Notes under the pieces: generated by a model | Database searches by the model: none | The model's input: the letters and a program-made list of their open reading frames with translations, nothing else | Told to the model about the DNA's origin: nothing | Made by a program: the position numbers and the translations under genes | Assembly (NCBI GenBank): GCA_026416815.1 | Contig: JAOAEJ010000023.1 | Location: 62,001-126,000 of the forward strand | Direction: 5' to 3' | Source of the DNA: Clostridia bacterium | GTDB lineage: Bacteria; Bacillota; Clostridia; Acetivibrionales; DSM-2933 | DNA length: 64,000 nucleotides | Shown: positions 1-64,000 of the stretch, in pieces | Position numbering within the stretch: the first letter of the stretch is position 1 | How the letters are laid out: the number at the start of each line of letters is the position of its first letter

Positions 1-154
1 TCTTATGGTGAGAGAAAGAGAAAAGGGTCTATCTACCGGCGAGAGAAAAATGCTGAATAGTGCGAAGCAAATTCTTATGAGTGAGTTGATTTTGGCTAAA
101 GAAATGGGACACGATGAAATAGAGAAAATTATCATGGGAAATCTAAAGCTTTGA
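1..154 (+). CDS. CarD/CdnL-type transcription regulator, C-terminal end (partial)
   Basis: Only the last 50 codons are in the window; the reading frame starts at base 2 and stops with TGA at 152-154. The translated end contains KGLSTGERKMLNSAKQIL followed by a helical tail, which resembles the C-terminal helical domain of CarD-family RNA-polymerase-binding regulators. Such a gene commonly lies directly before the PIN/TRAM gene and ispD in Clostridia, as it does here, so the context supports the call. The N-terminal polymerase-interacting domain lies outside the window and cannot be checked. Confidence 0.75.
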   Translation, partial: LMVREREKGLSTGERKMLNSAKQILMSELILAKEMGHDEIEKIIMGNLKL

Positions 155-224
155 TTTCGGGTTAAATATTTTAGTGCTATGAGACACTAAAAGGACAGAA
201 TTTTATCCAGGGGAGTTATGTGCA

Positions 225-1301
225 GTGTTGAATAATGTGATAAGGGCCTCTTTTGCCGTTGTTGGTGTTATTACGGGGTTTACTTTGACTAGAACCGTAT
301 TCTCAGTCAACAACATCAACATGCCTTTTAATCTAAAAGCAGCTATTTTCCTGACTGCTTCTGTGGCAGTCGGCAGTGTTTTTTACTTAACCGGTAATAA
401 GATTATTGAGCATCTCATGGAGGGCTTAGATAAGCTGGAGCAGTTTATTCAGAGCATGACGCTTTATGAGCTTACGGTTAGCGCTGTGGGGTTGATAGCG
501 GGTCTTATAGTTGCAAATCTATTTACTATCCCTATAAATAATGTTGAAATAATCGGTATGCCATTGTCGGTCATAGCTAATATTCTATTTGGGTGTGTCG
601 GTGTGGCTATAGCGATGGGCAAAAGAAACGAGCCTTTGTTTGACTCCCTTAGAAATAAAAAAGGGGGCGTGTCAAATAATAAGGCTGCGTGTGAAATCAA
701 GCTGTTGGATACCAGTATCATCATAGATGGGAGGATAGTAGATATATGCCGGTCGGGATTTGTAGAAGGAGAACTAGTCATTCCCGGTTTTGTACTTGAG
801 GAGCTCAGGCATATAGCGGATTCTCACGATTCACTCAAACGTAACAGGGGAAGGCGCGGACTTGACGTGTTAAATATACTTCAGAAGGAGCTGGAATACC
901 CTATAAGGGTGGAAAGTATCGATGTTCCCGATGGAGGAGAGGTAGACGATAAGCTGTTGAAGGCTGCTAAAAAGTTTGGGTACAAAATTATGACCATTGA
1001 TTACAACCTAAGTAAAGTAGCCAGTGTACAGGGAGTACAGGTTTTAAATATAAATGAGCTTGCCAATGCTATGAAGCCTATTGCTTTGCCTGGAGAGGAA
1101 ATGGTGATACAGGTCATAAAGGATGGCAAGGAAAACGGACAAGGTGTAGGATACCTGGATGATGGAACTATGATAGTGGTGGAAGGCGGAAGGCGCCATA
1201 TCGGGGAGACTGTAAGCGTAATGGTAACCAGCGTTTTGCAGACTGCCGCAGGCAGAATGATATTTGCCAAGCCTAAGTGTCAGATGGAAAAGGCCATGTA
1301 A
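225..1301 (+). CDS. PIN/TRAM-domain integral membrane protein (YacL-like)
   Basis: 358 residues from a GTG start with a GGGGAG ribosome binding site about 10 bases upstream; the ATG at 218 is out of frame. About four membrane helices fill residues 5-130. A PIN nuclease-type domain follows (about 158-275), with acidic residues in LLDTSIIIDGR and MTIDYNL. A C-terminal TRAM domain (about 285-345) includes GQGVGYLDDGTMIVVEGG. The family (Bacillus YacL type) is a membrane-anchored putative RNase whose substrate is poorly defined. It sits between the carD-type gene and ispD, its usual position in Clostridia. A stem-loop at 1327-1353 separates it from ispD. Confidence 0.9.
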   Translation: MLNNVIRASFAVVGVITGFTLTRTVFSVNNINMPFNLKAAIFLTASVAVGSVFYLTGNKIIEHLMEGLDKLEQFIQSMTLYELTVSAVGLIAGLIVANLFTIPINNVEIIGMPLSVIANILFGCVGVAIAMGKRNEPLFDSLRNKKGGVSNNKAACEIKLLDTSIIIDGRIVDICRSGFVEGELVIPGFVLEELRHIADSHDSLKRNRGRRGLDVLNILQKELEYPIRVESIDVPDGGEVDDKLLKAAKKFGYKIMTIDYNLSKVASVQGVQVLNINELANAMKPIALPGEEMVIQVIKDGKENGQGVGYLDDGTMIVVEGGRRHIGETVSVMVTSVLQTAAGRMIFAKPKCQMEKAM

Positions 1302-1326
1302 AACAGAGTGCAATAGGTTGAATTCT

Positions 1327-1353
1327 AAAGCTGCTTATCATAGCGGCTTTTTT
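1327..1353 (+). terminator. Stem-loop between PIN/TRAM gene and ispD
   Basis: AAAGCTGC and GCGGCTTT pair (one G-U) around a short loop and run into a T stretch. It overlaps the approach to the ispD ribosome binding site, so it may only partly terminate. Confidence 0.6.
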
Positions 1354-1369
1354 AATGCGGAGGTTCGAA

Positions 1370-2068
1370 ATGGAGAAGGACAAAGAGTTATTTATTAGTG
1401 CTGTTATTGTAGCTGCGGGTAGAGGCACGCGCATGAATATGGATATTAATAAGCAGTACATAGAGGTGGTAGGGAAGCCTGTTCTGGCAAGGACTTTACA
1501 GGTGTTTCAGGATTGCGACCTTATTGATGAGGTAGTACTGGTAGTGAATAGCCACGATATTGTGTACTGCAAGCAGAGTGTAGTTGACGCATACGGGTTT
1601 ACCAAGGTTAAGGCACTCGTGGCAGGTGGGAGTGAAAGGCAGTACTCGGTTTACAACGGACTCTCGGAAGTGAGCAGCGGCTGTGATGTAGTGCTTATAC
1701 ACGACGGAGCAAGACCGTTTGTAAAGGAAAAGAGCCTTAGTGACAGCATAAATGCAGCCCGTGAATACGGAGCGTCCTGTGTAGCTGTACCGGTAAAGGA
1801 TACCATAAAGACAGGGGATAAGGAGGGCTTTGTCGGGGAGACCCTTGATAGGAGCATTTTGTGGGCTATACAGACCCCTCAGACGTTTAGGTATGACTTG
1901 GTGATGGAGGCGCACAGGAAGGCTATGGAGGACGGCTTTTTGGGTACGGATGACGCTGTACTGGTTGAGCGGATTGGGTACAGGATGAAGCTAGTGATGG
2001 GAAGCTATGACAATATCAAGATTACCACGCAGGAAGACCTTGTGATTGCTGAGGCTATTGTGGGGTAG
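1370..2068 (+). CDS. ispD: 2-C-methyl-D-erythritol 4-phosphate cytidylyltransferase
   Basis: 232 residues. The ATG at 1370 is chosen because GGAGG at 1359-1363 sits 6 bases before it; an in-frame ATG at 1355 lies upstream of that site. The protein makes CDP-ME from MEP and CTP in the MEP isoprenoid pathway. Visible family signatures are AAGRGTRM near the N-terminus (nucleotide binding), IHDGARPF, AVPVKDTIK and GTDDAVLVE. Length is normal for IspD. The next pathway enzyme, ispF, is in this window but about 14.7 kb away and on the other strand. In many Clostridia the two are adjacent. Confidence 0.95.
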   Translation: MEKDKELFISAVIVAAGRGTRMNMDINKQYIEVVGKPVLARTLQVFQDCDLIDEVVLVVNSHDIVYCKQSVVDAYGFTKVKALVAGGSERQYSVYNGLSEVSSGCDVVLIHDGARPFVKEKSLSDSINAAREYGASCVAVPVKDTIKTGDKEGFVGETLDRSILWAIQTPQTFRYDLVMEAHRKAMEDGFLGTDDAVLVERIGYRMKLVMGSYDNIKITTQEDLVIAEAIVG

Positions 2069-2072
2069 TGAG

Positions 2073-2108
2073 GCTTAAGCCCTCTATCAAGTTGAACCGG
2101 GGCTTAAT
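2073..2108 (+). terminator. Probable terminator after ispD
   Basis: TAAGCCC and GGGGCTTA arms flank a loop immediately after the ispD stop. The T tract is weak. Confidence 0.45.
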
Positions 2109-2195
2109 AAAGTGGCTACTTGGCTTAGTCTGGCTATCTATATGTATAAGATTGGTATGATGTGGTTAGTATTGTTTGTATGAGGTGAAAAGAAA

Positions 2196-2558
2196 ATGAA
2201 TATTACTATTGAGGGAATAAATAAAAATATTGCATATGTGCAAAGTGAAAGTCTTATTATTACTAATCCTCAATCGGCATTGGATTTAATGGCAACTGTG
2301 AAATATGAGGCAGGGTGTAGTCGAATAATTATTGACAAAACAGCTATTGTTGAAGATTTTTTTAAATTGAGTACTCGTCTAGCAGGCGAAATACTACAAA
2401 AATACACTAATTATAATATAAAGCTTGCTATAGTTGGTGGTTATTCAGTTTATACGAGTAAGCCGTTGAAAGATTTTATTTATGAAAGTAATAACGGAAA
2501 AGATTTTTTCTTTGTATCTACAGTCAGTGAAGCTGTGGAGAGATTAAGTAGGGTATAA
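2196..2558 (+). CDS. DUF4180-family protein
   Basis: 120 residues with an ATG start and GAGGTG ribosome binding site. The sequence around IIIDKTAIVEDFFKLSTRLA, then EILQKYTNYNIKLAIVG and a C-terminal FIYESNNGKDFFFVS segment, is characteristic of the small DUF4180 family. No catalytic role is established for it. There is no signal peptide or membrane segment, so a cytoplasmic protein is likely. It stands alone, followed by a short AT-rich hairpin (ATAACGAG/CTCGTTAT) near 2568-2590. Codon use is more AT-rich than in ispD just before it, so it may belong to the accessory insert that begins here. Confidence 0.8.
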   Translation: MNITIEGINKNIAYVQSESLIITNPQSALDLMATVKYEAGCSRIIIDKTAIVEDFFKLSTRLAGEILQKYTNYNIKLAIVGGYSVYTSKPLKDFIYESNNGKDFFFVSTVSEAVERLSRV

Positions 2559-2810
2559 TAAAATTAATAACGAGAGTCTTGCTCGTTATCCCAATGAATA
2601 TATATTGACAATAGATGTTTCTATTGTTAACAAACGGTTTTTTATGTGAAAATGTATGAACGATAAGGATTTGAAATCGTATTACAGCCCAAAGTAAGCG
2701 GATATAAAATATAAAATGAATTGAAAATTGCTTTAAGTATATATATAATATATAGAAATAATATATAGAAATTACAGCGATTATAAAAGCTACGACTTAT
2801 AAATTTCTAC

Positions 2811-2880
2811 AGAGAGCCGATGGTTGGTGTGAATCGGTGAAAGGTTAAGTATTTCCACTTTTGGAGCTGTCGGTGATGAA
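2811..2880 (+). promoter_or_regulatory. Truncated T-box leader (stem I only)
   Basis: AGAGAG, then GCCGATGG, then a GGTGTGAA apical motif, and a closing CTGTCGGT arm make a recognisable T-box stem I. A TCC triplet lies in the expected specifier region (about 2853-2857), which would read serine. No T-box core (GGTGG..CCGCG) or antiterminator follows. The sequence runs straight into the serS remnant, so the leader appears deleted from the end of stem I. Confidence 0.6.
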
Positions 2881-3422
2881 CTGAATTACCGGAAAGTGCT
2901 CTACCGCAAACATTAACTAGTTATTCTCCATGCTTCAGAAAGGAAAAGGGAGCGCACGGCCTGGAAGAAAGAGGCGTATATCGAATTCATCAGTTTGAAA
3001 AGCAGGAAATGATTGTTGTGTGTAAGCCGGAAGACAGTATGATGTGGTATGATAGGATGTGGCAAAACACCGTAGATTTATTCCGTTCCTTGGATATTCC
3101 CGTTAGAACTTTAGAGTGCTGTTCCGGTGACCTGGCAGATTTAAAGGTAAAATCAGTAGACATTGAAGCTTGGTCCCCTAGGCAAAAAAAATATTTTGAG
3201 GTTGGAAGCTGTTCAAACTTAGGAGATGCCCAGGCACGCCGTTTAAAGATTCGCGTAGACGGAGCTGAGGGTAAATATTTTGCACATACATTAAACAATA
3301 CTGTAGTAGCACCTCCAAGAATGCTTATAGCATTTTTAGAAAACAATTTGAATGCAGATGGTTCTGTAAATATTCCTGAAGCATTACAACCTTATATGGG
3401 CGGCATGACAGTGATCAGATAA
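2880..3422 (+). pseudogene. serS: Seryl-tRNA synthetase, C-terminal remnant
   Basis: The open frame begins right after two stop codons (2874-2879) and encodes the second half of a class II SerRS. It includes the motif 2 region (CFRKEKGAHGLEERG, then VYRIHQFEKQEM) and motif 3 (HTLNNTVVAPPRMLIAFLEN), ending normally near PYMGGMTVI. The N-terminal coiled-coil arm and motif 1, roughly 240 residues, are absent. The first in-frame ATG (3009) lies inside motif 2, with no convincing ribosome binding site. Together with the truncated T-box just upstream, this looks like an internal deletion product of a former T-box-controlled serS. The catalytic half is well preserved, so the deletion may be recent. 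A working serS must lie elsewhere. Confidence 0.85.
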
Positions 3423-3428
3423 TAATAA

Positions 3429-3467
3429 CGGCAGCATACTTGATGTAGATTTCGTATGCTGCCGTTT
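3429..3467 (+). terminator. Strong terminator after serS remnant
   Basis: CGGCAGCATAC and GTATGCTGCCG form an 11-bp stem followed by TTTTCTTT. Confidence 0.9.
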
Positions 3468-3515
3468 TCTTTGCCCCATTAGGCATTTAGAATAGCGTGT
3501 GAATGCAAAAAATAA

Positions 3516-3572
3516 CGAATTTAGGATAATCAGTGAGCAGATAGCCACTCGTTGGGTATCCTAAATTTATTA
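3516..3572. repeat. Palindrome upstream of the chemoreceptor
   Basis: AATTTAGGATA and TATCCTAAATT are near-perfect inverted arms about 30 bases apart, with a smaller AGTG/CACT stem inside. The size resembles the small palindromic elements seen elsewhere in the window. No second copy was found. Confidence 0.45.
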
Positions 3573-3734
3573 TATGAGATAGCGATACTTTAAACTAAAA
3601 TGTAAATTCTGCTCTTTACGGTTTGTCTATTAATGATATAATAGGCTTATGTAAACACTATGTCTGTTTTTTCTTATCTTTAGAGTCCCCAGTTCAATAC
3701 TATAATTTGTAGTTATTTATAAGGAGGATTAAAA

Positions 3735-5711
3735 GTGAAACTTCGAACGAGAATTATGGTTCTTTTAGTAATTGTAATATTAATTCCATTTTCAACTGTC
3801 ATGGCTTATACCTATACCAGCATAAAGAGGAGTATACAGAATATAGAAGTTGATAAGTCAAAGCAGTACATATCTAGCGCACAGAAGTATTTGGAGCTCC
3901 TGACAAGGTCTAACTCGTCATCATATCTTTCGGTTACTTCATGGGACGATTATTTTAATGCTGTTGCAAGTAATGATGCTAAATGGATTACTGAAAATGT
4001 ATTAGCCTACGCCGGTGAGGATACGAATACCGAGTCTATACTCACACTAAGCGACAGCGGCAGGTTAATAGCTGAGTCAGGCTGTCCTGAAGAATGGAAG
4101 ACTATTAGCTTAAAGGACTTTCCTCTGTTTAAAAAGTTGGGTGATAAGCCCTATGTTAGCGGTATTGTTGAGAGTAAAGGTACAATTTACCTTGCTACAC
4201 TAGTTAAATTAGTCCAAAGCAGTGATACTGATTTTAAGAATTTAAACGGATATACCTTATACGGAAGGAAGCTTGATGCAGATCTTTTAAATGAAGGTAA
4301 GGACATTATGGGAATAGATATAGCTATCGCACTTGACAGTGGGAGTAAATTATCTACTTTCGATGGATTAAATTTGGGCGGGCTAAGTTCAAAGAGTTTT
4401 AAAACAGGAGAAATAAAAACTAAGGTGAATGTACTAAATGGTAAGATAGTGGCTGAGGCTGAACAGGCTTTTTATGATAGTAGTAATAGAGCGATAGGGG
4501 TTTTGTATATCAAAACTGGAAGCGAATCGGGCATAAGCGCTTTAAATACTGTTACGGTCAGTTCACTTTTTGTTGCATTTATTTTAATAATTTCTGTGGG
4601 AATAATTTGTATTTACATCGGCTTTAGCTTGAACCCTTTAAAATTTATAGTAAAAGAAGCCGAAAAAATTTCCATGGGGGATTTAACCGGGGAAATTAGG
4701 CAAAGGAATAGGCCATACTCAAAAGACGAAATAGGACAGGTCATTTATGCTTTTCAAACAATGAAAGGCAAATTCAGAGTGATGATCGATGATATTCTAA
4801 AGGCTTCATTACTTATAGCAAATATGTCAGAAGGGCTATCAAATACCGCGGCCGCTACAAAAGAATCTTCGGAGCAGGTTGCTGATTCTATTAATGAGAT
4901 AGCAGGCGGCATTAATAGGCAGCATGATAAAGCAAATGCAATTTTGCACACGATAGAAGATTTGTTCCAACGGGTTAATGAAGGAAATGAAGGGATCAGG
5001 ACATCGGTTATAGAGGCGTTTGAGTCTACAAAAGCTGCCCGTTCAGGTAAGGAGGCTTTTGAACAAGCAAGTGAACAGTCTAAAATAATAACCGAGACGA
5101 TATCGGTATTAGCCAAATCAATTGAGCAGTTAGGAAGCCATTCCAAGGATATTGAGAGTATAATAACTGCGATATCAGACATATCGAATCAAACGAATTT
5201 ATTGGCGCTGAATGCTTCGATTGAAGCAGCAAGAGCCGGGGAGCAGGGTAAAGGGTTTGCGGTAGTTGCAGATGAGGTACGAAAGCTGGCAGAGCAATCC
5301 AGGAACCAGACGGTGCAAATTACCGGATTGATTAAAGATATACAGTCTGTGACCTCTACAGCTATCAAAAGTGCAGAGCAAAATATAGAATCTATAGGTT
5401 TGCAGTTTAGTACTATCGAGAAAGGAAAAGACTCTCTGGTTACAATTGTTGATAAGGTTGAAAAAACAGAGGATAATTCAAAGAAAATACAGGTTATCTT
5501 GGAGCATATTAATGGATACGCTAAAGATGTATTAGGTGCTATCAGAGAAATTGAAGATGTAACTGAAGAATCCGCAGCCTCAACTGAGGAGGTGTCTGCA
5601 ACTGCAGAAGAACAATCTTCCATAGTAACTCAAATTGCAGAAAATGCCGAGAATCTGGCAGAACTTTCAAAGCAGCTTGAGGAGCAAATGAGCAGATTCA
5701 AGCTAAAATAG
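3735..5711 (+). CDS. Methyl-accepting chemotaxis protein with CHASE4-like sensor
   Basis: 658 residues from a GTG start with AAGGAGG 7 bases upstream. One membrane helix lies at about 7-29. An extracytoplasmic sensor region (30-270) contains [12 protein letters not shown], typical of CHASE4-type domains. A second helix is at about 274-296, a HAMP linker follows to about 350, and the rest is the long signalling coiled coil. The conserved hairpin tip with [20 protein letters not shown] lies near residue 500. No C-terminal CheR-tethering pentapeptide is seen. It signals to CheA/CheW, which are not in this window, so it is an orphan receptor. The ligand is unknown. Confidence 0.93.
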
Positions 5712-5792
5712 CCGAGTTGCTTATTGACAACATTGGGAGCATAAATAGCCTATGTTGTGGTGAGCAGCACCAGGATGATAGTTATTAAATAT

Positions 5793-5838
5793 ATTGACCC
5801 ATATTGGCATAGAATGGCCGACGTGGGTCAATTTGATT
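5793..5838 (+). terminator. Probable terminator after chemoreceptor
   Basis: TTGACCCAT and GTGGGTCAA form a stem with an internal GGC/GCC pairing, followed by a T-rich tract. Confidence 0.6.
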
Positions 5839-5980
5839 TTATTTAATAAAGCGTACTAATAAGTTTTGATTATAATGTTAAAAACCTAATTGTTAGCATC
5901 TTGCTTTAGATTTATAGTACAAATTTCCTGTATCATAGGATATGATTATATATAGATAAATTAACAGGGGGTTGCAAATT

Positions 5981-6862
5981 ATGAAAAATAATAATGCTAG
6001 GGCACTGCATATCATCACTTTTATAATTATTATTTTGGGTATTGTAGTGTCATCCATAGGGCTTCTGTATACAACCGGCGGAAAAGCTTATGATTTCGTA
6101 AATCAGTACGGCGACAAAGTAAAAATGTATGGAGATGGGCTATATGCACATGACTCCCATTTCGTGGCGCCAATATTCCGAGGAACGGATTTTACAATTT
6201 TATGTTTAGCCATCCCACTACTAATTATAGCATTGGTACTGGATATCAAGAGGAAATCATTAAAAACCCGATTTTTCCTAACATCAGTCATTTCAGTATT
6301 TACTTACTACTCGGCAAGTATATCCTTAGGTGTAACCTATAATGTATTACATTTACTATATATTGCCCTCTTTTCAGCCAGCCTTTTCGGGTTAATCATT
6401 GCAATAGGCAGTATAGATAGAAAAGAGCTGGTGGATAGCATAGGGAGCAAACTGTCATACAGAGGATTTTATATATTCCTATCCTTTACAGGGGTTGCGC
6501 TAATTGCTGCATGGCTTCCCGATATCATCAGTTCACTAGCCGCAGGCCGTTCTTTAGCAATGATAGAAGTATACACAACATCGATTACAAATGTTTTGGA
6601 TATGGGTGTGGTTGGACCAACAGCTTTGATTTGCCTATTTCAACTAAAAAAGAGAAATGGAATTGGATATATTTTATTAGAAATCTTATTAACGCTCTGT
6701 ATCATTATTGGAGTTATGCTACCTATTCAATCGGTATTCCAGATATCAGCAGGAATTGAACTCCCAGTTCCAGTCCTTGTGACAAAGGTAGCAAGCTTTG
6801 TTACACTAGCTTTGTTTGCACTATACTTTAATGTGAAGCTCTTACGAAATATGAAAGGATAA
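5981..6862 (+). CDS. Polytopic membrane protein, function unknown
   Basis: 293 residues. The ATG at 5981 is preferred over an upstream TTG because the AGGGGG site lies 8-10 bases before it. Hydrophobicity suggests seven or eight membrane helices: about 10-32, 68-88, 98-118, 122-145, 165-190, 205-222, 228-250 and 265-288. The first extracytoplasmic loop (33-65) is polar and rich in Tyr, Asp and Gly. I see no transporter or enzyme motif. It has no co-directional close neighbour, so it is probably transcribed alone. The next structured element downstream is the GC-rich repeat at 6948. Confidence 0.75.
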   Translation: MKNNNARALHIITFIIIILGIVVSSIGLLYTTGGKAYDFVNQYGDKVKMYGDGLYAHDSHFVAPIFRGTDFTILCLAIPLLIIALVLDIKRKSLKTRFFLTSVISVFTYYSASISLGVTYNVLHLLYIALFSASLFGLIIAIGSIDRKELVDSIGSKLSYRGFYIFLSFTGVALIAAWLPDIISSLAAGRSLAMIEVYTTSITNVLDMGVVGPTALICLFQLKKRNGIGYILLEILLTLCIIIGVMLPIQSVFQISAGIELPVPVLVTKVASFVTLALFALYFNVKLLRNMKG

Positions 6863-6947
6863 AATCTAAATATTACAGAAATAGGTAATTTTAGTATAAC
6901 CTACCACAAGCCAGCTGCAAAGTCGCCTACAAAGCCGCCTACAAAGC

Positions 6948-7087
6948 CCCTTAAGATTCAAGGGGAAACGCCCAAGGATGGGCGTTTTAGGCTTCATAGG
7001 GCAGGAGGCCCTTTGAAGCCGACTACCTCGAATAGCGAGAGGGGAACCCAGTGTAATGGGTTCCCCTCTCGGAAACTGCTTTAGACG
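6948..7087 (+). repeat. GC-rich multi-hairpin repeat, copy 1
   Basis: About 140 bases matching a second copy at 12538-12694. It has three strong hairpins: AACGCCC/GGGCGTT; GGCTTCA..GGGC with GCCC..TGAAGCC; and GAGAGGGGAACCCA/TGGGTTCCCCTCTC with a 6-base loop. The ends carry AAGC/GCTTT-type pairing. Its GC content is far above the surrounding sequence. Loop bases differ between the copies while stems are kept, suggesting a conserved RNA or DNA fold. No coding potential. The family is not one I recognise. Confidence 0.75.
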
Positions 7088-7115
7088 GCTTCAAAGTCAC
7101 TCTAAATGAATCTGT

Positions 7116-8792
7116 CTAATTTGTATACTCTATATGCAGCAGCGGCGCCTGTGTACTACTGCCCTCATAGGCTTCTGCACATCTCCAGCTTCCACTGGTG
7201 CCAGTTATTTGCATAACAATAGAATTGCCGCTTGACCAACCGCTTCTATTTACAATTTCTTGAATTATATTCTTGATATCAGGTGTACGCTCGTTTGTTC
7301 CTGCTGCACCTATCGTATTCCACGCAGGCGGTGCCCAGGTGACAGTTGCCGACGTTTTAGCACGGGATGAAACGTTATAAGCTGTTGTTGTGAAGGCGCC
7401 AGCATTATCCGAAGCTTCTCCCTTGATTGTAAGGTTTGCAGTTCCGCTGCTTACCTCATCGCATGTGAATTGTAGGTATGCATTTGTTATTACAGCACCC
7501 CTAGGTATGCTAATGCCGTTAAAACGCATACCTACGACTTGGTTTGTAGTACCATCGGTAATAAGCTCCAGATCGGTGCTATTAGTATACATGCTTCCGT
7601 CAGAGGTGTTTTCCTCAACATCATCCATACCGGTGGATACTCTTTTTTCTACAGTAGAACCGCTTACACTGCCGCCCGTAGACAAGTCAATTGTATCAAT
7701 TACCGTACCTCCGTCTTCGTATACCACCATATGCATTGAAGTAGGAGTCATATCAATTATTGAATAATTATAATCTTGTACTGATTTTAAAGTATAAGAA
7801 GCATTGCTTGGTGCAACAAGGGATGCTCCTCCACCACCTAATATCATATGGTGTATACCATTCACCAAGTTGTGCTGGTAGAAGTGTGAATGACCGGCTA
7901 TTACCATATCAACTCCATAAGGCTCGAAGATATTGGTCGTCATTGCTTTCATTCCCGAGTCTTCGCCATGACCGCCGGAACAATATGCAGGCTTGTGCGC
8001 TATTACTATTTTCCAGGGTTTTGTTGAGTTTGCAAGATCGCTTTGCGCAAAGTTGTACTGAGCACTTCCTGAAGTATATGAAATTTGAGTATTCAAAACT
8101 AAGACATGCATATCTCCGTAATCAAAGGAATAATAGTCTTGTGTACCGGAAGCGGAAGCTGGTGCGTGTGTAAATGCCTTGGTATTTGTACCCCATGTTT
8201 CATGGTTGCCTACTGCGTTAAAGAAGGGTACGTTAGCTATAAGTGATAATTCATTCGTGCGGAAAAATTCGCTTTTGAACTTAGAGTATGTACTGTCGTA
8301 ACAAAGGTCTCCACCATATAGTGAGAATTTCGGGTTTGCGTTCTTGATTCTGGTGGCAATTGTGTCATGAATGCTTGTTCCTGTACGGCAATCTGCCATA
8401 TAGGCAAAACGGAAGTTTGTACCGGGATTCACAGCCGTTGTGAATGTATAATCTGTGCTTGTGTTGCTTCCATGTCTGACCCTGTAGTGGTAAAGAGTAT
8501 TAGCTGTAAGGCCTGTAAGCTTGATGTTATGAACATAAGTAACAGGTGAGGCGGTAGTTGCTTCGTAACTTTCGGTTGAAGCAGTACTGCCGTATGCAGT
8601 AGTTGTACCGAAATCAACATATGCAGTAGAAGTGGAGTCGCATTCTACAAGCACATATATGCTGTTTGCGGTAACAGCCTGGAGGTATGGGGTCATTACG
8701 GTTGAGGCTGACGTTGAAAGGGAAAATACCGCTGCAGTGATGAGAAATACAGCCAGCCCCAGGGCTAGCAGTTGCTTGCTTGTTTTGAACAT
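7116..8792 (-). CDS. Secreted purple-acid-phosphatase-like metallophosphoesterase
   Basis: 558 residues with a GGAGGG site 9 bases before the ATG. An N-terminal signal peptide (1-30) is followed by a fibronectin-like purple acid phosphatase N-domain (31-122). The calcineurin-like phosphoesterase core (about 127-345) shows the metal-ligand motifs in order: ADCRTG, GGDLCY, GNHETW, AHKPAY and GHSHFY. After a Ser/Gly linker, a beta-rich C-terminal domain (about 385-558; IPRGAVITNAYLQFT) resembles accessory domains of extracellular Clostridia enzymes. It probably hydrolyses phosphate esters outside the cell. The substrate is unknown. No dockerin or cell-wall anchor is visible. It is monocistronic and convergent with the gene at 5981. 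Confidence 0.88.
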   Translation of the reverse strand: MFKTSKQLLALGLAVFLITAAVFSLSTSASTVMTPYLQAVTANSIYVLVECDSTSTAYVDFGTTTAYGSTASTESYEATTASPVTYVHNIKLTGLTANTLYHYRVRHGSNTSTDYTFTTAVNPGTNFRFAYMADCRTGTSIHDTIATRIKNANPKFSLYGGDLCYDSTYSKFKSEFFRTNELSLIANVPFFNAVGNHETWGTNTKAFTHAPASASGTQDYYSFDYGDMHVLVLNTQISYTSGSAQYNFAQSDLANSTKPWKIVIAHKPAYCSGGHGEDSGMKAMTTNIFEPYGVDMVIAGHSHFYQHNLVNGIHHMILGGGGASLVAPSNASYTLKSVQDYNYSIIDMTPTSMHMVVYEDGGTVIDTIDLSTGGSVSGSTVEKRVSTGMDDVEENTSDGSMYTNSTDLELITDGTTNQVVGMRFNGISIPRGAVITNAYLQFTCDEVSSGTANLTIKGEASDNAGAFTTTAYNVSSRAKTSATVTWAPPAWNTIGAAGTNERTPDIKNIIQEIVNRSGWSSGNSIVMQITGTSGSWRCAEAYEGSSTQAPLLHIEYTN

Positions 8793-8877
8793 AGGATAAA
8801 CCCTCCTTTTTATTTGAATTCAAAAACATATTATACTTAAAATATTAGTAAGTCCTTAACTACTTGTTAAAGCTATG

Positions 8878-9759
8878 TTACTTAGTGTTAAGTTTTACAT
8901 TATATTCCGATGATAAATCAGGGTAAGCTCTTTTTATATTATCCCTTAAAGCTGCAATATTAATTTCGGAGGCACTTTTCTGGAACTCGTTTTCAATAAG
9001 AGTTGCAAGTTTTTCATTCCCTGCGGAATCTTTGATGATTTTAAAGAAAACTCTACCTTCTACCTGCTTTTCAAAAGCAATGTTTATATTTTTTTCTAAG
9101 TTTGAAGCTATTCCCTCGAGCTCATATACAACAGAGAGGAAGTATACCTTATTTATAATATTCTCTATTTCCTTTATATACTGAGCTACCTTTTCTTGGT
9201 TCTTCGAGGTTATTTCTTTCTCGAGGTTATTTATTAATGTGGTAATTTTCGTATTGAATTCCTCCTTTGAATCAATATATTCTTCCCTGCGCTTGGCTGT
9301 GGGCTTTATAGCCTCATATAAAGCCTTGATTTTATTTGCGTAGTGAAGAGCCTTGCCTGTATCGTTATAGTCTCTCGAAATTGAATCAAGATTTCCCCTT
9401 ATAAGATTAACAAAGGCCATTTGCATGCTTTTTTCAAAACCCTGCAAATGAGGAGCCTTTACATTATCTTTTTCAGCAAGAGACAGGTATTCATTGATAT
9501 CGGATTTCAAGCCTGGAGAAGTCTTATCCGCTTCTTCAACCACCTTAGACAGTACATTTGAATAGATGTTCTTTATTTCCTGAATATCGGGATTTGGCGC
9601 TTTTTTAAGCTCAACTATTTTAAGATACTGGGCAGTTTGCTTATTAATCTCCGATACCTCCTCGCTGCCGCCGCAGCCTGAAAATGTTGTTAGAGCCATT
9701 GAAATTAATAAAATAAAGGAAGCCACATTTTTCATGTTTATTAAACCTCTTAGTAGCAT
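8878..9759 (-). CDS. Lipoprotein of unknown function, helix-rich
   Basis: 293 residues from the ATG at 9759, which has an excellent GGGAGG site 7 bases upstream; a second ATG at 9735 is also possible. The signal sequence ends in the lipobox TFSGC, so lipid attachment at that Cys is expected. The mature part is almost wholly charged, predicted alpha-helical sequence with Lys/Glu-rich heptad-like stretches, for instance around residues 150-215. I recognise no family. It is divergent from the TPR/radical-SAM operon across about 220 bases, and the two units may share regulatory DNA. Confidence 0.8.
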   Translation of the reverse strand: MLLRGLINMKNVASFILLISMALTTFSGCGGSEEVSEINKQTAQYLKIVELKKAPNPDIQEIKNIYSNVLSKVVEEADKTSPGLKSDINEYLSLAEKDNVKAPHLQGFEKSMQMAFVNLIRGNLDSISRDYNDTGKALHYANKIKALYEAIKPTAKRREEYIDSKEEFNTKITTLINNLEKEITSKNQEKVAQYIKEIENIINKVYFLSVVYELEGIASNLEKNINIAFEKQVEGRVFFKIIKDSAGNEKLATLIENEFQKSASEINIAALRDNIKRAYPDLSSEYNVKLNTK

Positions 9760-9982
9760 TTTTTTACCTCCCGTAGAAATTTATTTAGACTTATTTACTT
9801 GGCTGTTAGTATACAGCTCATTTGATAAAATACTTTTAAGTTTTTGTTAAATATTTGGTAGCTAAGTATGTATAAGTCAATATAATACAAAAATTAACAA
9901 AAAGGTAATATGGTTTTTATATTACATGTATAGAATGATTAAGATTTTATATAAGTCCAAGAGATGGGGGGATAGATAAACT

Positions 9983-11128
9983 ATGATCAAAAAAATAGCA
10001 GTTTGTCTTGGGATGGTTATTTTGATAACCCTTGCAGCTTATACAGGTATTTATGCAGAAGGGCTGAAGCCTGATGAGATGGAAGTCATAAGCAAGTCAG
10101 ACGAAAGCTTTTCAAAAAAAGATTTTTCCAGTGCCGCTAATATGCTTGCACAGTTTTTGGATAACAATCCTGATACAAAAAATGAGAGCATATATTATAA
10201 GCTGGGTGATTTGTATGATAACTATATCTTTGACTTTGAAAAAGCAATTGAGGTATACAAAAAGTATCTTACTCTTTTTCCATCCGGGCGCTTCCGTGAT
10301 ATTTTTAGCGCAAATCTAAGCTATCTCGAGAAGAACAGGAAGGACTGGAGTGTACTAAAGGAATACAGGCATATAGTATTTACTTCCGAAGCACGAGCTT
10401 CATCGGAAAATATAGAAATGATGGAGGAACTGCTTGTAAAACATACAGCTTCATCAATAAGGCCTGATATGCATAACTGGCTGGCAAAGGAGTATTTTCA
10501 AAACGGAAGGTACGGCAGGTCACTAAACAACATTGAGAAATTTATAGAGACCTTTCCCGACAATGGAAAACCTGATGCTGAAAAGTCTTTAGCATACATG
10601 CTGTATTCCGATGCATCGATAAAAAATCATAGGTATTCTGAGGCGCAAAATGCATTGGATAAAGTCATGCAAATGGGTAACCCCAACAGTTATTTGGACT
10701 ATGATGAGAAGGTAAGGTACATCATAAAGGAAAAAAGTTTGTGGATGGCATATATTATTTCCGGTGTTTTCGTTTTCCTGCTAGCAGTGCTGATTTTTAT
10801 ATTCAGACCATGGCGAGAAAAAAATTTCGACCTAAGCCTGAGTAATTGTTGGAAACAGTTATTCCTGATGACAGCTGTTACAATTGGGTCGATGGTTTAT
10901 GTTAACTATCTGAATCATGGGCTTCTTCCGGTGTTTCCTGCGATATTGGTTGCAGCAATTGCTGTTTTGGTTATTATTAGAATGCTTTCATATGTAGCTT
11001 ACAAGATTAAAAAGCCTGTATATTTTGCTGTGAGCTTTTTACTAATGATTTCAGGGACTTACATTTCACTTTATGTTACTGATAGTGTATCAATTGTTTG
11101 GAATTTAGTTCAGAGCCTGAAGGGCTAA
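9983..11128 (+). CDS. Exported TPR-repeat protein with C-terminal membrane domain
   Basis: 381 residues, GGGGGGAT site before the ATG. An N-terminal signal or anchor helix (about 5-25) ends near YAEG. Residues 28-245 are helical-hairpin repeats of TPR type, for example SFSKKDFSSAANMLAQFLDN, YEKAIEVYKKYL-like and GRYGRSLNNIEKFIETFP. About four membrane helices then follow (254-272, 292-308, 315-335, 345-375). It is the first gene of a tight three-gene unit; the next start is 4 bases beyond its stop. The TPR part, probably outside the membrane, may bind a peptide or protein partner. Exact function is unknown. Confidence 0.8.
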   Translation: MIKKIAVCLGMVILITLAAYTGIYAEGLKPDEMEVISKSDESFSKKDFSSAANMLAQFLDNNPDTKNESIYYKLGDLYDNYIFDFEKAIEVYKKYLTLFPSGRFRDIFSANLSYLEKNRKDWSVLKEYRHIVFTSEARASSENIEMMEELLVKHTASSIRPDMHNWLAKEYFQNGRYGRSLNNIEKFIETFPDNGKPDAEKSLAYMLYSDASIKNHRYSEAQNALDKVMQMGNPNSYLDYDEKVRYIIKEKSLWMAYIISGVFVFLLAVLIFIFRPWREKNFDLSLSNCWKQLFLMTAVTIGSMVYVNYLNHGLLPVFPAILVAAIAVLVIIRMLSYVAYKIKKPVYFAVSFLLMISGTYISLYVTDSVSIVWNLVQSLKG

Positions 11129-11132
11129 AATT

Positions 11133-11354
11133 ATGAAGAAAGGATTGATGTTTATGCACTCCAGGAGAAAGGGCAAGATACTGAAGGTAAGGCTGGGATA
11201 TAATGCAAACTCTAGTTCCATAGCAACGATTGTTTCGGTGTTTATCTGGGGTTCTGCTGCAGTGGCTCTGGTTATAAATATGATCTCAGCTGCACTTTTT
11301 ATAAAAACAGATAAGGAGAAAGCCGGAGTGGAGGAAGAATGCGCAAGAATGTAA
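11133..11354 (+). CDS. 73-residue single-TM peptide encoded before a radical SAM gene
   Basis: The ATG follows the upstream stop by 4 bases, with GAAGGG as the likely ribosome binding site. The N-terminal 27 residues are very basic (MHSRRKGKILKVRLGY). One hydrophobic helix spans about 31-55 (IATIVSVFIWGSAAVALVIN), and the tail is acidic, ending EEECARM. Its last 16 bases overlap the start of the radical SAM gene, implying translational coupling. It could be a small membrane partner or a substrate peptide of the radical SAM enzyme. No known precursor-peptide class was recognised. Two inner ATGs (11148, 11154) are possible alternative starts. Confidence 0.7.
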   Translation: MKKGLMFMHSRRKGKILKVRLGYNANSSSIATIVSVFIWGSAAVALVINMISAALFIKTDKEKAGVEEECARM

Positions 11355-12505
11355 TTGATGATAAAAAAGTAGTAAGATATGAGTCGTTTGGAGGAATTGT
11401 CGGGTTAAATAACCCACCGACCTTAGTATTTGTTGACAGGGAATTTATGAAGGAGATGGGTTATGAAAGCTCAGAGCTTTGGCAACAACAAAGAAACTAT
11501 CTTTCTGCACCTACTGAAGTACATTTTAACATAACAAATGCTTGTCCAATGAGCTGCAGGCATTGTACCTCCGACTCCGGCAGCAGAAGCAGCGGTGATT
11601 TATCAAATGAGGACATCAAAAAGGCCATTGACGTATTAAGTGAAATGAAAGTATTTCACATTGCATTTGGTGGGGGAGAGCTTTTTGAAAGGACCGACGC
11701 CATAGATATTGCAGAGTATGCAAGTTCAAAGGGTATAGTACCCAACGCTACCACAAATGGCTATTATATAACCACTCCATTGGCAGAAAAATGTAAGGTG
11801 TTTGGGCAGATTAACATAAGCATAGACGGAATAGGCAGTAAATACGGTGTTATCAGGGGAGTGGACTCATTTGAATATGCTGACAGGGCAGCAAAGCTGC
11901 TTGTTGAAGCGGGTGTAAATACAGGTATTAACTGTATGGTTACAAATGCAAACTTCGATGACCTGGAAGAGGTAGTAGCCTATGCAGCCGATATCGGTAT
12001 GAAAGAAGTTTTATTTCTGAGGCTCAAGCCTTCGGGAAGGGCAAAAGCCATATATGATAAGTATAAGCTTACACAAGAGCAAAATAAATTATTTTATCGC
12101 TCTTTAATGAGGATGGCAAGGAAATATAAAATAAATTTACAGGTTGACTGCTCATTTATTCCTCACATCTGTTATCATAATCCCCCTGAGAAAGTTATGA
12201 AACTGCTTGGAATAGAAGGCTGTGAAGGTGGTAATGTATTATTAGGTGTGCGTCATGACGGATTAATAAATGCATGTAGCCACTACCCAAGCTATTATGA
12301 AAATATACACAAGCTTCCACATATGTGGAATGAACACGAGCATTTCAAGCAGTTCAGGGAAAGGCATATAACTGATGAAACTTGTATCAAATGCAACTAC
12401 TTTAAGCTTTGCAGGGGAGGGTGCCCACTTTTTTCTGAATTCATTACCGGAGATTTTAATGCGCCTGACCCAGAATGTCCGATAATCAGACAGAGGCAGT
12501 TGTAA
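11339..12505 (+). CDS. Radical SAM/SPASM-type maturase
   Basis: 388 residues. The GAGGAAGA site and start lie inside the end of the preceding small gene. An N-terminal segment of about 55 residues precedes the radical SAM core. CPMSCRHC (CxxxCxxC, near residue 69) binds the SAM-cleaving 4Fe-4S cluster, and GGGELF is the SAM-contacting glycine motif. The C-terminus has the auxiliary-cluster pattern CIKCNYFKLCRGGCP with a further Cys near the end (DPECP), typical of SPASM/twitch enzymes that modify peptides. No reductase or protease gene is adjacent. Substrate is unknown; the co-encoded 73-residue peptide is the natural candidate. Confidence 0.88.
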   Translation: MRKNVIDDKKVVRYESFGGIVGLNNPPTLVFVDREFMKEMGYESSELWQQQRNYLSAPTEVHFNITNACPMSCRHCTSDSGSRSSGDLSNEDIKKAIDVLSEMKVFHIAFGGGELFERTDAIDIAEYASSKGIVPNATTNGYYITTPLAEKCKVFGQINISIDGIGSKYGVIRGVDSFEYADRAAKLLVEAGVNTGINCMVTNANFDDLEEVVAYAADIGMKEVLFLRLKPSGRAKAIYDKYKLTQEQNKLFYRSLMRMARKYKINLQVDCSFIPHICYHNPPEKVMKLLGIEGCEGGNVLLGVRHDGLINACSHYPSYYENIHKLPHMWNEHEHFKQFRERHITDETCIKCNYFKLCRGGCPLFSEFITGDFNAPDPECPIIRQRQL

Positions 12506-12537
12506 CTATAAGGAATATTGAATCCTACTGCAAAGCA

Positions 12538-12694
12538 GCTTAAGATTCAAGGGGAAAACGCCCAAGGACGGGCGTTTTAGGCTTCATAGGGCAGGATGCC
12601 CTTTGAAGCCTACCACCCCGAACAGCGAGTGGAGGGGAGCGTCCGAGAGGGGAACCCAGCGCAATGGGTTCCCCTCTCGGAAACTGCTTTAGAC
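12538..12694 (+). repeat. GC-rich multi-hairpin repeat, copy 2
   Basis: About 157 bases aligned with the copy at 6948-7087. It is enclosed by AAAGCAG and CTGCTTT arms. Inside are hairpins AACGCCC/GGGCGTT, GGCTTCA..GGGC with GCCC..TGAAGCC, and GAGAGGGGAACCCA/TGGGTTCCCCTCTC. It carries about 17 extra bases before the last hairpin. An apparent minus-strand ORF here is an artefact of its high GC content. Confidence 0.75.
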
Positions 12695-12797
12695 AACTCC
12701 AAAGCCACTCCAAAATAACACCCCCCATTGACAAACCCCACAAAATCTGCCATAATTAATTCGACACTTATCAAAACGTGAAAAGGTTGTGTTACCA

Positions 12798-13085
12798 ATG
12801 GACACTAAAAAATACTCAAACATACTAAAAGCACTCTCCCACCCAAACCGCCTGGAGCTATTCCTTGAAATAGTAAAATGCCAGGAAAAAGACTATGAAG
12901 CGGGAGGCTGCGTAATATCCGACATAGTAAAATGCTTTAAAATAGGTGCTCCAACCATATCGCACCACTTAAAGGAACTATCAAACGCAGGACTCATAAC
13001 AACCGAAAAAAGAGGCAAGTTTCTAGTAGCTAGGGTAAACAAAGAAATAATAAGCGAGCTAAACAACCTATTTCCTAAAATATAA
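12798..13085 (+). CDS. ArsR-family winged-helix transcription regulator
   Basis: 95 residues from the ATG at 12798, with AAAAGG about 11 bases upstream. A GTG at 12789 is in frame but too close to that site. The fold is a compact winged helix: ALSHPNRLELFLEI, a recognition helix near APTISHHLKELSNAGLI, then a wing at TTEKRGKFLVARVN. Three Cys (KCQEKD, GGCVIS, VKCFK) might sense metal or thiol state but do not match a metal-box motif I can name. The EFR1 gene follows 56 bases later and is the likely target. Confidence 0.88.
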   Translation: MDTKKYSNILKALSHPNRLELFLEIVKCQEKDYEAGGCVISDIVKCFKIGAPTISHHLKELSNAGLITTEKRGKFLVARVNKEIISELNNLFPKI

Positions 13086-13141
13086 TTTTTTAAACAACGT
13101 TTTGATGGTTGTAAAAATGTCGAATAATAGGAGGGATACTC

Positions 13142-13921
13142 TTGTCCACAACACTATATTACTTTTCCGGAACGGGCAATTCTTACATCATAGCAAAAGA
13201 AATTCAAAAAAGGTTGGGCAACTGCGAGCTGACAGCTATAACCAGCATATGGAACCTGGACAACATCGCCGCTATGGCTGAAAACATCGGCTTTATATTT
13301 CCACTATATTGCATGGGTATGCCTAAGGTGGTACTGGACTTTATAAGAAAAATAGACCTAAACAATGCAAAGTATATCTTTACTGTAGTAACCAGAGGAG
13401 GGAAGGGCTATCAAGGAGGTGCACTAAAACAAACCCGTGAAGTGCTGATGAAAAAAGGAAAAAAACTTTCCTCAGGCTTTTACATCCGAATGCCCGATAA
13501 CTACATTCCGCTGCTAAAGGTTCCGCCAAAGGAACAACAGAAAATAATGTTTAAAGAAGCCGCTAAAAAAGTAGAAAAAATATCTGAGTTGATTAGCAAA
13601 AAAGAGGCTATTATGGAAAAAGAATATACAGCCTTCGCAGCACCGCTACTGTATAAACCCTTTATAAAAAGGGTCAGCCAAATTGATAAGGGATTCCATG
13701 TCACAGAAAAGTGCAACTCATGCGGTATGTGTGAAAAAGTATGCCATTTTAACAATATCAAAATGGTTGAAGGAAAGCCAAAGTGGCAGCATAACTGTCA
13801 GTTTTGCCTTGCATGTATAAATTACTGCCCAAAAAAAGCTATGGAATACAAAAAAGGAAGCAAAGGTAAGGAGAGGTATAATCATCCGGACGTTACTATA
13901 AACCTGTATACAAAAATATAA
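13142..13921 (+). CDS. EFR1-family flavodoxin-ferredoxin fusion
   Basis: 259 residues from a TTG start with GGAGGGA upstream. The N-terminal flavodoxin-like domain (1-about 150) begins with the FMN-phosphate loop YYFSGTGNSYIIAKEI. The C-terminal part carries two 4Fe-4S ferredoxin motifs, CNSCGMCEKVC and CQFCLACINYC. Proteins of this kind transfer low-potential electrons in anaerobes; the partner is unknown. It is probably co-transcribed with the ArsR gene and ends before a bidirectional terminator shared with fabF. Confidence 0.92.
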   Translation: MSTTLYYFSGTGNSYIIAKEIQKRLGNCELTAITSIWNLDNIAAMAENIGFIFPLYCMGMPKVVLDFIRKIDLNNAKYIFTVVTRGGKGYQGGALKQTREVLMKKGKKLSSGFYIRMPDNYIPLLKVPPKEQQKIMFKEAAKKVEKISELISKKEAIMEKEYTAFAAPLLYKPFIKRVSQIDKGFHVTEKCNSCGMCEKVCHFNNIKMVEGKPKWQHNCQFCLACINYCPKKAMEYKKGSKGKERYNHPDVTINLYTKI

Positions 13922-13975
13922 GCGGCTTATTATATTTAGTATATAAAAAGCTTTAGATATACCTGGAAAACATAA

Positions 13976-14015
13976 TACGCCAAGTCCTCCGAGTCTTTCA
14001 GGAGGGCTTGGCGTA
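13976..14015. terminator. Bidirectional terminator between EFR1 gene and fabF
   Basis: TACGCCAAGTCCTCC and GGAGGGCTTGGCGTA form a long stem between converging genes. Confidence 0.8.
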
Positions 14016-14047
14016 CCTTATCACTATATTATTTTACTAGCATATTA

Positions 14048-15283
14048 CTATTTCATCGCTTTTAAAACCAAAGTTGCATTATGCCCTCCAAAGCCGAAGG
14101 AATTGCTCAACGCATAAGTAATGTCCTTATTAATCCCAACATTAGGGATATAATTCAGATCACACTCAGGGTCAGGGGTTTTATAATTAATTGTTGGCGG
14201 TAAAAAGCTTTCCTTTAGTGCATATGCAGTTATAATAACTTCTACCGCCCCGGCAGCTCCCAGCAAATGACCGGTCATCGACTTTGTTGAGCTTATAGGA
14301 AGCTTATATGCGTATTCACCAAATACCGTTTTTATAGCCGCAGTTTCATTCTTGTCGTTTAAGTCTGTAGAGGTACCGTGGGCGTTTATGTACCCAATAT
14401 CTGTAGGGGATATTCCCGCATCTCCTATTGCCATCTTCATGCACCTGGCACCGCCTTCTCCTCCTTCTGCAGGAGCAGTTATGTGAAAGGCGTCGTTGGT
14501 ACAGCCGTATCCTACAATTTCAGCGACAATATTGGCGCCTCTGCTTAAAGCATGCTCAAGCTCTTCAAGTATTACAATACCCGAGCCTTCACCCATGATA
14601 AACCCATCCCTTTCAAGGTCAAAGGGTTTGCAGGCATCAGCAGGGTCCTCTTTCGTGGTCATAGTCTTACTGGAACAAAAGCCTGCAAGCCCCAGTTTTG
14701 TTATGGGCGCCTCAGCACCTCCTGCAATCATAATATCGGCGTCATTTCTTTGAATTACTTTAAAAGCCTCTCCGATTGCATTTGAGGACGATGCGCAAGC
14801 AGTTACAGTACATTCATTGTAGCCTTTAGCCCCATATTTAATAGCTATAAGGCCAGAAGCCATGTTTGGTATCAGCATCGGAACAAAAAAAGGACTGACC
14901 CTTCCTGCTCCCTTTTCAAGCAGTACGTTGTGCTGGGTTTCTAGTGTTTCTATGCCTCCTATGCCCGAGCCCACGATTACACCCATACGCTCCCTGTTTA
15001 TATTGTCAACATCCAGCATTGAGTCTTCTATAGACATCTTTGCTGCTGCCATAGCATACTGGGAGAATCTATCCATTCGTCTTAGTTCTTTCTTATCAAT
15101 AAAATCATCCGGTTTAAAATCCTTAATTTCTGCTCCAACCTTGGTGGGTAAATCCGATACATCCACTCTCTCAATTTTACTAATGCCGCTGGTCCCGCTT
15201 TTTATACCCTGCCAGAGCATATCAGCGCCCAAACCCAGGGATGTTACCGCACCCATACCTGTAATGACTACTCGTCGTTTCAT
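14048..15283 (-). CDS. fabF: Beta-ketoacyl-ACP synthase II
   Basis: 411 residues. The ATG at 15283 is chosen because AGGAGG lies 8-9 bases before it; an upstream ATG at 15316 has no such site. It condenses malonyl-ACP with acyl-ACP in fatty acid elongation. The thiolase-fold triad is complete: Cys in [12 protein letters not shown], His in [14 protein letters not shown], His in [13 protein letters not shown]-terminal [15 protein letters not shown] and the glycine-rich FGFGGHNA end are also standard. It stands alone, away from other fab genes, so it may be an extra copy. Confidence 0.95.
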
Positions 15284-15404
15284 TTTAAAAAACCTCCTGA
15301 TTACTGTAATAAGCACGGGAAATATTTACTTAAATAAAAATAACATATATAATCATAAAGAAATGAACCGTTATTGCTTTCTTATAGTGAAAGGGGCAAA
15401 AAAT

Positions 15405-16331
15405 ATGCTGGATACCAAAAGTGCTATAAAATCGTGTATAGGCTACATTGAAAGCAATATAAACAACAAAATTTCCCTGGATGATATTGCGTATCACACA
15501 GGCATTTCAAAATACTATTTGCACAGAATATTTAAGTCCCTCACAGGGCAATCCATTATAGACTATGTTCAATCACGCAAGCTGTCGTCAAGTATAAATG
15601 AACTTATAAATACCAACATGAGGGTTATAGATATAGCGTTGGAATACGGCTTTGACCATGAACAATCCTATATCAGAGCGTTTAGGAAGAAATTCGGTTA
15701 TACGCCGTTAAAAGTCAGGTCGGATCAGATTTCAATAAATATTACCGAGAGAATCAACATAAATGATATTCTATCCATCAATAACTCGGTAACCTATAAG
15801 CCTTTCTATGTTTTTAAGCAGAAATTTAATCTTATAGGGAATAAATATAAGATATTAAGTAGGTCCGGTGATAATATTGCAAATAATTGCGGAAGGGACT
15901 TCTTTTATAATCACAAAGATAAAATTACTAATGCGGTAAATCCTGAGGTATATTTTGGATATACCGACTGGAGTGGATATGATAAAGGATATATATATTA
16001 CATTCCTTCCATACAGGTTAGTGACCTCAATCACGTACCCGAAGGAATGGTGGGGATTTCCATACCCGCGCACAAGTATGTTGTATTTCGTTTTGTGGGC
16101 TTCTTCCGGCCCGAAGAAATAAAAGGAAGGCAGGTGGGGCGGCTGATAGTGCATTTATATCGTAAATGGATTACCAACTCCGGCTTTAAGTCTGCAGATA
16201 AATTTAGATTTGAATATGCTGATATAGGGCTATCAAATGACAACTACTGTGAGTTAGATATTTATCAACCTATAATTGAAGAAAACGAAACTTATATAGA
16301 ATATGCAGCCCTAAATCCATGCGGACAATAA
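15405..16331 (+). CDS. AraC-family regulator with GyrI-like effector domain
   Basis: 308 residues from the ATG at 15405 (AAGGGG site). The frame is open far upstream, but only by running antisense through fabF. The N-terminal pair of helix-turn-helix motifs (1-105) includes ISLDDIAYHTGISKYYLHRI and IALEYGFDHEQSYIRAF. The C-terminal half (about 150-300) is a GyrI-like effector-binding fold with VYFGYTDWSG and IPAHKYVVFRFVG. Family members bind a small hydrophobic ligand and activate a nearby gene. It is divergent from fabF, whose promoter it could control, and there is no adjacent efflux gene. Confidence 0.9.
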   Translation: MLDTKSAIKSCIGYIESNINNKISLDDIAYHTGISKYYLHRIFKSLTGQSIIDYVQSRKLSSSINELINTNMRVIDIALEYGFDHEQSYIRAFRKKFGYTPLKVRSDQISINITERININDILSINNSVTYKPFYVFKQKFNLIGNKYKILSRSGDNIANNCGRDFFYNHKDKITNAVNPEVYFGYTDWSGYDKGYIYYIPSIQVSDLNHVPEGMVGISIPAHKYVVFRFVGFFRPEEIKGRQVGRLIVHLYRKWITNSGFKSADKFRFEYADIGLSNDNYCELDIYQPIIEENETYIEYAALNPCGQ

Positions 16332-16554
16332 TAATAACAATGGGGCATAGTCCTCCTCGTGTTATCGAAAAGCCTCCCAAGGCAGCTTTTAAGCGGCAAA
16401 AAAGGCTTATTGAAACAAAATCAAAAGCCCCTCATCAGATTTTAAAATTTATTAATAATCCTTAAACTCATGAATATACTATACTGTTCCTATAAGAATG
16501 ATTCAAATTCTTACAGGAATAATATAAAGATAAATTTGAAAGGGGAATCACCAA

Positions 16555-16701
16555 ATGATGATGTCCGATTGCTGTGAAAACTGCTGCCACTGTGAGGAGA
16601 AAGAAGAAAACGCTATGTTGTGTACAAAGAAAAATGAATGCGTAGACCCGAAAAGCTGTTGTGACGACTTCCAATGCGATTGTGATTGTGCTTGTGAATA
16701 A
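16555..16701 (+). CDS. 48-residue cysteine-rich protein, metallothionein-like
   Basis: A short ORF starting with three consecutive ATGs, AAAGGGG site 9-15 bases upstream, and a strong terminator 12 bases after the stop. Of 48 residues 13 are Cys, grouped as CCENCCHC near the N-terminus, single Cys at 23 and 29, CC at 35-36, and CDCDCAC at the C-terminus. Acidic residues dominate the rest. This composition suggests binding of metal ions or an iron-sulfur/zinc cluster, but I cannot assign a named family. There is no signal peptide, so it is probably cytoplasmic. Confidence 0.75.
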   Translation: MMMSDCCENCCHCEEKEENAMLCTKKNECVDPKSCCDDFQCDCDCACE

Positions 16702-16712
16702 TGCAGTACTTA

Positions 16713-16743
16713 AAAAAAGAGGATTCTAGACAATCCTCTTTTT
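16713..16743 (+). terminator. Terminator after Cys-rich ORF
   Basis: AAAAGAGGATT and AATCCTCTTTTT form a stem with a 6-base loop. It may serve ispF from the other strand as well. Confidence 0.85.
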
Positions 16744-16764
16744 CATACATATAGCTAACGAAGA

Positions 16765-17235
16765 CTATATAACCGTCACACAACTAAATACCTGTATACC
16801 CTTACCCTGACCAAACTGGGTAAGTCCTTCTCCGGTAGTAGCTGTTATACCTACGCAGTTCTCGGGGATATCCAGAAGTTCAGCCAGGCTCTTCCTCAAT
16901 TCGGGAATTTTGGGCGATATCTTGGGTGTAGAGCACTCAATTGAAATGGATACATGTACTATCTTACTTCCATCGAGGTACTTCATAGCCTCCTTCAGGT
17001 ATACCCTGCTATCGGTTATGCCTTGCTTGAGGCACAAATCATCACTTACTTTACCCAGTATATTAACACATGTAACCCCTGATATGGCATTTGTAATAGA
17101 ATGCAGTATTACATCAGCGTCACTGTTTCCGTCAAGGGGGGGACAATCCTCAAATACTACTCCTCCAAGAATAAGTTTTTTTGTTTTATCTTCAAAATCA
17201 AACCTGTGGCTATCCTGTCCTATGCCTACCTTCAT
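16765..17235 (-). CDS. ispF: 2-C-methyl-D-erythritol 2,4-cyclodiphosphate synthase
   Basis: 156 residues, standard for IspF. It converts CDP-ME 2-phosphate to MEcPP in the MEP pathway. The zinc-ligand motif GIGQDSHRF is at the N-terminus. GNSDADVILHSITNAI supplies further active-site residues, and the C-terminal TATTGEGLTQFGQGKGI is a family hallmark. It lies between a terminator and the leader region of proS and is transcribed away from proS. The inverted, isolated position compared with ispD indicates a rearrangement of the usual ispD-ispF-proS order. Confidence 0.95.
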   Translation of the reverse strand: MKVGIGQDSHRFDFEDKTKKLILGGVVFEDCPPLDGNSDADVILHSITNAISGVTCVNILGKVSDDLCLKQGITDSRVYLKEAMKYLDGSKIVHVSISIECSTPKISPKIPELRKSLAELLDIPENCVGITATTGEGLTQFGQGKGIQVFSCVTVI

Positions 17236-17368
17236 ATAAATACCAACCTTCTTGTAATAATATACAAAGTGATTATATATAATTTAACATCGACAGGCAA
17301 TATAATATTTAACGTATGTTGCAATAAAGATTTTACCCATAGGAGTAAAGTGTTTACCTCTTTTTATA

Positions 17369-17492
17369 TATATAAATTGCAAAAAAGAATCTACAACGAA
17401 GTTCTCCCTAAATCTTTTTTGCAATTTGTTACCTTAAGTTATATTGCGATAATCAAAATTTTCCTTGTAATATCATTATCGCAATTTATATA
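17369..17492 (+). mobile_element. MITE family A, copy 1
   Basis: About 124 bases bounded by TATATAAATTGC and GCAATTTATATA. Two internal hairpins are present, one around AATCTAC/GTTCTCC and one formed by GCGATAAT/ATTATCGC. Copies at 19357, 32083 and 58447 match it closely. No transposase is encoded. Confidence 0.85.
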
Positions 17493-17585
17493 GATTGAAA
17501 TCAAAGATAGAAAAATGATTTCTCTGCGTATTGACACATCAAATTAGGTGTATTATATTAGTGTTAATATTATATATTATTCGAT

Positions 17586-17797
17586 GACGGGACATGAAAA
17601 AAGTGATGTTCAAAGAGAGTGGAGCCATTTGGTGGGAGGCTTCTGAACTCAAACTTTTTTTTCCCAGCCCCGAGAAGCAGCCGATGAGGATTGCCGGATA
17701 AGCTCCGATATAAGCTGAATGAGTCGGGTTTTTATACCAATTTGGGTGGTACCGCGGAAAGTAATTCCGTCCCTTTGTTAGGGGCGGTTTTTTGTTT
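17586..17797 (+). promoter_or_regulatory. T-box leader of proS
   Basis: Complete tRNA-sensing leader. AGAGAGTGGAGCC begins stem I near 17610. The T-box core GGGTGGTACCGCGG lies at 17744-17757. A terminator hairpin, CCGTCCC/GGGGCGG followed by seven T, lies at 17768-17797. Uncharged tRNA-Pro should stabilise the antiterminator and allow proS transcription. I did not assign the specifier triplet with certainty. Confidence 0.9.
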
Positions 17798-17834
17798 GTA
17801 AAAATATATAACTATACAAGGAGTGAAAGAAAGT

Positions 17835-19271
17835 ATGGCACAGGAAAAGAAGCTTGTTGAAGCTATTACGTCTATGAATGAAGATTTTGCTCAGTGGTAT
17901 ACCGATGTTATAAAGAAGGCAGACCTTGTTGACTATTCAAGTATCAGGGGATGTATGATTATCCGCCCCTATGGTTATGCCATATGGGAACACATCCAGA
18001 AGAATCTGGATACCAGGTTTAAGGAAACAGGACATGAAAATGTATACATGCCGATGTTTATTCCCGAAAGCCTTTTAAATAAGGAGAAGGATCACGTAGA
18101 AGGCTTTGCACCGGAGGTTGCATGGGTAACCCATGGTGGAAGTGAGAAGTTGACTGAGAAGCTGTGCGTACGTCCTACATCCGAGACTTTGTTCTGTGAG
18201 CACTACGCAAATATTATCCACTCCTACAGAGATTTGCCTAAGCTTTACAACCAATGGTGTTCCGTTGTTCGTTGGGAAAAAACTACCCGTCCATTCCTAA
18301 GGACTCTGGAGTTTTTGTGGCAGGAGGGTCATACAGCTCATGCTACTGCAGAGGAAGCTCAGGAAGAGACAATCAAAATGCTTAATGTTTATGCAGATTT
18401 CTGCGAAAAAATACTAGCTATACCTGTAGTTAAGGGTAAGAAAACCGAGAAGGAGAAGTTTGCGGGAGCCCATGCTACATATACTATCGAGAGCTTAATG
18501 CATGATGGTAAGGCTCTGCAATCGGGTACCAGCCATAACTTTGGCGATGGTTTTGCTAAGGCCTTCGAAATTCAGTATACCGATAAGAACAATCAGCTTC
18601 AGCATGTGCACCAGACTTCATGGGGGGTGACTACAAGGCTGATTGGTGCTATCATAATGGTACACGGTGACGACAGCGGTCTGGTACTGCCACCGGCGGT
18701 TGCACCTACACAGCTTGTAATCATACCTGTGCAGCAGCATAAGGAAGGTGTACTAGAAAAAGCTAACGAACTGAAGGATAGGTTATCCAAAGTGGCCAGA
18801 GTAAAGATAGACGACAGTGACAAAATGCCGGGCTGGAAATTCAGTGAACATGAGATGAAGGGTGTGCCGCTCCGTCTGGAGATAGGGCCTAAGGATATAG
18901 AAAAGAATCAGGCAGTACTGGTAAGAAGAGACAATAGGGAAAAGGTATTTGTGTCCCTTGATGAACTTGAGACAAAGGTAACTGAGTTATTAGCCGATGT
19001 ACAGAACGGTCTGCTGGAAAAAGCAAGACAAATGAGGGATAAAAAGACCTATATAGCTAAAACTCTGGATGAGTTTGAGAAGACCATCAATGAGACTCCA
19101 GGCTTTATAAAAGCTATGTGGTGCGGTGATAGGGCATGTGAGGACACCGTTAAGGAAAAAACTGCGGCTACTGCACGCTGCATACCTTTTGAGCAGGAGA
19201 AAATATCGGATACCTGTGTGTGCTGCGGAAAAGAAGCAAAGCATATGGTTTATTGGGGTAAAGCATACTAA
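17835..19271 (+). CDS. proS: Prolyl-tRNA synthetase, archaeal/eukaryotic type
   Basis: 478 residues. The ATG at 17835 is chosen with AAGGAG about 11 bases upstream; an in-frame GTG at 17823 overlaps that site. This is the short ProRS form without the bacterial editing insertion. It shows class II motif 2 around [20 protein letters not shown] and motif 3 near [21 protein letters not shown]-terminal domain carries Cys pairs MWCGDRACE and [10 protein letters not shown] for zinc, ending in the Tyr (GKAY) typical of this type. It is controlled by the T-box leader and flanked on both sides by family A MITEs in the same orientation. Confidence 0.96.
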
Positions 19272-19289
19272 AATAGTATTGGATTTAGG

Positions 19290-19316
19290 GCAGGGTGATA
19301 AACACCCTGCTTTTTA
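19290..19316 (+). terminator. proS terminator
   Basis: GCAGGGTG and CACCCTGC pair around ATAAA, then five T. Confidence 0.9.
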
Positions 19317-19356
19317 TATAGGAAATAAAAAGATTTATTTTTAAGCAATAAATAGA

Positions 19357-19481
19357 TATATAAATTGCAAAAAAGAATCTACAGCGAAGTTCTCCATAAA
19401 TCTTTTTTTGCAATTTGTTACCTTAAGTTATATTACGATAATCAAATTTTTCCTTGTAATATCATTATCGCAACTTAGATA
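19357..19481 (+). mobile_element. MITE family A, copy 2
   Basis: Same orientation and almost the same sequence as the copy at 17369. The right end has drifted (GCAACTTAGATA). It sits just after the proS terminator. Confidence 0.85.
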
Positions 19482-19651
19482 GTTACAAATTATTCACCTA
19501 TTTTATAAAATCACCTCTAGAGGATTTTTTCGAAAGTTTTTAAAATTCTAGAACCTTTATGTAAATAATTCAAGCAAATCTGTCAATACTATTTATTGAA
19601 TTTACTTACTTAATATTTACTTTTATAAAACAGCTAAATTGGAGGGATTTT

Positions 19652-20431
19652 ATGAAGAGGAAAGTGGTCTTATTAGTTGCCCTGACAATTGTATTCTCAA
19701 CAGTGCTGGGATTGGTTGGCTTTGATTCCAAAAACGTTATCGCAGCTGACGCCATACAAAAGGTCAACTTCACAAGTGCTGTAGTTACAGGGGATGCAGT
19801 AAATGTTAGAGAAGGGGCTTCTACAAAATTTCCTGTAGTATGTGTACTTAAGAAAGGTCAAACAGTAAGGGTAATTGGTAAACTTGGTGAATGGTATGCG
19901 GTATACGAGCCTAAGAAAGGCTGCGTTGGAGCTGTATCCGGCGCATATGTGAAGCCTTTGGGAGCTACAGGGCAAGCTCCGGCAGCTCCAAAGCTTGCTG
20001 CCAAAACTCCACCAAAAACAGTGGTGCCTACGGCAGCACCTTCAGGTATAACAAAAGATGAACAGGTTCTGCTCGACTTGGTAAATAAGGCGAGAAGAGA
20101 TGCCGGAGCTGGAGCGTTATCTTTTGATATGAACTTAATGAAGGTGGCAAAGATAAAAGCAAAAGATATGGTAGATAATAACTACTTCTCACACCAGTCA
20201 CCAACATACGGCTCACCCTTTGATATGATGAGACAGTTTGGAGTAAGCTTCAGGACTGCCGGTGAAAATATAGCCGGTAACCAGACTGTAGAAGGAGCAT
20301 TCAAAGCTTGGATGAATTCAGAAGGCCATAAGAAAAACATTCTGAACGGCAACTTCAATTATGTAGGATTCGGTATAGTAGAAAGCCCTACTTACGGAAA
20401 AATGCTGGTGCAGATGTTCATAGGAAGATAA
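19652..20431 (+). CDS. Secreted SH3b - CAP (SCP-like) domain protein
   Basis: 259 residues, GGAGGG site before the ATG. A signal peptide (1-31) is followed by a bacterial SH3 domain (about 42-103: AVNVREGASTKFPVVCVLKK, then GEWYAVYEPKKGCVGAVSGAYV). A Pro/Ala linker leads to a CAP/SCP domain (about 138-258). CAP hallmarks are EQVLLDLVNKARRDAG, NNYFSHQSPTYGSPFDMM, AGENIAG, and AFKAWMNSEGHKKNILN. SH3b domains bind cell-wall peptides. Many Clostridia and Bacillus relatives (YkwD/SafA type) act at the wall or spore coat. Enzymatic activity of the CAP domain is not established. Confidence 0.93.
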   Translation: MKRKVVLLVALTIVFSTVLGLVGFDSKNVIAADAIQKVNFTSAVVTGDAVNVREGASTKFPVVCVLKKGQTVRVIGKLGEWYAVYEPKKGCVGAVSGAYVKPLGATGQAPAAPKLAAKTPPKTVVPTAAPSGITKDEQVLLDLVNKARRDAGAGALSFDMNLMKVAKIKAKDMVDNNYFSHQSPTYGSPFDMMRQFGVSFRTAGENIAGNQTVEGAFKAWMNSEGHKKNILNGNFNYVGFGIVESPTYGKMLVQMFIGR

Positions 20432-20449
20432 GTACATCAAAATTAATGA

Positions 20450-20474
20450 GGAGGGGTGGAATTTCCGCCCCTCC
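20450..20474. terminator. Bidirectional terminator
   Basis: GGAGGGG and CCCCTCC pair around TGGAATTTCCG between converging genes. Confidence 0.8.
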
Positions 20475-20477
20475 TTG

Positions 20478-21422
20478 CTATTTATTCTTAGTTTTAAATT
20501 CCGGCTCCACTTCAAGTACTTTCCCTTTAAGATAGTTTAGGATACCTGCGTTTTTAAAGTCAAATACAAGCTTGTATGCCCATAAAGCCTGGTATTTGGC
20601 ACCAGCAGAGCGATTTACAGCATTAGTGCCGTATTTGCCGTCACCTATGATAGGATGACCTATGTGTGCAAGGTGGGCCCTGATCTGGTGGGTACGTCCG
20701 GTTACCAGTTCAACCTCCAGCCTCGCTATATCGTCCTGATGGGACAGGACCATGTATCGTGTAATTATCTCTACCGAATCACGGGTTTTCTTGTCACTTA
20801 CGAATACCCTGCTTTTCTTTTCATCTTTTTCAAGGTAAGCTTTCAGTTCTGCCGATTCCTTTTCAGGAACACCTTTTACAAGGCACTGATAATACTTCTT
20901 AATTTCTCTGGTCTTCATTTTATCCAATATAATCTTCAAAGTATCATCATCTTTCGCTATCATAACCAAACCACCGGTATTCCTGTCGAGCCTGTGACAC
21001 AGTGATGGAGGAAAGGACGACCGGGAAGTAGGGTTGTATTCGCCCTTTTCCTTGAGGTAGCTTTGTACCAAATCAATTAGGGTATTTGACGACTGCTCAC
21101 GATCGGGGTGTACCGGGATACCCTGCTCCTTATTGACTACAAGTATGTGCTTATCCTCATAGACTACGGTAAAGCCTTTGTTTAGCGTAAATTCACCGCT
21201 ATCTTGAGGGCTTCCGTCGAGTATTTCGTCTACTATATATATGTCCAGCTTATCACCGGGCATTACTGTATAATCCTCTTTGATTCTCACGCCGTTCGCC
21301 TTTATATCCTTTTTCCTAAGTGCCTTATATACAGCACTCATAGGTACATGGGGGAAGATCTCTTTGAGTACTCTGTCAATGCGTTTGTTTGCCTGCTCCT
21401 GCTTAATTACTATTGTCCGCAT
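20478..21422 (-). CDS. RluA-family pseudouridine synthase
   Basis: 314 residues. An N-terminal S4 RNA-binding domain (about 12-70; KRIDRVLKEIFPHVPMSAVY) precedes the catalytic domain (about 85-300). The catalytic Asp is in the invariant motif HRLDRNTGGLV. RTHQIRAHLAHIGHPIIGD is the other signature. It isomerises uridine in rRNA or tRNA. RluC and RluD share this layout, and I cannot tell which site it modifies. Its start follows the terminator of the upstream gene, so it has its own promoter. Confidence 0.93.
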   Translation of the reverse strand: MRTIVIKQEQANKRIDRVLKEIFPHVPMSAVYKALRKKDIKANGVRIKEDYTVMPGDKLDIYIVDEILDGSPQDSGEFTLNKGFTVVYEDKHILVVNKEQGIPVHPDREQSSNTLIDLVQSYLKEKGEYNPTSRSSFPPSLCHRLDRNTGGLVMIAKDDDTLKIILDKMKTREIKKYYQCLVKGVPEKESAELKAYLEKDEKKSRVFVSDKKTRDSVEIITRYMVLSHQDDIARLEVELVTGRTHQIRAHLAHIGHPIIGDGKYGTNAVNRSAGAKYQALWAYKLVFDFKNAGILNYLKGKVLEVEPEFKTKNK

Positions 21423-21448
21423 GTGGTGAATTCTCCTTACACTTAAAA

Positions 21449-21472
21449 GGCCTCACCGCTTAGGGGGAGGCC
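21449..21472 (-). terminator. Terminator after the nucleotidyltransferase fusion gene
   Basis: GGCCTC and GAGGCC arms flank a short loop; on the minus strand the stem is followed by TTTT. Confidence 0.75.
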
Positions 21473-21487
21473 AATGTTTTTTAGTTG

Positions 21488-23932
21488 CTATGAGTTAATT
21501 ATGGATTTTATTTTCTCAAGGTATTTAATGGATAGCTCCTCAGCTATCTCCGGCGATTCTCCTTCAGAGTATACCCTGCACATTGGCATTTCTGCATCGG
21601 GAATGACAAGGGCCCATCCGTTTTTAAATACAAATCTCACTCCGTCCAGAAGCTCTATTTTATCCTCATTTTCAGTTATTAGTGTTCTCATAACCTTGCC
21701 TTTTAATTCCCAAGGACAGAATATAGTTTTCTTACTTACATAAAAACTTGGTATTTCTTCTAACGTTGAAGTTAGAGAAGTATCGTGCGAGCAAAGGTAC
21801 TCTATTATTTTTACCAATCCTGCAAGGGCATCGAAGTTTAACAGGAATTGATTCATGTTATCACGGTTTTTATAAAGGTTATGGGTTAACATTTGCTCCA
21901 TTACAGCCCTTTGGGAAGTCTTTGTTCTAATGACCTTGCTGCAATTGTACTTTTGTGCCATGCTTTCAATAATTGAGGGTGCAGTTACCGGAACGAACAC
22001 CTTGGCATTAGGCATACTTTTAAACATTACTAATGATGTCAGCGAGAGGAATAAATCATCCTTTACCAGGTTGCCGTTTTTATCAATCAATACAAGGGTT
22101 TCACCATTACTGTCAATAAAAGCAGCGAAATCGGCATTGGTATTGTTAAGTTCCTCTACTATGGTGTCTTTTGCATTTAGCTTGGTTGATGAAAAGCTCA
22201 CTACTTTACAGCCTATATCGGTCAACATTGGTATAACAAGAGAAATAACAAAGTCCGAAGGAGAGGTAACACATATCTTCGGGCTTCTTTCCCTTATTTG
22301 AGTGACATCTATCTCATTTAGTATCGAGCGCATATAATAGCTGTTGAAGTCGGTAATATTATTCAGTCTGCTTATTTCGTCACCGGAGCAGCGCTTAAAG
22401 TCTTCTCTGAAGAAAGCATTTTCAATCTTTCTTTCCATGACACGGCTTATACTTGCTCCCTTTGAATCCATAAAGTCAACATGGAGCTTGTTGGGGTCAT
22501 CATTACTGAGCTTTATATGGATGCCGCCTTCCACTGAGAGGAAGTTTATAGCGTGTCGGCATATGGGCGTTAGAAGGCTGCTCATATTAAACACTTCCAC
22601 TCCTACCGAAAGTATGCCTGATACAAAGGCATGCTTGAACATCCTGGCGGAGTTTGAGGTGGTGGAGCTTACCACGACCTTAGAGCCTTTTTTCATCGTT
22701 GACCCATAGGCAGCTCCAAGCCTAGTAGCAAATTCAGGAGATATGTCTACGTTTATAATACCTGAGAGTCCGTTTTCCCCAAAAACCGTCTTTGCGTGCT
22801 TCGAGCCCCATATAATATTCCTATCCACTATCGCGAGAGGATCTACCGATTTTTGCGGCCAGATTTTAATATTTGGCTTTATTATTACCCTTTCATTAAT
22901 AAGGCAGTTATCACCTATTACAGCATTTTCAAATATCGATACAAAGCGCTTAAGTTTTATTTTATCACAGAGTATACTTGCCCTGATTTCAGCCCCATAT
23001 TCTATGAAATTGTTTTGCCAGATAACACTTCTTTTGATAGAAACTTTATCTTCTATAATGTTGTTGTTGCCTATGATAGAAAAACTATCAATTTCAGCAA
23101 CGGCTCCGATACGGCAGTTATGGCCTATTATACACGGCCCTTTAATTTTAGCACTGGGATCTATCACAGTACCGTTTCCTACCCATACGCCCTTGCTTAT
23201 TTCAGTTGCGTTGATAGAAATATTCAGCTTTTCTTCCAATACATCATAATGGGCTTGAAGGTAGGCGCTTAGATCACCTATGTCGCACCAGTAATCGGAG
23301 GTTACATATCCGTACATAGGATCTTTGTTTGCAAGCAGCATAGGGAACAAATTCTCACTGAAGTCAAATTTCTTTCCTTTATCAAAGTATTTTAAGACTT
23401 CAGGCTCAAGAATATATGTACCCGTATTGACAGTATCGCTGAACACTTCACCCCAGCTTGGCTTTTCAAGAAATCCGGTTATCGATCCATCCTTATTGGT
23501 GATCACAACTCCATATTCCAATGGAACATCTACTTTGGTCAGCACAAGCGTAGCCTTTGATTGCTTCTGCCTATGATATTCTATAGCGTTAGCCAGATTT
23601 ATGTCGGTAAGGGAGTCACCGCTGATGACAATAAAAGTCTGATCCAGAAAGGCTTCTGCATTTTTAACACTTCCTGCAGTTCCCAGTGGAGTATCTTCGG
23701 TAAAATAATGAAGATTTACCCCAAAGCTTGACCCGTTTCCGAAATAATCTTTAATCTTCTGGGGAAGATACATAAGGGTTACACCTATTTCGGTAATCCC
23801 ATAAGACTTAAGTAAGTTGATAATGTGCTCCATTATAGGCTTATTCATTACCGGCACCATCGGTTTGGGAAGATCGCATGTAAGAGGACGCAGCCTGGAA
23901 CCTTCTCCACCAGCCATAATAATAGCTTTCAT
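21488..23932 (-). CDS. Sugar-1-phosphate nucleotidyltransferase fused to a phosphomannomutase-like domain
   Basis: 814 residues. The ATG at 23932 is chosen (AAAGGG site); an upstream ATG at 23971 lacks one. The nucleotidyltransferase domain (1-235) starts with [18 protein letters not shown]. Left-handed beta-helix hexapeptide repeats follow (about 245-360). The remaining 440 residues resemble the alpha-D-phosphohexomutase fold. The catalytic phosphoserine loop (TASHNP in true mutases) is not recognisable; the aligned region reads [13 protein letters not shown]. This long form is often annotated mannose-1-phosphate guanylyltransferase. The substrate is unproven, and the mutase half may be regulatory. 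Confidence 0.88.
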
Positions 23933-24260
23933 TCGGCTCACCCTTTCTTTATGTTTAGAAATACCTGTCATACTTTTAATGTTTTGAAAGCTACATAATT
24001 GGGTTTAAGCCCCGAGCTTACCCTATATAACGCATACTAATTTATTAAGAATGCAGAATATAACATGTTAATTCTGTGAGTATATGATGTATTCTTAATA
24101 AATCACTATTATAGATTCAACAAAGATGTTATCGACTCGACTAATAATCAAAATACTAATTCCAATACTCTCAAAACCCTATATTTTTAGCATACTTGTA
24201 ATATAATTAATATTCAATAAAAGTTTAAAAAATCCTTTAGAAATTTGAAAAAAGTTATAC

Positions 24261-24289
24261 TTGACATAAAGTGTTTTACGTTGTATAAG
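24261..24289 (+). promoter_or_regulatory. Sigma-A-type promoter on the plus strand
   Basis: TTGACA, a 17-base spacer, then TATAAG. It points away from the minus-strand genes and has no plus-strand gene for over 1 kb, so it may drive a small or antisense RNA. Confidence 0.55.
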
Positions 24290-24325
24290 AAAGCTGCAAA
24301 TGAATTTAATAGAATGGTTTGGGGG

Positions 24326-24360
24326 ATTATGCAGTTGAAGTATTATTTCAACTGCATAAT
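24326..24360 (+). repeat. Perfect 14-bp palindrome downstream of the orphan promoter
   Basis: ATTATGCAGTTGAA and TTCAACTGCATAAT pair around a 7-base loop. It starts about 37 bases after the -10 box. There is no T tract after it. Confidence 0.7.
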
Positions 24361-24419
24361 GAATTTAAAAACACGGATGTAAAGTCTTTTTGGAAGAAAC
24401 AATGAAAAACTGATTTCAT

Positions 24420-24788
24420 TTAGATATTTCCGCCAAAACTTCTAAGTATACCTTTTACATCATCAACTTTTTCATCATCCACGTTCACAAAAAGCCGTGT
24501 ATGCGCATCGTCTTGAATTTCCTTATATGATCCCATACCGCTTACCATTGGGTCGGCGGCAATCAGCGAGGCCTTACCGATGTTGTAAATATGACCGTTT
24601 GATTTTAGCACAAGCGCCGATAAGCTTGGTGCATTTGTAGAGCCGGCAAAATTTATTTCCTCAGAAAATTCATCATAAAAGGATTCGGTTATATCCAGGT
24701 ATGCCTGCTTATAACCCATATTTTTTAAGGCTTCTACTGCCTTGGTTGCTTCCAGCATATTATCAAAACCGACACTGATCTTGCGCAT
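24420..24788 (-). CDS. Small cytoplasmic protein, possibly general-stress-17M/YflT-like
   Basis: 122 residues, GGAGG-type site before the ATG. The opening MRKISVGFDNMLEATKAVEAL, followed by a KNMGY turn, looks like an alpha/beta fold with N-terminal strand and helix. This recalls the general-stress-protein 17M (YflT) family that scans for paired subunits, but the likeness is weak. The end (DDEKVDDVKGILRSFGGNI) gives the matching second helix. No signal peptide or membrane part. The orphan plus-strand promoter at 24261 could produce antisense RNA across it. Confidence 0.65.
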   Translation of the reverse strand: MRKISVGFDNMLEATKAVEALKNMGYKQAYLDITESFYDEFSEEINFAGSTNAPSLSALVLKSNGHIYNIGKASLIAADPMVSGMGSYKEIQDDAHTRLFVNVDDEKVDDVKGILRSFGGNI

Positions 24789-25374
24789 TGGATTACCTCC
24801 TTATGGTCAGTGAAATGCGGATTGGTTTACGAATTAATTACTGTGTGTAGTGAAATGCAGGTTAAAATTAAATGTAGCATATTTATTTTTTGTAGAGCTC
24901 ATTATATTATTCATAGATTAGTAGTACTTTGTTAAGTTCTTTGTAGTATTAAAAGTCCAAGAAAATATTTCCAATTTTTATTTATCCAAACTTGAATTTT
25001 TGCCGACATTAAAGTATAATAAGAAATAGAAATTTGACATTTTTCATTATTTTTCGAAGGGTATCGCAATTAATTAATATATACTATACACAGTTCATTC
25101 ATGAGATATGTACAATCCTTTTTATTAAGATCACTAAATAACAACTTAAACATAATAAGTTTCGGTATTTATTGTTTGAGAAGATTGCAGTTTAGCAATC
25201 ACAAGCAGAAGTCTTCCTATGGCAAGAAAACTATGGATAGTTTAGGTTGAAAGTGATTTTATCCAGCCAGGCAAGTCGCACTTACCACAGCTCATTGCCT
25301 GACGGTCAATCACTAAGTTCAACCTAAACTATCCGTACTCATAGTATAATTATAAATGTGGAGAAATAAAAATT
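24789..25374. other. Intergenic stretch upstream of the HD-GYP gene
   Basis: Very AT-rich. It holds the family C palindromic element at 25233-25336. Otherwise I see no ORF, RNA fold or clear promoter. Confidence 0.6.
25233..25336. mobile_element. MITE family C, copy 1
   Basis: About 104 bases with inverted ends TGGATAGTTTAGGTTGAA and TTCAACCTAAACTATCC. The centre holds CAGGCAAG..ACTTACC..CATTGCCTG. The same element at 41134-41335 is interrupted by a family B element. Confidence 0.8.
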
Positions 25375-27234
25375 ATGAAGATGCGAAAAGTATGGTTCTG
25401 TTTGTTGATTACCTTAGCTGTACTCATGGGCCTGTCTGGTTGTGAAACTAAGAGCAGCGTCACGGCTGTAAAGAACGGTGTAATTGACTTGAGGAGCTGG
25501 GATTTTAATAGAGGCGGAACACTGACGCTTAACGGTGAATGGGAGTTTTACTGGAGCCATTTGCTGGAGCCGAAAGACTTCCATAGTAATAACAGTCTTC
25601 CGGGAGCTTACTATATAAAAGTTCCCGCACCATGGGCAAATACTAAGGTAAATGAAAAGAATCTAACATCTACCGGATATGGAACCTATAAACTCAATAT
25701 AAAAATTGATGAAAGCGAGAGAGGTACTTATAAAGCTGTCTATATACCTGAAGTGCGGAGTGCTTATAAGCTTTGGATTAACGGGGACCTGCTTGCTACA
25801 AGCGGAACTGTGGGCAAAAACAGGAAGGAAATGGTAGCCCAGAATCTGCCTAAAATCGTAGTGTTCAAAGTGGAAAGTAATGAAATTCAAATAATAATGC
25901 AGGTATCAAATTTTTACCAAAAAGCAGGGGGGATTTGGCGGGAAATCAGTCTTGGGGATTATGACCGGATTAGTGCCAAAAGCCGCAATCGGATTGCACT
26001 GGACCTATTTGTTGCCGGTAGTCTGATTATTATGGGGTTCTACTACTTGGGCATATACTTTTTGCGTAAAAAAGAGCAATCGGCATTATTTTTCGGGATA
26101 CTATGTACGTCTATGGGATTTGTGAGCTTTCTGTATGGCGAAATATATCTGATTCAAGTATTTCCGGCACTGAACTGGGAATGGTTTATTAAAATGAATT
26201 ACATAGGTGTTTTAATAAGCCTGGTAGCTTTTTTGAAGTTTGTACACTCTCTTTTTCCTGATGAGTTTAGCAGATATGTGATACGTATAAATGAATTGGT
26301 GAGTTTGGCTTTTGGTGTGGTGGTAATAGCTACGCCGGCTTTAATCCATAATAAAGCTTTCGATTTTTTTCAAGCACTAATGGTAGCGGACGCAATTTAT
26401 GTGATGATTGTATTTGTTCTGGCTATGAAGAGGAAAAGGGATGGAGCTGTAATTGCTTGCTCCGGGGGAACGATAGTTGTTTTGACGACAATTAACGATA
26501 TGTTATACAACAGTAGTATAATTCACACAGGAGATATTACTGCTTATGGAATATTTACTTTCCTTTTAAGTCAGTCTTTTGTACTGTCAAAAAAGTATTC
26601 AAATGCCTTTAATGCGGTGGAGGAGCTATCTGTTGAGATTGTACAGACACAAAAGGAGGTTATCTTTACCCTTGGCGAAATTGCCGAGACACGGTCAAAA
26701 GAAACGGGCAACCACGTCAAGAGGGTGGCGGAATACTCAAAGCTTCTTGCGCTGAAATACGGCTTGTCTGCAGATGAAGCGGAGCTGATAAAGCTTGCTG
26801 CACCTATGCATGATATAGGAAAGGTCGCTATATCCGATACTATATTGAACAAGCCGGGAAAGTTGACGCCGGAGGAATTTGAAATAATGAAAACCCACTC
26901 CGCAATCGGTTATGAAATGTTAAAGCATTCAAACAGGCCTATTATTAAAGCAGCAGCAATTATTACCCTCCAGCACCATGAAAAGTATAACGGCAAGGGT
27001 TATCCTCAAGGGCTAAAGGGGGAGGAGATACATCTTTACGGTAGGATAACTGCTGTAGCTGATGTGTTCGATGCTTTAGCCAGTGAACGTGTATATAAAA
27101 AGGCGTGGGAGCTGGATAAGATTTTAGAACTGTTTGAGAAAGAAAGAGGGGAACACTTTGACCCTAAATTAATAGATATCTTTTTTCATAACCTGGACGA
27201 TTTCGTGGAGATAAAAAATAAGTATACCGATTAG
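25375..27234 (+). CDS. Membrane HD-GYP protein with 7TM-DISM-like sensor
   Basis: 619 residues. The N-terminus is a lipoprotein-like signal (LMGLSGC). A galactose-binding-like extracytoplasmic domain (about 35-190) with SWDFNRGGTLTLNGEWEFYW and APWANTKVN follows. About seven membrane helices (205-395) come next. The cytoplasmic HD-GYP domain (about 425-615) has TGNHVKRVAEYS, HDIGKVAI, HHEKYNGKGYPQGL and DVFDALASERVYKKAW, all metal and family motifs intact. It should hydrolyse cyclic di-GMP in response to an extracellular cue, probably a carbohydrate or related ligand. A PilZ protein and a GEMM riboswitch elsewhere in the window belong to the same signalling network. Confidence 0.93.
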   Translation: MKMRKVWFCLLITLAVLMGLSGCETKSSVTAVKNGVIDLRSWDFNRGGTLTLNGEWEFYWSHLLEPKDFHSNNSLPGAYYIKVPAPWANTKVNEKNLTSTGYGTYKLNIKIDESERGTYKAVYIPEVRSAYKLWINGDLLATSGTVGKNRKEMVAQNLPKIVVFKVESNEIQIIMQVSNFYQKAGGIWREISLGDYDRISAKSRNRIALDLFVAGSLIIMGFYYLGIYFLRKKEQSALFFGILCTSMGFVSFLYGEIYLIQVFPALNWEWFIKMNYIGVLISLVAFLKFVHSLFPDEFSRYVIRINELVSLAFGVVVIATPALIHNKAFDFFQALMVADAIYVMIVFVLAMKRKRDGAVIACSGGTIVVLTTINDMLYNSSIIHTGDITAYGIFTFLLSQSFVLSKKYSNAFNAVEELSVEIVQTQKEVIFTLGEIAETRSKETGNHVKRVAEYSKLLALKYGLSADEAELIKLAAPMHDIGKVAISDTILNKPGKLTPEEFEIMKTHSAIGYEMLKHSNRPIIKAAAIITLQHHEKYNGKGYPQGLKGEEIHLYGRITAVADVFDALASERVYKKAWELDKILELFEKERGEHFDPKLIDIFFHNLDDFVEIKNKYTD

Positions 27235-27267
27235 CCGGAACTATATAAATAGTTTACGTAAGACATT

Positions 27268-27348
27268 AAATTGGGGGTGCAGGGCGCGTAGCTCTCCTGC
27301 TTGCGGCTTTGCCGCAAAATAAAGCTTCCCTTCCCCGGGAAGGGGCAG
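27268..27348. repeat. GC-rich hairpin-forming patch
   Basis: TTGCGGC/GCCGCAA and CCCTTCCCC/GGGAAGGGG form adjacent hairpins in an otherwise AT-rich gap. It differs from the GC-rich repeat at 6948. No second copy was seen. Confidence 0.5.
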
Positions 27349-27408
27349 GGGTAGGGGCAAGATATTTTTTGTTTTATGGTTAACTATCTATGATATATGA
27401 TTATTATT

Positions 27409-27452
27409 AAAAGCAGCACTCAGAAGAATAAAAGTCTGAGTGCTGCTTTTTT
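27409..27452 (+). terminator. Strong terminator
   Basis: AAAGCAGCACTCAGA and TCTGAGTGCTGCTTT form a 15-bp stem followed by T residues. It lies about 170 bases after the HD-GYP stop codon. Confidence 0.9.
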
Positions 27453-27584
27453 GTAGATTTTATCAAAATACTTTAATACAAATGAATTTTTGACTTCCAG
27501 GTATATAATAGGTTAGTATAATAGTGTAACTTTAATAGGAAAGATACTTAATATTAAGTTCAATTTATACAAGGAGAGTAGTAA

Positions 27585-29753
27585 ATGGGAAAAACTCTAA
27601 TAATAGCTGAAAAACCATCTGTAGCGAGGGATATTGCGAAGGTTATGAACTGCAGCCAAAAGGGAAACGGCTGCCTGATAGGCCCGAAATACATTGTTAC
27701 CTGGGCGCTTGGGCACCTGGTGACCTTGGCTGATCCTGAGGCTTACGGCGATAAATATAAGACGTGGAATCTGGAGACCCTTCCAATGCTGCCCGACAAA
27801 ATGCAGCTGGTAGTCATAAAGGAAACTTCAAAGCAGTTTAATGCTGTTAGAGACCTGATGAAGCGTGATGATGTGGATGAACTTGTCATAGCTACCGACT
27901 CAGGTCGTGAGGGCGAGCTTGTGGCAAGATGGATTATAGTAAAGGCAGGATTTAAAAAGCCAATAAAACGCCTTTGGATCTCATCTCAAACCGATAGGGC
28001 GATTAAAGAGGGATTTGCCAATCTTAAGCCGGGAAGGGAATATGAAAACCTTTACATGGCAGCACAATGTAGGGCAGAAGCTGACTGGCTTATTGGATTG
28101 AATGTAACCAGAGCATTGACCTGTAAATATAATGCCCAGCTTTCAGCAGGAAGAGTGCAAACTCCTACCTTGGCTATGATTGTGCAAAGGGAAAATGAAA
28201 TCAAAAAGTTTGTTCCCAAAGATTATTGGACAATTAGTGCAAAGGTGAATGGATTTACAATACAGTGGCAGGAGAAGGGTAGCGGGCAGACCCGCATATT
28301 TAACAAACCAAAGGCGGATGAGGTTGTTTCCCGTGTAAACGGTCAGACAGGAGAAATAATCGAAGTGAAAAAAGAGGGCAAAAAAGAGCTGCCGCCCCTT
28401 GCTTACGACCTTACAGAGCTTCAGAGAGAAGCAAACCGCAGGTACGGTTATTCCGCTAAAAAGACACTGTCCATTATGCAAAGATTATATGAAACTCACA
28501 AGCTTGTCACATACCCCAGGACCGATTCAAGGTATATTACCGAGGATATGGTGCCTACACTGCCGGAGCGCCTAAAAAGCATATCCATCGGTCCTTATGC
28601 GGAAGCCGCCCGTAATGTGTTGAGAAACAAGATTAACGTAAGCAAAAGGTTTGTGGATAACACTAAAGTAACTGACCACCATGCCATAATCCCTACCGAG
28701 CAATACGTGAACCTTGGGGAGCTTAATTCCGAGGAGCGAAATGTATACGACTTAATAGTTAAAAGATTTATTGCTGTGCTGAATCCTCCCTTTGAGTATG
28801 AGCAAACTACCGTAAAGGTGGATGTAAAAGGGGAAGTATTTTACGCAAAGGGTAAGATTGTAAAAGCAAAAGGTTGGAAATCAGTTTATGAGGGGCAGTC
28901 GGATGCGGACGAAGAGGAAGATGATGAAGACCGGGACCAGTCACTCCCCGATATAAAAAAAGGGCAGGCGTTAAAACTCTTGTCTGTAAAGGCTGTTAAC
29001 GGTAAAACAAAGCCCCCTGCACGTTATAATGAGGCTACGTTGCTCTCTGCCATGGAGCACCCAGGTAAATTTATAGAAAACGAAGCCATGAGAGAGGCTA
29101 TGGAAAACACCAGCGGACTTGGTACACCTGCTACCAGAGCGGACATAATTGAGAAACTGTTTGATTCATTTTATATGGAGAGAAGAGGAAAAGAAATTTT
29201 TCCTACCTCCAAAGGAATACAGCTAATTGATCTGGTACCGTCCGACCTTAAGTCTCCCGAGCTTACTGCGAAATGGGAACAGCAGTTGTCACTTGTAAGT
29301 AAAGGTAAAACTAATGCGGGTAAATTTATAGGCGAAATGAAGAGCTACGCCTCCAAACTGGTATCAAATGTAATTGCAAGTACAGAGGTATTTAAGCATG
29401 ACAACCTTACCAGGGAGAAGTGTCCCGAATGCGGAAAATACCTGCTTGAGGTCAATGGTAAGAAGGGTAAAATGCTGGTGTGCCAGGATAGGGAATGTAG
29501 ATATAGGAAAATGCTATCTCAGACTACAAATGCAAGGTGTCCTGAGTGTCATAAAAAACTAGAGCTTAGAGGTGAGGGAGAGGATAAATCTTTCTTCTGT
29601 GCCTGCGGCTATCGTGAGAAACTTTCTGCCTTTAACAAGCGCAAGAGTGAACAGGTAAGTAAAAAGGATGTAACTAAATTTTTAAAGCAGCAGGATGAAG
29701 GTGAGCCGATAAACTCTGCCCTTGCAGAGGCTTTGGCAAAGTGGAAGAGCTAA
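27585..29753 (+). CDS. topB: DNA topoisomerase III (type IA)
   Basis: 722 residues, AAGGAG site. The N-terminal Toprim domain (1-about 140) carries LIIAEKPSVARDIAKV and the metal-binding DSGREGELVARWI. The catalytic Tyr lies near residue 310 in LVTYPRTDSRYI. AQCRAEADWLIGLNVTRALT and TPATRADIIEKLF are further family motifs. Two C-terminal zinc-finger-like modules follow (CPECGKYLLE..CQDREC and CPECHKKLEL..CAC). The enzyme unlinks single-stranded DNA and decatenates replication intermediates. Length is normal for chromosomal TopB of Firmicutes; no conjugative genes are adjacent, so a plasmid origin is not indicated. Confidence 0.96.
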   Translation: MGKTLIIAEKPSVARDIAKVMNCSQKGNGCLIGPKYIVTWALGHLVTLADPEAYGDKYKTWNLETLPMLPDKMQLVVIKETSKQFNAVRDLMKRDDVDELVIATDSGREGELVARWIIVKAGFKKPIKRLWISSQTDRAIKEGFANLKPGREYENLYMAAQCRAEADWLIGLNVTRALTCKYNAQLSAGRVQTPTLAMIVQRENEIKKFVPKDYWTISAKVNGFTIQWQEKGSGQTRIFNKPKADEVVSRVNGQTGEIIEVKKEGKKELPPLAYDLTELQREANRRYGYSAKKTLSIMQRLYETHKLVTYPRTDSRYITEDMVPTLPERLKSISIGPYAEAARNVLRNKINVSKRFVDNTKVTDHHAIIPTEQYVNLGELNSEERNVYDLIVKRFIAVLNPPFEYEQTTVKVDVKGEVFYAKGKIVKAKGWKSVYEGQSDADEEEDDEDRDQSLPDIKKGQALKLLSVKAVNGKTKPPARYNEATLLSAMEHPGKFIENEAMREAMENTSGLGTPATRADIIEKLFDSFYMERRGKEIFPTSKGIQLIDLVPSDLKSPELTAKWEQQLSLVSKGKTNAGKFIGEMKSYASKLVSNVIASTEVFKHDNLTREKCPECGKYLLEVNGKKGKMLVCQDRECRYRKMLSQTTNARCPECHKKLELRGEGEDKSFFCACGYREKLSAFNKRKSEQVSKKDVTKFLKQQDEGEPINSALAEALAKWKS

Positions 29754-29886
29754 AATTCCATTGCTATCGGTGAGATTATATATTACAATTTAACTACTTG
29801 TAACGGTTTGCATGTGTGCTAAGGAATATCATATTACCGGTTTTAGGCAATACCCTGCTAGAGGATATGGATATGGGGGTGGTCAT

Positions 29887-30585
29887 ATGTTTTTTAGTAA
29901 GCTGTTTAAAAAAAGAGTTGATCAGGTTTTCTGTGAAATATCATACGAGGAAGGTCTGCAGTGGATTCATGGGATGGTTTCTCATATAGACTTAAGAGAA
30001 AATCTTATCAAGGTGTTTATTTTTAAAGAACATATGGAAAGTAGTTTTAAAGAAAAAGATAGGGTAAAGATTAAGATTTTAAAAGACAATAACCAATTTG
30101 TATTCAATGGAATTGTAAGTGATAAGGTAATATCAACTTTTGAACAGGCTATTATCATAAAGATAGATGAAACCCAAAAATTCCCCAATCTACGGAAACT
30201 GGAACGGTTTAACTTCACTTGCGAGACAGTAGTAAAAGACAAAAATGGAAAGCTAACAAAAGGAAGCCTTGTAGATATTAACACTGAAGGGGTGTTAATA
30301 TCCCTGGAGTCAGAAATTGATGAGGGAGAAAGTGTAGACATGGAAATTTCCGCTTTTCCTGAAAATTCCATACACTTTACAGGGAGAACGGTAAGGAGCC
30401 ATAGTTTGAAGGGCCTCTATAGTTATGCATTCAAGATAGAAAACATTGATGCCACAAACAGTAACCTACTTAAAGAGTTGTTAATGTTTCTGTCTACCCA
30501 AAAGAGCCAGTTGTCCGATGAATGGAAGAACTTCAAAAAGGTCAAGTATGAGGCTGCAATGTTATTTAATAGATTAAGAATGTAA
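29887..30585 (+). CDS. YcgR-like PilZ-domain protein
   Basis: 232 residues. The ATG at 29887 is preferred because GGGGGTGG precedes it; an ATG at 29812 has no binding site. An N-terminal YcgR-type beta domain (about 15-100) leads to a PilZ domain (about 100-215). The cyclic-di-GMP-binding arginine motif is degenerate (RKLERFNF rather than RxxxR), and the D/NxSxxG motif reads DINTEG. Binding may therefore be weak or altered. It probably acts as a cyclic-di-GMP effector on motility or surface functions. No flagellar gene is nearby. Confidence 0.85.
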   Translation: MFFSKLFKKRVDQVFCEISYEEGLQWIHGMVSHIDLRENLIKVFIFKEHMESSFKEKDRVKIKILKDNNQFVFNGIVSDKVISTFEQAIIIKIDETQKFPNLRKLERFNFTCETVVKDKNGKLTKGSLVDINTEGVLISLESEIDEGESVDMEISAFPENSIHFTGRTVRSHSLKGLYSYAFKIENIDATNSNLLKELLMFLSTQKSQLSDEWKNFKKVKYEAAMLFNRLRM

Positions 30586-30619
30586 TTCCAGTGCTTTAGA
30601 AGTTTTAGTTTTAATAAAT

Positions 30620-30665
30620 AATTAGTGGCTAAAGGGAGCATATCAATATCCCCTTAGCCACTAAT
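30620..30665. terminator. Bidirectional terminator
   Basis: AATTAGTGGCTAA and TTAGCCACTAATT pair, with GGG/CCC extension inside, between converging genes. Confidence 0.85.
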
Positions 30666-30666
30666 T

Positions 30667-31917
30667 TTATTTTACATTAAGTTTGAGCTGCTGTAGACCT
30701 TGTGAAGGTTCCTGCCAGTGAAATTCCGTTTCATCGGCAACATGCTTCCTACAACCGAAGAAGTACACCAGAAGCTGCAAGAAGACAAACACCGCTCCCA
30801 AAATCATTAGCCAGGAATAATCTATATGAGTAAGAAACAGACCGGATAGATTTGCACCTATTCCCATACCTATATAGTTACCGCATATACCTAGCCCACT
30901 GTATGTACCCTGATCTTTCTGCGGAATGGCTTGAAGCATATGGCTTTCAACCGCCCCAGGAAGGATGGAGTCAAAGAAGGAGAAGGCAAGCCATAATATA
31001 ATAAATAAAACAATGCCAGTTCGGGATATAAATATAAAAATCAGCATATTCAGCACAAGTATGGTAAAGGCTATCCTTGTGTTTCTCCAGTAGCTAAGTA
31101 CAATTGGTGCGATAAAAAACGCGATACTGGATACAAGGGTTGAAAGTGAATATACAATCCCGATTCTATTGTCAGACAGACTGAAGCTATCTCTGAAGAT
31201 AGTATTAACGAGGGATAAAGGAAGTATAAGGTTAGCTATTATACCGCCTATCAGCCCGTATAAAAGAAACCACAAAACCATTGGGTGCTTTATAATATTA
31301 TATGACATTTTTGTGGGCTCTTTTTTACTTTCATCCTTTATCAAGAGGTAACGGCTTATACCCATTAATGCAAATGATATACCGCACAGTAAAATAGCCA
31401 TACCGTATTTACCGAAGGACCCTCTAGCCACTCCGGGCATAAAACCACCGCACAAATTACCGAAAAGCATTGAAAGCTGATATACACAAAATAGAAGGTT
31501 ATATGCTACCTGTACGTTTTTGCCCTTTAATAAGCTTAGCAGAAGCGGAAACTCCGATGATTCTATAAATGCTCCACCAATACTGAACAGAACCTGACCT
31601 AAGAATATATAGTGATAACTGGGGGCAGTAGCCATGATTACTATACCGCATGACCTGATAATACTCCCAAAGAACATTCCTTTATTAAAACCGACCCGTC
31701 CGCATAGGCTTCCTGCTATAAGCGAGGCAGCAGCCGTAATTATTGAGCCTATTGCAAGAATATTTCCTATACCTATATCATTAAACCCTTTATCTGCTAG
31801 ATGGAAATTTAAGCTTACACCCCAAATACCCATTGCAAAGCCATATAATAATTCAGTTATCAGCAGCCACTTGATAGCAAAGGGCAGGCCGCCTATCAGA
31901 CGCAAATATTGTCTCAC
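30667..31917 (-). CDS. MFS transporter
   Basis: 416 residues from a GTG start with GCGAGGA about 10 bases upstream. Twelve membrane helices are predicted in two six-helix halves, with a basic central loop around LLIKDESKKEPTKMSYNI. The cytoplasmic loop between helices 2 and 3 has GRVGFNKGMFFG, matching the family GxxxDRxGRR-type position loosely. Glycine-rich helices suggest a proton-coupled exporter or permease. The substrate cannot be inferred. The C-terminal tail is short and hydrophilic. It is transcribed alone. Confidence 0.88.
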   Translation of the reverse strand: MRQYLRLIGGLPFAIKWLLITELLYGFAMGIWGVSLNFHLADKGFNDIGIGNILAIGSIITAAASLIAGSLCGRVGFNKGMFFGSIIRSCGIVIMATAPSYHYIFLGQVLFSIGGAFIESSEFPLLLSLLKGKNVQVAYNLLFCVYQLSMLFGNLCGGFMPGVARGSFGKYGMAILLCGISFALMGISRYLLIKDESKKEPTKMSYNIIKHPMVLWFLLYGLIGGIIANLILPLSLVNTIFRDSFSLSDNRIGIVYSLSTLVSSIAFFIAPIVLSYWRNTRIAFTILVLNMLIFIFISRTGIVLFIILWLAFSFFDSILPGAVESHMLQAIPQKDQGTYSGLGICGNYIGMGIGANLSGLFLTHIDYSWLMILGAVFVFLQLLVYFFGCRKHVADETEFHWQEPSQGLQQLKLNVK

Positions 31918-32003
31918 TGTAAATTCCTCGCTTTGTTTTAATCACTTACTGCATTTATAAACCGGTTTTCCGCATATTTTAATAAACAAACAGGAATTGC
32001 TTG

Positions 32004-32234
32004 TCCAGTGCTTTTTAACATTACAAATTTCTATTGATTCTAATGTTAAAAATGCACTTCCTTGATTGTTGTGCCTTGCTGCTATATAAATTGCGATAAT
32101 GATATTACAAGGAAAAATTTGATTATCGCAATATAACTTAAGGTAACAAACTGCAAAAAAATTTTATGGGGAACTTCGTTGTAGATTCTTTTTTGCAATT
32201 TATATAGAAACGAATTCTGTTACAAGGCACTAGC
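32004..32234 (+). mobile_element. MITE family B, copy 1, interrupted by family A
   Basis: The left part (CCAGTGCTTTTTAACATTAC onward) and right part (GAAACGAATTCTG to CACTAGC) join into one family B element when bases 32083-32204 are removed. Family B ends are GCTAGTGC-like inverted repeats about 110 bases apart. Confidence 0.85.
32085..32204 (-). mobile_element. MITE family A, copy 3, nested in family B
   Basis: Element ends TATAAATTGC and GCAATTTATA, flanked on both sides by TA. Uninterrupted family B copies have a single TA at this place (GCTGCTAGAA), so insertion duplicated TA. A TA target is typical of the IS630/Tc1/mariner superfamily. Confidence 0.88.
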
Positions 32235-32609
32235 CGAAAGTTCTCTATAAAAGCATATTGTGATAACTTAAATCATGGAATAACATTTCGTTAGTTCATA
32301 ACTCATAGTTAAGACTTTGCTTTACGCAAAAAAGAAAAGGGATAATTGTATCCTACTAGATTATATCATTAAATTAATTAGTATTCCAATGAATATATAT
32401 AGTTTTTTAAGGCGTATTTGAGTGATAAACTTCAAATTTCAGCATTTAGAGGTATACAGCATTTTAGAAACAGTATTCCTTGAGAATAGTTGTTTTTCGA
32501 TAAGGTATGACAAATTCTATTTGTTATCTATACAGATTGAATTAGCAACCATAGGGTGCTATTATAAAAAGGAATTATGTTTACAAAGTAAAATGGGAGT
32601 GTGTTACGG

Positions 32610-33557
32610 GTGAGTCCAAATTCAGACGGGTCAAATATTAAATTAGCAGGTGTTTTGTATGGCGCACTGGCATTTACTATCTGGGGTTTTCTACCCTTAT
32701 ATTGGAAGCTTCTAAAGGAAATACCTCCAGACGAGATATTAGCCCACAGAGTATTCTGGTCTTTTATATTCGTTGTTGCGATACTGGCATTTACCGGAGG
32801 GTGGAGCAATCTGATAGGCATTTTGCGGGACAGGAAAAGTATGGGGCTTGTGATACTGTGTTCAATATTTATTGCTATAAACTGGTTTGCATATATATGG
32901 GCAGTAAACTCAAACCATATTGTAGAGTGCAGCATGGGATACTATATAAACCCTTTGATGTCGGTTTTATTAGGTATGTCGGTTTTGAAGGAGAAGTTAA
33001 ATATATACCAATATGCGGCCCTGTTACTTGCAGCCGCAGGCGTTTTAATAATAACGGTGCAGTATGGCAGAATACCCTGGGTTTCCCTTATACTGGCAGT
33101 CAGCTTCGCTCTTTACGGGCTGGTAAAAAAACTGCTAAAGGTAAATTCTACGGTAGGGTTGGCTTTGGAGACAGCAGTTATCATGCCAGCAGCTGTTATT
33201 TTCCTGGTATTTAAGCAGGTGCAGGGTACCGGTGCTTTAAGCAGTGTTTCGGTACCAACCATACTACTGCTGCTATTATCCGGCATAGCTACTGCTACAC
33301 CTCTTTTATTGTTCGCCAAAGGTGCAAATAGGGTAGAGCTGGCTACCATAGGCTTTCTACAGTACATTTCTCCTACCATAAGCCTGATGTTGGGAGTATT
33401 TGTCTATAAAGAGCATTTTTCAAAAATACACCTTATCAGCTTTGGGCTTATATGGGCAGGGCTTGTAGTATACTCACTATCTAAAACCAGGCTGGTGTCT
33501 TGTAACAGAATTCGTTTGCAGCAGCAAGGCACAACAACCAAAGAAGCTCAATTTTAA
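32610..33557 (+). CDS. rarD: RarD-type EamA/DMT permease
   Basis: 315 residues from the GTG at 32610 (GGGAG 10 bases upstream); a GTG at 32601 is in frame but almost touches that site. Ten membrane helices in two EamA repeats begin with GVLYGALAFTIWGFLPLYWK, a RarD hallmark, together with AHRVFWSF and YINPLMSVLLGM. RarD proteins are drug/metabolite-superfamily permeases of unknown substrate. The last 22 codons (from 33491) lie in a family B MITE, so the natural C-terminus has been replaced or extended by element sequence. A second family B element lies upstream in inverse orientation. Confidence 0.9.
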   Translation: MSPNSDGSNIKLAGVLYGALAFTIWGFLPLYWKLLKEIPPDEILAHRVFWSFIFVVAILAFTGGWSNLIGILRDRKSMGLVILCSIFIAINWFAYIWAVNSNHIVECSMGYYINPLMSVLLGMSVLKEKLNIYQYAALLLAAAGVLIITVQYGRIPWVSLILAVSFALYGLVKKLLKVNSTVGLALETAVIMPAAVIFLVFKQVQGTGALSSVSVPTILLLLLSGIATATPLLLFAKGANRVELATIGFLQYISPTISLMLGVFVYKEHFSKIHLISFGLIWAGLVVYSLSKTRLVSCNRIRLQQQGTTTKEAQF

Positions 33558-33605
33558 CATTATAAATTTTAAAATGATTAAAATTTATAATGTTAAAAAG
33601 TGCTT
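33491..33605 (-). mobile_element. MITE family B, copy 2, overlapping the rarD 3' end
   Basis: In reverse complement it reads like the other family B copies: TTTTTAACATTATAAATTT, then GGTTGTTGTGCCTTGCTGCT, then GAATTCTGTTACAAG. Its right portion includes a TTTTAAC stop that ends rarD. Confidence 0.8.
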
Positions 33606-33690
33606 ACAAGCAGTGTGACGCCTATGTTTTCTCGATCGACGGAAAATAAAGCGGTTGGCCGATATGCTAATTATAGTAAAACATATTAAC

Positions 33691-33735
33691 AAAAAAGAAG
33701 TTACAGGAATGTGATGACCTGCTGACTTCTTTTTT
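33691..33735 (+). terminator. Terminator after rarD
   Basis: AAAAAAGAAGT and ACTTCTTTTTT pair around a 23-base loop. Confidence 0.75.
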
Positions 33736-33859
33736 GTGTTAAGCAGTTCTTTTTAGCTAACAAATACTTATATAGTGAAATATTAAAAATACCACATCCT
33801 TGGTTATTATACTTCACTTCGAGAATTGGTTTGTGTATAGCAGTGAAGGAAGCCAAGCG

Positions 33860-34516
33860 TTAGAATTTTATATATGAATTTCCGTCAAGGGGTATAAGTA
33901 CCTGCAAGGGCGGTGTTACGGCCGACATTCCCACTACATAAAAGGTATAGAACCTATTTGGCTTCAGATTTATATGAGGAGCAAACAATGCCAACTCACC
34001 GCTTCCCGCGACGTCGGCCTCAAATATATATGTGCCGGGGTTAAAGGGTATATAGTTTGATACATTCTTAAAGCCCATATTAGGAAATTGGCTTTTTCCG
34101 CAGGGTAAGGTCATATCCAAGCGGGGGCTATCGGGAGATAGGTGTACAGTCCTTACCATTACCGTACCTGGAGGTATAGGCGCAATAGGGTCAGAAATGG
34201 TAAGGATACTGGCATTGCCAGGGCTTCCTGTTATAGCAAGAGTAAATATAGATTGTGCAGGAAGTATGACGGTTGTGCTGGACAGCGGTCTTTGGAACTG
34301 TCCTTGAGGGAAAACAGTTATATTTAAGCTTCCTGGGGAAACAGGCAAATAAGGCGTAAAACTCCCGTAGCCAATATTCCTATAAATTAGAGTACCGTTT
34401 ACATATATGTCTGCAGAAAGAGCCCCGGGATAGGCGTGAAGAAATCTGACGTAGGAGGTTATCGGCTTTGCCCGTAAATCAGCGCTGTATGGGCTGGTAT
34501 AGTGTATATATGACAT
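33860..34516 (-). CDS. DUF4397-domain protein
   Basis: 218 residues with an ATG start. It is beta-rich and has the DUF4397 pattern YVRFLHAYPGALSADIYVNG, then a second copy-like VRTVHLSPDSPRLDMTL. It therefore looks like two immunoglobulin-like halves (about 20-110 and 118-205). There is no signal peptide or anchor. Related proteins in spore formers are often surface or spore associated, but that is inference only. It stands alone between two long non-coding gaps. Confidence 0.85.
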   Translation of the reverse strand: MSYIHYTSPYSADLRAKPITSYVRFLHAYPGALSADIYVNGTLIYRNIGYGSFTPYLPVSPGSLNITVFPQGQFQRPLSSTTVILPAQSIFTLAITGSPGNASILTISDPIAPIPPGTVMVRTVHLSPDSPRLDMTLPCGKSQFPNMGFKNVSNYIPFNPGTYIFEADVAGSGELALFAPHINLKPNRFYTFYVVGMSAVTPPLQVLIPLDGNSYIKF

Positions 34517-34936
34517 GATCTTCTCAACTCCACAAAAAAATATTTATAGATAACAAACTTAAAAAGTGATTTTTCTAGAGAGGAAACCACTAATTTAACT
34601 TTGATTATCTTAATTCAGTATATGTAGCTATACATAAATAAGTTTACAAACTGGCTGTTAATATGGGTATAAAGGCCATATTGCATAAGAGCCCGGATTA
34701 TTTGAGTTCATAACTTTTGCTATGCAATCTTAAATATACTCATATATTCAAGTACTATTTCATATCCAAGAGGAGATATTTTTTGCTATAGGCTAAATTT
34801 GGGAGACAGTTAAAGGTATTTATGCGAAATAAAGGGATATGAGCAACGAAAAAATTATAAAAATATTTACAGTGTGGTATACTTACATGAAGCAAAAGTT
34901 AATACTTACATATAGGTGGTATAAGGAGGAGTACAC
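34517..34936. other. Non-coding gap
   Basis: About 420 AT-rich bases between divergent genes. I see no ORF, repeat or hairpin that can be supported. It should hold both promoters. Confidence 0.5.
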
Positions 34937-35458
34937 ATGATTGCAAATAATAAGACATCACTTCTGGCTCATGGGGGTATTTGTCTTGTACTGATGTATA
35001 TGAGTGGGTTAGGGTTCAGTTTTACAGTCCAGTTGGTTTTAGCGACTATAGCCTTTGCATTGTATTTTATTATGGGAGGTATAGCTTTTTCCAATCAGGG
35101 GACACCGATAAAAAATCTATTTTCGGTTTCGGCTGCTTCTATCGTAGGGGCCGTACTTTCGGTGATATGCTGCATTACTTACCAGTATGAGGTAATAAAT
35201 AAATATAACTATACTGTGGAAACCTTACACTATAAAGTCATTCGTGCTCTATGTTTCGGATTTAATACTCCATTTACTCCGTTTGCAAGGCTTATAGGCG
35301 AGGTGTATCAAGGGTTTATGCTGCCCTATGGCTGGTTATGCACATTTTTTGTCCCTACAGCAGCTTTCTGGTTGGGATTACAGTGGAGGGTCAGAAAAGA
35401 AAGGTTAAAGAGCTTAACAGAGATTGAAGAAGGTACGGGAACTCTTCAAGGTGCATAA
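34937..35458 (+). CDS. Membrane protein of unknown function
   Basis: 173 residues with AAGGAGG before the ATG. Four membrane helices are predicted (about 9-28, 30-50, 60-82, 128-150). Between helices 3 and 4 a polar stretch with KYNYTVETLHYKVIRAL and FGFNTPFTPFARLIG lies outside the core. The C-terminus is charged (RVRKERLKSLTEIEEG). I recognise no family. It ends at a strong terminator, so it is monocistronic. Confidence 0.75.
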   Translation: MIANNKTSLLAHGGICLVLMYMSGLGFSFTVQLVLATIAFALYFIMGGIAFSNQGTPIKNLFSVSAASIVGAVLSVICCITYQYEVINKYNYTVETLHYKVIRALCFGFNTPFTPFARLIGEVYQGFMLPYGWLCTFFVPTAAFWLGLQWRVRKERLKSLTEIEEGTGTLQGA

Positions 35459-35463
35459 ATAAT

Positions 35464-35497
35464 AAAAAATGCCTCTCCAGTGTGGGGGGCATTTTTT
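35464..35497 (+). terminator. Terminator
   Basis: AAAAAATGCC and GGCATTTTTT pair around CTCTCCAGTGTGGGG. Confidence 0.9.
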
Positions 35498-35596
35498 ATG
35501 CATGTATATTGATTTCTGACATAAATGCTGGCAAAGGGGATATACGTAACCTAACAAAGTACTCCTAAACGACCTATAGAAACCTTTGGTCTTACT

Positions 35597-35998
35597 CTAC
35601 TTATTTTTAAAGTTGAACAATTTGTTTCCTACAAACCCTAAAGCTGTATAGAACGGCATACCTATGAGCTGTGCAAGGTTTTGCTCAACCCTAAGGCTTT
35701 CCACCAGGAATATTACCAGGCCGTATTGTAATAGGTAGGAAACCCCTGCAATGACAACAAACATAAATGATTCTTTCTTTATTGAGCCTGTACTTTTAAA
35801 GGTCCAGTGCTTATTAAAGAAAAAGCTGTTTACAAATCCTAAAATATAGCCTATAGGATTAGCAATTTTGTATGAAACCGAAAATAAGTTCATCAATATG
35901 TATACGGCCAATAGAGTAATGCCGGTATTAATAACCCCCACTATACCAAATTTGAAAAATTGCTTTATCCATCCGATGGAAAGTAGTTTGCTTACCAT
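35597..35998 (-). CDS. GtrA-family membrane protein
   Basis: 133 residues with four membrane helices. The start FFKFGIVGVINTGITLLAVY, the second helix with NPIGYILGFVNSFFFNKHWTF, and a final GFVGNKLFNFKNK are classic GtrA features. GtrA proteins help move lipid-linked sugars such as bactoprenol-glucose across the membrane for wall or teichoic-acid glycosylation. No glycosyltransferase is adjacent here, so the partner must be elsewhere. Confidence 0.92.
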   Translation of the reverse strand: MVSKLLSIGWIKQFFKFGIVGVINTGITLLAVYILMNLFSVSYKIANPIGYILGFVNSFFFNKHWTFKSTGSIKKESFMFVVIAGVSYLLQYGLVIFLVESLRVEQNLAQLIGMPFYTALGFVGNKLFNFKNK

Positions 35999-36732
35999 AA
36001 TGATATCTCCTTTGTTTAAAGATAGTTTACCGTAAACTATAAATATAGCTATTGTTAATACGGTATTATAATAGCATAATTTATGGCCAAGTGGTTGAAA
36101 TAAATAATTTTTTGCGGACTGCCAGTCGGGTATTTAGGGGAGTAAAGATAAGGCAAATAATACAAGAGAGAATGATTAACCCCACCGACAGTTATATATG
36201 ACGTATTTTACCGAATTTGTTTGAACGAAACATGATAGCGAAAACAATATTATTGCAGAGGGATTTTGAAAAAATATGAAATAATTTAGTGATATTTGAC
36301 AAAGAAAACTTTAGGCTATATTGCAAATTTGTGCAATATGTAATACAATTATTCCATAGGTCAAACAACTGGACTAAATAATTAATTTGTTATCCGTAAT
36401 CAAGAAAGAGTTCTATTCTTTAAACAGCTATTAAGAAATTTTATAATTTATACTAGTTCATTTCATCATGTAATAACTTAATGCAAAGTTTTACTTATCC
36501 TGATATTTTATTAATCTATTTCAACTTCACTATATGTAACTATATTTTATATGGACAAACATCGAACTTATTATATTTTGTAGTAATAGGGTGTATGTCG
36601 TTACTAAAAAGAAAACCTAATCTTTAATTACTTTTATTTAGGAAGGGGGAAAGTGGGTTAGACTATAGACTAAAACAGCTTTATTTAGTCAAGTATTAAT
36701 GCATACAGAAAAAGAGAAGGGGGCGCAAAAGT
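35999..36732. other. Long upstream region of the first alpha-amylase
   Basis: About 730 AT-rich bases. A TTGACA (36296) and TATATT (36317) pair with a 15-base spacer is a possible promoter, leaving a leader of some 400 bases. No ORF, MITE or recognised riboswitch was found. A GGGGGAAAG and a GGGGGCG sequence lie close to the amylase start. Confidence 0.5.
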
Positions 36733-38175
36733 ATGTTAAAAAGAATCAGTGCACTTATTATGTCAGGAGTACTTACCTTATCTTTATCAGGGGTTGCCTT
36801 TGCCTCGGGAACGGATATTGCGTACAATGGTAACGACACAACAGGAAAGGATATAATCCTTCAGGGATTCCATTGGAACAGTGCCAACGGCACGTGGTAT
36901 ACCAATATCAACAACATGGCAACTACTATAAGCTCTTATTTTTCAGTAGTATGGATGCCGCCACCAAGCCAATCCTATTCAACCCAAGGGTATCTGCCCG
37001 AAGCTTGGTATAATCTGAATAATAGTTATGGTACACAGGCTCAGTTAAAAACTGCTATCGCTACTTTAAAGAGTAAGAATGTAAAAGTACTTGCTGATAT
37101 AGTTGTAAACCATAGAAACGGTATGACAGCTTGTCCGCATGGTAGATATATCAACTACAGCAATCCTACAATGACTCCCGGAACAAACCTAATAGACGGT
37201 GATTGGGATACTGTTTATAGCGGTTCACAGAAAACCTGTTCAATATGCGCAAATAATAACAATGGCGAAGGAACTTGGAGCTACGGGGGAAGAACTTATT
37301 ATAATGATGACTATAATGCTGCTCCTGACCTTTCCCATTGGGCTGCAGATACACAAAATCAGATCAAGAGCTGGCAAACCTGGTTGAAAAATGCTACCAA
37401 TGCAGGCTTTGACGGTTGGAGATATGACTTCATAAGAGGTTTTGCACCTCAACACATCGGTACATACAATACAGCTTCTGCACCTTACCTCTCAGTAGGT
37501 GAGTTCTGGAAGTTTGAAAATGAAGGGCTACCATCTTCAGCTAGACAGGCGTTAGCTGACTATGTAAATGCTTCAGGCAATAAGACAATGATATTTGACT
37601 TTGACCTTAAGAGATCTCTTAACAATGCCTTCGCAAGTACTACATTCAGTGGCAGCTCCCTTGGTTCAGTGGGAACAAACACAGTAAACGGCTTAATCGG
37701 TTGGTGGTCACAGGCAGCAGTAACCTTTGTAGATAACCATGATACCGGTTGGTCACCAGGAGTAGCTCAAAACCACTGGCCTTTACCAAACCCTTGTAAC
37801 GGTGATCTTATAAGCACAAAAGCTGCTTATGCATATATCCTCACTCACCCAGGTATCCCTACAGTATACTGGGCTGACTGGAGAGACCGCGGAACTGACA
37901 TGACAACTGTTATCGAAACTCTCATCAAAATTAGAAGAAGCAACAACGTAACAAGATGGAGCGATGTAAGAGTAGTAAAAGCTGAAAACGGATTATACGC
38001 TGCTTACGTAGGAACAGCCAATGCCGAGCAATTAGCTATTAAGATAGGTAACGCAGGCTGGGCAAACTATGAGGGCTGGACGCCTACTTCATCATTAGGA
38101 TTAACCCAGACATTTACAAGATACTACAGCGGTGGACACGCATTCTGCGTATACTATAAGAATGCAGCAAATTAA
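36733..38175 (+). CDS. Secreted alpha-amylase, GH13 plant/archaeal type, copy 1
   Basis: 480 residues with a 25-residue signal peptide ending near VAFASG. The GH13 barrel shows LQGFHW at the first strand, ADIVVNHR (region I), DGWRYDF with nucleophile Asp232, GEFWK with acid/base Glu257, and FVDNHDTG with Asp337. The WMPPPSQSYSTQGYLPE segment and the overall length resemble plant-type (GH13 subfamily 6/7) enzymes rather than Bacillus amylases. A short C-terminal beta domain follows (about 420-480). No carbohydrate-binding module, dockerin or anchor is present. It should cleave alpha-1,4-glucans in the medium. It is about 90% identical to copy 2. Confidence 0.95.
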   Translation: MLKRISALIMSGVLTLSLSGVAFASGTDIAYNGNDTTGKDIILQGFHWNSANGTWYTNINNMATTISSYFSVVWMPPPSQSYSTQGYLPEAWYNLNNSYGTQAQLKTAIATLKSKNVKVLADIVVNHRNGMTACPHGRYINYSNPTMTPGTNLIDGDWDTVYSGSQKTCSICANNNNGEGTWSYGGRTYYNDDYNAAPDLSHWAADTQNQIKSWQTWLKNATNAGFDGWRYDFIRGFAPQHIGTYNTASAPYLSVGEFWKFENEGLPSSARQALADYVNASGNKTMIFDFDLKRSLNNAFASTTFSGSSLGSVGTNTVNGLIGWWSQAAVTFVDNHDTGWSPGVAQNHWPLPNPCNGDLISTKAAYAYILTHPGIPTVYWADWRDRGTDMTTVIETLIKIRRSNNVTRWSDVRVVKAENGLYAAYVGTANAEQLAIKIGNAGWANYEGWTPTSSLGLTQTFTRYYSGGHAFCVYYKNAAN

Positions 38176-38196
38176 GGTATAGCAAAAAGCTTAAGA

Positions 38197-38228
38197 ATAG
38201 ACTGTCTGAAACGACAGTCTATTTTTTT
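38197..38228 (+). terminator. Terminator after amylase copy 1
   Basis: ATAGACTGTC and GACAGTCTAT pair around TGAAAC, then seven T. The two amylases are therefore separate transcripts. Confidence 0.92.
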
Positions 38229-38743
38229 GTGATTAAAGGGTAATTTTAGCATAGAACCTATCTATAGATATATGGCTAAAAAAGCTGTCATAAAAAATCG
38301 GATTGTGAGATAAATATACAAAAATGTCCAAAATTACAAGTGAAGTATTGATAGCCGTCTAAAAATATGGTAGTATTTGTATATAAAATAAAAACAAAGG
38401 TAGTCGTTATAGAAATACAAATTATACTTAGAATATTAATACAAACCATCATCGTGCTTATTAAGTGTCACACATATCAAAAAACAAATTAAACGACTCA
38501 ATTCATTGAAATATTCAATATAGAGATATAGAGGGAGTTCGTAGTTAATTCTATTCCACATTTAACTGAATAAAGTTTTATTTAAGCTTACATTGCTTAT
38601 CCTGCTTGTGATAATAGGACTATATACCACGATGGGCTTAATTGACATGGTGAATTTCAGAATGAAGGGGGGATTTAAGTATTTACATAGTCTTATTATA
38701 CGCAGGCTAAAAATAACCTTTAAAACTGAAAGGAGTTTAATTT
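38229..38743. other. Non-coding gap between the amylases
   Basis: About 515 AT-rich bases holding the promoter of copy 2. It is unlike the gap before copy 1, so the duplication covers little beyond the coding sequence. A short open frame at 38593-38844 runs into the amylase in another frame and lacks support. Confidence 0.5.
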
Positions 38744-40186
38744 ATGAGAAAAAGAATCGGTGCATTTTTATTGTCTGCTGTTTTTGCTTTATCAGCACCT
38801 GGGCTTGCTATGGCTTCAGGAAACGATATCTCTTACAATGGTAATGATACTACCGGTAAGGATATAATGCTTCAAGGATTTCATTGGACCAGTGCTAATG
38901 GTACTTGGTATACAACAATCAATAATATGGCGAGCACTATAGGCTCGTACTTCACAGTGGTATGGATGCCACCGCCAAGCCAATCCTATTCAACCCAAGG
39001 TTATCTGCCTGAAGCCTGGTATAACCTAAACAACAGTTATGGTACACAGGCACAGTTAAAAACTGCTATAGCTACTCTCAAGGGGAGGAGTGTAAAAGTA
39101 CTTGCTGATATAGTGGTAAACCACAGAAATGGTATGACAGCGTGTCCACATGGAAGATATATCAACTACAGCAATCCTACAATGACTCCAGGAACAAACT
39201 TAATAGACGGTGATTGGGATACTGTTTATAGCGGTACACAGAAAACCTGTTCAATATGCGCAAATAATAACCACGGTGAAGGAACTTGGAGCTACGGTGG
39301 AAGAACTTATTACAATGATGACTATAATGCTGCTCCTGACCTTACCCACTGGGCTACAGACACACAAAATCAGATTAAGAGCTGGCAAACTTGGTTAAAG
39401 GATGTTAACAATGCAGGCTTTGATGGCTGGAGATATGACTTCATAAGAGGATTTTCACCAGAGCATATTGGCAACTACAATACAAATTCCTCACCTTACC
39501 TCTCAGTAGGTGAATTCTGGAAGTTTGAAAATGAAGGGCTACCATCTTCAGCTAGACAGGCATTAGCTGACTATGTAAACGCTTCGGGCAATAAGACAAT
39601 GGTATTTGACTTTGACCTTAAGAGATCTCTCAATAATGCTTTTGGAAGCACTACATTCAGTGGAGGTTCCCTTGGTTCAGTAGGAACAAACACAGTAAAC
39701 GGCTTACTCGGTTGGTGGTCACAGGTGGCAGTAACCTTCGTAGACAACCATGACACCGGTTGGTCACCAGGTGGCGGTCAGAACCATTGGAATCTTCCAA
39801 ATCCATGCAATGGTGACCTTATAAGCACAAAAGCTGCTTATGCATTCATCCTTACTCACCCCGGTATTCCAAATGTATACTGGGCTGACTGGAGAGACCG
39901 TGGAACTGACCTGACAACAGTTATCGAAACTCTCATCAAGATTAGAAGAAGCAACAACGTAACAAGATGGAGCGATGTAAGAGTAGTAAATGCTGAAAAC
40001 GGATTGTATGCTGCTTACATAGGTACTGCCAATGCTGAGCAGGTAGCTATCAAGATAGGTAATCAGGGCTGGTCTAACTATGAAAGCTGGACTCCTACTT
40101 CAAGTTTAGGATTAACACAGACATTTACAAGGTATTACAGCGGAGGACATGCATTCTGCGTATACTATAAGAATACTGCAAACTAA
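38744..40186 (+). CDS. Secreted alpha-amylase, GH13 plant/archaeal type, copy 2
   Basis: 480 residues, same length as copy 1, with AAAGGAG before the ATG. Signal peptide ends near LAMASG. All catalytic residues are conserved at the same positions (Asp232, Glu257, Asp337). Differences are scattered conservative changes. Examples are NHG for NNG near the Cys pair CSICANN, and GGGQNHWNLP for GVAQNHWPLP in the loop after FVDNHDTGWSP, next to the active site. That loop change could alter product length or substrate preference. It has its own terminator and a different upstream region from copy 1. Confidence 0.95.
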   Translation: MRKRIGAFLLSAVFALSAPGLAMASGNDISYNGNDTTGKDIMLQGFHWTSANGTWYTTINNMASTIGSYFTVVWMPPPSQSYSTQGYLPEAWYNLNNSYGTQAQLKTAIATLKGRSVKVLADIVVNHRNGMTACPHGRYINYSNPTMTPGTNLIDGDWDTVYSGTQKTCSICANNNHGEGTWSYGGRTYYNDDYNAAPDLTHWATDTQNQIKSWQTWLKDVNNAGFDGWRYDFIRGFSPEHIGNYNTNSSPYLSVGEFWKFENEGLPSSARQALADYVNASGNKTMVFDFDLKRSLNNAFGSTTFSGGSLGSVGTNTVNGLLGWWSQVAVTFVDNHDTGWSPGGGQNHWNLPNPCNGDLISTKAAYAFILTHPGIPNVYWADWRDRGTDLTTVIETLIKIRRSNNVTRWSDVRVVNAENGLYAAYIGTANAEQVAIKIGNQGWSNYESWTPTSSLGLTQTFTRYYSGGHAFCVYYKNTAN

Positions 40187-40212
40187 ATACTAGATAAACT
40201 ACCTGGTATAGA

Positions 40213-40246
40213 GGGACTGTCTCTAAATTTTGAGGCAGTCCTTTTT
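40213..40246 (+). terminator. Terminator after amylase copy 2
   Basis: GGACTGTCTC and GAGGCAGTCC pair (one mismatch) and are followed by TTTTT. Confidence 0.88.
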
Positions 40247-40259
40247 ATATAGATATTTG

Positions 40260-40370
40260 CCTAGTGCTTTTTAACATTACTAATTTCTATTGATTCTAAT
40301 GTTAAAAATGTACTTCCTTGATTGTTGTGCCTTGCTGCTAGAAGCAAATTATGTTACAAGGCACCAGCTA
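40260..40370 (+). mobile_element. MITE family B, copy 3
   Basis: Uninterrupted copy, CTAGTGCTTTTTAACATTAC to ACAAGGCACCAGC. Its intact centre GCTGCTAGAAGC shows the empty TA site used by family A at 32083. Confidence 0.85.
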
Positions 40371-40435
40371 TAATATTTATCCTAATTGTGCTTCAAATAT
40401 GAAGGAGATTGTTGTAAAAATGAAATTATATTATA

Positions 40436-40483
40436 TACTATATATGTTGAATTAAGTTTTTAGAATTCAACACAACATATATA
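40436..40483. repeat. Palindrome
   Basis: TATATATGTTGAATT and AATTCAACA..CATATATA arms flank AAGTTTTTAG. It could be a small hairpin RNA or part of a further element. Confidence 0.45.
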
Positions 40484-40491
40484 CCTTAATT

Positions 40492-40578
40492 CATAAGATG
40501 ATGAAATTACATATATTTGCTGTTTCGCAGCCGTCTTATTGAGCGAAATCTTGTTACAAAATTAGCTTCATCTTATGT
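40492..40578. repeat. Possible small element with CATAAGATGA ends
   Basis: CATAAGATGATGAA and TTCATCTTATG are inverted at about 87 bases distance, just before the ridA promoter region. No second copy in the window. Confidence 0.4.
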
Positions 40579-40609
40579 GGTAGTATAATTTGGAAAAGGA
40601 GTAGATATT

Positions 40610-40993
40610 ATGCCACTAGAAGTAGTTTCAACAAACAATGCACCTGCGGCAATAGGGCCGTATTCACAAGCTGTTAAAACAGGTAATATGGTTTTTACAT
40701 CAGGACAGATACCTATTAATCCTGCAAATGGGGAACTGGTTACAGGAAGTATTGAAGCACAGACAAAACAAGTATTGGAAAACCTCAAGGCAGTTTTAGA
40801 AGCTGCGGGAAGCAGTCTGAAACATGTAGTAAAAGCTACTGTGTTTATAAAAGATATGAATGATTTTGCAGTTATAAATAAGGTGTATGCAGAATACTTT
40901 ACCGCGCCGTATCCTGCCAGATCAACTGTAGAAGTAGCAAGGCTGCCAAGAGATGTAGGTGTGGAGATAGAGGCTGTTGCAATAGTGCCGTAG
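40610..40993 (+). CDS. ridA: RidA/YjgF-family enamine/imine deaminase
   Basis: 127 residues, GGAG site before the ATG. It is a trimer-forming RidA-type protein that hydrolyses reactive 2-aminoacrylate and related imines made by PLP enzymes. Hallmarks are [30 protein letters not shown], and the substrate-binding Arg in [24 protein letters not shown]. Length and motifs are fully standard. It is followed by a strong terminator and has palindromic elements upstream. Confidence 0.96.
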
Positions 40994-41027
40994 AAAAAAG
41001 TATAGATAGTGACCTATATATGCATAT

Positions 41028-41082
41028 AAAAAGAGATAGAGATTTTACTTTACTCCAGACTGTAAAATCTCTATCTCTTTTT
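41028..41082 (+). terminator. Strong terminator after ridA
   Basis: AAAAAGAGATAGAGATTTTA and its complement form a 20-bp stem ending in TTTTTAT. Confidence 0.92.
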
Positions 41083-41133
41083 ATGTAGTTTTAACATTTA
41101 TGTTTCTTATAGGCCATAACGTGATAAATATAT

Positions 41134-41335
41134 AGATAGTCTAGGTCGAAAGTGATTTATCCAGTTAGGCAAATAGTACTTGCCACAACTCATTGGCTAG
41201 TACTTTTTAACATTACAAATTTCTAGTCAATCAAATGTTAAAAATGCACTTCATTAGTTGTTGTGCCGTGCCTCTAGAAACAAATTCTGTTACAAGGCAT
41301 TACCTGTAAATCACTAGGTTTAACACTAATTATCC
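41134..41335. mobile_element. MITE family C, copy 2, interrupted by family B
   Basis: Left half AGATAGTCTAGGTCGAAAGTG to CAACTCATTG and right half TAAATCACTAGG to AATTATCC match family C at 25233. The gap is exactly a family B element. Confidence 0.82.
41196..41304 (+). mobile_element. MITE family B, copy 4, nested in family C
   Basis: GCTAGTACTTTTTAACATTAC to TACAAGGCATTACC. The sequence has drifted a little from the other copies, so this insertion may be older. Confidence 0.82.
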
Positions 41336-41500
41336 ATAACTTAATTTAGAACTTTGAGTTGCTTTGTTGCTTGCATAAATAATAGTTGCTATGTGTTTTA
41401 TACAAAATCTCAAGATGGAGTAAAAGCCCTACAGGTTTTATAAATAATCTTGGAAGCGGCAAAGTAACAAAAGAAAAATATTTATCCGGGGTGAGCTATA

Positions 41501-42718
41501 ATGAGATATCTAATAGTAGGCAATGGGGCTGCCGGTATAACGGCAGCTGAAAAACTAAGGGAACTGAGTCTAGAGGATGAGATAACAATTATTAGCAATG
41601 AGGATACACCTGTTTATACAAAATGTATGCTTCCTGATTATATAGGGGAGAAGCTGCCCAGGGAGAAACTTCTTATAAGAAATCTTGAGTCATACAATAA
41701 AAATAATATCAACCTTGTGCTGGATGAAAAAATAGCGGGCTTTGATCTCAACAATAAAAAAGTAATACTGTCAAGCGGAGGTATAAAGGAATATGACAAG
41801 CTTCTCCTGGCTATGGGGGGAACTCCTTTTATTCCGTATATAGAAGGGCTTGCTGATGTCGGATATTTCACATTAAACTCAATAAAAGATGCGGATGCCA
41901 TTAAACAGAAAGCTGCTAAAGGGGGCAGAGCTATCATTATAGGTGCCGGGCTCACTGGTATTGAAGTTGGTTTTGCACTAAAAAGACTGGGAATGGAAGT
42001 AGCGATTATCGAAAGAGAGAAGAGAATTCTTCCCCTTCAGTTGGATGAGCAATCTTCATGTATGTTGGTAGAGAAAATGCAAAATGAAGGGATTTCACTC
42101 TTGCTTGGAGCTGCTGACTATAAAATAGCAAAAGATGACAACAACTCCGTAAACTTATCCAGTGGACTGACCTTGCACTTTGATTTACTCGTCCTAACCA
42201 TTGGAACAAGGCCTAACATAGAACTCTTAAAGAATACAGATATAAAGTATGGCAGGGGTGTACTGGTGGATGAGTATATGTGCACCTCGGTAAAGGATGT
42301 TTATGCAGCCGGGGATGTAGCTGAAATGACTAATAAGCTTTCAACTGAGTATGTTTCAAGCTATATATGGCCGAATGCCATGGCGCAAGGGAAATGTGCC
42401 GCTTTTAACATGGCAGGACAGTTCCAAGAGTTTTCCTATGCTGCTGCTATGCAGAACTCTGTGCAGTTACGGGATATACCCTTTGTTTCAGCGGGTATGA
42501 TAAACCCTAAGGGGACTGACTTTGAAGCACTTGTGGATTGTGATACGGAAAAAGGAGTTTACAAAAAGGTAGTGTTAAAAGATAATATTGTGAAAGGTAT
42601 GATAATGATAGGAGATACTTCCTCAGCAAACCTTATAGGTGCACTAATGCGTAAGAGTATTGATGTATCACCCTTCAAGCATAATATGCTGGAAAAAGGT
42701 TTTACTCTCCCTAAGTAA
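41501..42718 (+). CDS. FAD/NAD(P)-dependent oxidoreductase (NADH-rubredoxin reductase-like)
   Basis: 405 residues, GGGGTGAG site before the ATG. Two dinucleotide-binding motifs are visible: YLIVGNGAAGITAAEKL for FAD at the N-terminus and AIIIGAGLTGIEVGFAL for NAD(P)H near residue 145. The second FAD motif VYAAGDVAEM is near residue 270. There is no redox-active CxxC or CoA-disulfide Cys at the usual place; MLPDYIGE after CMLP has one Cys (TKCMLPDY). Such proteins reduce rubredoxin or act as NADH oxidases in anaerobes. No rubredoxin gene is adjacent, so the partner is open. Confidence 0.88.
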   Translation: MRYLIVGNGAAGITAAEKLRELSLEDEITIISNEDTPVYTKCMLPDYIGEKLPREKLLIRNLESYNKNNINLVLDEKIAGFDLNNKKVILSSGGIKEYDKLLLAMGGTPFIPYIEGLADVGYFTLNSIKDADAIKQKAAKGGRAIIIGAGLTGIEVGFALKRLGMEVAIIEREKRILPLQLDEQSSCMLVEKMQNEGISLLLGAADYKIAKDDNNSVNLSSGLTLHFDLLVLTIGTRPNIELLKNTDIKYGRGVLVDEYMCTSVKDVYAAGDVAEMTNKLSTEYVSSYIWPNAMAQGKCAAFNMAGQFQEFSYAAAMQNSVQLRDIPFVSAGMINPKGTDFEALVDCDTEKGVYKKVVLKDNIVKGMIMIGDTSSANLIGALMRKSIDVSPFKHNMLEKGFTLPK

Positions 42719-42967
42719 TGAGTTATATTGGAGACGGTAAAGTACCCAGCACCTCTTATAATAAAACATAAATATGTTGATTTAGAAATACTGTTAAATA
42801 TGATAACAGAATATACAATATCGATAAGGATTCATAACTCACATTTTTTAAGGGTGTGGGTTTTTTTATATACTTTTCTAAGGCTAAACTATCTATAGTT
42901 AAAAATAGTATAAATCGTAAAAAATGTGTTTAAGTACAAAAAAACTAGGTAAATATATGTAAATAGC

Positions 42968-42986
42968 GATAATGATTATCGTTATC
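42968..42986. promoter_or_regulatory. Fur-box-like operator
   Basis: GATAATGATTATCGTTATC matches the 19-base Fur consensus (GATAATGATAATCATTATC) at 17 positions. It lies 113 bases before the LPxTG surface gene. Confidence 0.65.
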
Positions 42987-43098
42987 AAAAGATTGTCCTA
43001 CAATTGTTTTTAATATGGATAAAAATAATAATAAACTTGATGAAAATATCAATTAAAAACAGAGAGCTTTATATATTGCTTGTAAAGGGGTGAATTAG

Positions 43099-44421
43099 AT
43101 GAAGAAAAAACTAAGGAAGCTTATAGTACTTATTTTAGTGCCGGTACTTGCACTAGGGACGAATTGGCTGGCATTTGCAGCGTCGGTATCACCGGTAGAA
43201 CTCACAGGTAACGATCCATCAATAGCAGGCTACTACACTCTCAAAGTTGATCCGCCGAAAAGCGGAAGTTATAGTGATGGTAGAATCAATATTGAGGTTA
43301 GTATTAGCGACGATTGCAAGTTTGTAAGCTGGACATCGGATTTAACTGTAAGCTACGTATTTGTAAAGGGTGGAAACGGAGGATACCTGTACAGCTATAT
43401 CGGAGATGTGCTTGGGGATACACAACTCAGAGCACCGGATAATGATGGAGGTAGGCAGCCTCAAATAAGCCATATTACGTTTTACTATACATATGAAGAG
43501 GAGTATGAGCCCGAGGAAACACCAGAGCCGGAGGTAACACCAACCCCAACGCCGGAGGTAACACCAACGCCGACACCGGAGGTAACGCCAACTCCTACGC
43601 CGGAGGTAACGCCAACGCCAACGCCGGAGGTAACACCGACCCCGACACCGGAGGTAACACCAACGCCAACGCCGGAGGTAACACCGACGCCAACGCCGGA
43701 GGTAACACCAACGCCGACACCGGAGGTAACACCGACCCCGTCGCCGGAGGTAACACCGACGCCAACGCCGGAGGTAACACCGACCCCGTCGCCGGAGGTA
43801 ACGCCAACTCCTACGCCGGAGGTAACACCAACGCCGACACCGGAGGTAACACCAACGCCGACACCGGAGGTAACACCAACACCGACACCGGAGGTAATAC
43901 CAACGCCGACACCGGAGGTAACACCAACTCCGACACCGGAGGTAACACCAACTCCGACACCGGAGGTAACACCAACTCCGACACCGGAGGTAACGCCAAC
44001 ACCGACACCGGAGGTAACGCCAACATTGACACGAGAGGCAACGCCGACCCCGACACCGGAGGTAACACCAACTCCGACACCAGAGGCAACGTCGACTCCT
44101 ACGCCGGAGGCAACACCGACTCCGACACCACAAATAGTAGATTTACCTGACGAGGATATTCCGGCAGGACCTATAGAGTTACCGTCGGATGTAAGATCAA
44201 CCGATACAGGAAGTGTAGACTCGGAGGCTGGTAAAGAAGCTCAAACTAGGGGATTACCGGTTGGAATGGAAGATAGTCCGACAGTTGAGGTAGTACTTGA
44301 CGAGGAGGTTCCTTATGGACCGGCAAACTTACCTAGAACAGGCGGTATTCCCGCAGTTGTACTATATGTTCTAGGTGCAGCAGTCACAGGAACTGGGTTT
44401 GCAATTAGGAAATTGAGATAG
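43099..44421 (+). CDS. Cell-wall-anchored Pro/Thr-repeat protein with LPxTG-type sorting signal
   Basis: 440 residues with AAAGGGGTG before the ATG. Signal peptide 1-28, then a beta-rich N-terminal domain (29-137) with [19 protein letters not shown]. About 25 copies of an eight-residue EVTPTPTP unit (roughly 145-345) form a rigid wall-spanning stalk. After an acidic spacer, LPRTGG (411-416), a hydrophobic helix and RKLR make a sortase sorting signal. The sortase gene follows directly. The N-terminal domain is the exposed part; I do not recognise it as a NEAT or adhesin domain. The Fur-like box upstream suggests iron-responsive expression. Confidence 0.9.
43531..44130 (+). repeat. 24-bp tandem repeat tract inside the surface gene
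   Basis: About 25 in-frame copies of a GAGGTAACACCAACGCCGAC-type unit, varying mainly at third codon positions. Such tracts change copy number readily. Minus-strand open frames here are artefacts. Confidence 0.9.
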
Positions 44422-44441
44422 AATGTATTTATGTAATACAA

Positions 44442-44485
44442 TCCAAGGCTGTAGAAGTCTACAAAGCTTCTCAGCCTTGGGTTTA
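44442..44485 (+). terminator. Stem-loop between surface gene and sortase
   Basis: CCAAGGCTG and CAGCCTTGG with inner AGAAG/CTTCT pairing, followed by GTTTA. Probably attenuates read-through into the sortase gene. Confidence 0.7.
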
Positions 44486-44498
44486 CAATAAAAGTGAT

Positions 44499-45203
44499 GT
44501 GATGAGTGTGAAAAGAATATCGTTATTCTTAATAATAGTTGGGGTAATTATAAGTATAGTGCCTATTGGTGGTGCACTTTATACTAGATATAAGCAGAAG
44601 TCATTGTTAGACAGGTGGGAGGACGTTGCTAATGACTATGCTGAACTGCAAAGCATATTTGAGGATAAAAGTAAGGTTAAAGAAAGTCTGAAGCAAAATA
44701 ACCGGGAAAAAGCGCCAAACAGCGTAGAGAACTCTTCAGTGACGGGTTTCTTGAAAGATAACGAAATTAGGGATAGTAAAGCTGTGGATAACAAAAAAAG
44801 TGACCTGCAAAAAGTTCTGGGGATCTTACTGATTGATAAGATAGGGGTTAAACTCCCTGTGGTTGAAGGGGTAAAAAAAGAAGACTTAAAAATTGCAGCC
44901 GGTCATATACCGGGAACATCGGAATTAGGTGGCGTTGGAAATGCGGTAGTTGCAGCACACAGAAACTATACCTTCGGCAGTTTCTTCAATCGGTTAGATG
45001 AATTGCAGATTGGTGATAAGATTGAAGTGTCAACAAAAAAGGGTACTTATAAATATATAGTGTATAAGAAACTCATAGTAGAGCCGACCGATACCTCTGT
45101 ATTAAATAGAAATAATAAGGATAAAGTACTTACCCTTATTACATGCCACCCAATGTACATAGCGTCACACAGATTAATAATACATGCAAGAGTTATGGAA
45201 TGA
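44499..45203 (+). CDS. Sortase (class D-like)
   Basis: 234 residues with an N-terminal membrane helix (about 5-27) and a charged linker to about 105. The sortase beta-barrel follows. The catalytic set is complete: His154 in VVAAHRNYTFG, Cys216 in TLITCHP, Arg225 in ASHRLIIHARV. It cleaves a sorting signal and joins the protein to peptidoglycan. The LPRTGG protein immediately upstream is its probable substrate. The start is GTG or the ATG one codon later; the ribosome binding site is weak. Confidence 0.93.
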   Translation: MMSVKRISLFLIIVGVIISIVPIGGALYTRYKQKSLLDRWEDVANDYAELQSIFEDKSKVKESLKQNNREKAPNSVENSSVTGFLKDNEIRDSKAVDNKKSDLQKVLGILLIDKIGVKLPVVEGVKKEDLKIAAGHIPGTSELGGVGNAVVAAHRNYTFGSFFNRLDELQIGDKIEVSTKKGTYKYIVYKKLIVEPTDTSVLNRNNKDKVLTLITCHPMYIASHRLIIHARVME

Positions 45204-45348
45204 GGTGTAAAAATAGTAACAAATAATACTCCGATTTGGGAGTATTTATAGAATTAATATGACATATGTATCAATGCTATGTTGAGTAATGTAGAAAAAT
45301 GTGTTAAAATTTAATTAGGGAAAGTATAGTTTGATATTTTTTAATAAG

Positions 45349-45441
45349 CTTTCCTCCGATAATAGTAAAACCACCGAAAGGTGGCGACACAAAGCCATAG
45401 GGCCTTTCGCAAGAATGGCAGCCGTGCTACCGAAGGGAGAG
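45349..45441 (+). promoter_or_regulatory. GEMM-type cyclic dinucleotide riboswitch
   Basis: Contains AACCACCGAAAGGTGG, the ACACAAAGCC core, GGGCCT, and GGCAGCCGTGCTACCGAAGG, matching the GEMM aptamer. The base aligned with Vibrio Vc2 G20 is G, favouring cyclic di-GMP. CTTTCCT (45349-45355) can pair with GGGAGAG (45435-45441), which holds the ribosome binding site of the next gene. Ligand binding would then block translation. Confidence 0.78.
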
Positions 45442-45448
45442 TTTCTTT

Positions 45449-46270
45449 ATGCGAAAAATTAAATCAGCATTATTATGTATATTAGTATGTCTATGCATGC
45501 TTTTATATACCTCAGCTGTATTTGGACAAGGGACAAGCAGTGCGGCTTCTATAGATACCAGGTCTACATCATTAGGTCTTATAAAGGTCAAGTATACAAG
45601 TTCTGCCGATAAGCGTGTAAAACTTACTATTGAAAAGGGCAAGAATAAGTACGTATACAACCTTAAGAATGGAAGTTCTTTTGATAGTTTCCCGCTTCAA
45701 ATGGGCAGTGGAGAATACAAAATAAGTATCCTTGAAAACATAGAAGGAAGCAAATATAGTGTTGTATCAACCAAAACTATAAAGGTCGAGTTAAAAAATG
45801 ATAGGGATGTATTTCTAAATTCAATCCAGACAGTAAATTGGGCAAATTCAACAAATGTTACAAATAAGGCAAGGGAACTTACTATAGGGGCGCAAAACGA
45901 GGAGGAGAAAGTCAGACGTATATATAATTATATTGTAAGCAGTATAAAATATGACTTTGACAAATTGGACAAGGTCCCTAGCGATTATACTCCCGATACC
46001 GAATCAACCTTAGAGAGTAAAAAGGGAATATGCTATGATTATTCAGCACTATTTGCAGGAATGCTCAGGAGTATAGGTATACCGTCTAAGCTGGTTAAAG
46101 GCTATACTACCAATGCAAAGGGTTACCACGCGTGGAATGAGGTATATATTAAAAGCTTGGGTAAGTGGATAGTAGTAGACACGACTTACGATTCTCAGGT
46201 AAAAGGAACTAAAATCAAGGCTGAAATGGCAAAGGAACGCAGTTTATATAAAAAAGTGAATGAGTATTGA
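45449..46270 (+). CDS. Secreted transglutaminase-like protein
   Basis: 273 residues with a GGGAG site that lies in the riboswitch P1 stem. Signal peptide 1-27. Residues 40-115 form a beta-rich domain. The transglutaminase-like domain (about 140-265) has Cys195 in KGICYDYSALFAGML, His227 in YHAWNEVY and the Asp in VVVDTTYDS: the full papain-like triad. It could be a cell-surface peptidase or crosslinker. The cyclic di-GMP control suggests a role in adhesion or matrix. Confidence 0.9.
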   Translation: MRKIKSALLCILVCLCMLLYTSAVFGQGTSSAASIDTRSTSLGLIKVKYTSSADKRVKLTIEKGKNKYVYNLKNGSSFDSFPLQMGSGEYKISILENIEGSKYSVVSTKTIKVELKNDRDVFLNSIQTVNWANSTNVTNKARELTIGAQNEEEKVRRIYNYIVSSIKYDFDKLDKVPSDYTPDTESTLESKKGICYDYSALFAGMLRSIGIPSKLVKGYTTNAKGYHAWNEVYIKSLGKWIVVDTTYDSQVKGTKIKAEMAKERSLYKKVNEY

Positions 46271-46292
46271 GAGTAACTTAACCGGAGGTTTA

Positions 46293-46332
46293 TAAGCCGT
46301 GGTATACTTTTTAGGTATAGTGCGGTTTTTTT
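46293..46332 (+). terminator. Terminator after transglutaminase-like gene
   Basis: TAAGCCGTGGTATAC and GTATAGTGCGGTTT pair (some mismatches), then T tract. Confidence 0.7.
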
Positions 46333-46414
46333 ATGCAGTACATTATTTGTAGTTGTTTAAAAGTTATGCAGGTTGGAAAATATAAAGTATTATATTATTG
46401 GCAGGTGAAGGATT

Positions 46415-47152
46415 ATGGGATTTTACGAGGAGATAAGCAGGTATTACGATTATATATTCCCGATTGGAGAGCAGCAGTTAAATTTCATAAAGCAATCGGT
46501 GGGCACTCCGCCTAAAACAGTACTTGACGTTGCTTGCGGCTCGGGAGGATACTCGGTGGAACTTTCTAAGGGAGGCTATAATGTAAAGGCTACCGACGTA
46601 GACGAAAAGATGGTAGAGATGGCAAGAGAGAAAGCCGGTAAGCAGAACTTGGACATGCATGTGTTCAGAAGTGATATGAGAGAGCTTCAGGATATGGATG
46701 GGGATAAGTTTGACTGTATTTTCTGCATAGGGAACTCTATCGTACATCTTGGAAGCCTTGAGGATATATACAGGGCATTAGAACGGATGTACAATTTGCT
46801 TCAAAAAGAGGCGAAGTTAATACTTCAGATTATAAATTATGATAGGATTATTAACCAAGGAATTACAGGACTTCCTACAATCAAGAATGATGAAGTAGGT
46901 CTGGAGTTTATTCGTAATTACCAATACATAAGGGAAAAGCAATTGATTGTTTTTCATACCGTATTGACTGTGAATGAAGAAAATGGGGAAAAGAGATTTG
47001 AAAATGCAATAGAGCTTTTGCCTGTATTAAAAAGTGATATGGTGCAAGTGCTGGAAAGAGCAGGTTTTAAAGAACTTGAACTCTATGGTGATTTCAATTA
47101 TACACCTTACAATGAAAATTCATACATGCTGGTAGTTAAAGCTGTAAAATAA
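46415..47152 (+). CDS. Class I SAM-dependent methyltransferase
   Basis: 245 residues, AAGGAT site. The Rossmann SAM-binding motif is VLDVACGSGGYSVELSKGG (near residue 36), with the acidic residue ATDVDEKMVEMA after strand 2 and FDCIFCIGNSIVHL as motif IV. The second half (120-245) is a beta extension, as in small-molecule methyltransferases of the UbiE/YcgJ kind. Substrate is unknown. It stands alone with terminators on both sides. Confidence 0.9.
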   Translation: MGFYEEISRYYDYIFPIGEQQLNFIKQSVGTPPKTVLDVACGSGGYSVELSKGGYNVKATDVDEKMVEMAREKAGKQNLDMHVFRSDMRELQDMDGDKFDCIFCIGNSIVHLGSLEDIYRALERMYNLLQKEAKLILQIINYDRIINQGITGLPTIKNDEVGLEFIRNYQYIREKQLIVFHTVLTVNEENGEKRFENAIELLPVLKSDMVQVLERAGFKELELYGDFNYTPYNENSYMLVVKAVK

Positions 47153-47175
47153 AGGGCTAAATAGCTCTTTTTTTT
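47151..47175 (+). terminator. Terminator after methyltransferase gene
   Basis: AAAGGGCTA and TAGCTCTTT pair around AA, then T run. The stem begins within the stop codon. Confidence 0.85.
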
Positions 47176-47241
47176 ATCTCTATAATTTAAGTCGCTGTGG
47201 ACATAATAAAATTTATAAAATAAATTTTAATGGGAGTAATT

Positions 47242-48213
47242 ATGATTTTCAGGCTGGGCTATGTGGCAATGACGCTTAATCTGGAAAAATGTTCGCCTTC
47301 AGGGACGGTAACTGTTACAGTCTTCAATAAGCTTCCGAGTGAAGAAGCTAGGATGTACAGGCTTAGAAAGATTACAAGAAGTAATCTGGAAAATACTCTG
47401 AGGATACTGCGCTATAACCAGGCATTAAACATCAAGGTTTATAGATTTACATCAAAATTAATACCGCTTGCGACCCATCCATCTATTGAACATTGGGATT
47501 ACGTAAGCGATTTTAAGGATGAATTCAGGGAAATTGGGGATTTCGTGAAGGAAAATAACTTTAGAGTCAGTGCACACCCCGACCACTATACTTTAATCAA
47601 TTCACCTGACGCAAAGGTCATTGAAGACTCAATAAAGGATTTGGATTATCACGTGAAAATATACGAGGCGATGGGGCTGGAAGATTATAAGTATAAGCTG
47701 GTAATGCATGTAGGCGGGCTTTATAAGCAAAAAAAAGCCTCAATAGAGAGGTTTAAAGAAAACTTCGTAAAGCTTCCCGAGAGAATCAGAAACAGAATAA
47801 TACTTGAAAATGATGACAAATCCTACAGTGCACTAGATGTACTTGGCATATGTAAAGAATTGAATATACCTATGGTTATTGATATTCATCACCATAATTG
47901 TGTCAACAATGGAGAAAAGCTGGAAGACCTTCTTCCAGAGGTGTTTGATACATGGAATAATCAGGAGTTCGTCCCCAAGATACATTTTTCCAGCCCCAAG
48001 AGTGAAAAGGATTTTAGGAGTCATGCAGACTCTATAGAATTTGGCGAGTTTGAAGAATTCCTTAAAGTTGCCAGAAAAGTAGGGAGAGACTTTGACACTA
48101 TGCTTGAGGCAAAAAACAAGGATTCTGCGCTGCTTAAATTATCGGAGGAGCTAAGGGAAGTAGAGTGGGTTAACGAAATTAACCAGGCTGAGTTTGAAAT
48201 AACAGAAGGATAA
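47242..48213 (+). CDS. uvsE: UV damage endonuclease
   Basis: 323 residues. The ATG at 47242 follows GGGAG; an ATG at 47230 lies before that site. UvsE is a TIM-barrel nuclease that nicks DNA 5' of UV photoproducts. Visible signatures are RLGYVAMTLNL at the N-terminus, SAHPDHYTLINSP, LVMHVGGLYKQKK, RIILENDDKSYSALDVL, MVIDIHHHNCVNNGE and KIHFSSPKS, which contain the metal-binding His, Glu and Asp residues. The C-terminal DTMLEAKNKDSALLKL is standard. Three tiny ORFs follow on the same strand. In spore formers the enzyme complements spore photoproduct repair. Confidence 0.95.
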   Translation: MIFRLGYVAMTLNLEKCSPSGTVTVTVFNKLPSEEARMYRLRKITRSNLENTLRILRYNQALNIKVYRFTSKLIPLATHPSIEHWDYVSDFKDEFREIGDFVKENNFRVSAHPDHYTLINSPDAKVIEDSIKDLDYHVKIYEAMGLEDYKYKLVMHVGGLYKQKKASIERFKENFVKLPERIRNRIILENDDKSYSALDVLGICKELNIPMVIDIHHHNCVNNGEKLEDLLPEVFDTWNNQEFVPKIHFSSPKSEKDFRSHADSIEFGEFEEFLKVARKVGRDFDTMLEAKNKDSALLKLSEELREVEWVNEINQAEFEITEG

Positions 48214-48239
48214 AATATTCGCTTCAAAGGAGAATAAAT

Positions 48240-48401
48240 ATGGACGATAATAAGAAAAATAAAAAAAGAGAAAAAGCACCTAGAGTAGCACCGGGGGCGC
48301 AGGACGCAAAGTTTGGAGTAGATGCTACTGAGGAAGACATTAAAAATGGGGATTTTACTAGGGTGACTAGGGTTTTCCTTGATGAAAACGATCCAAGCTG
48401 A
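48240..48401 (+). CDS. 53-residue charged protein downstream of uvsE
   Basis: Short ORF with a strong AAAGGAG site, starting 26 bases after the uvsE stop, so probably co-transcribed. The first 16 residues are Lys/Arg/Asn-rich (MDDNKKNKKREKAPRVAP), the rest acidic (FGVDATEEDIKNGDFTRVT). No membrane segment or Cys. Family not recognised. Confidence 0.65.
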   Translation: MDDNKKNKKREKAPRVAPGAQDAKFGVDATEEDIKNGDFTRVTRVFLDENDPS

Positions 48402-48474
48402 TACTACTTTGTTATTTTGGAATTTATAATTAAGCTTGGAATTTGCCACGATTAAGGTAAATAACAAAGTAGTA
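48402..48474. repeat. Palindromic element with 15-bp arms
   Basis: TACTACTTTGTTATT and AATAACAAAGTAGTA are perfect inverted arms 73 bases apart. ATAACAAAGTAGTACTAAT recurs at 63248-63266, so this is a dispersed element and not only a terminator. Confidence 0.65.
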
Positions 48475-48498
48475 CTAATATTTGAGGAGTGGCTGTAA

Positions 48499-48699
48499 AT
48501 GATTGAGGGAAGTCAAAGACCAAAGATAAATCACTCGGATGAGTTGATAGAAGTAATACGCAAGGCAAGTACCAATATGAATTTTGACGAATATGCTAAA
48601 GCTACAGGCCTCGAGAAGGAATTTATATTCAGGATATTGAAAGGTGACATCGAAATTGTAGATGATGCAACAAGGAGTAGGCTGGCACTTAAGCATTAA
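48499..48699 (+). CDS. 66-residue helical protein
   Basis: GAGGAG site 10 bases before the ATG. Predicted all-alpha, with NFDEYAKATGLEKEFIFRILKG resembling a helix-turn-helix core: KATGLEKEFIFRIL could be helix, turn and recognition helix. It is too short for a confident family call. Second of three small ORFs between uvsE and the Crp/Fnr gene. Confidence 0.65.
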   Translation: MIEGSQRPKINHSDELIEVIRKASTNMNFDEYAKATGLEKEFIFRILKGDIEIVDDATRSRLALKH

Positions 48700-48740
48700 T
48701 AGCAGCTATGCAATTAAGTTCAGAAAGGAGGTGAGAATCT

Positions 48741-48890
48741 ATGGCTAAGGGTAAACAGGATAAGCAACAGGTTGAAAGAGCAAAATTGCCGAAGCCCAGC
48801 AATGACCAGATAGGCGAAAACGCTTCGGAAGAATATTCAAACGAATTGTATGCAAACGCTTCTAAAGCAAAAAGCGATAAGAAGAAATAG
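48741..48890 (+). CDS. 49-residue hydrophilic protein
   Basis: An excellent AAAGGAGGTGAG site precedes the ATG. Rich in Lys, Asn, Ala, Gln and Glu, with no aromatic core (MAKGKQDKQQVERAKLPKP, then QIGENASEEYSNELYANASK). The composition recalls small acid-soluble spore proteins, but no SASP signature can be shown. Third small ORF after uvsE. Confidence 0.6.
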   Translation: MAKGKQDKQQVERAKLPKPSNDQIGENASEEYSNELYANASKAKSDKKK

Positions 48891-48942
48891 ATATTAAAAT
48901 TTGGGAGTATAGCTATGGCAGGATGAAGTCATCCTGCCGTAA

Positions 48943-49620
48943 TTACATCCAATCGTTTAGCTTTGCTTCACTAAGGATGACTATTTTGTCCTTTTCCTCT
49001 GTTATGGATTTTTCTTTTTTAAATTTACTTATGGCTCTTGATACAGTCTCACGGGTGGTACCTACCATATCGGCCAACTCCTGGCGAGACAGTTCGATTT
49101 CAATTGTTATGCCTTTGTCCGTTTTTCTGCCGTAGTCCTTTGCAAGCTTCATTATTTGTGCTGCAGTACGGGCGAAGACATCATTGAAGGCAAGATCGCG
49201 TATTTTATTTTGGGCAAATACCAGCCTTCGGGCAAGTACCTTTATGATTTTCAGTGCAAGCTCAGAATTATTCTTTACCAGGTTTTCAAGCTCTGAGTTT
49301 TTAATCATGCCTACTACAGCATCTTCGTACACAGAAGCTGAAGCTGGATAGGGAATATTGCTAAAGAGAGTGGCTTCTCCAAATACATCGCCTTCACCAA
49401 AGATATGTATTATGTGTTCCTTGCCGTCCTCATAGGTTCTGAAAACCTTTATTTTACCTGATTTTATGTAATAGAAGGCCTCACCAGGCTCACCTTCCAT
49501 AAAAATAATCATGTTCTTTTTGTAGTTTCGCTCTATAGATATCTTATCTATCTCCTCAAGGTCGGATTCCTGCAAGTCAGAGAAAAAGGTGAATTTTTTT
49601 ATGATTTCTGTGTTTTTCAT
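48943..49620 (-). CDS. Crp/Fnr-family transcription regulator
   Basis: 225 residues. The ATG at 49620 follows GGAGG; a longer frame to 49674 lacks a site. The cyclic-nucleotide-binding fold (about 10-125) has YKKNMIIFMEGEPGEAFYYI and GEGDVFGEATLF. The C-terminal winged helix (about 150-220) has LSRQELADMVGTTRETVSRA, as in FNR/CRP regulators. No N-terminal Cys set for an iron-sulfur cluster is present, so an FNR oxygen sensor is unlikely. Effector unknown. It is divergent from the PfkB gene. Confidence 0.92.
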   Translation of the reverse strand: MKNTEIIKKFTFFSDLQESDLEEIDKISIERNYKKNMIIFMEGEPGEAFYYIKSGKIKVFRTYEDGKEHIIHIFGEGDVFGEATLFSNIPYPASASVYEDAVVGMIKNSELENLVKNNSELALKIIKVLARRLVFAQNKIRDLAFNDVFARTAAQIMKLAKDYGRKTDKGITIEIELSRQELADMVGTTRETVSRAISKFKKEKSITEEKDKIVILSEAKLNDWM

Positions 49621-49780
49621 GTTCAATATCCTCCAAAGGATATTATAGCAGAAAACTAAGGGAAGTGTAGGCAAAAATCAGGTGTATTTTTGACAAGCTT
49701 TAATGTAAAAAACTAATTCCCTATATGATTCCACCATCCTTATGCTATAATAAATATATCAACATTTGCAGGAGGACGTT

Positions 49781-50716
49781 ATGATTACTACATTAGCTTT
49801 AAGTCCCGCAATAGATAAAATATATTTTGTAAATGATTTTGAGGCAGGAAAGTTTTACAGGGTGAAGGATGTTGTCAAATCTGCCGGGGGAAAGGGCGTA
49901 AATGTTGCAAGGGTTGCTTCGATACTGGGAGAGAAGGTAACTACCCTGGGATTCAAAGCCGGGGAAGCCGGAGACTGGCTGGAAGCAAAACTTAAGGAAC
50001 AGGGTGTTGAAACCAACTTTATCTCGGTAGAGGGAGAGACAAGAACCAGCAACAGTATCATAGATAGGAAAAACGGTACAGAAACGGAACTGTTGGAGAT
50101 TGGACCTTATGTTACTTATGAAGCTGTGAACTCCTTTCTGGATTTATATAAAAACCTACTAGGCAATATAAATGTACTTGTATGTTCGGGAGGGCTTCCC
50201 GAGGGAGTACCCGAAGACTTCTACAAGGTACTTATAGAAAGGGCAAAGCCTCATGGTATAAAGGTAATACTGGATTCAAGCAATGAGGTGCTTGAAGAGG
50301 GAATCAAGGCAAAGCCATATATGGTAAAGCCAAATTTAAGAGAGCTATGCAAGTACGCAAACAAGAATTTAAACGGTATAAACGAGGTTATAGAAGCGTG
50401 TGAGAGAATAGTCGAAGAGGGTGTGGAGATTGTAGTAGCGTCTATGGGAAAAGACGGGGCTCTGTTGGTTTCAAAAGACGTTACCTTATATTCAAAAGCT
50501 CCTAGAATTGACGTAGTAAATACTATAGGCTCAGGCGATGCAATGGTTGCAGGGTTCGCTAAAGGACTTTACAGGGGGTATGACCTAGAAGAGATTTTGA
50601 GGCTTGGGATGGCATGTGGTGTGGTCAACACTCTGTTTAGAGAAGTAGGGTATATAGAGGCTAAGCTGCTGGATGAATACAAAAATGAAATTAGAATTGA
50701 AAAAATCAGGGGATAA
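49781..50716 (+). CDS. 1-phosphofructokinase/PfkB-family sugar kinase
   Basis: 311 residues. The ATG at 49781 has AGGAGG 6-8 bases upstream. PfkB signatures are complete: substrate loop KSAGGKGVNVARVASILG near the N-terminus and the ATP/anion-hole motif NTIGSGDAMVAGFAKGL with the catalytic Asp near the C-terminus. TLALSPAIDKIYFV at the start is typical of FruK/LacC-type 1-phosphofructokinase or tagatose-6-phosphate kinase. No PTS fructose genes are adjacent. It may be controlled by the divergent Crp/Fnr regulator. Confidence 0.9.
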   Translation: MITTLALSPAIDKIYFVNDFEAGKFYRVKDVVKSAGGKGVNVARVASILGEKVTTLGFKAGEAGDWLEAKLKEQGVETNFISVEGETRTSNSIIDRKNGTETELLEIGPYVTYEAVNSFLDLYKNLLGNINVLVCSGGLPEGVPEDFYKVLIERAKPHGIKVILDSSNEVLEEGIKAKPYMVKPNLRELCKYANKNLNGINEVIEACERIVEEGVEIVVASMGKDGALLVSKDVTLYSKAPRIDVVNTIGSGDAMVAGFAKGLYRGYDLEEILRLGMACGVVNTLFREVGYIEAKLLDEYKNEIRIEKIRG

Positions 50717-50723
50717 TTACAGT

Positions 50724-50758
50724 AAAACCTCCTTACAGACAAAGGTAAGGAGGTTTTT
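50724..50758 (+). terminator. Terminator after PfkB gene
   Basis: AAAACCTCCTTAC and GTAAGGAGGTTTT pair, then T run. Confidence 0.92.
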
Positions 50759-50883
50759 GACGTAGAGCGATAAGAAAGAAATGGTGATATTTGTTTCAAA
50801 TCCCCTTTGCATGTAAGAAATATCATGTATAATATTTATTGGTTATTAACAATTGTAAATCTTATTGTTTTTGGAGGGTAAAG

Positions 50884-53043
50884 ATGGCGGATATTATTGC
50901 GCAACTGATACAGGAGTTCAATTTGAAGCCTTTTCAGGTACAGAATACAGTAAAGTTGATAGATGACGGTAATACAATTCCGTTTATAGCTCGATATAGA
51001 AAAGAAATGACAGGAGAATTAAATGACCAGGTACTTCGTGAACTGCATGAGAGGCTGGTGTATTTGAGAAATCTGGAGACAAGAAGAGAGGATGTAAGAA
51101 GGCTGATAGAGGAGCAGGGTAAACTTACCGACGATATATCTGCTGCTTTAAGCAAAGCTGTGACCCTGCAGGAGATAGAGGATATATACAGGCCATTTAA
51201 GCCAAAGCGCAGGACCAGGGCGACCATAGCGAAAGAAAAAGGCCTGGAGCCTTTGGCCAAAATTATTTTTGATCAACAGCTTATGAAAGGAAATATTGAA
51301 GATATAGTACAGCCGTTTATTAACCCGGAAAAGGGAGTCAATACAGTAGAAGAAGCTTTGAATGGGGCAATGGATATAATAGCCGAGGATATTTCCGACA
51401 ATGCCGTACTTCGCAAGGGAATAAGAGGAATGTTCTTCAGGTACGGGATGATAGTCTCGCAGGCAAAGAAAGAGGAAGATTCTGTCTACAGGATGTATTA
51501 TGACTTCAAGGAGCCTGTAGCTAAGATAGCCAAACACAGGGTACTTGCCATCAACAGGGGTGAGAAAGAGGAATTCCTTCAGGTCAAGATAGATGTTCCT
51601 GCCGAGCAGGTAGTCAGCTATCTAAAAGCCAATGTTGTAAGTAAGCCGCGTTCAATTACCACCCAATATGTAGAAAATGCAGTAGAGGATTCCTACGACA
51701 GGTTGATATTTCCCTCTGTGGAGCGTGAGGTAAGAAATGAGCTTACGGAGCTTGCAGAAGAGCAAGCTATGAAGGTCTTTGCAGAGAACCTGAGAAACCT
51801 TTTACTTCAGCCTCCAGTTAAGGGGAGAGTAGTATTGGGACTGGACCCCGCATATAGAACAGGATGTAAAATAGCTGTAGTGGATGATACAGGAAAGGTA
51901 TTCGAGACAACGGTAATTTATCCAACACCTCCACAAAATAAGGTGGAAGAGGCTAAGAAGGTTCTCAAGAATTTAATAGAAAAGCACAAGGTAGATATTA
52001 TTTCAATTGGAAATGGTACAGCTTCTAAAGAATCGGAAATATTTGTAGCCGAACTACTCAAGGAACTGGACAGAGAAGTATATTATATGGTGGTAAGTGA
52101 ATCCGGCGCGTCGGTTTATTCGGCGTCGAAGCTCGGGGCAGAGGAGTTTCCCGACTTTGATGTAGCCTTAAGAAGTGCAGTTTCCATTGCCAGAAGGCTT
52201 CAAGACCCTCTTGCCGAACTGGTTAAGATAGACCCTAAAGCTGTTGGTGTAGGCCAATATCAACATGATATGAACCAGAAAAAGCTTGGGGAATCTTTGG
52301 GCGCTGTAGTAGAAGACTGTGTAAATAGTGTAGGAGTAGACTTAAATACCGCGTCATCATCGCTTCTTTCCTATATATCCGGCGTGAACTCGTCTATTGC
52401 AAAAAACATAGTAGAGTACAGAGAGACCAACGGGAAGTTTAAGAAAAGAGCGGAGCTAAAGAAGGTTAAAAAGCTTGGAGAAAAAGCTTTTGAACAGTGT
52501 GCAGGATTTTTGAGGATAGGTGAAGGCGAAAACATACTTGATAATACATCCGTTCACCCAGAGTCATATGAGGCTGTCCAAAAGCTGCTAAAGATAATGG
52601 GCTACACTTTAGAGGATATAAAACTAAAAAAACTCGGAAATTTAAAACAGGAAGTGGAGAATAAAGGAATAGGTGATGTTGCAAAAGAGGTAGGGGTAGG
52701 TATTCCAACCCTCCGGGATATAATAAATGAGCTTTTAAAGCCAGGGCGTGACCCAAGGGATGAGCTTCCAAAGCCTATACTTTTAACAGATGTACTTCAT
52801 ATTGAGGATCTCAGGCCGGGAATGGTGCTGACTGGTACTGTAAGGAATGTAGCTGATTTTGGGGCGTTTGTAGATATAGGGGTTCATCAGGACGGACTTG
52901 TACATATATCCGAGCTGAGTGATAAGTTTATACGAAATGCTATGGAGGTAGTCGCTGTAGGAGATATAGTAAAGGTAAAAGTACTTGATGTAGATGTCCA
53001 GAGGAAAAGGATAAGCCTGAGCATGAAGGGCGTGACACATTAA
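50884..53043 (+). CDS. tex: Tex-family RNA-binding protein
   Basis: 719 residues; the ATG at 50884 has GGAGGG 6-8 bases upstream. Order of domains: N-terminal Tex helical region (FQVQNTVKLIDDGNTIPFIARYRKE), YqgF-like RNase H fold (about 325-450; VVLGLDPAYRTGCKIAVVD), helix-hairpin-helix pair (about 490-560; LNTASSSLLSYISGVNSSIA), and an S1 RNA-binding domain (about 645-715; GTVRNVADFGAFVDIGVHQD). Tex proteins act in transcription-linked nucleic-acid processes. It is monocistronic. Confidence 0.96.
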   Translation: MADIIAQLIQEFNLKPFQVQNTVKLIDDGNTIPFIARYRKEMTGELNDQVLRELHERLVYLRNLETRREDVRRLIEEQGKLTDDISAALSKAVTLQEIEDIYRPFKPKRRTRATIAKEKGLEPLAKIIFDQQLMKGNIEDIVQPFINPEKGVNTVEEALNGAMDIIAEDISDNAVLRKGIRGMFFRYGMIVSQAKKEEDSVYRMYYDFKEPVAKIAKHRVLAINRGEKEEFLQVKIDVPAEQVVSYLKANVVSKPRSITTQYVENAVEDSYDRLIFPSVEREVRNELTELAEEQAMKVFAENLRNLLLQPPVKGRVVLGLDPAYRTGCKIAVVDDTGKVFETTVIYPTPPQNKVEEAKKVLKNLIEKHKVDIISIGNGTASKESEIFVAELLKELDREVYYMVVSESGASVYSASKLGAEEFPDFDVALRSAVSIARRLQDPLAELVKIDPKAVGVGQYQHDMNQKKLGESLGAVVEDCVNSVGVDLNTASSSLLSYISGVNSSIAKNIVEYRETNGKFKKRAELKKVKKLGEKAFEQCAGFLRIGEGENILDNTSVHPESYEAVQKLLKIMGYTLEDIKLKKLGNLKQEVENKGIGDVAKEVGVGIPTLRDIINELLKPGRDPRDELPKPILLTDVLHIEDLRPGMVLTGTVRNVADFGAFVDIGVHQDGLVHISELSDKFIRNAMEVVAVGDIVKVKVLDVDVQRKRISLSMKGVTH

Positions 53044-53061
53044 TAAAATGCACTTATTTGC

Positions 53062-53118
53062 CGCTAGTGCCCTTATTATAGATATCCATAAGTTAAATAC
53101 CTTATAGGGCACTAGCGC
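53062..53118. repeat. Palindrome with GCTAGTGCC ends
   Basis: CGCTAGTGCCCTTA and TATAGGGCACTAGCG pair at 57 bases span. The ends resemble family B MITE termini (GCTAGTGCCTT), so it may be a shortened relative; it could also work as the tex terminator, though no T run follows. Confidence 0.55.
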
Positions 53119-53187
53119 AATCAGAGGTGTTATGATATAATTAGCAAAGCCTTAATATGTAAAAACATGAAGAAAGGTAAGGAGTAT

Positions 53188-54063
53188 ATGGGGGCTTTTG
53201 GAAATGCCGTTTATTTTACTATGAAGCGGCCTTTTATTATTTTATTTGTCGGGTTGATAATGCCGATTTTTTGTTTAGCTGAATATTTTCTTCTGACGGT
53301 GCTGTTTAATGTCACTGCAATTGGAACTGGAAATATCTCTGAGAGTATAGTTTATGCACTGCAAATGATGTTGAGTTTTGTATCTAACCCTTGGGTAGCT
53401 TTAAAAGGACTGTTATACTTTTTATTGGCGCTTATCAGCGGCTCGATTCTAGTAGGCTTTGTGTTATCGGGGTATCTGAATGTAGTAAATAATACCCTTG
53501 AGGGTAAGCCGAAAATAAATGGGGAATTTCGATTTGGACTTAAAAAATATATTTATAAATTATCAACTATATCTTTTAGAGTTATATTGCTGGGTTTAGT
53601 TTTTATGATATTTATGATGGTCGCAACTATTCCGGCATTGGTTATAACCAGGGCAGCCAGTATGGGAAGGCCTGAATTTACAGCAGTAGCAATCTTTATT
53701 GATATACTGACGGCGGGAGTATTATTTTTTGGGGTTATGTTTTTCCGATTGTATGTGTTTTTTTGGTATCCCGCTGCACTGAGTTTTGATAAGAATGCTT
53801 TTCTGGTCGGTAAGCGGACAGTGGATAACTACTTTTGGAAGATAGTTTCCCGGTTTGTTTTATTTGACCTGGCATTTGTTGTTTTCCAGTCGTTATTCAT
53901 GTATGCAAGTTATAGGCTTACTATAGGGCAGGGCAGCGTTTTTCTAATTGCAGGTCTATATACAGTTAACTGGCTATTTAAGACTGCTTTCATTTCAACA
54001 TTGGTTACATATATATTTTCTGCATTTAAAATGTTTAGCGGAAGTAAAGGTAGCTTAACATAA
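53188..54063 (+). CDS. Polytopic membrane protein, function unknown
   Basis: 291 residues. The ATG at 53188 has AAGGAG 6 bases upstream; the ATG at 53167 has none. About six membrane helices are predicted (about 14-40, 62-85, 130-155, 170-195, 210-235, 245-268). A conserved-looking loop RFGLKKYIYKLSTISFRV and VGKRTVDNYFWKIVSRF recall bacterial membrane families in which a basic amphipathic helix precedes each membrane pair. I recognise no named family. It is convergent with sleB across a shared terminator. Confidence 0.78.
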   Translation: MGAFGNAVYFTMKRPFIILFVGLIMPIFCLAEYFLLTVLFNVTAIGTGNISESIVYALQMMLSFVSNPWVALKGLLYFLLALISGSILVGFVLSGYLNVVNNTLEGKPKINGEFRFGLKKYIYKLSTISFRVILLGLVFMIFMMVATIPALVITRAASMGRPEFTAVAIFIDILTAGVLFFGVMFFRLYVFFWYPAALSFDKNAFLVGKRTVDNYFWKIVSRFVLFDLAFVVFQSLFMYASYRLTIGQGSVFLIAGLYTVNWLFKTAFISTLVTYIFSAFKMFSGSKGSLT

Positions 54064-54092
54064 ACTATCTATACTAAAAGAGTAAATAAAAT

Positions 54093-54141
54093 AAAGAAAC
54101 AGGTAGGGTAAAGCAAACGATTTATCCTACCTGTTCCTTTA
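54093..54141. terminator. Bidirectional terminator
   Basis: AAAGAAACAGGTAGG and CCTACCTGTTCCTTT pair between converging genes; it overlaps the sleB stop codon. Confidence 0.85.
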
Positions 54142-54846
54142 TTTTGCAAAGTAGTGTTTTCCTATAACTCGTATGATTGTTCTTGTCCATATCCACTTGC
54201 TTGTAGCTGTCGAGGGATTGAAATAATACACTGCGCCGCCTGAGGGGTCCCAGCCGTTAAGCGCGTCCCTTGCGGCTTTATAGGAAGTCGTGGTAGGCGC
54301 AAGATTGATTTGCCCATCCTTAACTGCATCAAAAGCACCAGGTTGATATATAACACCGGCGATAGTTTTGGGAAACCTTCCGTCTCTTATTCGATTCATT
54401 ATAACCGCTCCTACAGCAACCTGACCGGTATAAGGCTCACCGCGGGCTTCACCATGGATTAAATGTGCAAGCAGCCTTACATCCCCGCTGGCTGAAGTGG
54501 TTGCAGCTGTAGATGGGGATGTATTGCGTGTGGGGAGACCCAGAGCGGCTAAGGTTTGTGGACCTGCTACTCCGTCGACTTTTAAACCGTTCTTTGCTTG
54601 GAAGGACCTGACAGCCTGGTAGGTTTTATAGCCGTATTTACCGTCAACTATACCTTTATAATATCCCCATTTGTACAGCTTAGCCTGTATATCTATTACC
54701 TCCTGGCCCGATGACCCGTAGTATGATATAGTGGCCCTGGCATACCCGTATATACTGGAAATTTCGTTTCTAAAGTAGTATGAAGTATTTAATAATAAAG
54801 CTAGTGCTGTTGCAACAATAACTAATAATATCTTTTTCTTTCGCAA
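54139..54846 (-). CDS. sleB: Spore cortex-lytic enzyme SleB
   Basis: 235 residues. An N-terminal membrane/export helix (5-24), then a peptidoglycan-binding domain (about 45-108; VIDIQAKLYKWGYYKGIVDG) and a hydrolase_2 catalytic domain (about 125-233). LLAHLIHGEARGEPYTGQVA carries the catalytic Glu, with VGAVIMNRIRDGRFPKTI and GAVYYFNPSTATSKW following. SleB is a germination lytic transglycosylase acting on spore cortex. YpeB, its usual partner, is not in the window. This places the cell among spore formers. Confidence 0.95.
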   Translation of the reverse strand: MRKKKILLVIVATALALLLNTSYYFRNEISSIYGYARATISYYGSSGQEVIDIQAKLYKWGYYKGIVDGKYGYKTYQAVRSFQAKNGLKVDGVAGPQTLAALGLPTRNTSPSTAATTSASGDVRLLAHLIHGEARGEPYTGQVAVGAVIMNRIRDGRFPKTIAGVIYQPGAFDAVKDGQINLAPTTTSYKAARDALNGWDPSGGAVYYFNPSTATSKWIWTRTIIRVIGKHYFAK

Positions 54847-55174
54847 AATGATTCCCCTTTGTATAGTTTTTCAACGATGAATAACTGCACTAATATATAA
54901 ATTTTAAATATATTTTTTGCAGCGAAACATAAAATATTCACAAATGGTATAGATAAGGGTAAATTATCTATGGTTGTGGACAAACTCTATATATTCGGGA
55001 AGGTATGTGGAAAATTTGTAAAAGTAGAAGTGGTTTTTGAAATACTGAGTGAAAAATCTTTAATAGGATGTAACAAAAGAAAATAAAGATGAATAATATA
55101 TTATTGTGAAATGTATATAGGGCAAAGGGTTTTGTAATTAGGTGAAGCCTTTGCCCAACTTAACTTTACATAAA
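54847..55174. other. Non-coding gap upstream of sleB
   Basis: AT-rich; should hold the sleB promoter, for which a forespore sigma factor would be expected. I could not identify boxes with confidence and see no ORF or repeat. Confidence 0.45.
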
Positions 55175-55177
55175 AAA

Positions 55178-55206
55178 ATGGAGGCCATTGTGGTGACCTC
55201 TGTTTT
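55178..55206 (-). terminator. Terminator of the gene at 55207
   Basis: GAGG..CCA and TGG..CCTC pairing gives a short stem; on the minus strand it is followed by a run of T. Confidence 0.6.
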
Positions 55207-55521
55207 TTATTCTCTTCCCGCAAGTAAAAGATAGGCAAGAACAAGTACTAGGAGTTCGTCGTGTATTCCTTCATCAAACATCAGAAATATCAACCCCACA
55301 ATTAATATTTCATCCATATATAGCTGCTTATTAAATATTCTAAGTGAAGTCATTTGACTTCCAAAGACTGTATCATCAGTTGCTGGCGGAGTGCTTGAAG
55401 TATTGTAGTCTGGAGCAACAGATTTTGTGTGTTTATTCTGGTAGGTATTAGGAGTCTCCTCTAAGTCTGTGCCCATATGTATATACTTTCTATGTCTTAG
55501 CGGATGTCTTTTATAAAGCAT
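55207..55521 (-). CDS. Small protein with paired C-terminal hydrophobic blocks
   Basis: 104 residues, strong GGGGGG site before the ATG. The first 65 residues are polar and basic (YKRHPLRHRKYIHMG), then Thr/Asn/Pro-rich. The last 37 hold two short hydrophobic blocks, DEILIVGLIFLMFDE and DELLVLVLAYLLLAG, split by a four-residue acidic turn. The same two-block design appears in the proteins at 56917 and 57212. Not a recognised family. Confidence 0.7.
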   Translation of the reverse strand: MLYKRHPLRHRKYIHMGTDLEETPNTYQNKHTKSVAPDYNTSSTPPATDDTVFGSQMTSLRIFNKQLYMDEILIVGLIFLMFDEGIHDELLVLVLAYLLLAGRE

Positions 55522-55577
55522 TATAATCCCCCCTTGAGTGGCATCTTGGCAAAGAAAGGTTATTTATAGAACCATGA

Positions 55578-55658
55578 CTGTAAAAACAGTAAAACTTGAT
55601 TTGCCAACTACTAATACAATTTGTAATGCTTATGCAAACCAAAGTTTTACTTTTACAG
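55578..55658. repeat. Imperfect palindrome between small genes
   Basis: CTGTAAAAACAGTAAAACTT with GATTTGC, and GCAAACC with AAAGTTTTACTTTTACAG, are inverted about the centre. It may be another small mobile element; only one copy is seen. Confidence 0.5.
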
Positions 55659-55811
55659 CCACGAATTTAAAGTACTTGGAATAAGGGAGCTCTACTGGTT
55701 TTTACTCAAACTTAACGGCGTATACCTTTAAGATTTGATATTGCATTATGACGTCCCTTACCGGATAATCCATATGTAATTTATTAAGAATTCTGATTTT
55801 TAAATATATGG

Positions 55812-56198
55812 CTAAAAGCCGCTTTTTTCATGATCATCCATGAACTTAACCAAGCTTGATACCTGCAATAGTTTTATACAATTCCCTATTTTTTTCTGTC
55901 TACTGGTATTTAAAAATGGCCTTATTGCATTTAATAAGCTCATTCTTGGATCGTTGGAATTGTTCACTCTATCCATTATTTTAGAAATTTTCCGTACCAT
56001 TTCTATATTTTCTTCCAACTCACTCTTGTTCGGTTTCTCTTCTCTTATAGGCAAAGCCTCATTTGCTTTTGGGGAAGAGTCTTCTTTACCCATGGAATTT
56101 GCGAGAACTCCAAGCAAATTTTTGAAGTTATCCGGCATAGAATCCTGGCCTAATAAATCTGTAATTTGCTTTATTTTTTTGTTAAGATCATCACTCAT
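55812..56198 (-). CDS. Small soluble helical protein, unknown
   Basis: 128 residues with GGAGGA before the ATG. All-alpha and charged: DDLNKKIKQITDLLGQ at the N-terminus, an acidic/Lys middle, and a C-terminal helical pair around DPRMSLLNAIRPFLNTSRQ and CIKLLQVSSLVKFMDDHE. The N-terminal KKIxxLxG pattern recurs in its neighbour at 56316. The C-terminal half resembles small proteins seen in other sporulating Clostridia, with no function known to me. It lies in the same strand cluster as the hydrophobic-block proteins. Confidence 0.75.
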   Translation of the reverse strand: MSDDLNKKIKQITDLLGQDSMPDNFKNLLGVLANSMGKEDSSPKANEALPIREEKPNKSELEENIEMVRKISKIMDRVNNSNDPRMSLLNAIRPFLNTSRQKKIGNCIKLLQVSSLVKFMDDHEKSGF

Positions 56199-56315
56199 TT
56201 ATTATTCCTCCAAAAAGCTTTTGGGACTAAAGCCGGGTGTCAAATTGTTTCCCGGCCCCAATATGTTTCTGGTTTTTAATATCAAATAATCCTTAATATA
56301 AAATATATTCGCAGT

Positions 56316-56636
56316 CTATTTAATAATGTCTTTAATTCTTTTTATTATTTCATCACCATGTTCGCCTATGAGCTTTGATAGCTTTTCTAGCTCAGCGTCA
56401 CTGACCTTTTGCCTTATTTCATCCTTATTTATTTTCATATCTTTGAGTTTAGTTTCATCAAATTCATTTATTTTACCCATAAGTTCTTCTTTATCAATTT
56501 TGTTTAGCTTTTTAGCAAGTTCATCGGTATTACCTTTCTTTAGCATATCCAGTGCGGCATTTAACCTTGCCTGGAGTACTTTTTCATCCATTTTGCCCAT
56601 TAATTCCGCTATCTTTTTGCTAAATGCATCATTCAT
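56316..56636 (-). CDS. Small soluble helical protein, unknown (second)
   Basis: 106 residues with AAGGAG before the ATG. Fully helical and highly charged: AFSKKIAELMGKMDEKVLQA, repeated Lys/Asp/Glu segments (LNKIDKEELMGKINEFDETK), and the final KLSKLIGEHGDEIIKRIKDI. The N-terminus resembles the protein at 55812. No membrane segment or Cys. Probably part of the same functional set; function unknown. Confidence 0.75.
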   Translation of the reverse strand: MNDAFSKKIAELMGKMDEKVLQARLNAALDMLKKGNTDELAKKLNKIDKEELMGKINEFDETKLKDMKINKDEIRQKVSDAELEKLSKLIGEHGDEIIKRIKDIIK

Positions 56637-56794
56637 AATACCAGCTCCTTATCTTTATTATTAAATACGAAAAATAAGACTGCAGTTGTAGGAAAGCAAC
56701 CGGAGTTCATACGATTTTTACTTTATGCTTACTACAATTACTACAGTCTATGTGATTTATGCAAGGTTATGATATATTTATAACCCCATCAAAC

Positions 56795-56830
56795 AGAATT
56801 TCTATATACAATCCTGTATATAGAAATTCT
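56795..56830. repeat. Perfect palindrome
   Basis: AGAATTTCTATATA and TATATAGAAATTCT flank an 8-base loop. It lies between two minus-strand genes; no T run. Confidence 0.6.
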
Positions 56831-56860
56831 TTGGTTGTACTATTTCTAATAAAATAGTGC

Positions 56861-56899
56861 AACTTTATCCGGAGGGTTAAAATCCTTCCGGATAAAGTT
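56861..56899 (-). terminator. Stem-loop after the gene at 56917
   Basis: AACTTTATCCGGA and TCCGGATAAAGTT arms around GGGTTAAAATCCT. T run is weak. Confidence 0.6.
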
Positions 56900-56916
56900 A
56901 GATATGTACTTTATTA

Positions 56917-57126
56917 TTATTTAGCATTATAGCCATAGCCGTAATCGGAATTGAAGAACAGAAGGAGGAATACGATTATGAAGAAGAGTATCGCACTATT
57001 ATCATCTAAGAATCCCCCATCGCAGCCTTTACCGAACAGCGAGCCATTAAATATAAGTAAGAATACGAGGATGAAGAAAAGTATTTCGTCATTGTCTCCG
57101 TTAAAGAAATTACCGAAAATACTCAT
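56917..57126 (-). CDS. 69-residue protein with two ILFFIxVFLLLF blocks
   Basis: The ATG at 57126 has GGAGG 8 bases upstream. Two almost identical hydrophobic blocks, EILFFILVFLLIF and AILFFIIVFLLLFF, are preceded by Asp/Asn residues (NGDNDE, DDNSA) and separated by a Gly-rich linker with one Cys (FGKGCDGGFLDDN). The end is Tyr/Gly-rich (SDYGYGYNAK). Each block is just long enough to cross or insert in a membrane. Paralogue of the next gene upstream. Confidence 0.75.
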   Translation of the reverse strand: MSIFGNFFNGDNDEILFFILVFLLIFNGSLFGKGCDGGFLDDNSAILFFIIVFLLLFFNSDYGYGYNAK

Positions 57127-57211
57127 AGATAGTACCTCCAAAAAATAATCACGATATATACTATGGTAAGTAGGTGCAGTGTGTTACACTTATAAAAAAT
57201 TTTTATAAGCT

Positions 57212-57427
57212 TTATTTATTGCTATAGTATTTTGCTGGGCTTTCTCGATAAAATAATAGAAGGAATACCAGTATAAAAAACAGGATAGGCTCATTTTGCT
57301 CCGAAGATTGGATTGTATTTAACTCCCAGCGTGATTTTAAAAAGCTATCGTCGTAAAAGAGTAAAAGAAATATAATGATAAAAAAAAGGAGCTTTGAATC
57401 GTTAGGGTATTTACGATACTCAGACAT
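57212..57427 (-). CDS. 71-residue protein with two LLFFIIIFLLLF blocks
   Basis: The ATG at 57427 follows GGAGG by 7 bases. Blocks SKLLFFIIIFLLLFYDD and PILFFILVFLLLFYRES flank a polar linker (SRWELNTIQSSEQNE). N- and C-termini are charged or Tyr-rich. Same plan as the protein at 56917, with about 85 bases between the genes, so co-transcription is likely. Unknown family. Confidence 0.75.
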   Translation of the reverse strand: MSEYRKYPNDSKLLFFIIIFLLLFYDDSFLKSRWELNTIQSSEQNEPILFFILVFLLLFYRESPAKYYSNK

Positions 57428-57713
57428 CAAAAACCTCCAAGTATATATACTATTAATACAATATTCAGGTATATATATCGGTATTACAATAGTTGGCATT
57501 ATACTTCCGATACTTGATGGTCCTGGAAAATGTCTGGTTAAATCAGCACATTGCACTAGTAGATTTAGTACTAATTGACACAAATATATTTTTATTATAA
57601 AATACCCTATAGGGGTATGATGTGAATCGAATTCAGGTTAGTAAACGCTGAATGTGGTATAAAATAAAGTAGTAATCCTTTAAAATTATTTATTTGAGGA
57701 AAGGTGGCTAGCC

Positions 57714-58415
57714 ATGGGCAACTCGGTATATTTACTAACTTTTTTAGAGGGTATATTAGCCTTTATATCCCCTTGTATACTGCCTTTGCTACCGGTTTAT
57801 TTTATTTACCTTGCAGGAGTTTCTACGGACAAGGGTGGAGAAAGTTCACTGGACAGAAGCAGGCTGATAGTAAACTCTATAGGTTTTATTATAGGGTTTA
57901 GTATCGTACTTGTGTTGCTTGGGGCTACAGCCTCATCCATCGGGCAATTTCTTGAAGGACGTAAGGATATCCTGAGGAAATTGGGTGGTATAATAATGGT
58001 AGTTTTCGGTTTGAATTTTTTAGGGATACTAAAACTTAATTTTTTAAATTTTGAAAAGAGAATAAATTATAATTTCACAGAATTAAAACTAGTGAATTCA
58101 ATTGTTTTCGGCATGATATTCGTACTAGGATGGACTCCGTGTTCAGGGGCATATCTTGCTTCAGCTCTGGCCATGGCAAGTAACTCCAGTTCGATTTTTC
58201 AGGGGATGTTGCTGCTCCTGCTTTATGCAATGGGGTTGGGAGTACCATTTTTACTGTCTGCTATCTTTTTTGATAAACTAAGGAATGTTTTCAAGCAGAT
58301 TCAAAGATACAACAGAATAATCGGTATTATTTCGGGAATTGTATTAATAGCAGTTGGGATACTCTTTTTTTTCAATAAACTAAACTATCTCGCAATTATC
58401 GTACCTAAGTGGTAG
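57714..58415 (+). CDS. ccdA: CcdA-type transmembrane thiol transporter
   Basis: 233 residues, AAAGGTGG site. Six membrane helices. The paired redox Cys are in FISPCILPLLPVY (helix 1) and GWTPCSGAYLASALAM (helix 4), the DsbD/CcdA signature. It moves electrons from cytoplasmic thioredoxin to extracytoplasmic thiol proteins. The TlpA-like protein 185 bases downstream is the likely acceptor, and the thioredoxin/reductase genes that follow would supply electrons. In this anaerobe the target is probably not cytochrome c. Confidence 0.94.
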   Translation: MGNSVYLLTFLEGILAFISPCILPLLPVYFIYLAGVSTDKGGESSLDRSRLIVNSIGFIIGFSIVLVLLGATASSIGQFLEGRKDILRKLGGIIMVVFGLNFLGILKLNFLNFEKRINYNFTELKLVNSIVFGMIFVLGWTPCSGAYLASALAMASNSSSIFQGMLLLLLYAMGLGVPFLLSAIFFDKLRNVFKQIQRYNRIIGIISGIVLIAVGILFFFNKLNYLAIIVPKW

Positions 58416-58446
58416 ATATGTAATGCTAAATGAGATAAATGCTGAC

Positions 58447-58570
58447 TATATAAATTGCGATAATGACATTACAAGGAAAAATTTGATTATCGCAATATAA
58501 CTTAAGGTAACAAATTGTAAAAAAGATTTAGGGAGAACTTCGTTGTAGATTCTTTTTTGCAATTTATATA
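58447..58570 (-). mobile_element. MITE family A, copy 4
   Basis: TATATAAATTGCGATAAT to GCAATTTATATA, opposite orientation to the copies around proS. It sits between ccdA and the TlpA-like gene. Confidence 0.85.
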
Positions 58571-58600
58571 GAACAATAACAAATATGGGGTGTTAATAGT

Positions 58601-59224
58601 ATGAAGAAATATCTTAATGTGGTATTTTGGCTGGTGGTAATGGGGTTTGTGATTGCTGCAGCTTACACTGTCTATAATAAAAATACTAAAAACGGTGTAG
58701 TCCAAAATCCACCGCAGCAAAGTAATGGCACCGGAGATAAATCAAATCAGGCTCCTTCTCAGGGGTTTACTGCCGCTGATGAGCCTATACCTATAACACA
58801 AAATATAGCAGCACCTGATTTTACTCTGGCAAATTTAAATGGGGAGACAGTAAGTCTTTCAGATTATAAAGGCAAGGTGGTATTTTTAAACTTCTGGGCA
58901 ACATGGTGCGGCCCTTGCAGGTCGGAAATACCCGACCTCGACGAAGCATCCAAAGAACTCGAAAAGGGTGATAGTGCTGTATTTTTAGCTATTAACCTTA
59001 CCGATGGGGTAAGGGAGACTGAAAATGTAGTCAAAAATTTTGTGCAGGACAACAAGCTTTCCTTTAACGTATTACTGGATCATGAGACTAGGATAGCAGA
59101 ATTATACGGGGTAGAAAGTATACCTACAACATTTGTAATAAATAAGGATGGCACCCTGTACGGCTATAGAGTCGGCCCTATAAGCAAACAGACTATACTG
59201 AATGTTGCTGAAAGGCTTAAATAG
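58601..59224 (+). CDS. TlpA/ResA-like membrane-anchored thioredoxin-fold protein
   Basis: 207 residues with an N-terminal membrane anchor (about 5-25), a polar linker to about 65, then a thioredoxin-like domain. The active site WATWCGPCRSEIPDL has Cys103 and Cys106. PDFTLANLNGETVSLSDYKG and the cis-Pro region ESIPTTFVINKDG are standard. It probably reduces extracytoplasmic disulfides with electrons delivered by CcdA. A family A MITE lies between the two genes but leaves the ribosome binding site intact. Confidence 0.93.
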   Translation: MKKYLNVVFWLVVMGFVIAAAYTVYNKNTKNGVVQNPPQQSNGTGDKSNQAPSQGFTAADEPIPITQNIAAPDFTLANLNGETVSLSDYKGKVVFLNFWATWCGPCRSEIPDLDEASKELEKGDSAVFLAINLTDGVRETENVVKNFVQDNKLSFNVLLDHETRIAELYGVESIPTTFVINKDGTLYGYRVGPISKQTILNVAERLK

Positions 59225-59556
59225 TATAAGTATAGACATAGGCTCAATGTAAATTATAGCGATAAGATGACTTTAGTGATTATGGGGATATGTTTTGTAT
59301 ATAATAGGAACGGGAAGATTGCTAAGGATATAGTTGTTGAAACTGTTGAAAAGTTAAATAAATTTTCTGTTAGTAGAGCATTTTATATGTATAAAGTATA
59401 ATGAAGCAGCCTGTTAAGTGCAAATTTCACATAATTTTATTACAATAAATTTTACTTAAAAAGATTAATATATACGCTAACGATAGTTTGCTATAAACTA
59501 TCGTTACAAATCGAATTGCTTTTCAGGTTGTCGGTTGTGAAATGTGGAGGTAATTT
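59225..59556. other. Gap before the thioredoxin-reductase fusion
   Basis: AT-rich. A possible 44-codon frame at 59270-59404 has no ribosome binding site. The clear feature is the palindrome at 59478-59506. Confidence 0.5.
59478..59506. repeat. Perfect 12-bp palindrome
   Basis: TAACGATAGTTT and AAACTATCGTTA flank a 5-base loop. It lies 50 bases before the start of the fusion gene and could be an operator or hairpin. Confidence 0.6.
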
Positions 59557-60834
59557 ATGAGCAGTAAGCCATCTGTTATAGACAATCAGAGTTTTGAAAA
59601 AGAAGTTTTGAAGAGTAATCTGCCTGTAGCAGTATATTTTTATTCCGAAGACTGTCCTCCCTGTATTACTTTAAGCCCTCTATTCGATAAAATGGCTGAA
59701 GCATACGGCGAACAAATGAAGTTTGTCAAGGTGTTCAGGCAGCAGAATAGGCAATTGGCTGAAAGTTATAATGTAAAAAGCAGCCCGGCGCTATTGTTTT
59801 TTAAGGATGGGGAAGAGGTTTGCTCAAGACTAAACGGTTATATCAGCAGTCCGGAGTTGAGGGCTGTTATTGAGGGTATACTTGGCGGTACATGCATAAG
59901 AAGAGAGCGTCAGCAGGTACACTGTGATGTATTGATACTTGGAGGAGGTCCGGCAGGACTGTCTGCTGCTATTTATGCAGCAAGAGCAAAACTTTTTACA
60001 GTTGTTATAGATGAGGGACTCCCGGGAGGGCAGGTGTCCACTACCTTTCATGTTGCTAACTATCCCGGCACCAATGGCGTTATCCGTGGATTAGATCTGA
60101 TGGAAAATATGAAGCGCCAGGCAGTAGATTTTGGAACTCAGCTTGACGAAATGAAGGAGATCCATGAAGTAAACTTTGATGGGGAAGAAAAGCATATTAA
60201 GACACAAGATACCGATTATTACGCAAAATGTGTTATAATTGCAACAGGAGCTCAGCCTAGAAAACTGCCTGCTGAAGGAGAAAGGGAGTTTAGAGGAAGG
60301 GGAGTACATTATTGTGCTACTTGTGATGGAGCGTTATACCAGGATACCAATGTAGTAGTGGTAGGGGGAGGCAACTCTGCTGTTGAGGAAGCAGTTTTTC
60401 TTACCCGCTATGCAAAGCATGTCACCATTATACATCAATTTGATCATTTTCAGGCTTCTAAGGCTGCTCAGGAGGAGGCTCTTAAAAACCCAAATATCAG
60501 TGTTATATGGGATTCTGAAATAAGGAAGATTAACGGAGAAAATTTTGTAACGAGTATTACTATAGAAAATCTGAAGACAAGGGAGCAAAAAGAACTCGAG
60601 ACAGATGGAGTATTTGTCTACATAGGTATGCAGCCTAAAACCGATGTGTTCAAGGATAAAATAGCCCTTGATGAATATGGGTATATAGTGGGTGATGAGG
60701 ACATGAAGACGAATGTTGACGGGATTTTTGTGGCTGGGGATGTTCGCGTGAAAAAAATCAGACAGATAGCTACTGCTACCTCCGATGGAGTAATAGCTGG
60801 CATAATGGCTGAAAGGTACATTAATGGCAAATAG
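59557..60834 (+). CDS. Thioredoxin - thioredoxin reductase fusion
   Basis: 425 residues with GGAGG before the ATG. Residues 1-110 form a thioredoxin domain with active site YSEDCPPCITL (Cys33, Cys36) and cis-Pro SSPALLFFKDG. After a short linker, residues 120-425 are an NADPH-thioredoxin reductase. FAD loop is LILGGGPAGLSAAIYAARA, redox site HYCATCDGALY (Cys253, Cys256), NADPH loop VVVGGGNSAVEEAVFL and second FAD motif GIFVAGDVR. Fusions with thioredoxin at the C-terminus are known from mycobacteria; here it is N-terminal, and the active site is CPPC not CGPC. Confidence 0.93.
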   Translation: MSSKPSVIDNQSFEKEVLKSNLPVAVYFYSEDCPPCITLSPLFDKMAEAYGEQMKFVKVFRQQNRQLAESYNVKSSPALLFFKDGEEVCSRLNGYISSPELRAVIEGILGGTCIRRERQQVHCDVLILGGGPAGLSAAIYAARAKLFTVVIDEGLPGGQVSTTFHVANYPGTNGVIRGLDLMENMKRQAVDFGTQLDEMKEIHEVNFDGEEKHIKTQDTDYYAKCVIIATGAQPRKLPAEGEREFRGRGVHYCATCDGALYQDTNVVVVGGGNSAVEEAVFLTRYAKHVTIIHQFDHFQASKAAQEEALKNPNISVIWDSEIRKINGENFVTSITIENLKTREQKELETDGVFVYIGMQPKTDVFKDKIALDEYGYIVGDEDMKTNVDGIFVAGDVRVKKIRQIATATSDGVIAGIMAERYINGK

Positions 60835-60890
60835 TAATCTTTATGAAAAACAAAGGGGTAAAGAATAAAAAAACGAGGGGTATATTTAAT

Positions 60891-61763
60891 ATGCATGATG
60901 TAATAATAATAGGTAAAGGACCCGCAGGAATATCTGCGGCTCTATATACTGCAAGAGCAAACTTAAAAACCTTGATAATAGGTAGGGATGACAGTGTGCT
61001 GAGAAAGGCTGAAAAAATTGAGAATTACTATGGCTTTTCCGATGTAATTAGCGGTGAGTTCCTTCTGCGGGAAGGTGAGCAACAGGCTCTAAGAGTTGGG
61101 GCACAGATTGTTGATGATGAAGTGGTCACTATTGAAAAGAAAGATTTCTTCGAAGTGGTTACTTCAGAGGAGCGTTTTATAGCTAAAGCGGTTCTGGTGG
61201 CAACAGGCCAGCCCCAAAAAAAGGTTAGAGTTGAAAACCTGGAAAGCTTTGAGGGAAGAGGGGTAAGTTATTGCACAACCTGCGATGGGTTCTTTTATAA
61301 CAACCTCAAGGTCGGAGTTCTGGGCTTTAAGGATTTTGCAGTACACGAGGCTATAGAACTTGAGTCCTATACAAGTAATATAACTATTTATACAAATGGC
61401 AAGGAGCTGGAGCTTACAGAAAAATCTCATGAAGAATGCCAACGCTTTTCGATAAATGTAAAGCCTATTGAAAAGATTGATGGGTCGGAATTTCTTCAGA
61501 GAATATACTTCACAGACGGAACAAGCGAAGAGTTAGATGGACTGTTTGTTGCATTTGAAAGCGCATCCAGTGTGGATTTTGCGAGAAAACTGGGGATAAT
61601 AACCGAAGGAAATGCTGTTGTTGTGGATAAAAATCAGCAAACCAATCTTGAGGGTTTATTTGCTGCAGGGGATTGTACCGGTGGATTCAAGCAAATTTCT
61701 ACAGCTGTGGGGCAGGGAGCTCTGGCAGGCAAAAGAATCATAGAATATGTAAGAAGTTTATAA
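60891..61763 (+). CDS. Thioredoxin-reductase-like flavoprotein lacking the NADPH motif
   Basis: 290 residues. The ATG at 60891 is chosen (GAGGGG site); an ATG at 60843 has none. FAD loop IIIGKGPAGISAALYTARAN and redox site YCTTCDGFFY are intact. At the NADPH position the GGGNSA loop is replaced by VLGFKDFAVHEAIE, and the HRRxxxR phosphate-binding motif is absent (YTNGKELELTE). This matches ferredoxin-dependent flavin thioredoxin reductases known from Clostridia. It follows the fusion gene by 56 bases and probably shares its transcript. Confidence 0.88.
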   Translation: MHDVIIIGKGPAGISAALYTARANLKTLIIGRDDSVLRKAEKIENYYGFSDVISGEFLLREGEQQALRVGAQIVDDEVVTIEKKDFFEVVTSEERFIAKAVLVATGQPQKKVRVENLESFEGRGVSYCTTCDGFFYNNLKVGVLGFKDFAVHEAIELESYTSNITIYTNGKELELTEKSHEECQRFSINVKPIEKIDGSEFLQRIYFTDGTSEELDGLFVAFESASSVDFARKLGIITEGNAVVVDKNQQTNLEGLFAAGDCTGGFKQISTAVGQGALAGKRIIEYVRSL

Positions 61764-61782
61764 TTTTGAGGAGGATACTAAT

Positions 61783-62007
61783 ATGTCAGTTAAGGTTTAT
61801 TCAACACCTACGTGTCCATACTGCACCATGGCTAAGGAGTATTTGGAGTCAAAAAATGTACAGTTTGATTATATTGATGTTTCAGCAGATAGAAATGCGG
61901 CCAATGAAATGATTACTAAGTCGGGACAGAGGGGTGTTCCGGTTTTAGATATTAACGGTAATATAGTAGTTGGATTTGATAAAGCTAAAATTGACAGCCT
62001 TATTTAA
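61783..62007 (+). CDS. Glutaredoxin-family protein (NrdH-like)
   Basis: 74 residues, GAGGAGG site, starting 20 bases after the previous stop. The redox site STPTCPYCTMAK (Cys11, Cys14) and the cis-Pro motif QRGVPVLDING are clear. Single-domain proteins of this length (NrdH-like) are usually reduced by thioredoxin reductase, not glutathione, which fits the two reductases before it. It ends the redox operon, before a terminator. Confidence 0.93.
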   Translation: MSVKVYSTPTCPYCTMAKEYLESKNVQFDYIDVSADRNAANEMITKSGQRGVPVLDINGNIVVGFDKAKIDSLI

Positions 62008-62046
62008 GGAGTTATAGTTTTATTAAACTTATAGTAGACTTAGACT

Positions 62047-62080
62047 AAAATCTCTGTAGACTTTTCTGCAGGGATTTTTT
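62047..62080 (+). terminator. Terminator of the redox operon
   Basis: AAAATCTCTGTAGA and TCTGCAGGGATTTT pair, then T run. Confidence 0.85.
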
Positions 62081-62278
62081 GTTGCCTATTTTACAATTAA
62101 ATTGCCAGTTAAGACAAAATTTTATAAAATTATTGTTTAGGTATGTCCTTTTGTGGATATATATGTATATAATTACATATAACAAGTTGTTTGTGGAGAA
62201 TATTACTGTTTAAGCTATAAACATTAACTTTGAGTTTACTTAGAATGTGGGGAAGGAATTAAATAGGGGGGCTTTGTT

Positions 62279-63211
62279 ATGTACTTGGAAGAAAAGAAAA
62301 TGCTAATTCCAAGGAGAAATCTCCTACAGCAGTGGAACGACAAAGAATGGTGGTATACAGGTGTATATGACTCTGATTTAAATATATACCTGGGTTTTAG
62401 CTTTGCCCGGGTAAATGTTACAGACCACTTTAGTATAGTGTTGTTTGACGGCAATAAATCCAACACCGTAAGTTTTGAAAAAAATCTGTTTTTAGACTCC
62501 TACCAGGAGAAGGATAGGTTGTGTTTAAACTACCATTCAAAGAATTTAGATATAGAGTATAATGGGGATGAAAAAAACGGATGGAAGTTTAAATTCAGAT
62601 CTAAAGACTTTAGCGTTAACTTGGACATAAAGCCTACTATCCCATATTTCACAAAGTTTGATAATAACTTTAAATATAAATATAATCTACTGCATTTCTT
62701 TCATAACGATGTAACCGGGATAATTGAAACTAAACAGGGTACATATCATATAAAACAGGGATTAGGATACTATGACCACTGTTTTGGTACCGTGCCCGGA
62801 AGAACCGGCTGGCACTGGATCGCTGTACAAAACAAGGATACTGCACTAGCAACTCTTGTGAATTATGGAGCATATCCTCAGAGATACACACAAATATTCT
62901 CAAAGAATAATAATAAAGGTATAGGACTAAATAAGTGGATACGATTGGAACAAGAGGTATCTTTCGAATATGACCCGCAAAGAAAGTTTGACTCAGACTG
63001 GAAGGTTACCTCGAAAGACATGGAGTTAGTAGTGACTCAGCTCGGACATGCCTGTAAGATGACAAAGATCCCATCGATACTGCCGATTTTTATTAATTTA
63101 GTTCATTATGAGTTTTTTGTTAAAGTTAGCGGGCGCGTATTCGTAGAAGGTGAATGGATAGAAATAAACGACCTTTATGGTACCATGGAAGAGCATTACG
63201 GTAGGTGGTAG
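62279..63211 (+). CDS. AttH/CrtC/DUF2804-like lipocalin-fold protein
   Basis: 310 residues, GGGGGG site before the ATG. Predicted beta-rich, with two lipocalin-like halves. The central GYYDHCFGTVPGRTGWHWIA segment (near residue 165) resembles the YxDHxxG..W.W motif of AttH and carotenoid hydratase CrtC relatives and of DUF2804 proteins. No signal peptide or membrane helix. These proteins bind or modify lipids or terpenoids; the ligand is unknown. The family likeness rests on the short motif and overall fold prediction, so it needs a profile search. Confidence 0.7.
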   Translation: MYLEEKKMLIPRRNLLQQWNDKEWWYTGVYDSDLNIYLGFSFARVNVTDHFSIVLFDGNKSNTVSFEKNLFLDSYQEKDRLCLNYHSKNLDIEYNGDEKNGWKFKFRSKDFSVNLDIKPTIPYFTKFDNNFKYKYNLLHFFHNDVTGIIETKQGTYHIKQGLGYYDHCFGTVPGRTGWHWIAVQNKDTALATLVNYGAYPQRYTQIFSKNNNKGIGLNKWIRLEQEVSFEYDPQRKFDSDWKVTSKDMELVVTQLGHACKMTKIPSILPIFINLVHYEFFVKVSGRVFVEGEWIEINDLYGTMEEHYGRW

Positions 63212-63590
63212 AATGATACCACCGGAGTTGCGCATTGTTTAATATAGATAACAAAGTAGTACTAATGGTGCTGTAAACATGTGAAGAAAGTTTTCGTGTT
63301 TTTACCTTCTCGGGCTTGAACATACTGCGAAAAACTGATAAGGTAAAAGTAAACAAGAGCTTGATTTGAAGGAAGCCCCTGGACTTGTGAGGCCAAGGGC
63401 TTGAATTTACCCTTTCCATAGATCGATATGGGAGCGAAATTTTTTTGGGCGGTAATGCTGCCATCAGATGTGTTATTGACTACTGTACCCCAATTTTTCA
63501 GTTTAAAGATTGGATATAATGCCTTACGTCTCCGAATTGCTTCAGTAGTGCACTGTAATTTAAGCATAGTATACATTAGGAGGAAATAGA
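63212..63590. other. Gap before the ArsR gene
   Basis: Holds a 19-base copy of the element end at 48402-48474 (ATAACAAAGTAGTACTAAT, 63248-63266) close to the previous stop codon. A minus-strand open frame (63262-63576) crosses the rest but has no ribosome binding site or known motif, so I leave it uncalled. Confidence 0.5.
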
Positions 63591-63869
63591 GTGAAAGAGG
63601 ACTTCAAAAAATATGAGGAGAAAGCTGAAAAGTTGAAGGCACTGTCACATCCTCACAGACTTTGCATAGTAAGGGGATTGATTGATAATAGCTGCAACGT
63701 TACAAAAATACAGGAATGTCTCAATTTACCCCAGTCAACGATATCTCAGCACTTAGCAAAACTTAAATCGGCTGGGATTATTGAGGGGCAGAGAAATGGG
63801 TTGGAGATTTGCTATAGCGTAGTAGACGAAGAGATCACTGAAATGATTAAGCAGCTTTTTAAAGAATAA
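63591..63869 (+). CDS. ArsR-family transcription regulator
   Basis: 92 residues from a GTG start with AGGAGGA upstream. A helical winged-helix core: KALSHPHRLCIVRGLIDNS, recognition helix LPQSTISQHLAKLKSAGII, wing GQRNGLEICYSVV. Cys at LCIV, SCNV, ECLN and ICYS might bind metal or thiol; no classic ArsR box (CxC) is present. The next gene is deoC on the same strand, 46 bases later, so the pair may be co-transcribed. Confidence 0.88.
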   Translation: MKEDFKKYEEKAEKLKALSHPHRLCIVRGLIDNSCNVTKIQECLNLPQSTISQHLAKLKSAGIIEGQRNGLEICYSVVDEEITEMIKQLFKE

Positions 63870-63915
63870 TGTCATTCCAGTATTAACCTATAGTTTGTTT
63901 GGAAGGAGAATGTAA

Positions 63916-64000
63916 ATGGACAAGAGTTTTATTGCGTCTATGATTGATCATGCGATATTAAAGCCCGAGGCTACAGATAGTGATTTACAGAAGGAATGCG
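63916..64000 (+). CDS. deoC: Deoxyribose-phosphate aldolase, N-terminal start (partial)
   Basis: 28 codons are in the window, from an ATG with GGAAGGAG upstream. The start SMIDHAILKPEATDSDLQKE is close to the DeoC N-terminus (IDHTLLKPEAT). DeoC splits 2-deoxyribose-5-phosphate into acetaldehyde and glyceraldehyde-3-phosphate. The Lys Schiff-base site lies outside the window. Confidence 0.8.
   Translation, partial: MDKSFIASMIDHAILKPEATDSDLQKEC

Follow-up and report, generated by a model that had tools for sequence, protein, structure and literature searches.

Genomic context of a radical SAM/SPASM gene in a Clostridia bacterium

We analyzed a window of 64,000 nucleotides from a Clostridia bacterium genome (assembly GCA_026416815.1, contig JAOAEJ010000023.1, positions 62,001 to 126,000 of the forward strand). 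The window contains a forward-strand run of three genes, which encode a TPR-type membrane protein, a small peptide and a radical SAM/SPASM enzyme. The open reading frame coordinates agree exactly with the original prediction for this run, with a 4-base gap between the TPR and peptide genes and a 16-base overlap between the peptide and enzyme genes. Gaps in most runs of the related clusters described below fall between -23 and +8 bases. On the opposite strand lie genes for a helical-bundle lipoprotein and a secreted metallophosphoesterase (MPE). The same gene set and the same peptide motif recur in four phyla, and on these sequence comparisons a chance arrangement of the TPR, peptide and enzyme genes is ruled out. 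Because the lipoprotein and MPE also recur in clusters elsewhere, gene content defines the system in the window as five genes (Table 1).

Table 1. Genes, protein features and flanking repeats of the five-gene system (positions in the window; residue numbers refer to the respective protein).
Feature	Position	Strand	Details and basis
Left copy of ~190-bp dispersed repeat	6920..7110	+	sequence comparison
Secreted metallophosphoesterase (MPE), purple-acid-phosphatase N-terminal domain	7116..8792	-	Pfam
Helical-bundle lipoprotein	8878..9759	-	BLASTP and cluster homologues
TPR-membrane protein gene	9983-11128	+	381 aa; ORF list
Peptide gene	11133-11354	+	73 aa; ORF list
Conserved block of peptide, GKILKVRLGYNANSSSIAT	11172..11228	+	15 distinct peptides aligned
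Transmembrane helix of peptide, aa 30-48	11220..11276	+	hydropathy scan
Radical SAM/SPASM enzyme gene	11339-12505	+	388 aa; Pfam, NCBIfam
N-terminal segment of enzyme, RYESFGGIVGLNNPPTLVFVDREFMKEM	11369..11458	+	possible remnant of peptide-binding (RRE/PqqD-like) domain
CxxxCxxC SAM cluster motif, C69/C73/C76 (C69-x3-C73-x2-C76)	11543..11566	+	alignment
Cys271 in D-C-S	12149..12151	+	invariant in 12/12 family enzymes; Asp in four MftC
Seven-Cys SPASM region, C295-C380	12221..12478	+	alignment
Right copy of ~190-bp dispersed repeat	12511..12720	+	same orientation as left copy

The five-gene block is bracketed closely by direct copies of a ~190-bp repeat that contains two GC-rich hairpins. Elsewhere in the same genome, about 398 kb of sequence yielded two more copies (L077, about 17315-17500, and L091, about 15312-15482; L and G numbers are our own labels). 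We estimate that, at this density, a second copy would fall within 5.6 kb by chance in roughly 5% of cases, so the flanking copies hint at a cassette without proving one. A foreign base composition can be dismissed, as the cassette (38.8%) does not differ from the window (38.6%). A promoter and terminator scan came out near the shuffled background. Downstream of the right repeat copy and outside the cassette, positions 13142-13921 follow an ArsR-type regulator and encode a protein with a flavodoxin-like start and two 4Fe-4S ferredoxin motifs, a possible electron donor.

The membrane peptide and its conserved block

The peptide has one transmembrane segment by hydropathy scan (mean hydropathy 2.37) and a strongly basic N-terminus, as expected from its original description as a basic, single-helix peptide. 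Its topology is read from charge and hydropathy, and some peptides of the family show no strong charge bias. Translation may also start internally, at M6 or M8 (11148 or 11154).

Alignment of 15 distinct peptides from 12 genomes yields the consensus G[KR][IVL]L[RK]x[KR]xG[YHFM]N[PA]NSS[SG]x[GA][ST], which lies directly before the membrane helix and in which G1, L4, G9, N11, N13, S14 and S15 are invariant. Related peptides encoded beside the relatives' enzymes read GKILRVKQGYNPNSSSMGS..., followed by the membrane helix. The conserved block is thus N-terminal, and the membrane tail is the variable part. One peptide (L071) may begin only two residues ahead of the block, which leaves no long classical leader. 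The alternating basic and hydrophobic residues of the block suggest a docking strand. The residue after the invariant second glycine is Tyr in ten peptides, His in three, Phe in one and Met in one (G462), and this Met weakens the case for an aromatic residue as a required crosslink partner. Sactipeptides and ranthipeptides have Cys residues in the core for their thioether links, but no cysteine is conserved among the 15 aligned peptides, and thioethers are therefore unlikely.

The peptide matched no family in NCBIfam or Pfam, and sequence searches with the peptide, the lipoprotein and a pilin-like protein from related clusters returned no solved relatives. To our knowledge, this peptide/enzyme family has not been described. 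The block motif was absent from the literature text searched, a search that stopped short of the supplement with the 22 pathways of PMC9062424.

The radical SAM/SPASM enzyme

The third gene product matches Pfam Radical_SAM (PF04055, 61.7 bits). Both cysteine signatures attributed to it from the sequence, CxxxCxxC and SPASM-type, could be located: C69/C73/C76 are invariant across the family alignment, and the full SPASM set consists of C295/C313/C349/C352/C358/C362/C380. The first six of these occur in 12/12 aligned rows and C380 in 11/12, and the SPASM columns are those of MftC. The Pfam SPASM model falls slightly short on the window enzyme (17.2 against a cut-off of 21.5). A further cysteine, Cys271, would fit either a ligand of the Aux I cluster or an H-atom donor for epimerization.

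The N-terminal segment contains an R..E.FGGI pattern that is invariant in 11 relatives. The N-terminus is too short for a full RRE (bbb-aaa); in a low-confidence model the segment forms strands followed by one helix. The pattern FR.E.FGGI also occurs at the N-terminus of SuiB, in a match that is not significant, and hhalign placed the segment in the same register as four MftB proteins, likewise without significance. The segment resembles the start of the RRE domains in SuiB and MftB and is a possible remnant of such a domain.

The enzyme reached no cut-off of a named class in NCBIfam or Pfam. Its best NCBIfam match is the mycofactocin maturase TIGR03962 (178.7 bits, cut-off 265), a model matched by all 11 family members scanned; the equivalog cut-offs for PqqE (81.8 against 381.35 bits) and GeoRSP rSAM (139.6 against 400 bits) were missed. 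In a tree, the 12 family enzymes split from four MftC with branch support of 96/95, and a paralogue from the window's own genome forms a very long branch. The plasmids searched held similarity at the mycofactocin level or weaker only. PqqE is the nearest solved structure by profile (3.7e-28), with SuiB close, and is also nearest to the enzyme model (Z 15.1, rmsd 3.0, 192 aligned), where it is tied among radical SAM folds. The AlphaFold model was built from a 4-row alignment (mean pLDDT 58) and is unreliable in its N-terminus and SPASM part, so no docking conclusions were drawn.

The match to the mycofactocin maturase, the position of PqqE as best solved relative and the presence of a TlpA-like thioredoxin and a small membrane protein in some clusters would suit a ribosomal redox cofactor of the mycofactocin or PQQ kind, in which the enzyme rearranges residues of the peptide that are then cut out as the cofactor of an envelope enzyme. 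We consider such a cofactor very improbable: the window cluster has no recognized MftB/D/E/F-like or PqqB/C/F-like partner, the conserved block is N-terminal rather than C-terminal, and the Tyr after the glycine is not constant.

Distribution and reciprocal co-occurrence of enzyme and peptide

Our searches covered about 2,000 genomes and, in addition, one collection scan, and all counts come from samples rather than a full census. Beyond the window, the relatives come from unannotated and mostly draft genomes, often on short contigs. We identified the enzyme in 13 genomes from Clostridia, Planctomycetota, Aminicenantes and Gammaproteobacteria. Twelve of these encode the NPNSS peptide, and the thirteenth (G001) encodes a fused, divergent version. 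A one-genome-per-species scan found enzyme relatives of 45-47% identity in a planctomycete, an Aminicenantes MAG and a gammaproteobacterial MAG, and a family search found a distant enzyme (31%) within the same bacterial family. The gammaproteobacterial enzyme gene is divided between two contigs, with the peptide beside its C-terminal half.

Sampling of 246 Planctomycetota added four enzymes (5/246 overall). The rate was 1/391 in the class Clostridia, 2/58 in the order, 1/247 in the Aminicenantes phylum and 0/299 in the gammaproteobacterial phylum, the last at a threshold so strict that even the known split gene escaped it. By these counts the cassette is rare and patchily inherited, with the same set in four distant phyla, among which the system probably spread by horizontal transfer.

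Starting from the enzyme, 9/9 genomes hold the peptide, eight in the NPNSS form and G001 as the divergent variant. For the reciprocal test, a profile of eight peptides was searched in 12 genomes. It found the peptide in 8/8 genomes with a mainstream enzyme and nothing above noise in three genomes of the same family that lack the enzyme. The peptide of G563, which is unlinked to the enzyme gene and was absent from the query profile, was nevertheless recovered at E 1.2e-13. A peptide-first search of 392 Planctomycetota identified seven genomes: the five known enzyme carriers and two new ones, in which the enzyme lies in the peptide's cluster, directly after the peptide gene or after the peptide and TPR genes. 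A peptide-first search at class level identified two more genomes, with the enzyme present and two peptides each. The enzyme is thus in the peptide cluster in 4/4 genomes found by the peptide alone.

This reciprocal co-occurrence suggests that the peptide is probably the substrate of the radical SAM enzyme and favors the original prediction of a substrate or membrane partner. That prediction would have been weakened by enzyme homologues that lack peptide and TPR genes, and such a departure was encountered only in the divergent G001. There, KILKVRPGHLANFSGGAGYMP starts a 168-aa membrane protein (L026 9732-10238, minus strand) that overlaps the divergent enzyme gene, and there is no TPR gene. 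The fused membrane protein of G001 could mark another branch of the system.

TPR proteins and other neighbors

TPR is a common domain. The window protein exceeds the Pfam cut-offs for TPR_2, TPR_8 and TPR_6 and has, by hydropathy, a signal-like N-terminus and at least three further, C-terminal hydrophobic segments. A TPR-type membrane protein directly adjoins 12/15 peptides and shares a cluster with 15/15, which amounts to 12/12 genomes, one of them (G563) by eye only; the TPR protein can thus be retained as part of the system, with the receptor or export role first suggested for it as a conjecture. It is a stand-alone TPR/TM protein in the window, G395 (twice), G396, G397, G420, G441, G1232, G1364, G1438 and G1626; in G1232 and G441 the TPR assignment comes from inspecting the translation by eye. 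The partner in G462 is a membrane Ser/Thr kinase with TPR, and that in G563 is an O-antigen-polymerase-like protein with C-terminal TPR-like repeats seen by eye, without Pfam support. Similarity among the TPR proteins is weak (about 20% identity), and the window protein has weakly related counterparts in L029 and L070.

G563 retains a TPR/peptide pair though its enzyme gene is elsewhere in the genome, and G395 has two such pairs around one enzyme. Both arrangements would fit a peptide that is a mere membrane anchor or regulator of the TPR protein and an enzyme with another target, for instance the TPR protein or a small molecule. Conservation of the peptide motif, however, greatly exceeds that of every TPR protein, none of the genomes screened has enzyme or peptide without the other, and the nearest characterized enzymes (PqqE, MftC and SuiB) act on peptides. 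An anchoring role alone is accordingly given little credence here.

The MPE (Pfam Metallophos, 49.8 bits, and Pur_ac_phosph_N) has homologues inside the clusters of L010, L029, L070 and L071. Its presence in the clusters of five genomes from three phyla (the window, G395, G397, G1438 and G1626) indicates that it, too, belongs to the system, from which it had originally been left out. The lipoprotein has a lipobox-like FSGC near its N-terminus and a likely start at M9 (9735). It is related to the cluster lipoprotein of L063 (BLASTP 1e-12) and has homologues in L070 and L072. In total, it lies in the clusters of four genomes from two phyla (the window, G1364, G1438 and G1626, in the last across two contigs), and the homologues in three other genomes bear out the suggestion that this divergently transcribed gene is a member. 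Matches of the lipoprotein to four-helix bundles (Z about 10-11) are generic and uninformative for helical bundles. A link to iron through the FEA1-related NF038033 was discarded because the scores are too weak: of three lipoprotein relatives with a weak match, the best reaches E 0.00087 (18.1 bits against a cut-off of 250), and the window lipoprotein itself has no match.

Planctomycete and Aminicenantes clusters additionally include a pilin-like protein, and some clusters a TlpA-like thioredoxin. In three planctomycetes, a Ser/Thr kinase is the neighbor of the enzyme or peptide (L022 2741-4600, L056 428-3466 and L020 from about 2640), and the helical N-terminal regions of these kinases look alike. 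A family of small His-bearing membrane proteins without a Pfam match, present in two clusters (L063 1215-1685 and L064 about 4707-5320), resembles b-type cytochromes by eye only. Near the unlinked enzyme gene of G563, a HlyD/M50-type protein (L022 9210-11360, minus strand) and a second large protein (L022 6897-9188, minus strand) are candidates for a pair that exports peptides.

In the peptide clusters read, which often lie on short contigs that hide neighbors, we recognized no transporter, leader peptidase or immunity gene. This bears on whether the product is a secreted RiPP, a signal or antimicrobial, whose precursor would be modified, cleaved near the invariant glycine and exported, with the TPR protein, lipoprotein and MPE aiding export or processing. 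A radical SAM/SPASM gene beside a small peptide gene is the usual RiPP layout, and the patchy spread within Clostridia, the order and Planctomycetota fits such a product. We nonetheless judge a secreted RiPP unlikely. Besides the missing peptidase and transporter genes, the block is conserved at the N-terminus and the membrane tail varies, a single motif spans four phyla in a manner unlike fast-evolving toxins, and the peptide has membrane proteins as partners, with two such pairs in one genome.

A model for peptide modification in the membrane

In the reading that we find reasonably probable, a membrane-resident peptide cooperates with the TPR protein within an envelope complex, and the SPASM enzyme modifies the N-x-N-S-S block of this peptide. 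The substrate, a microprotein that crosses the membrane once, would be the product of the second gene, and the enzyme that modifies it, a radical SAM protein of the SPASM type, that of the third. The enzyme would recognize the segment GKILKVRxG, which is basic and strand-like, and make a radical-based change in the N-x-N-S-S block next to it, at the cytoplasmic edge of the membrane helix. The modified peptide would stay in the membrane rather than be released as a diffusible product and would pair with the TPR-membrane protein, whose TPR domain is predicted to face outside. The envelope complex may also use the secreted MPE and the lipoprotein.

Retention and complex formation are suggested by the topology, the conserved TPR pairing and the lack of recognized export genes. 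Observations that count against the model include the unlinked enzyme gene of G563, the missing TPR gene of G001, the Met after the invariant glycine in G462, and the weak similarity among the TPR proteins together with the commonness of their domain. As to chemistry, a four-residue Aro-x-x-Asn crosslink in the peptide is possible; epimerization with Cys271 as H-atom donor is a candidate, as is a role of Cys271 as cluster ligand.

We offer only tentatively the broader proposal that the transmembrane microprotein tailored by the enzyme is a resident, functional subunit of an envelope complex based on TPR, not the precursor of a secreted peptide or cofactor. If true, microprotein tailoring would give SPASM peptide chemistry a new role, patchily common to four phyla, and would suggest that radical SAM chemistry may serve envelope complexes besides secreted natural products. 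With its invariant N-x-N-S-S, the putative enzyme/substrate pair is sharply defined and suited to tests of new radical SAM chemistry on a peptide in the membrane. For genome mining, the peptide motif offers a simple marker. The system is rare and patchy enough for surveys that keep only large enzyme clusters to miss it.

Comparison with known radical SAM peptide systems

The system has a conserved short peptide gene tied to its enzyme gene, as RiPP systems do. No NCBIfam or Pfam cut-off assigns it to a named RiPP class, in keeping with the initial failure to match it to one. Like MftC, which is encoded with MftA and MftB, the window enzyme is a SPASM radical SAM protein encoded beside a short peptide, and it shares the cluster cysteines of MftC. 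It differs in falling below the TIGR03962 cut-off, in forming a separate clade and in having Cys at position 271, where four MftC have Asp. No MftB, D, E or F was recognized near the window enzyme, and its peptide is membrane-bound and dissimilar to MftA. PqqE is the closest solved structure by profile, but the PqqE cut-off is missed, no PQQ genes were recognized and the substrate motif differs.

The streptide enzyme SuiB has a similar N-terminal pattern, in the match without significance noted above, and [YHF]-N-P-N in the peptide resembles the motif of the Aro-x-x-Asn cyclophanes (PMC9062424, Cluster 27). That study predicts a four-residue Aro-x-x-Asn crosslink for another enzyme group. In contrast to these systems, the peptide has Met in place of the aromatic residue in one genome, and its invariant core is N-x-N-S-S with a membrane helix directly after it. 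A cysteine outside the SAM motif has been proposed as the H-atom donor in the epimerases EpeE/YydG and PoyD (PMC8326336). Cys271 of the window enzyme also lies outside this motif and could act in the same way, but the enzyme matches no epimerase family and Cys271 may equally be a cluster ligand. By sequence comparison, the system, a radical SAM enzyme with a peptide in an unusual membrane setting, fits no described radical SAM peptide class.
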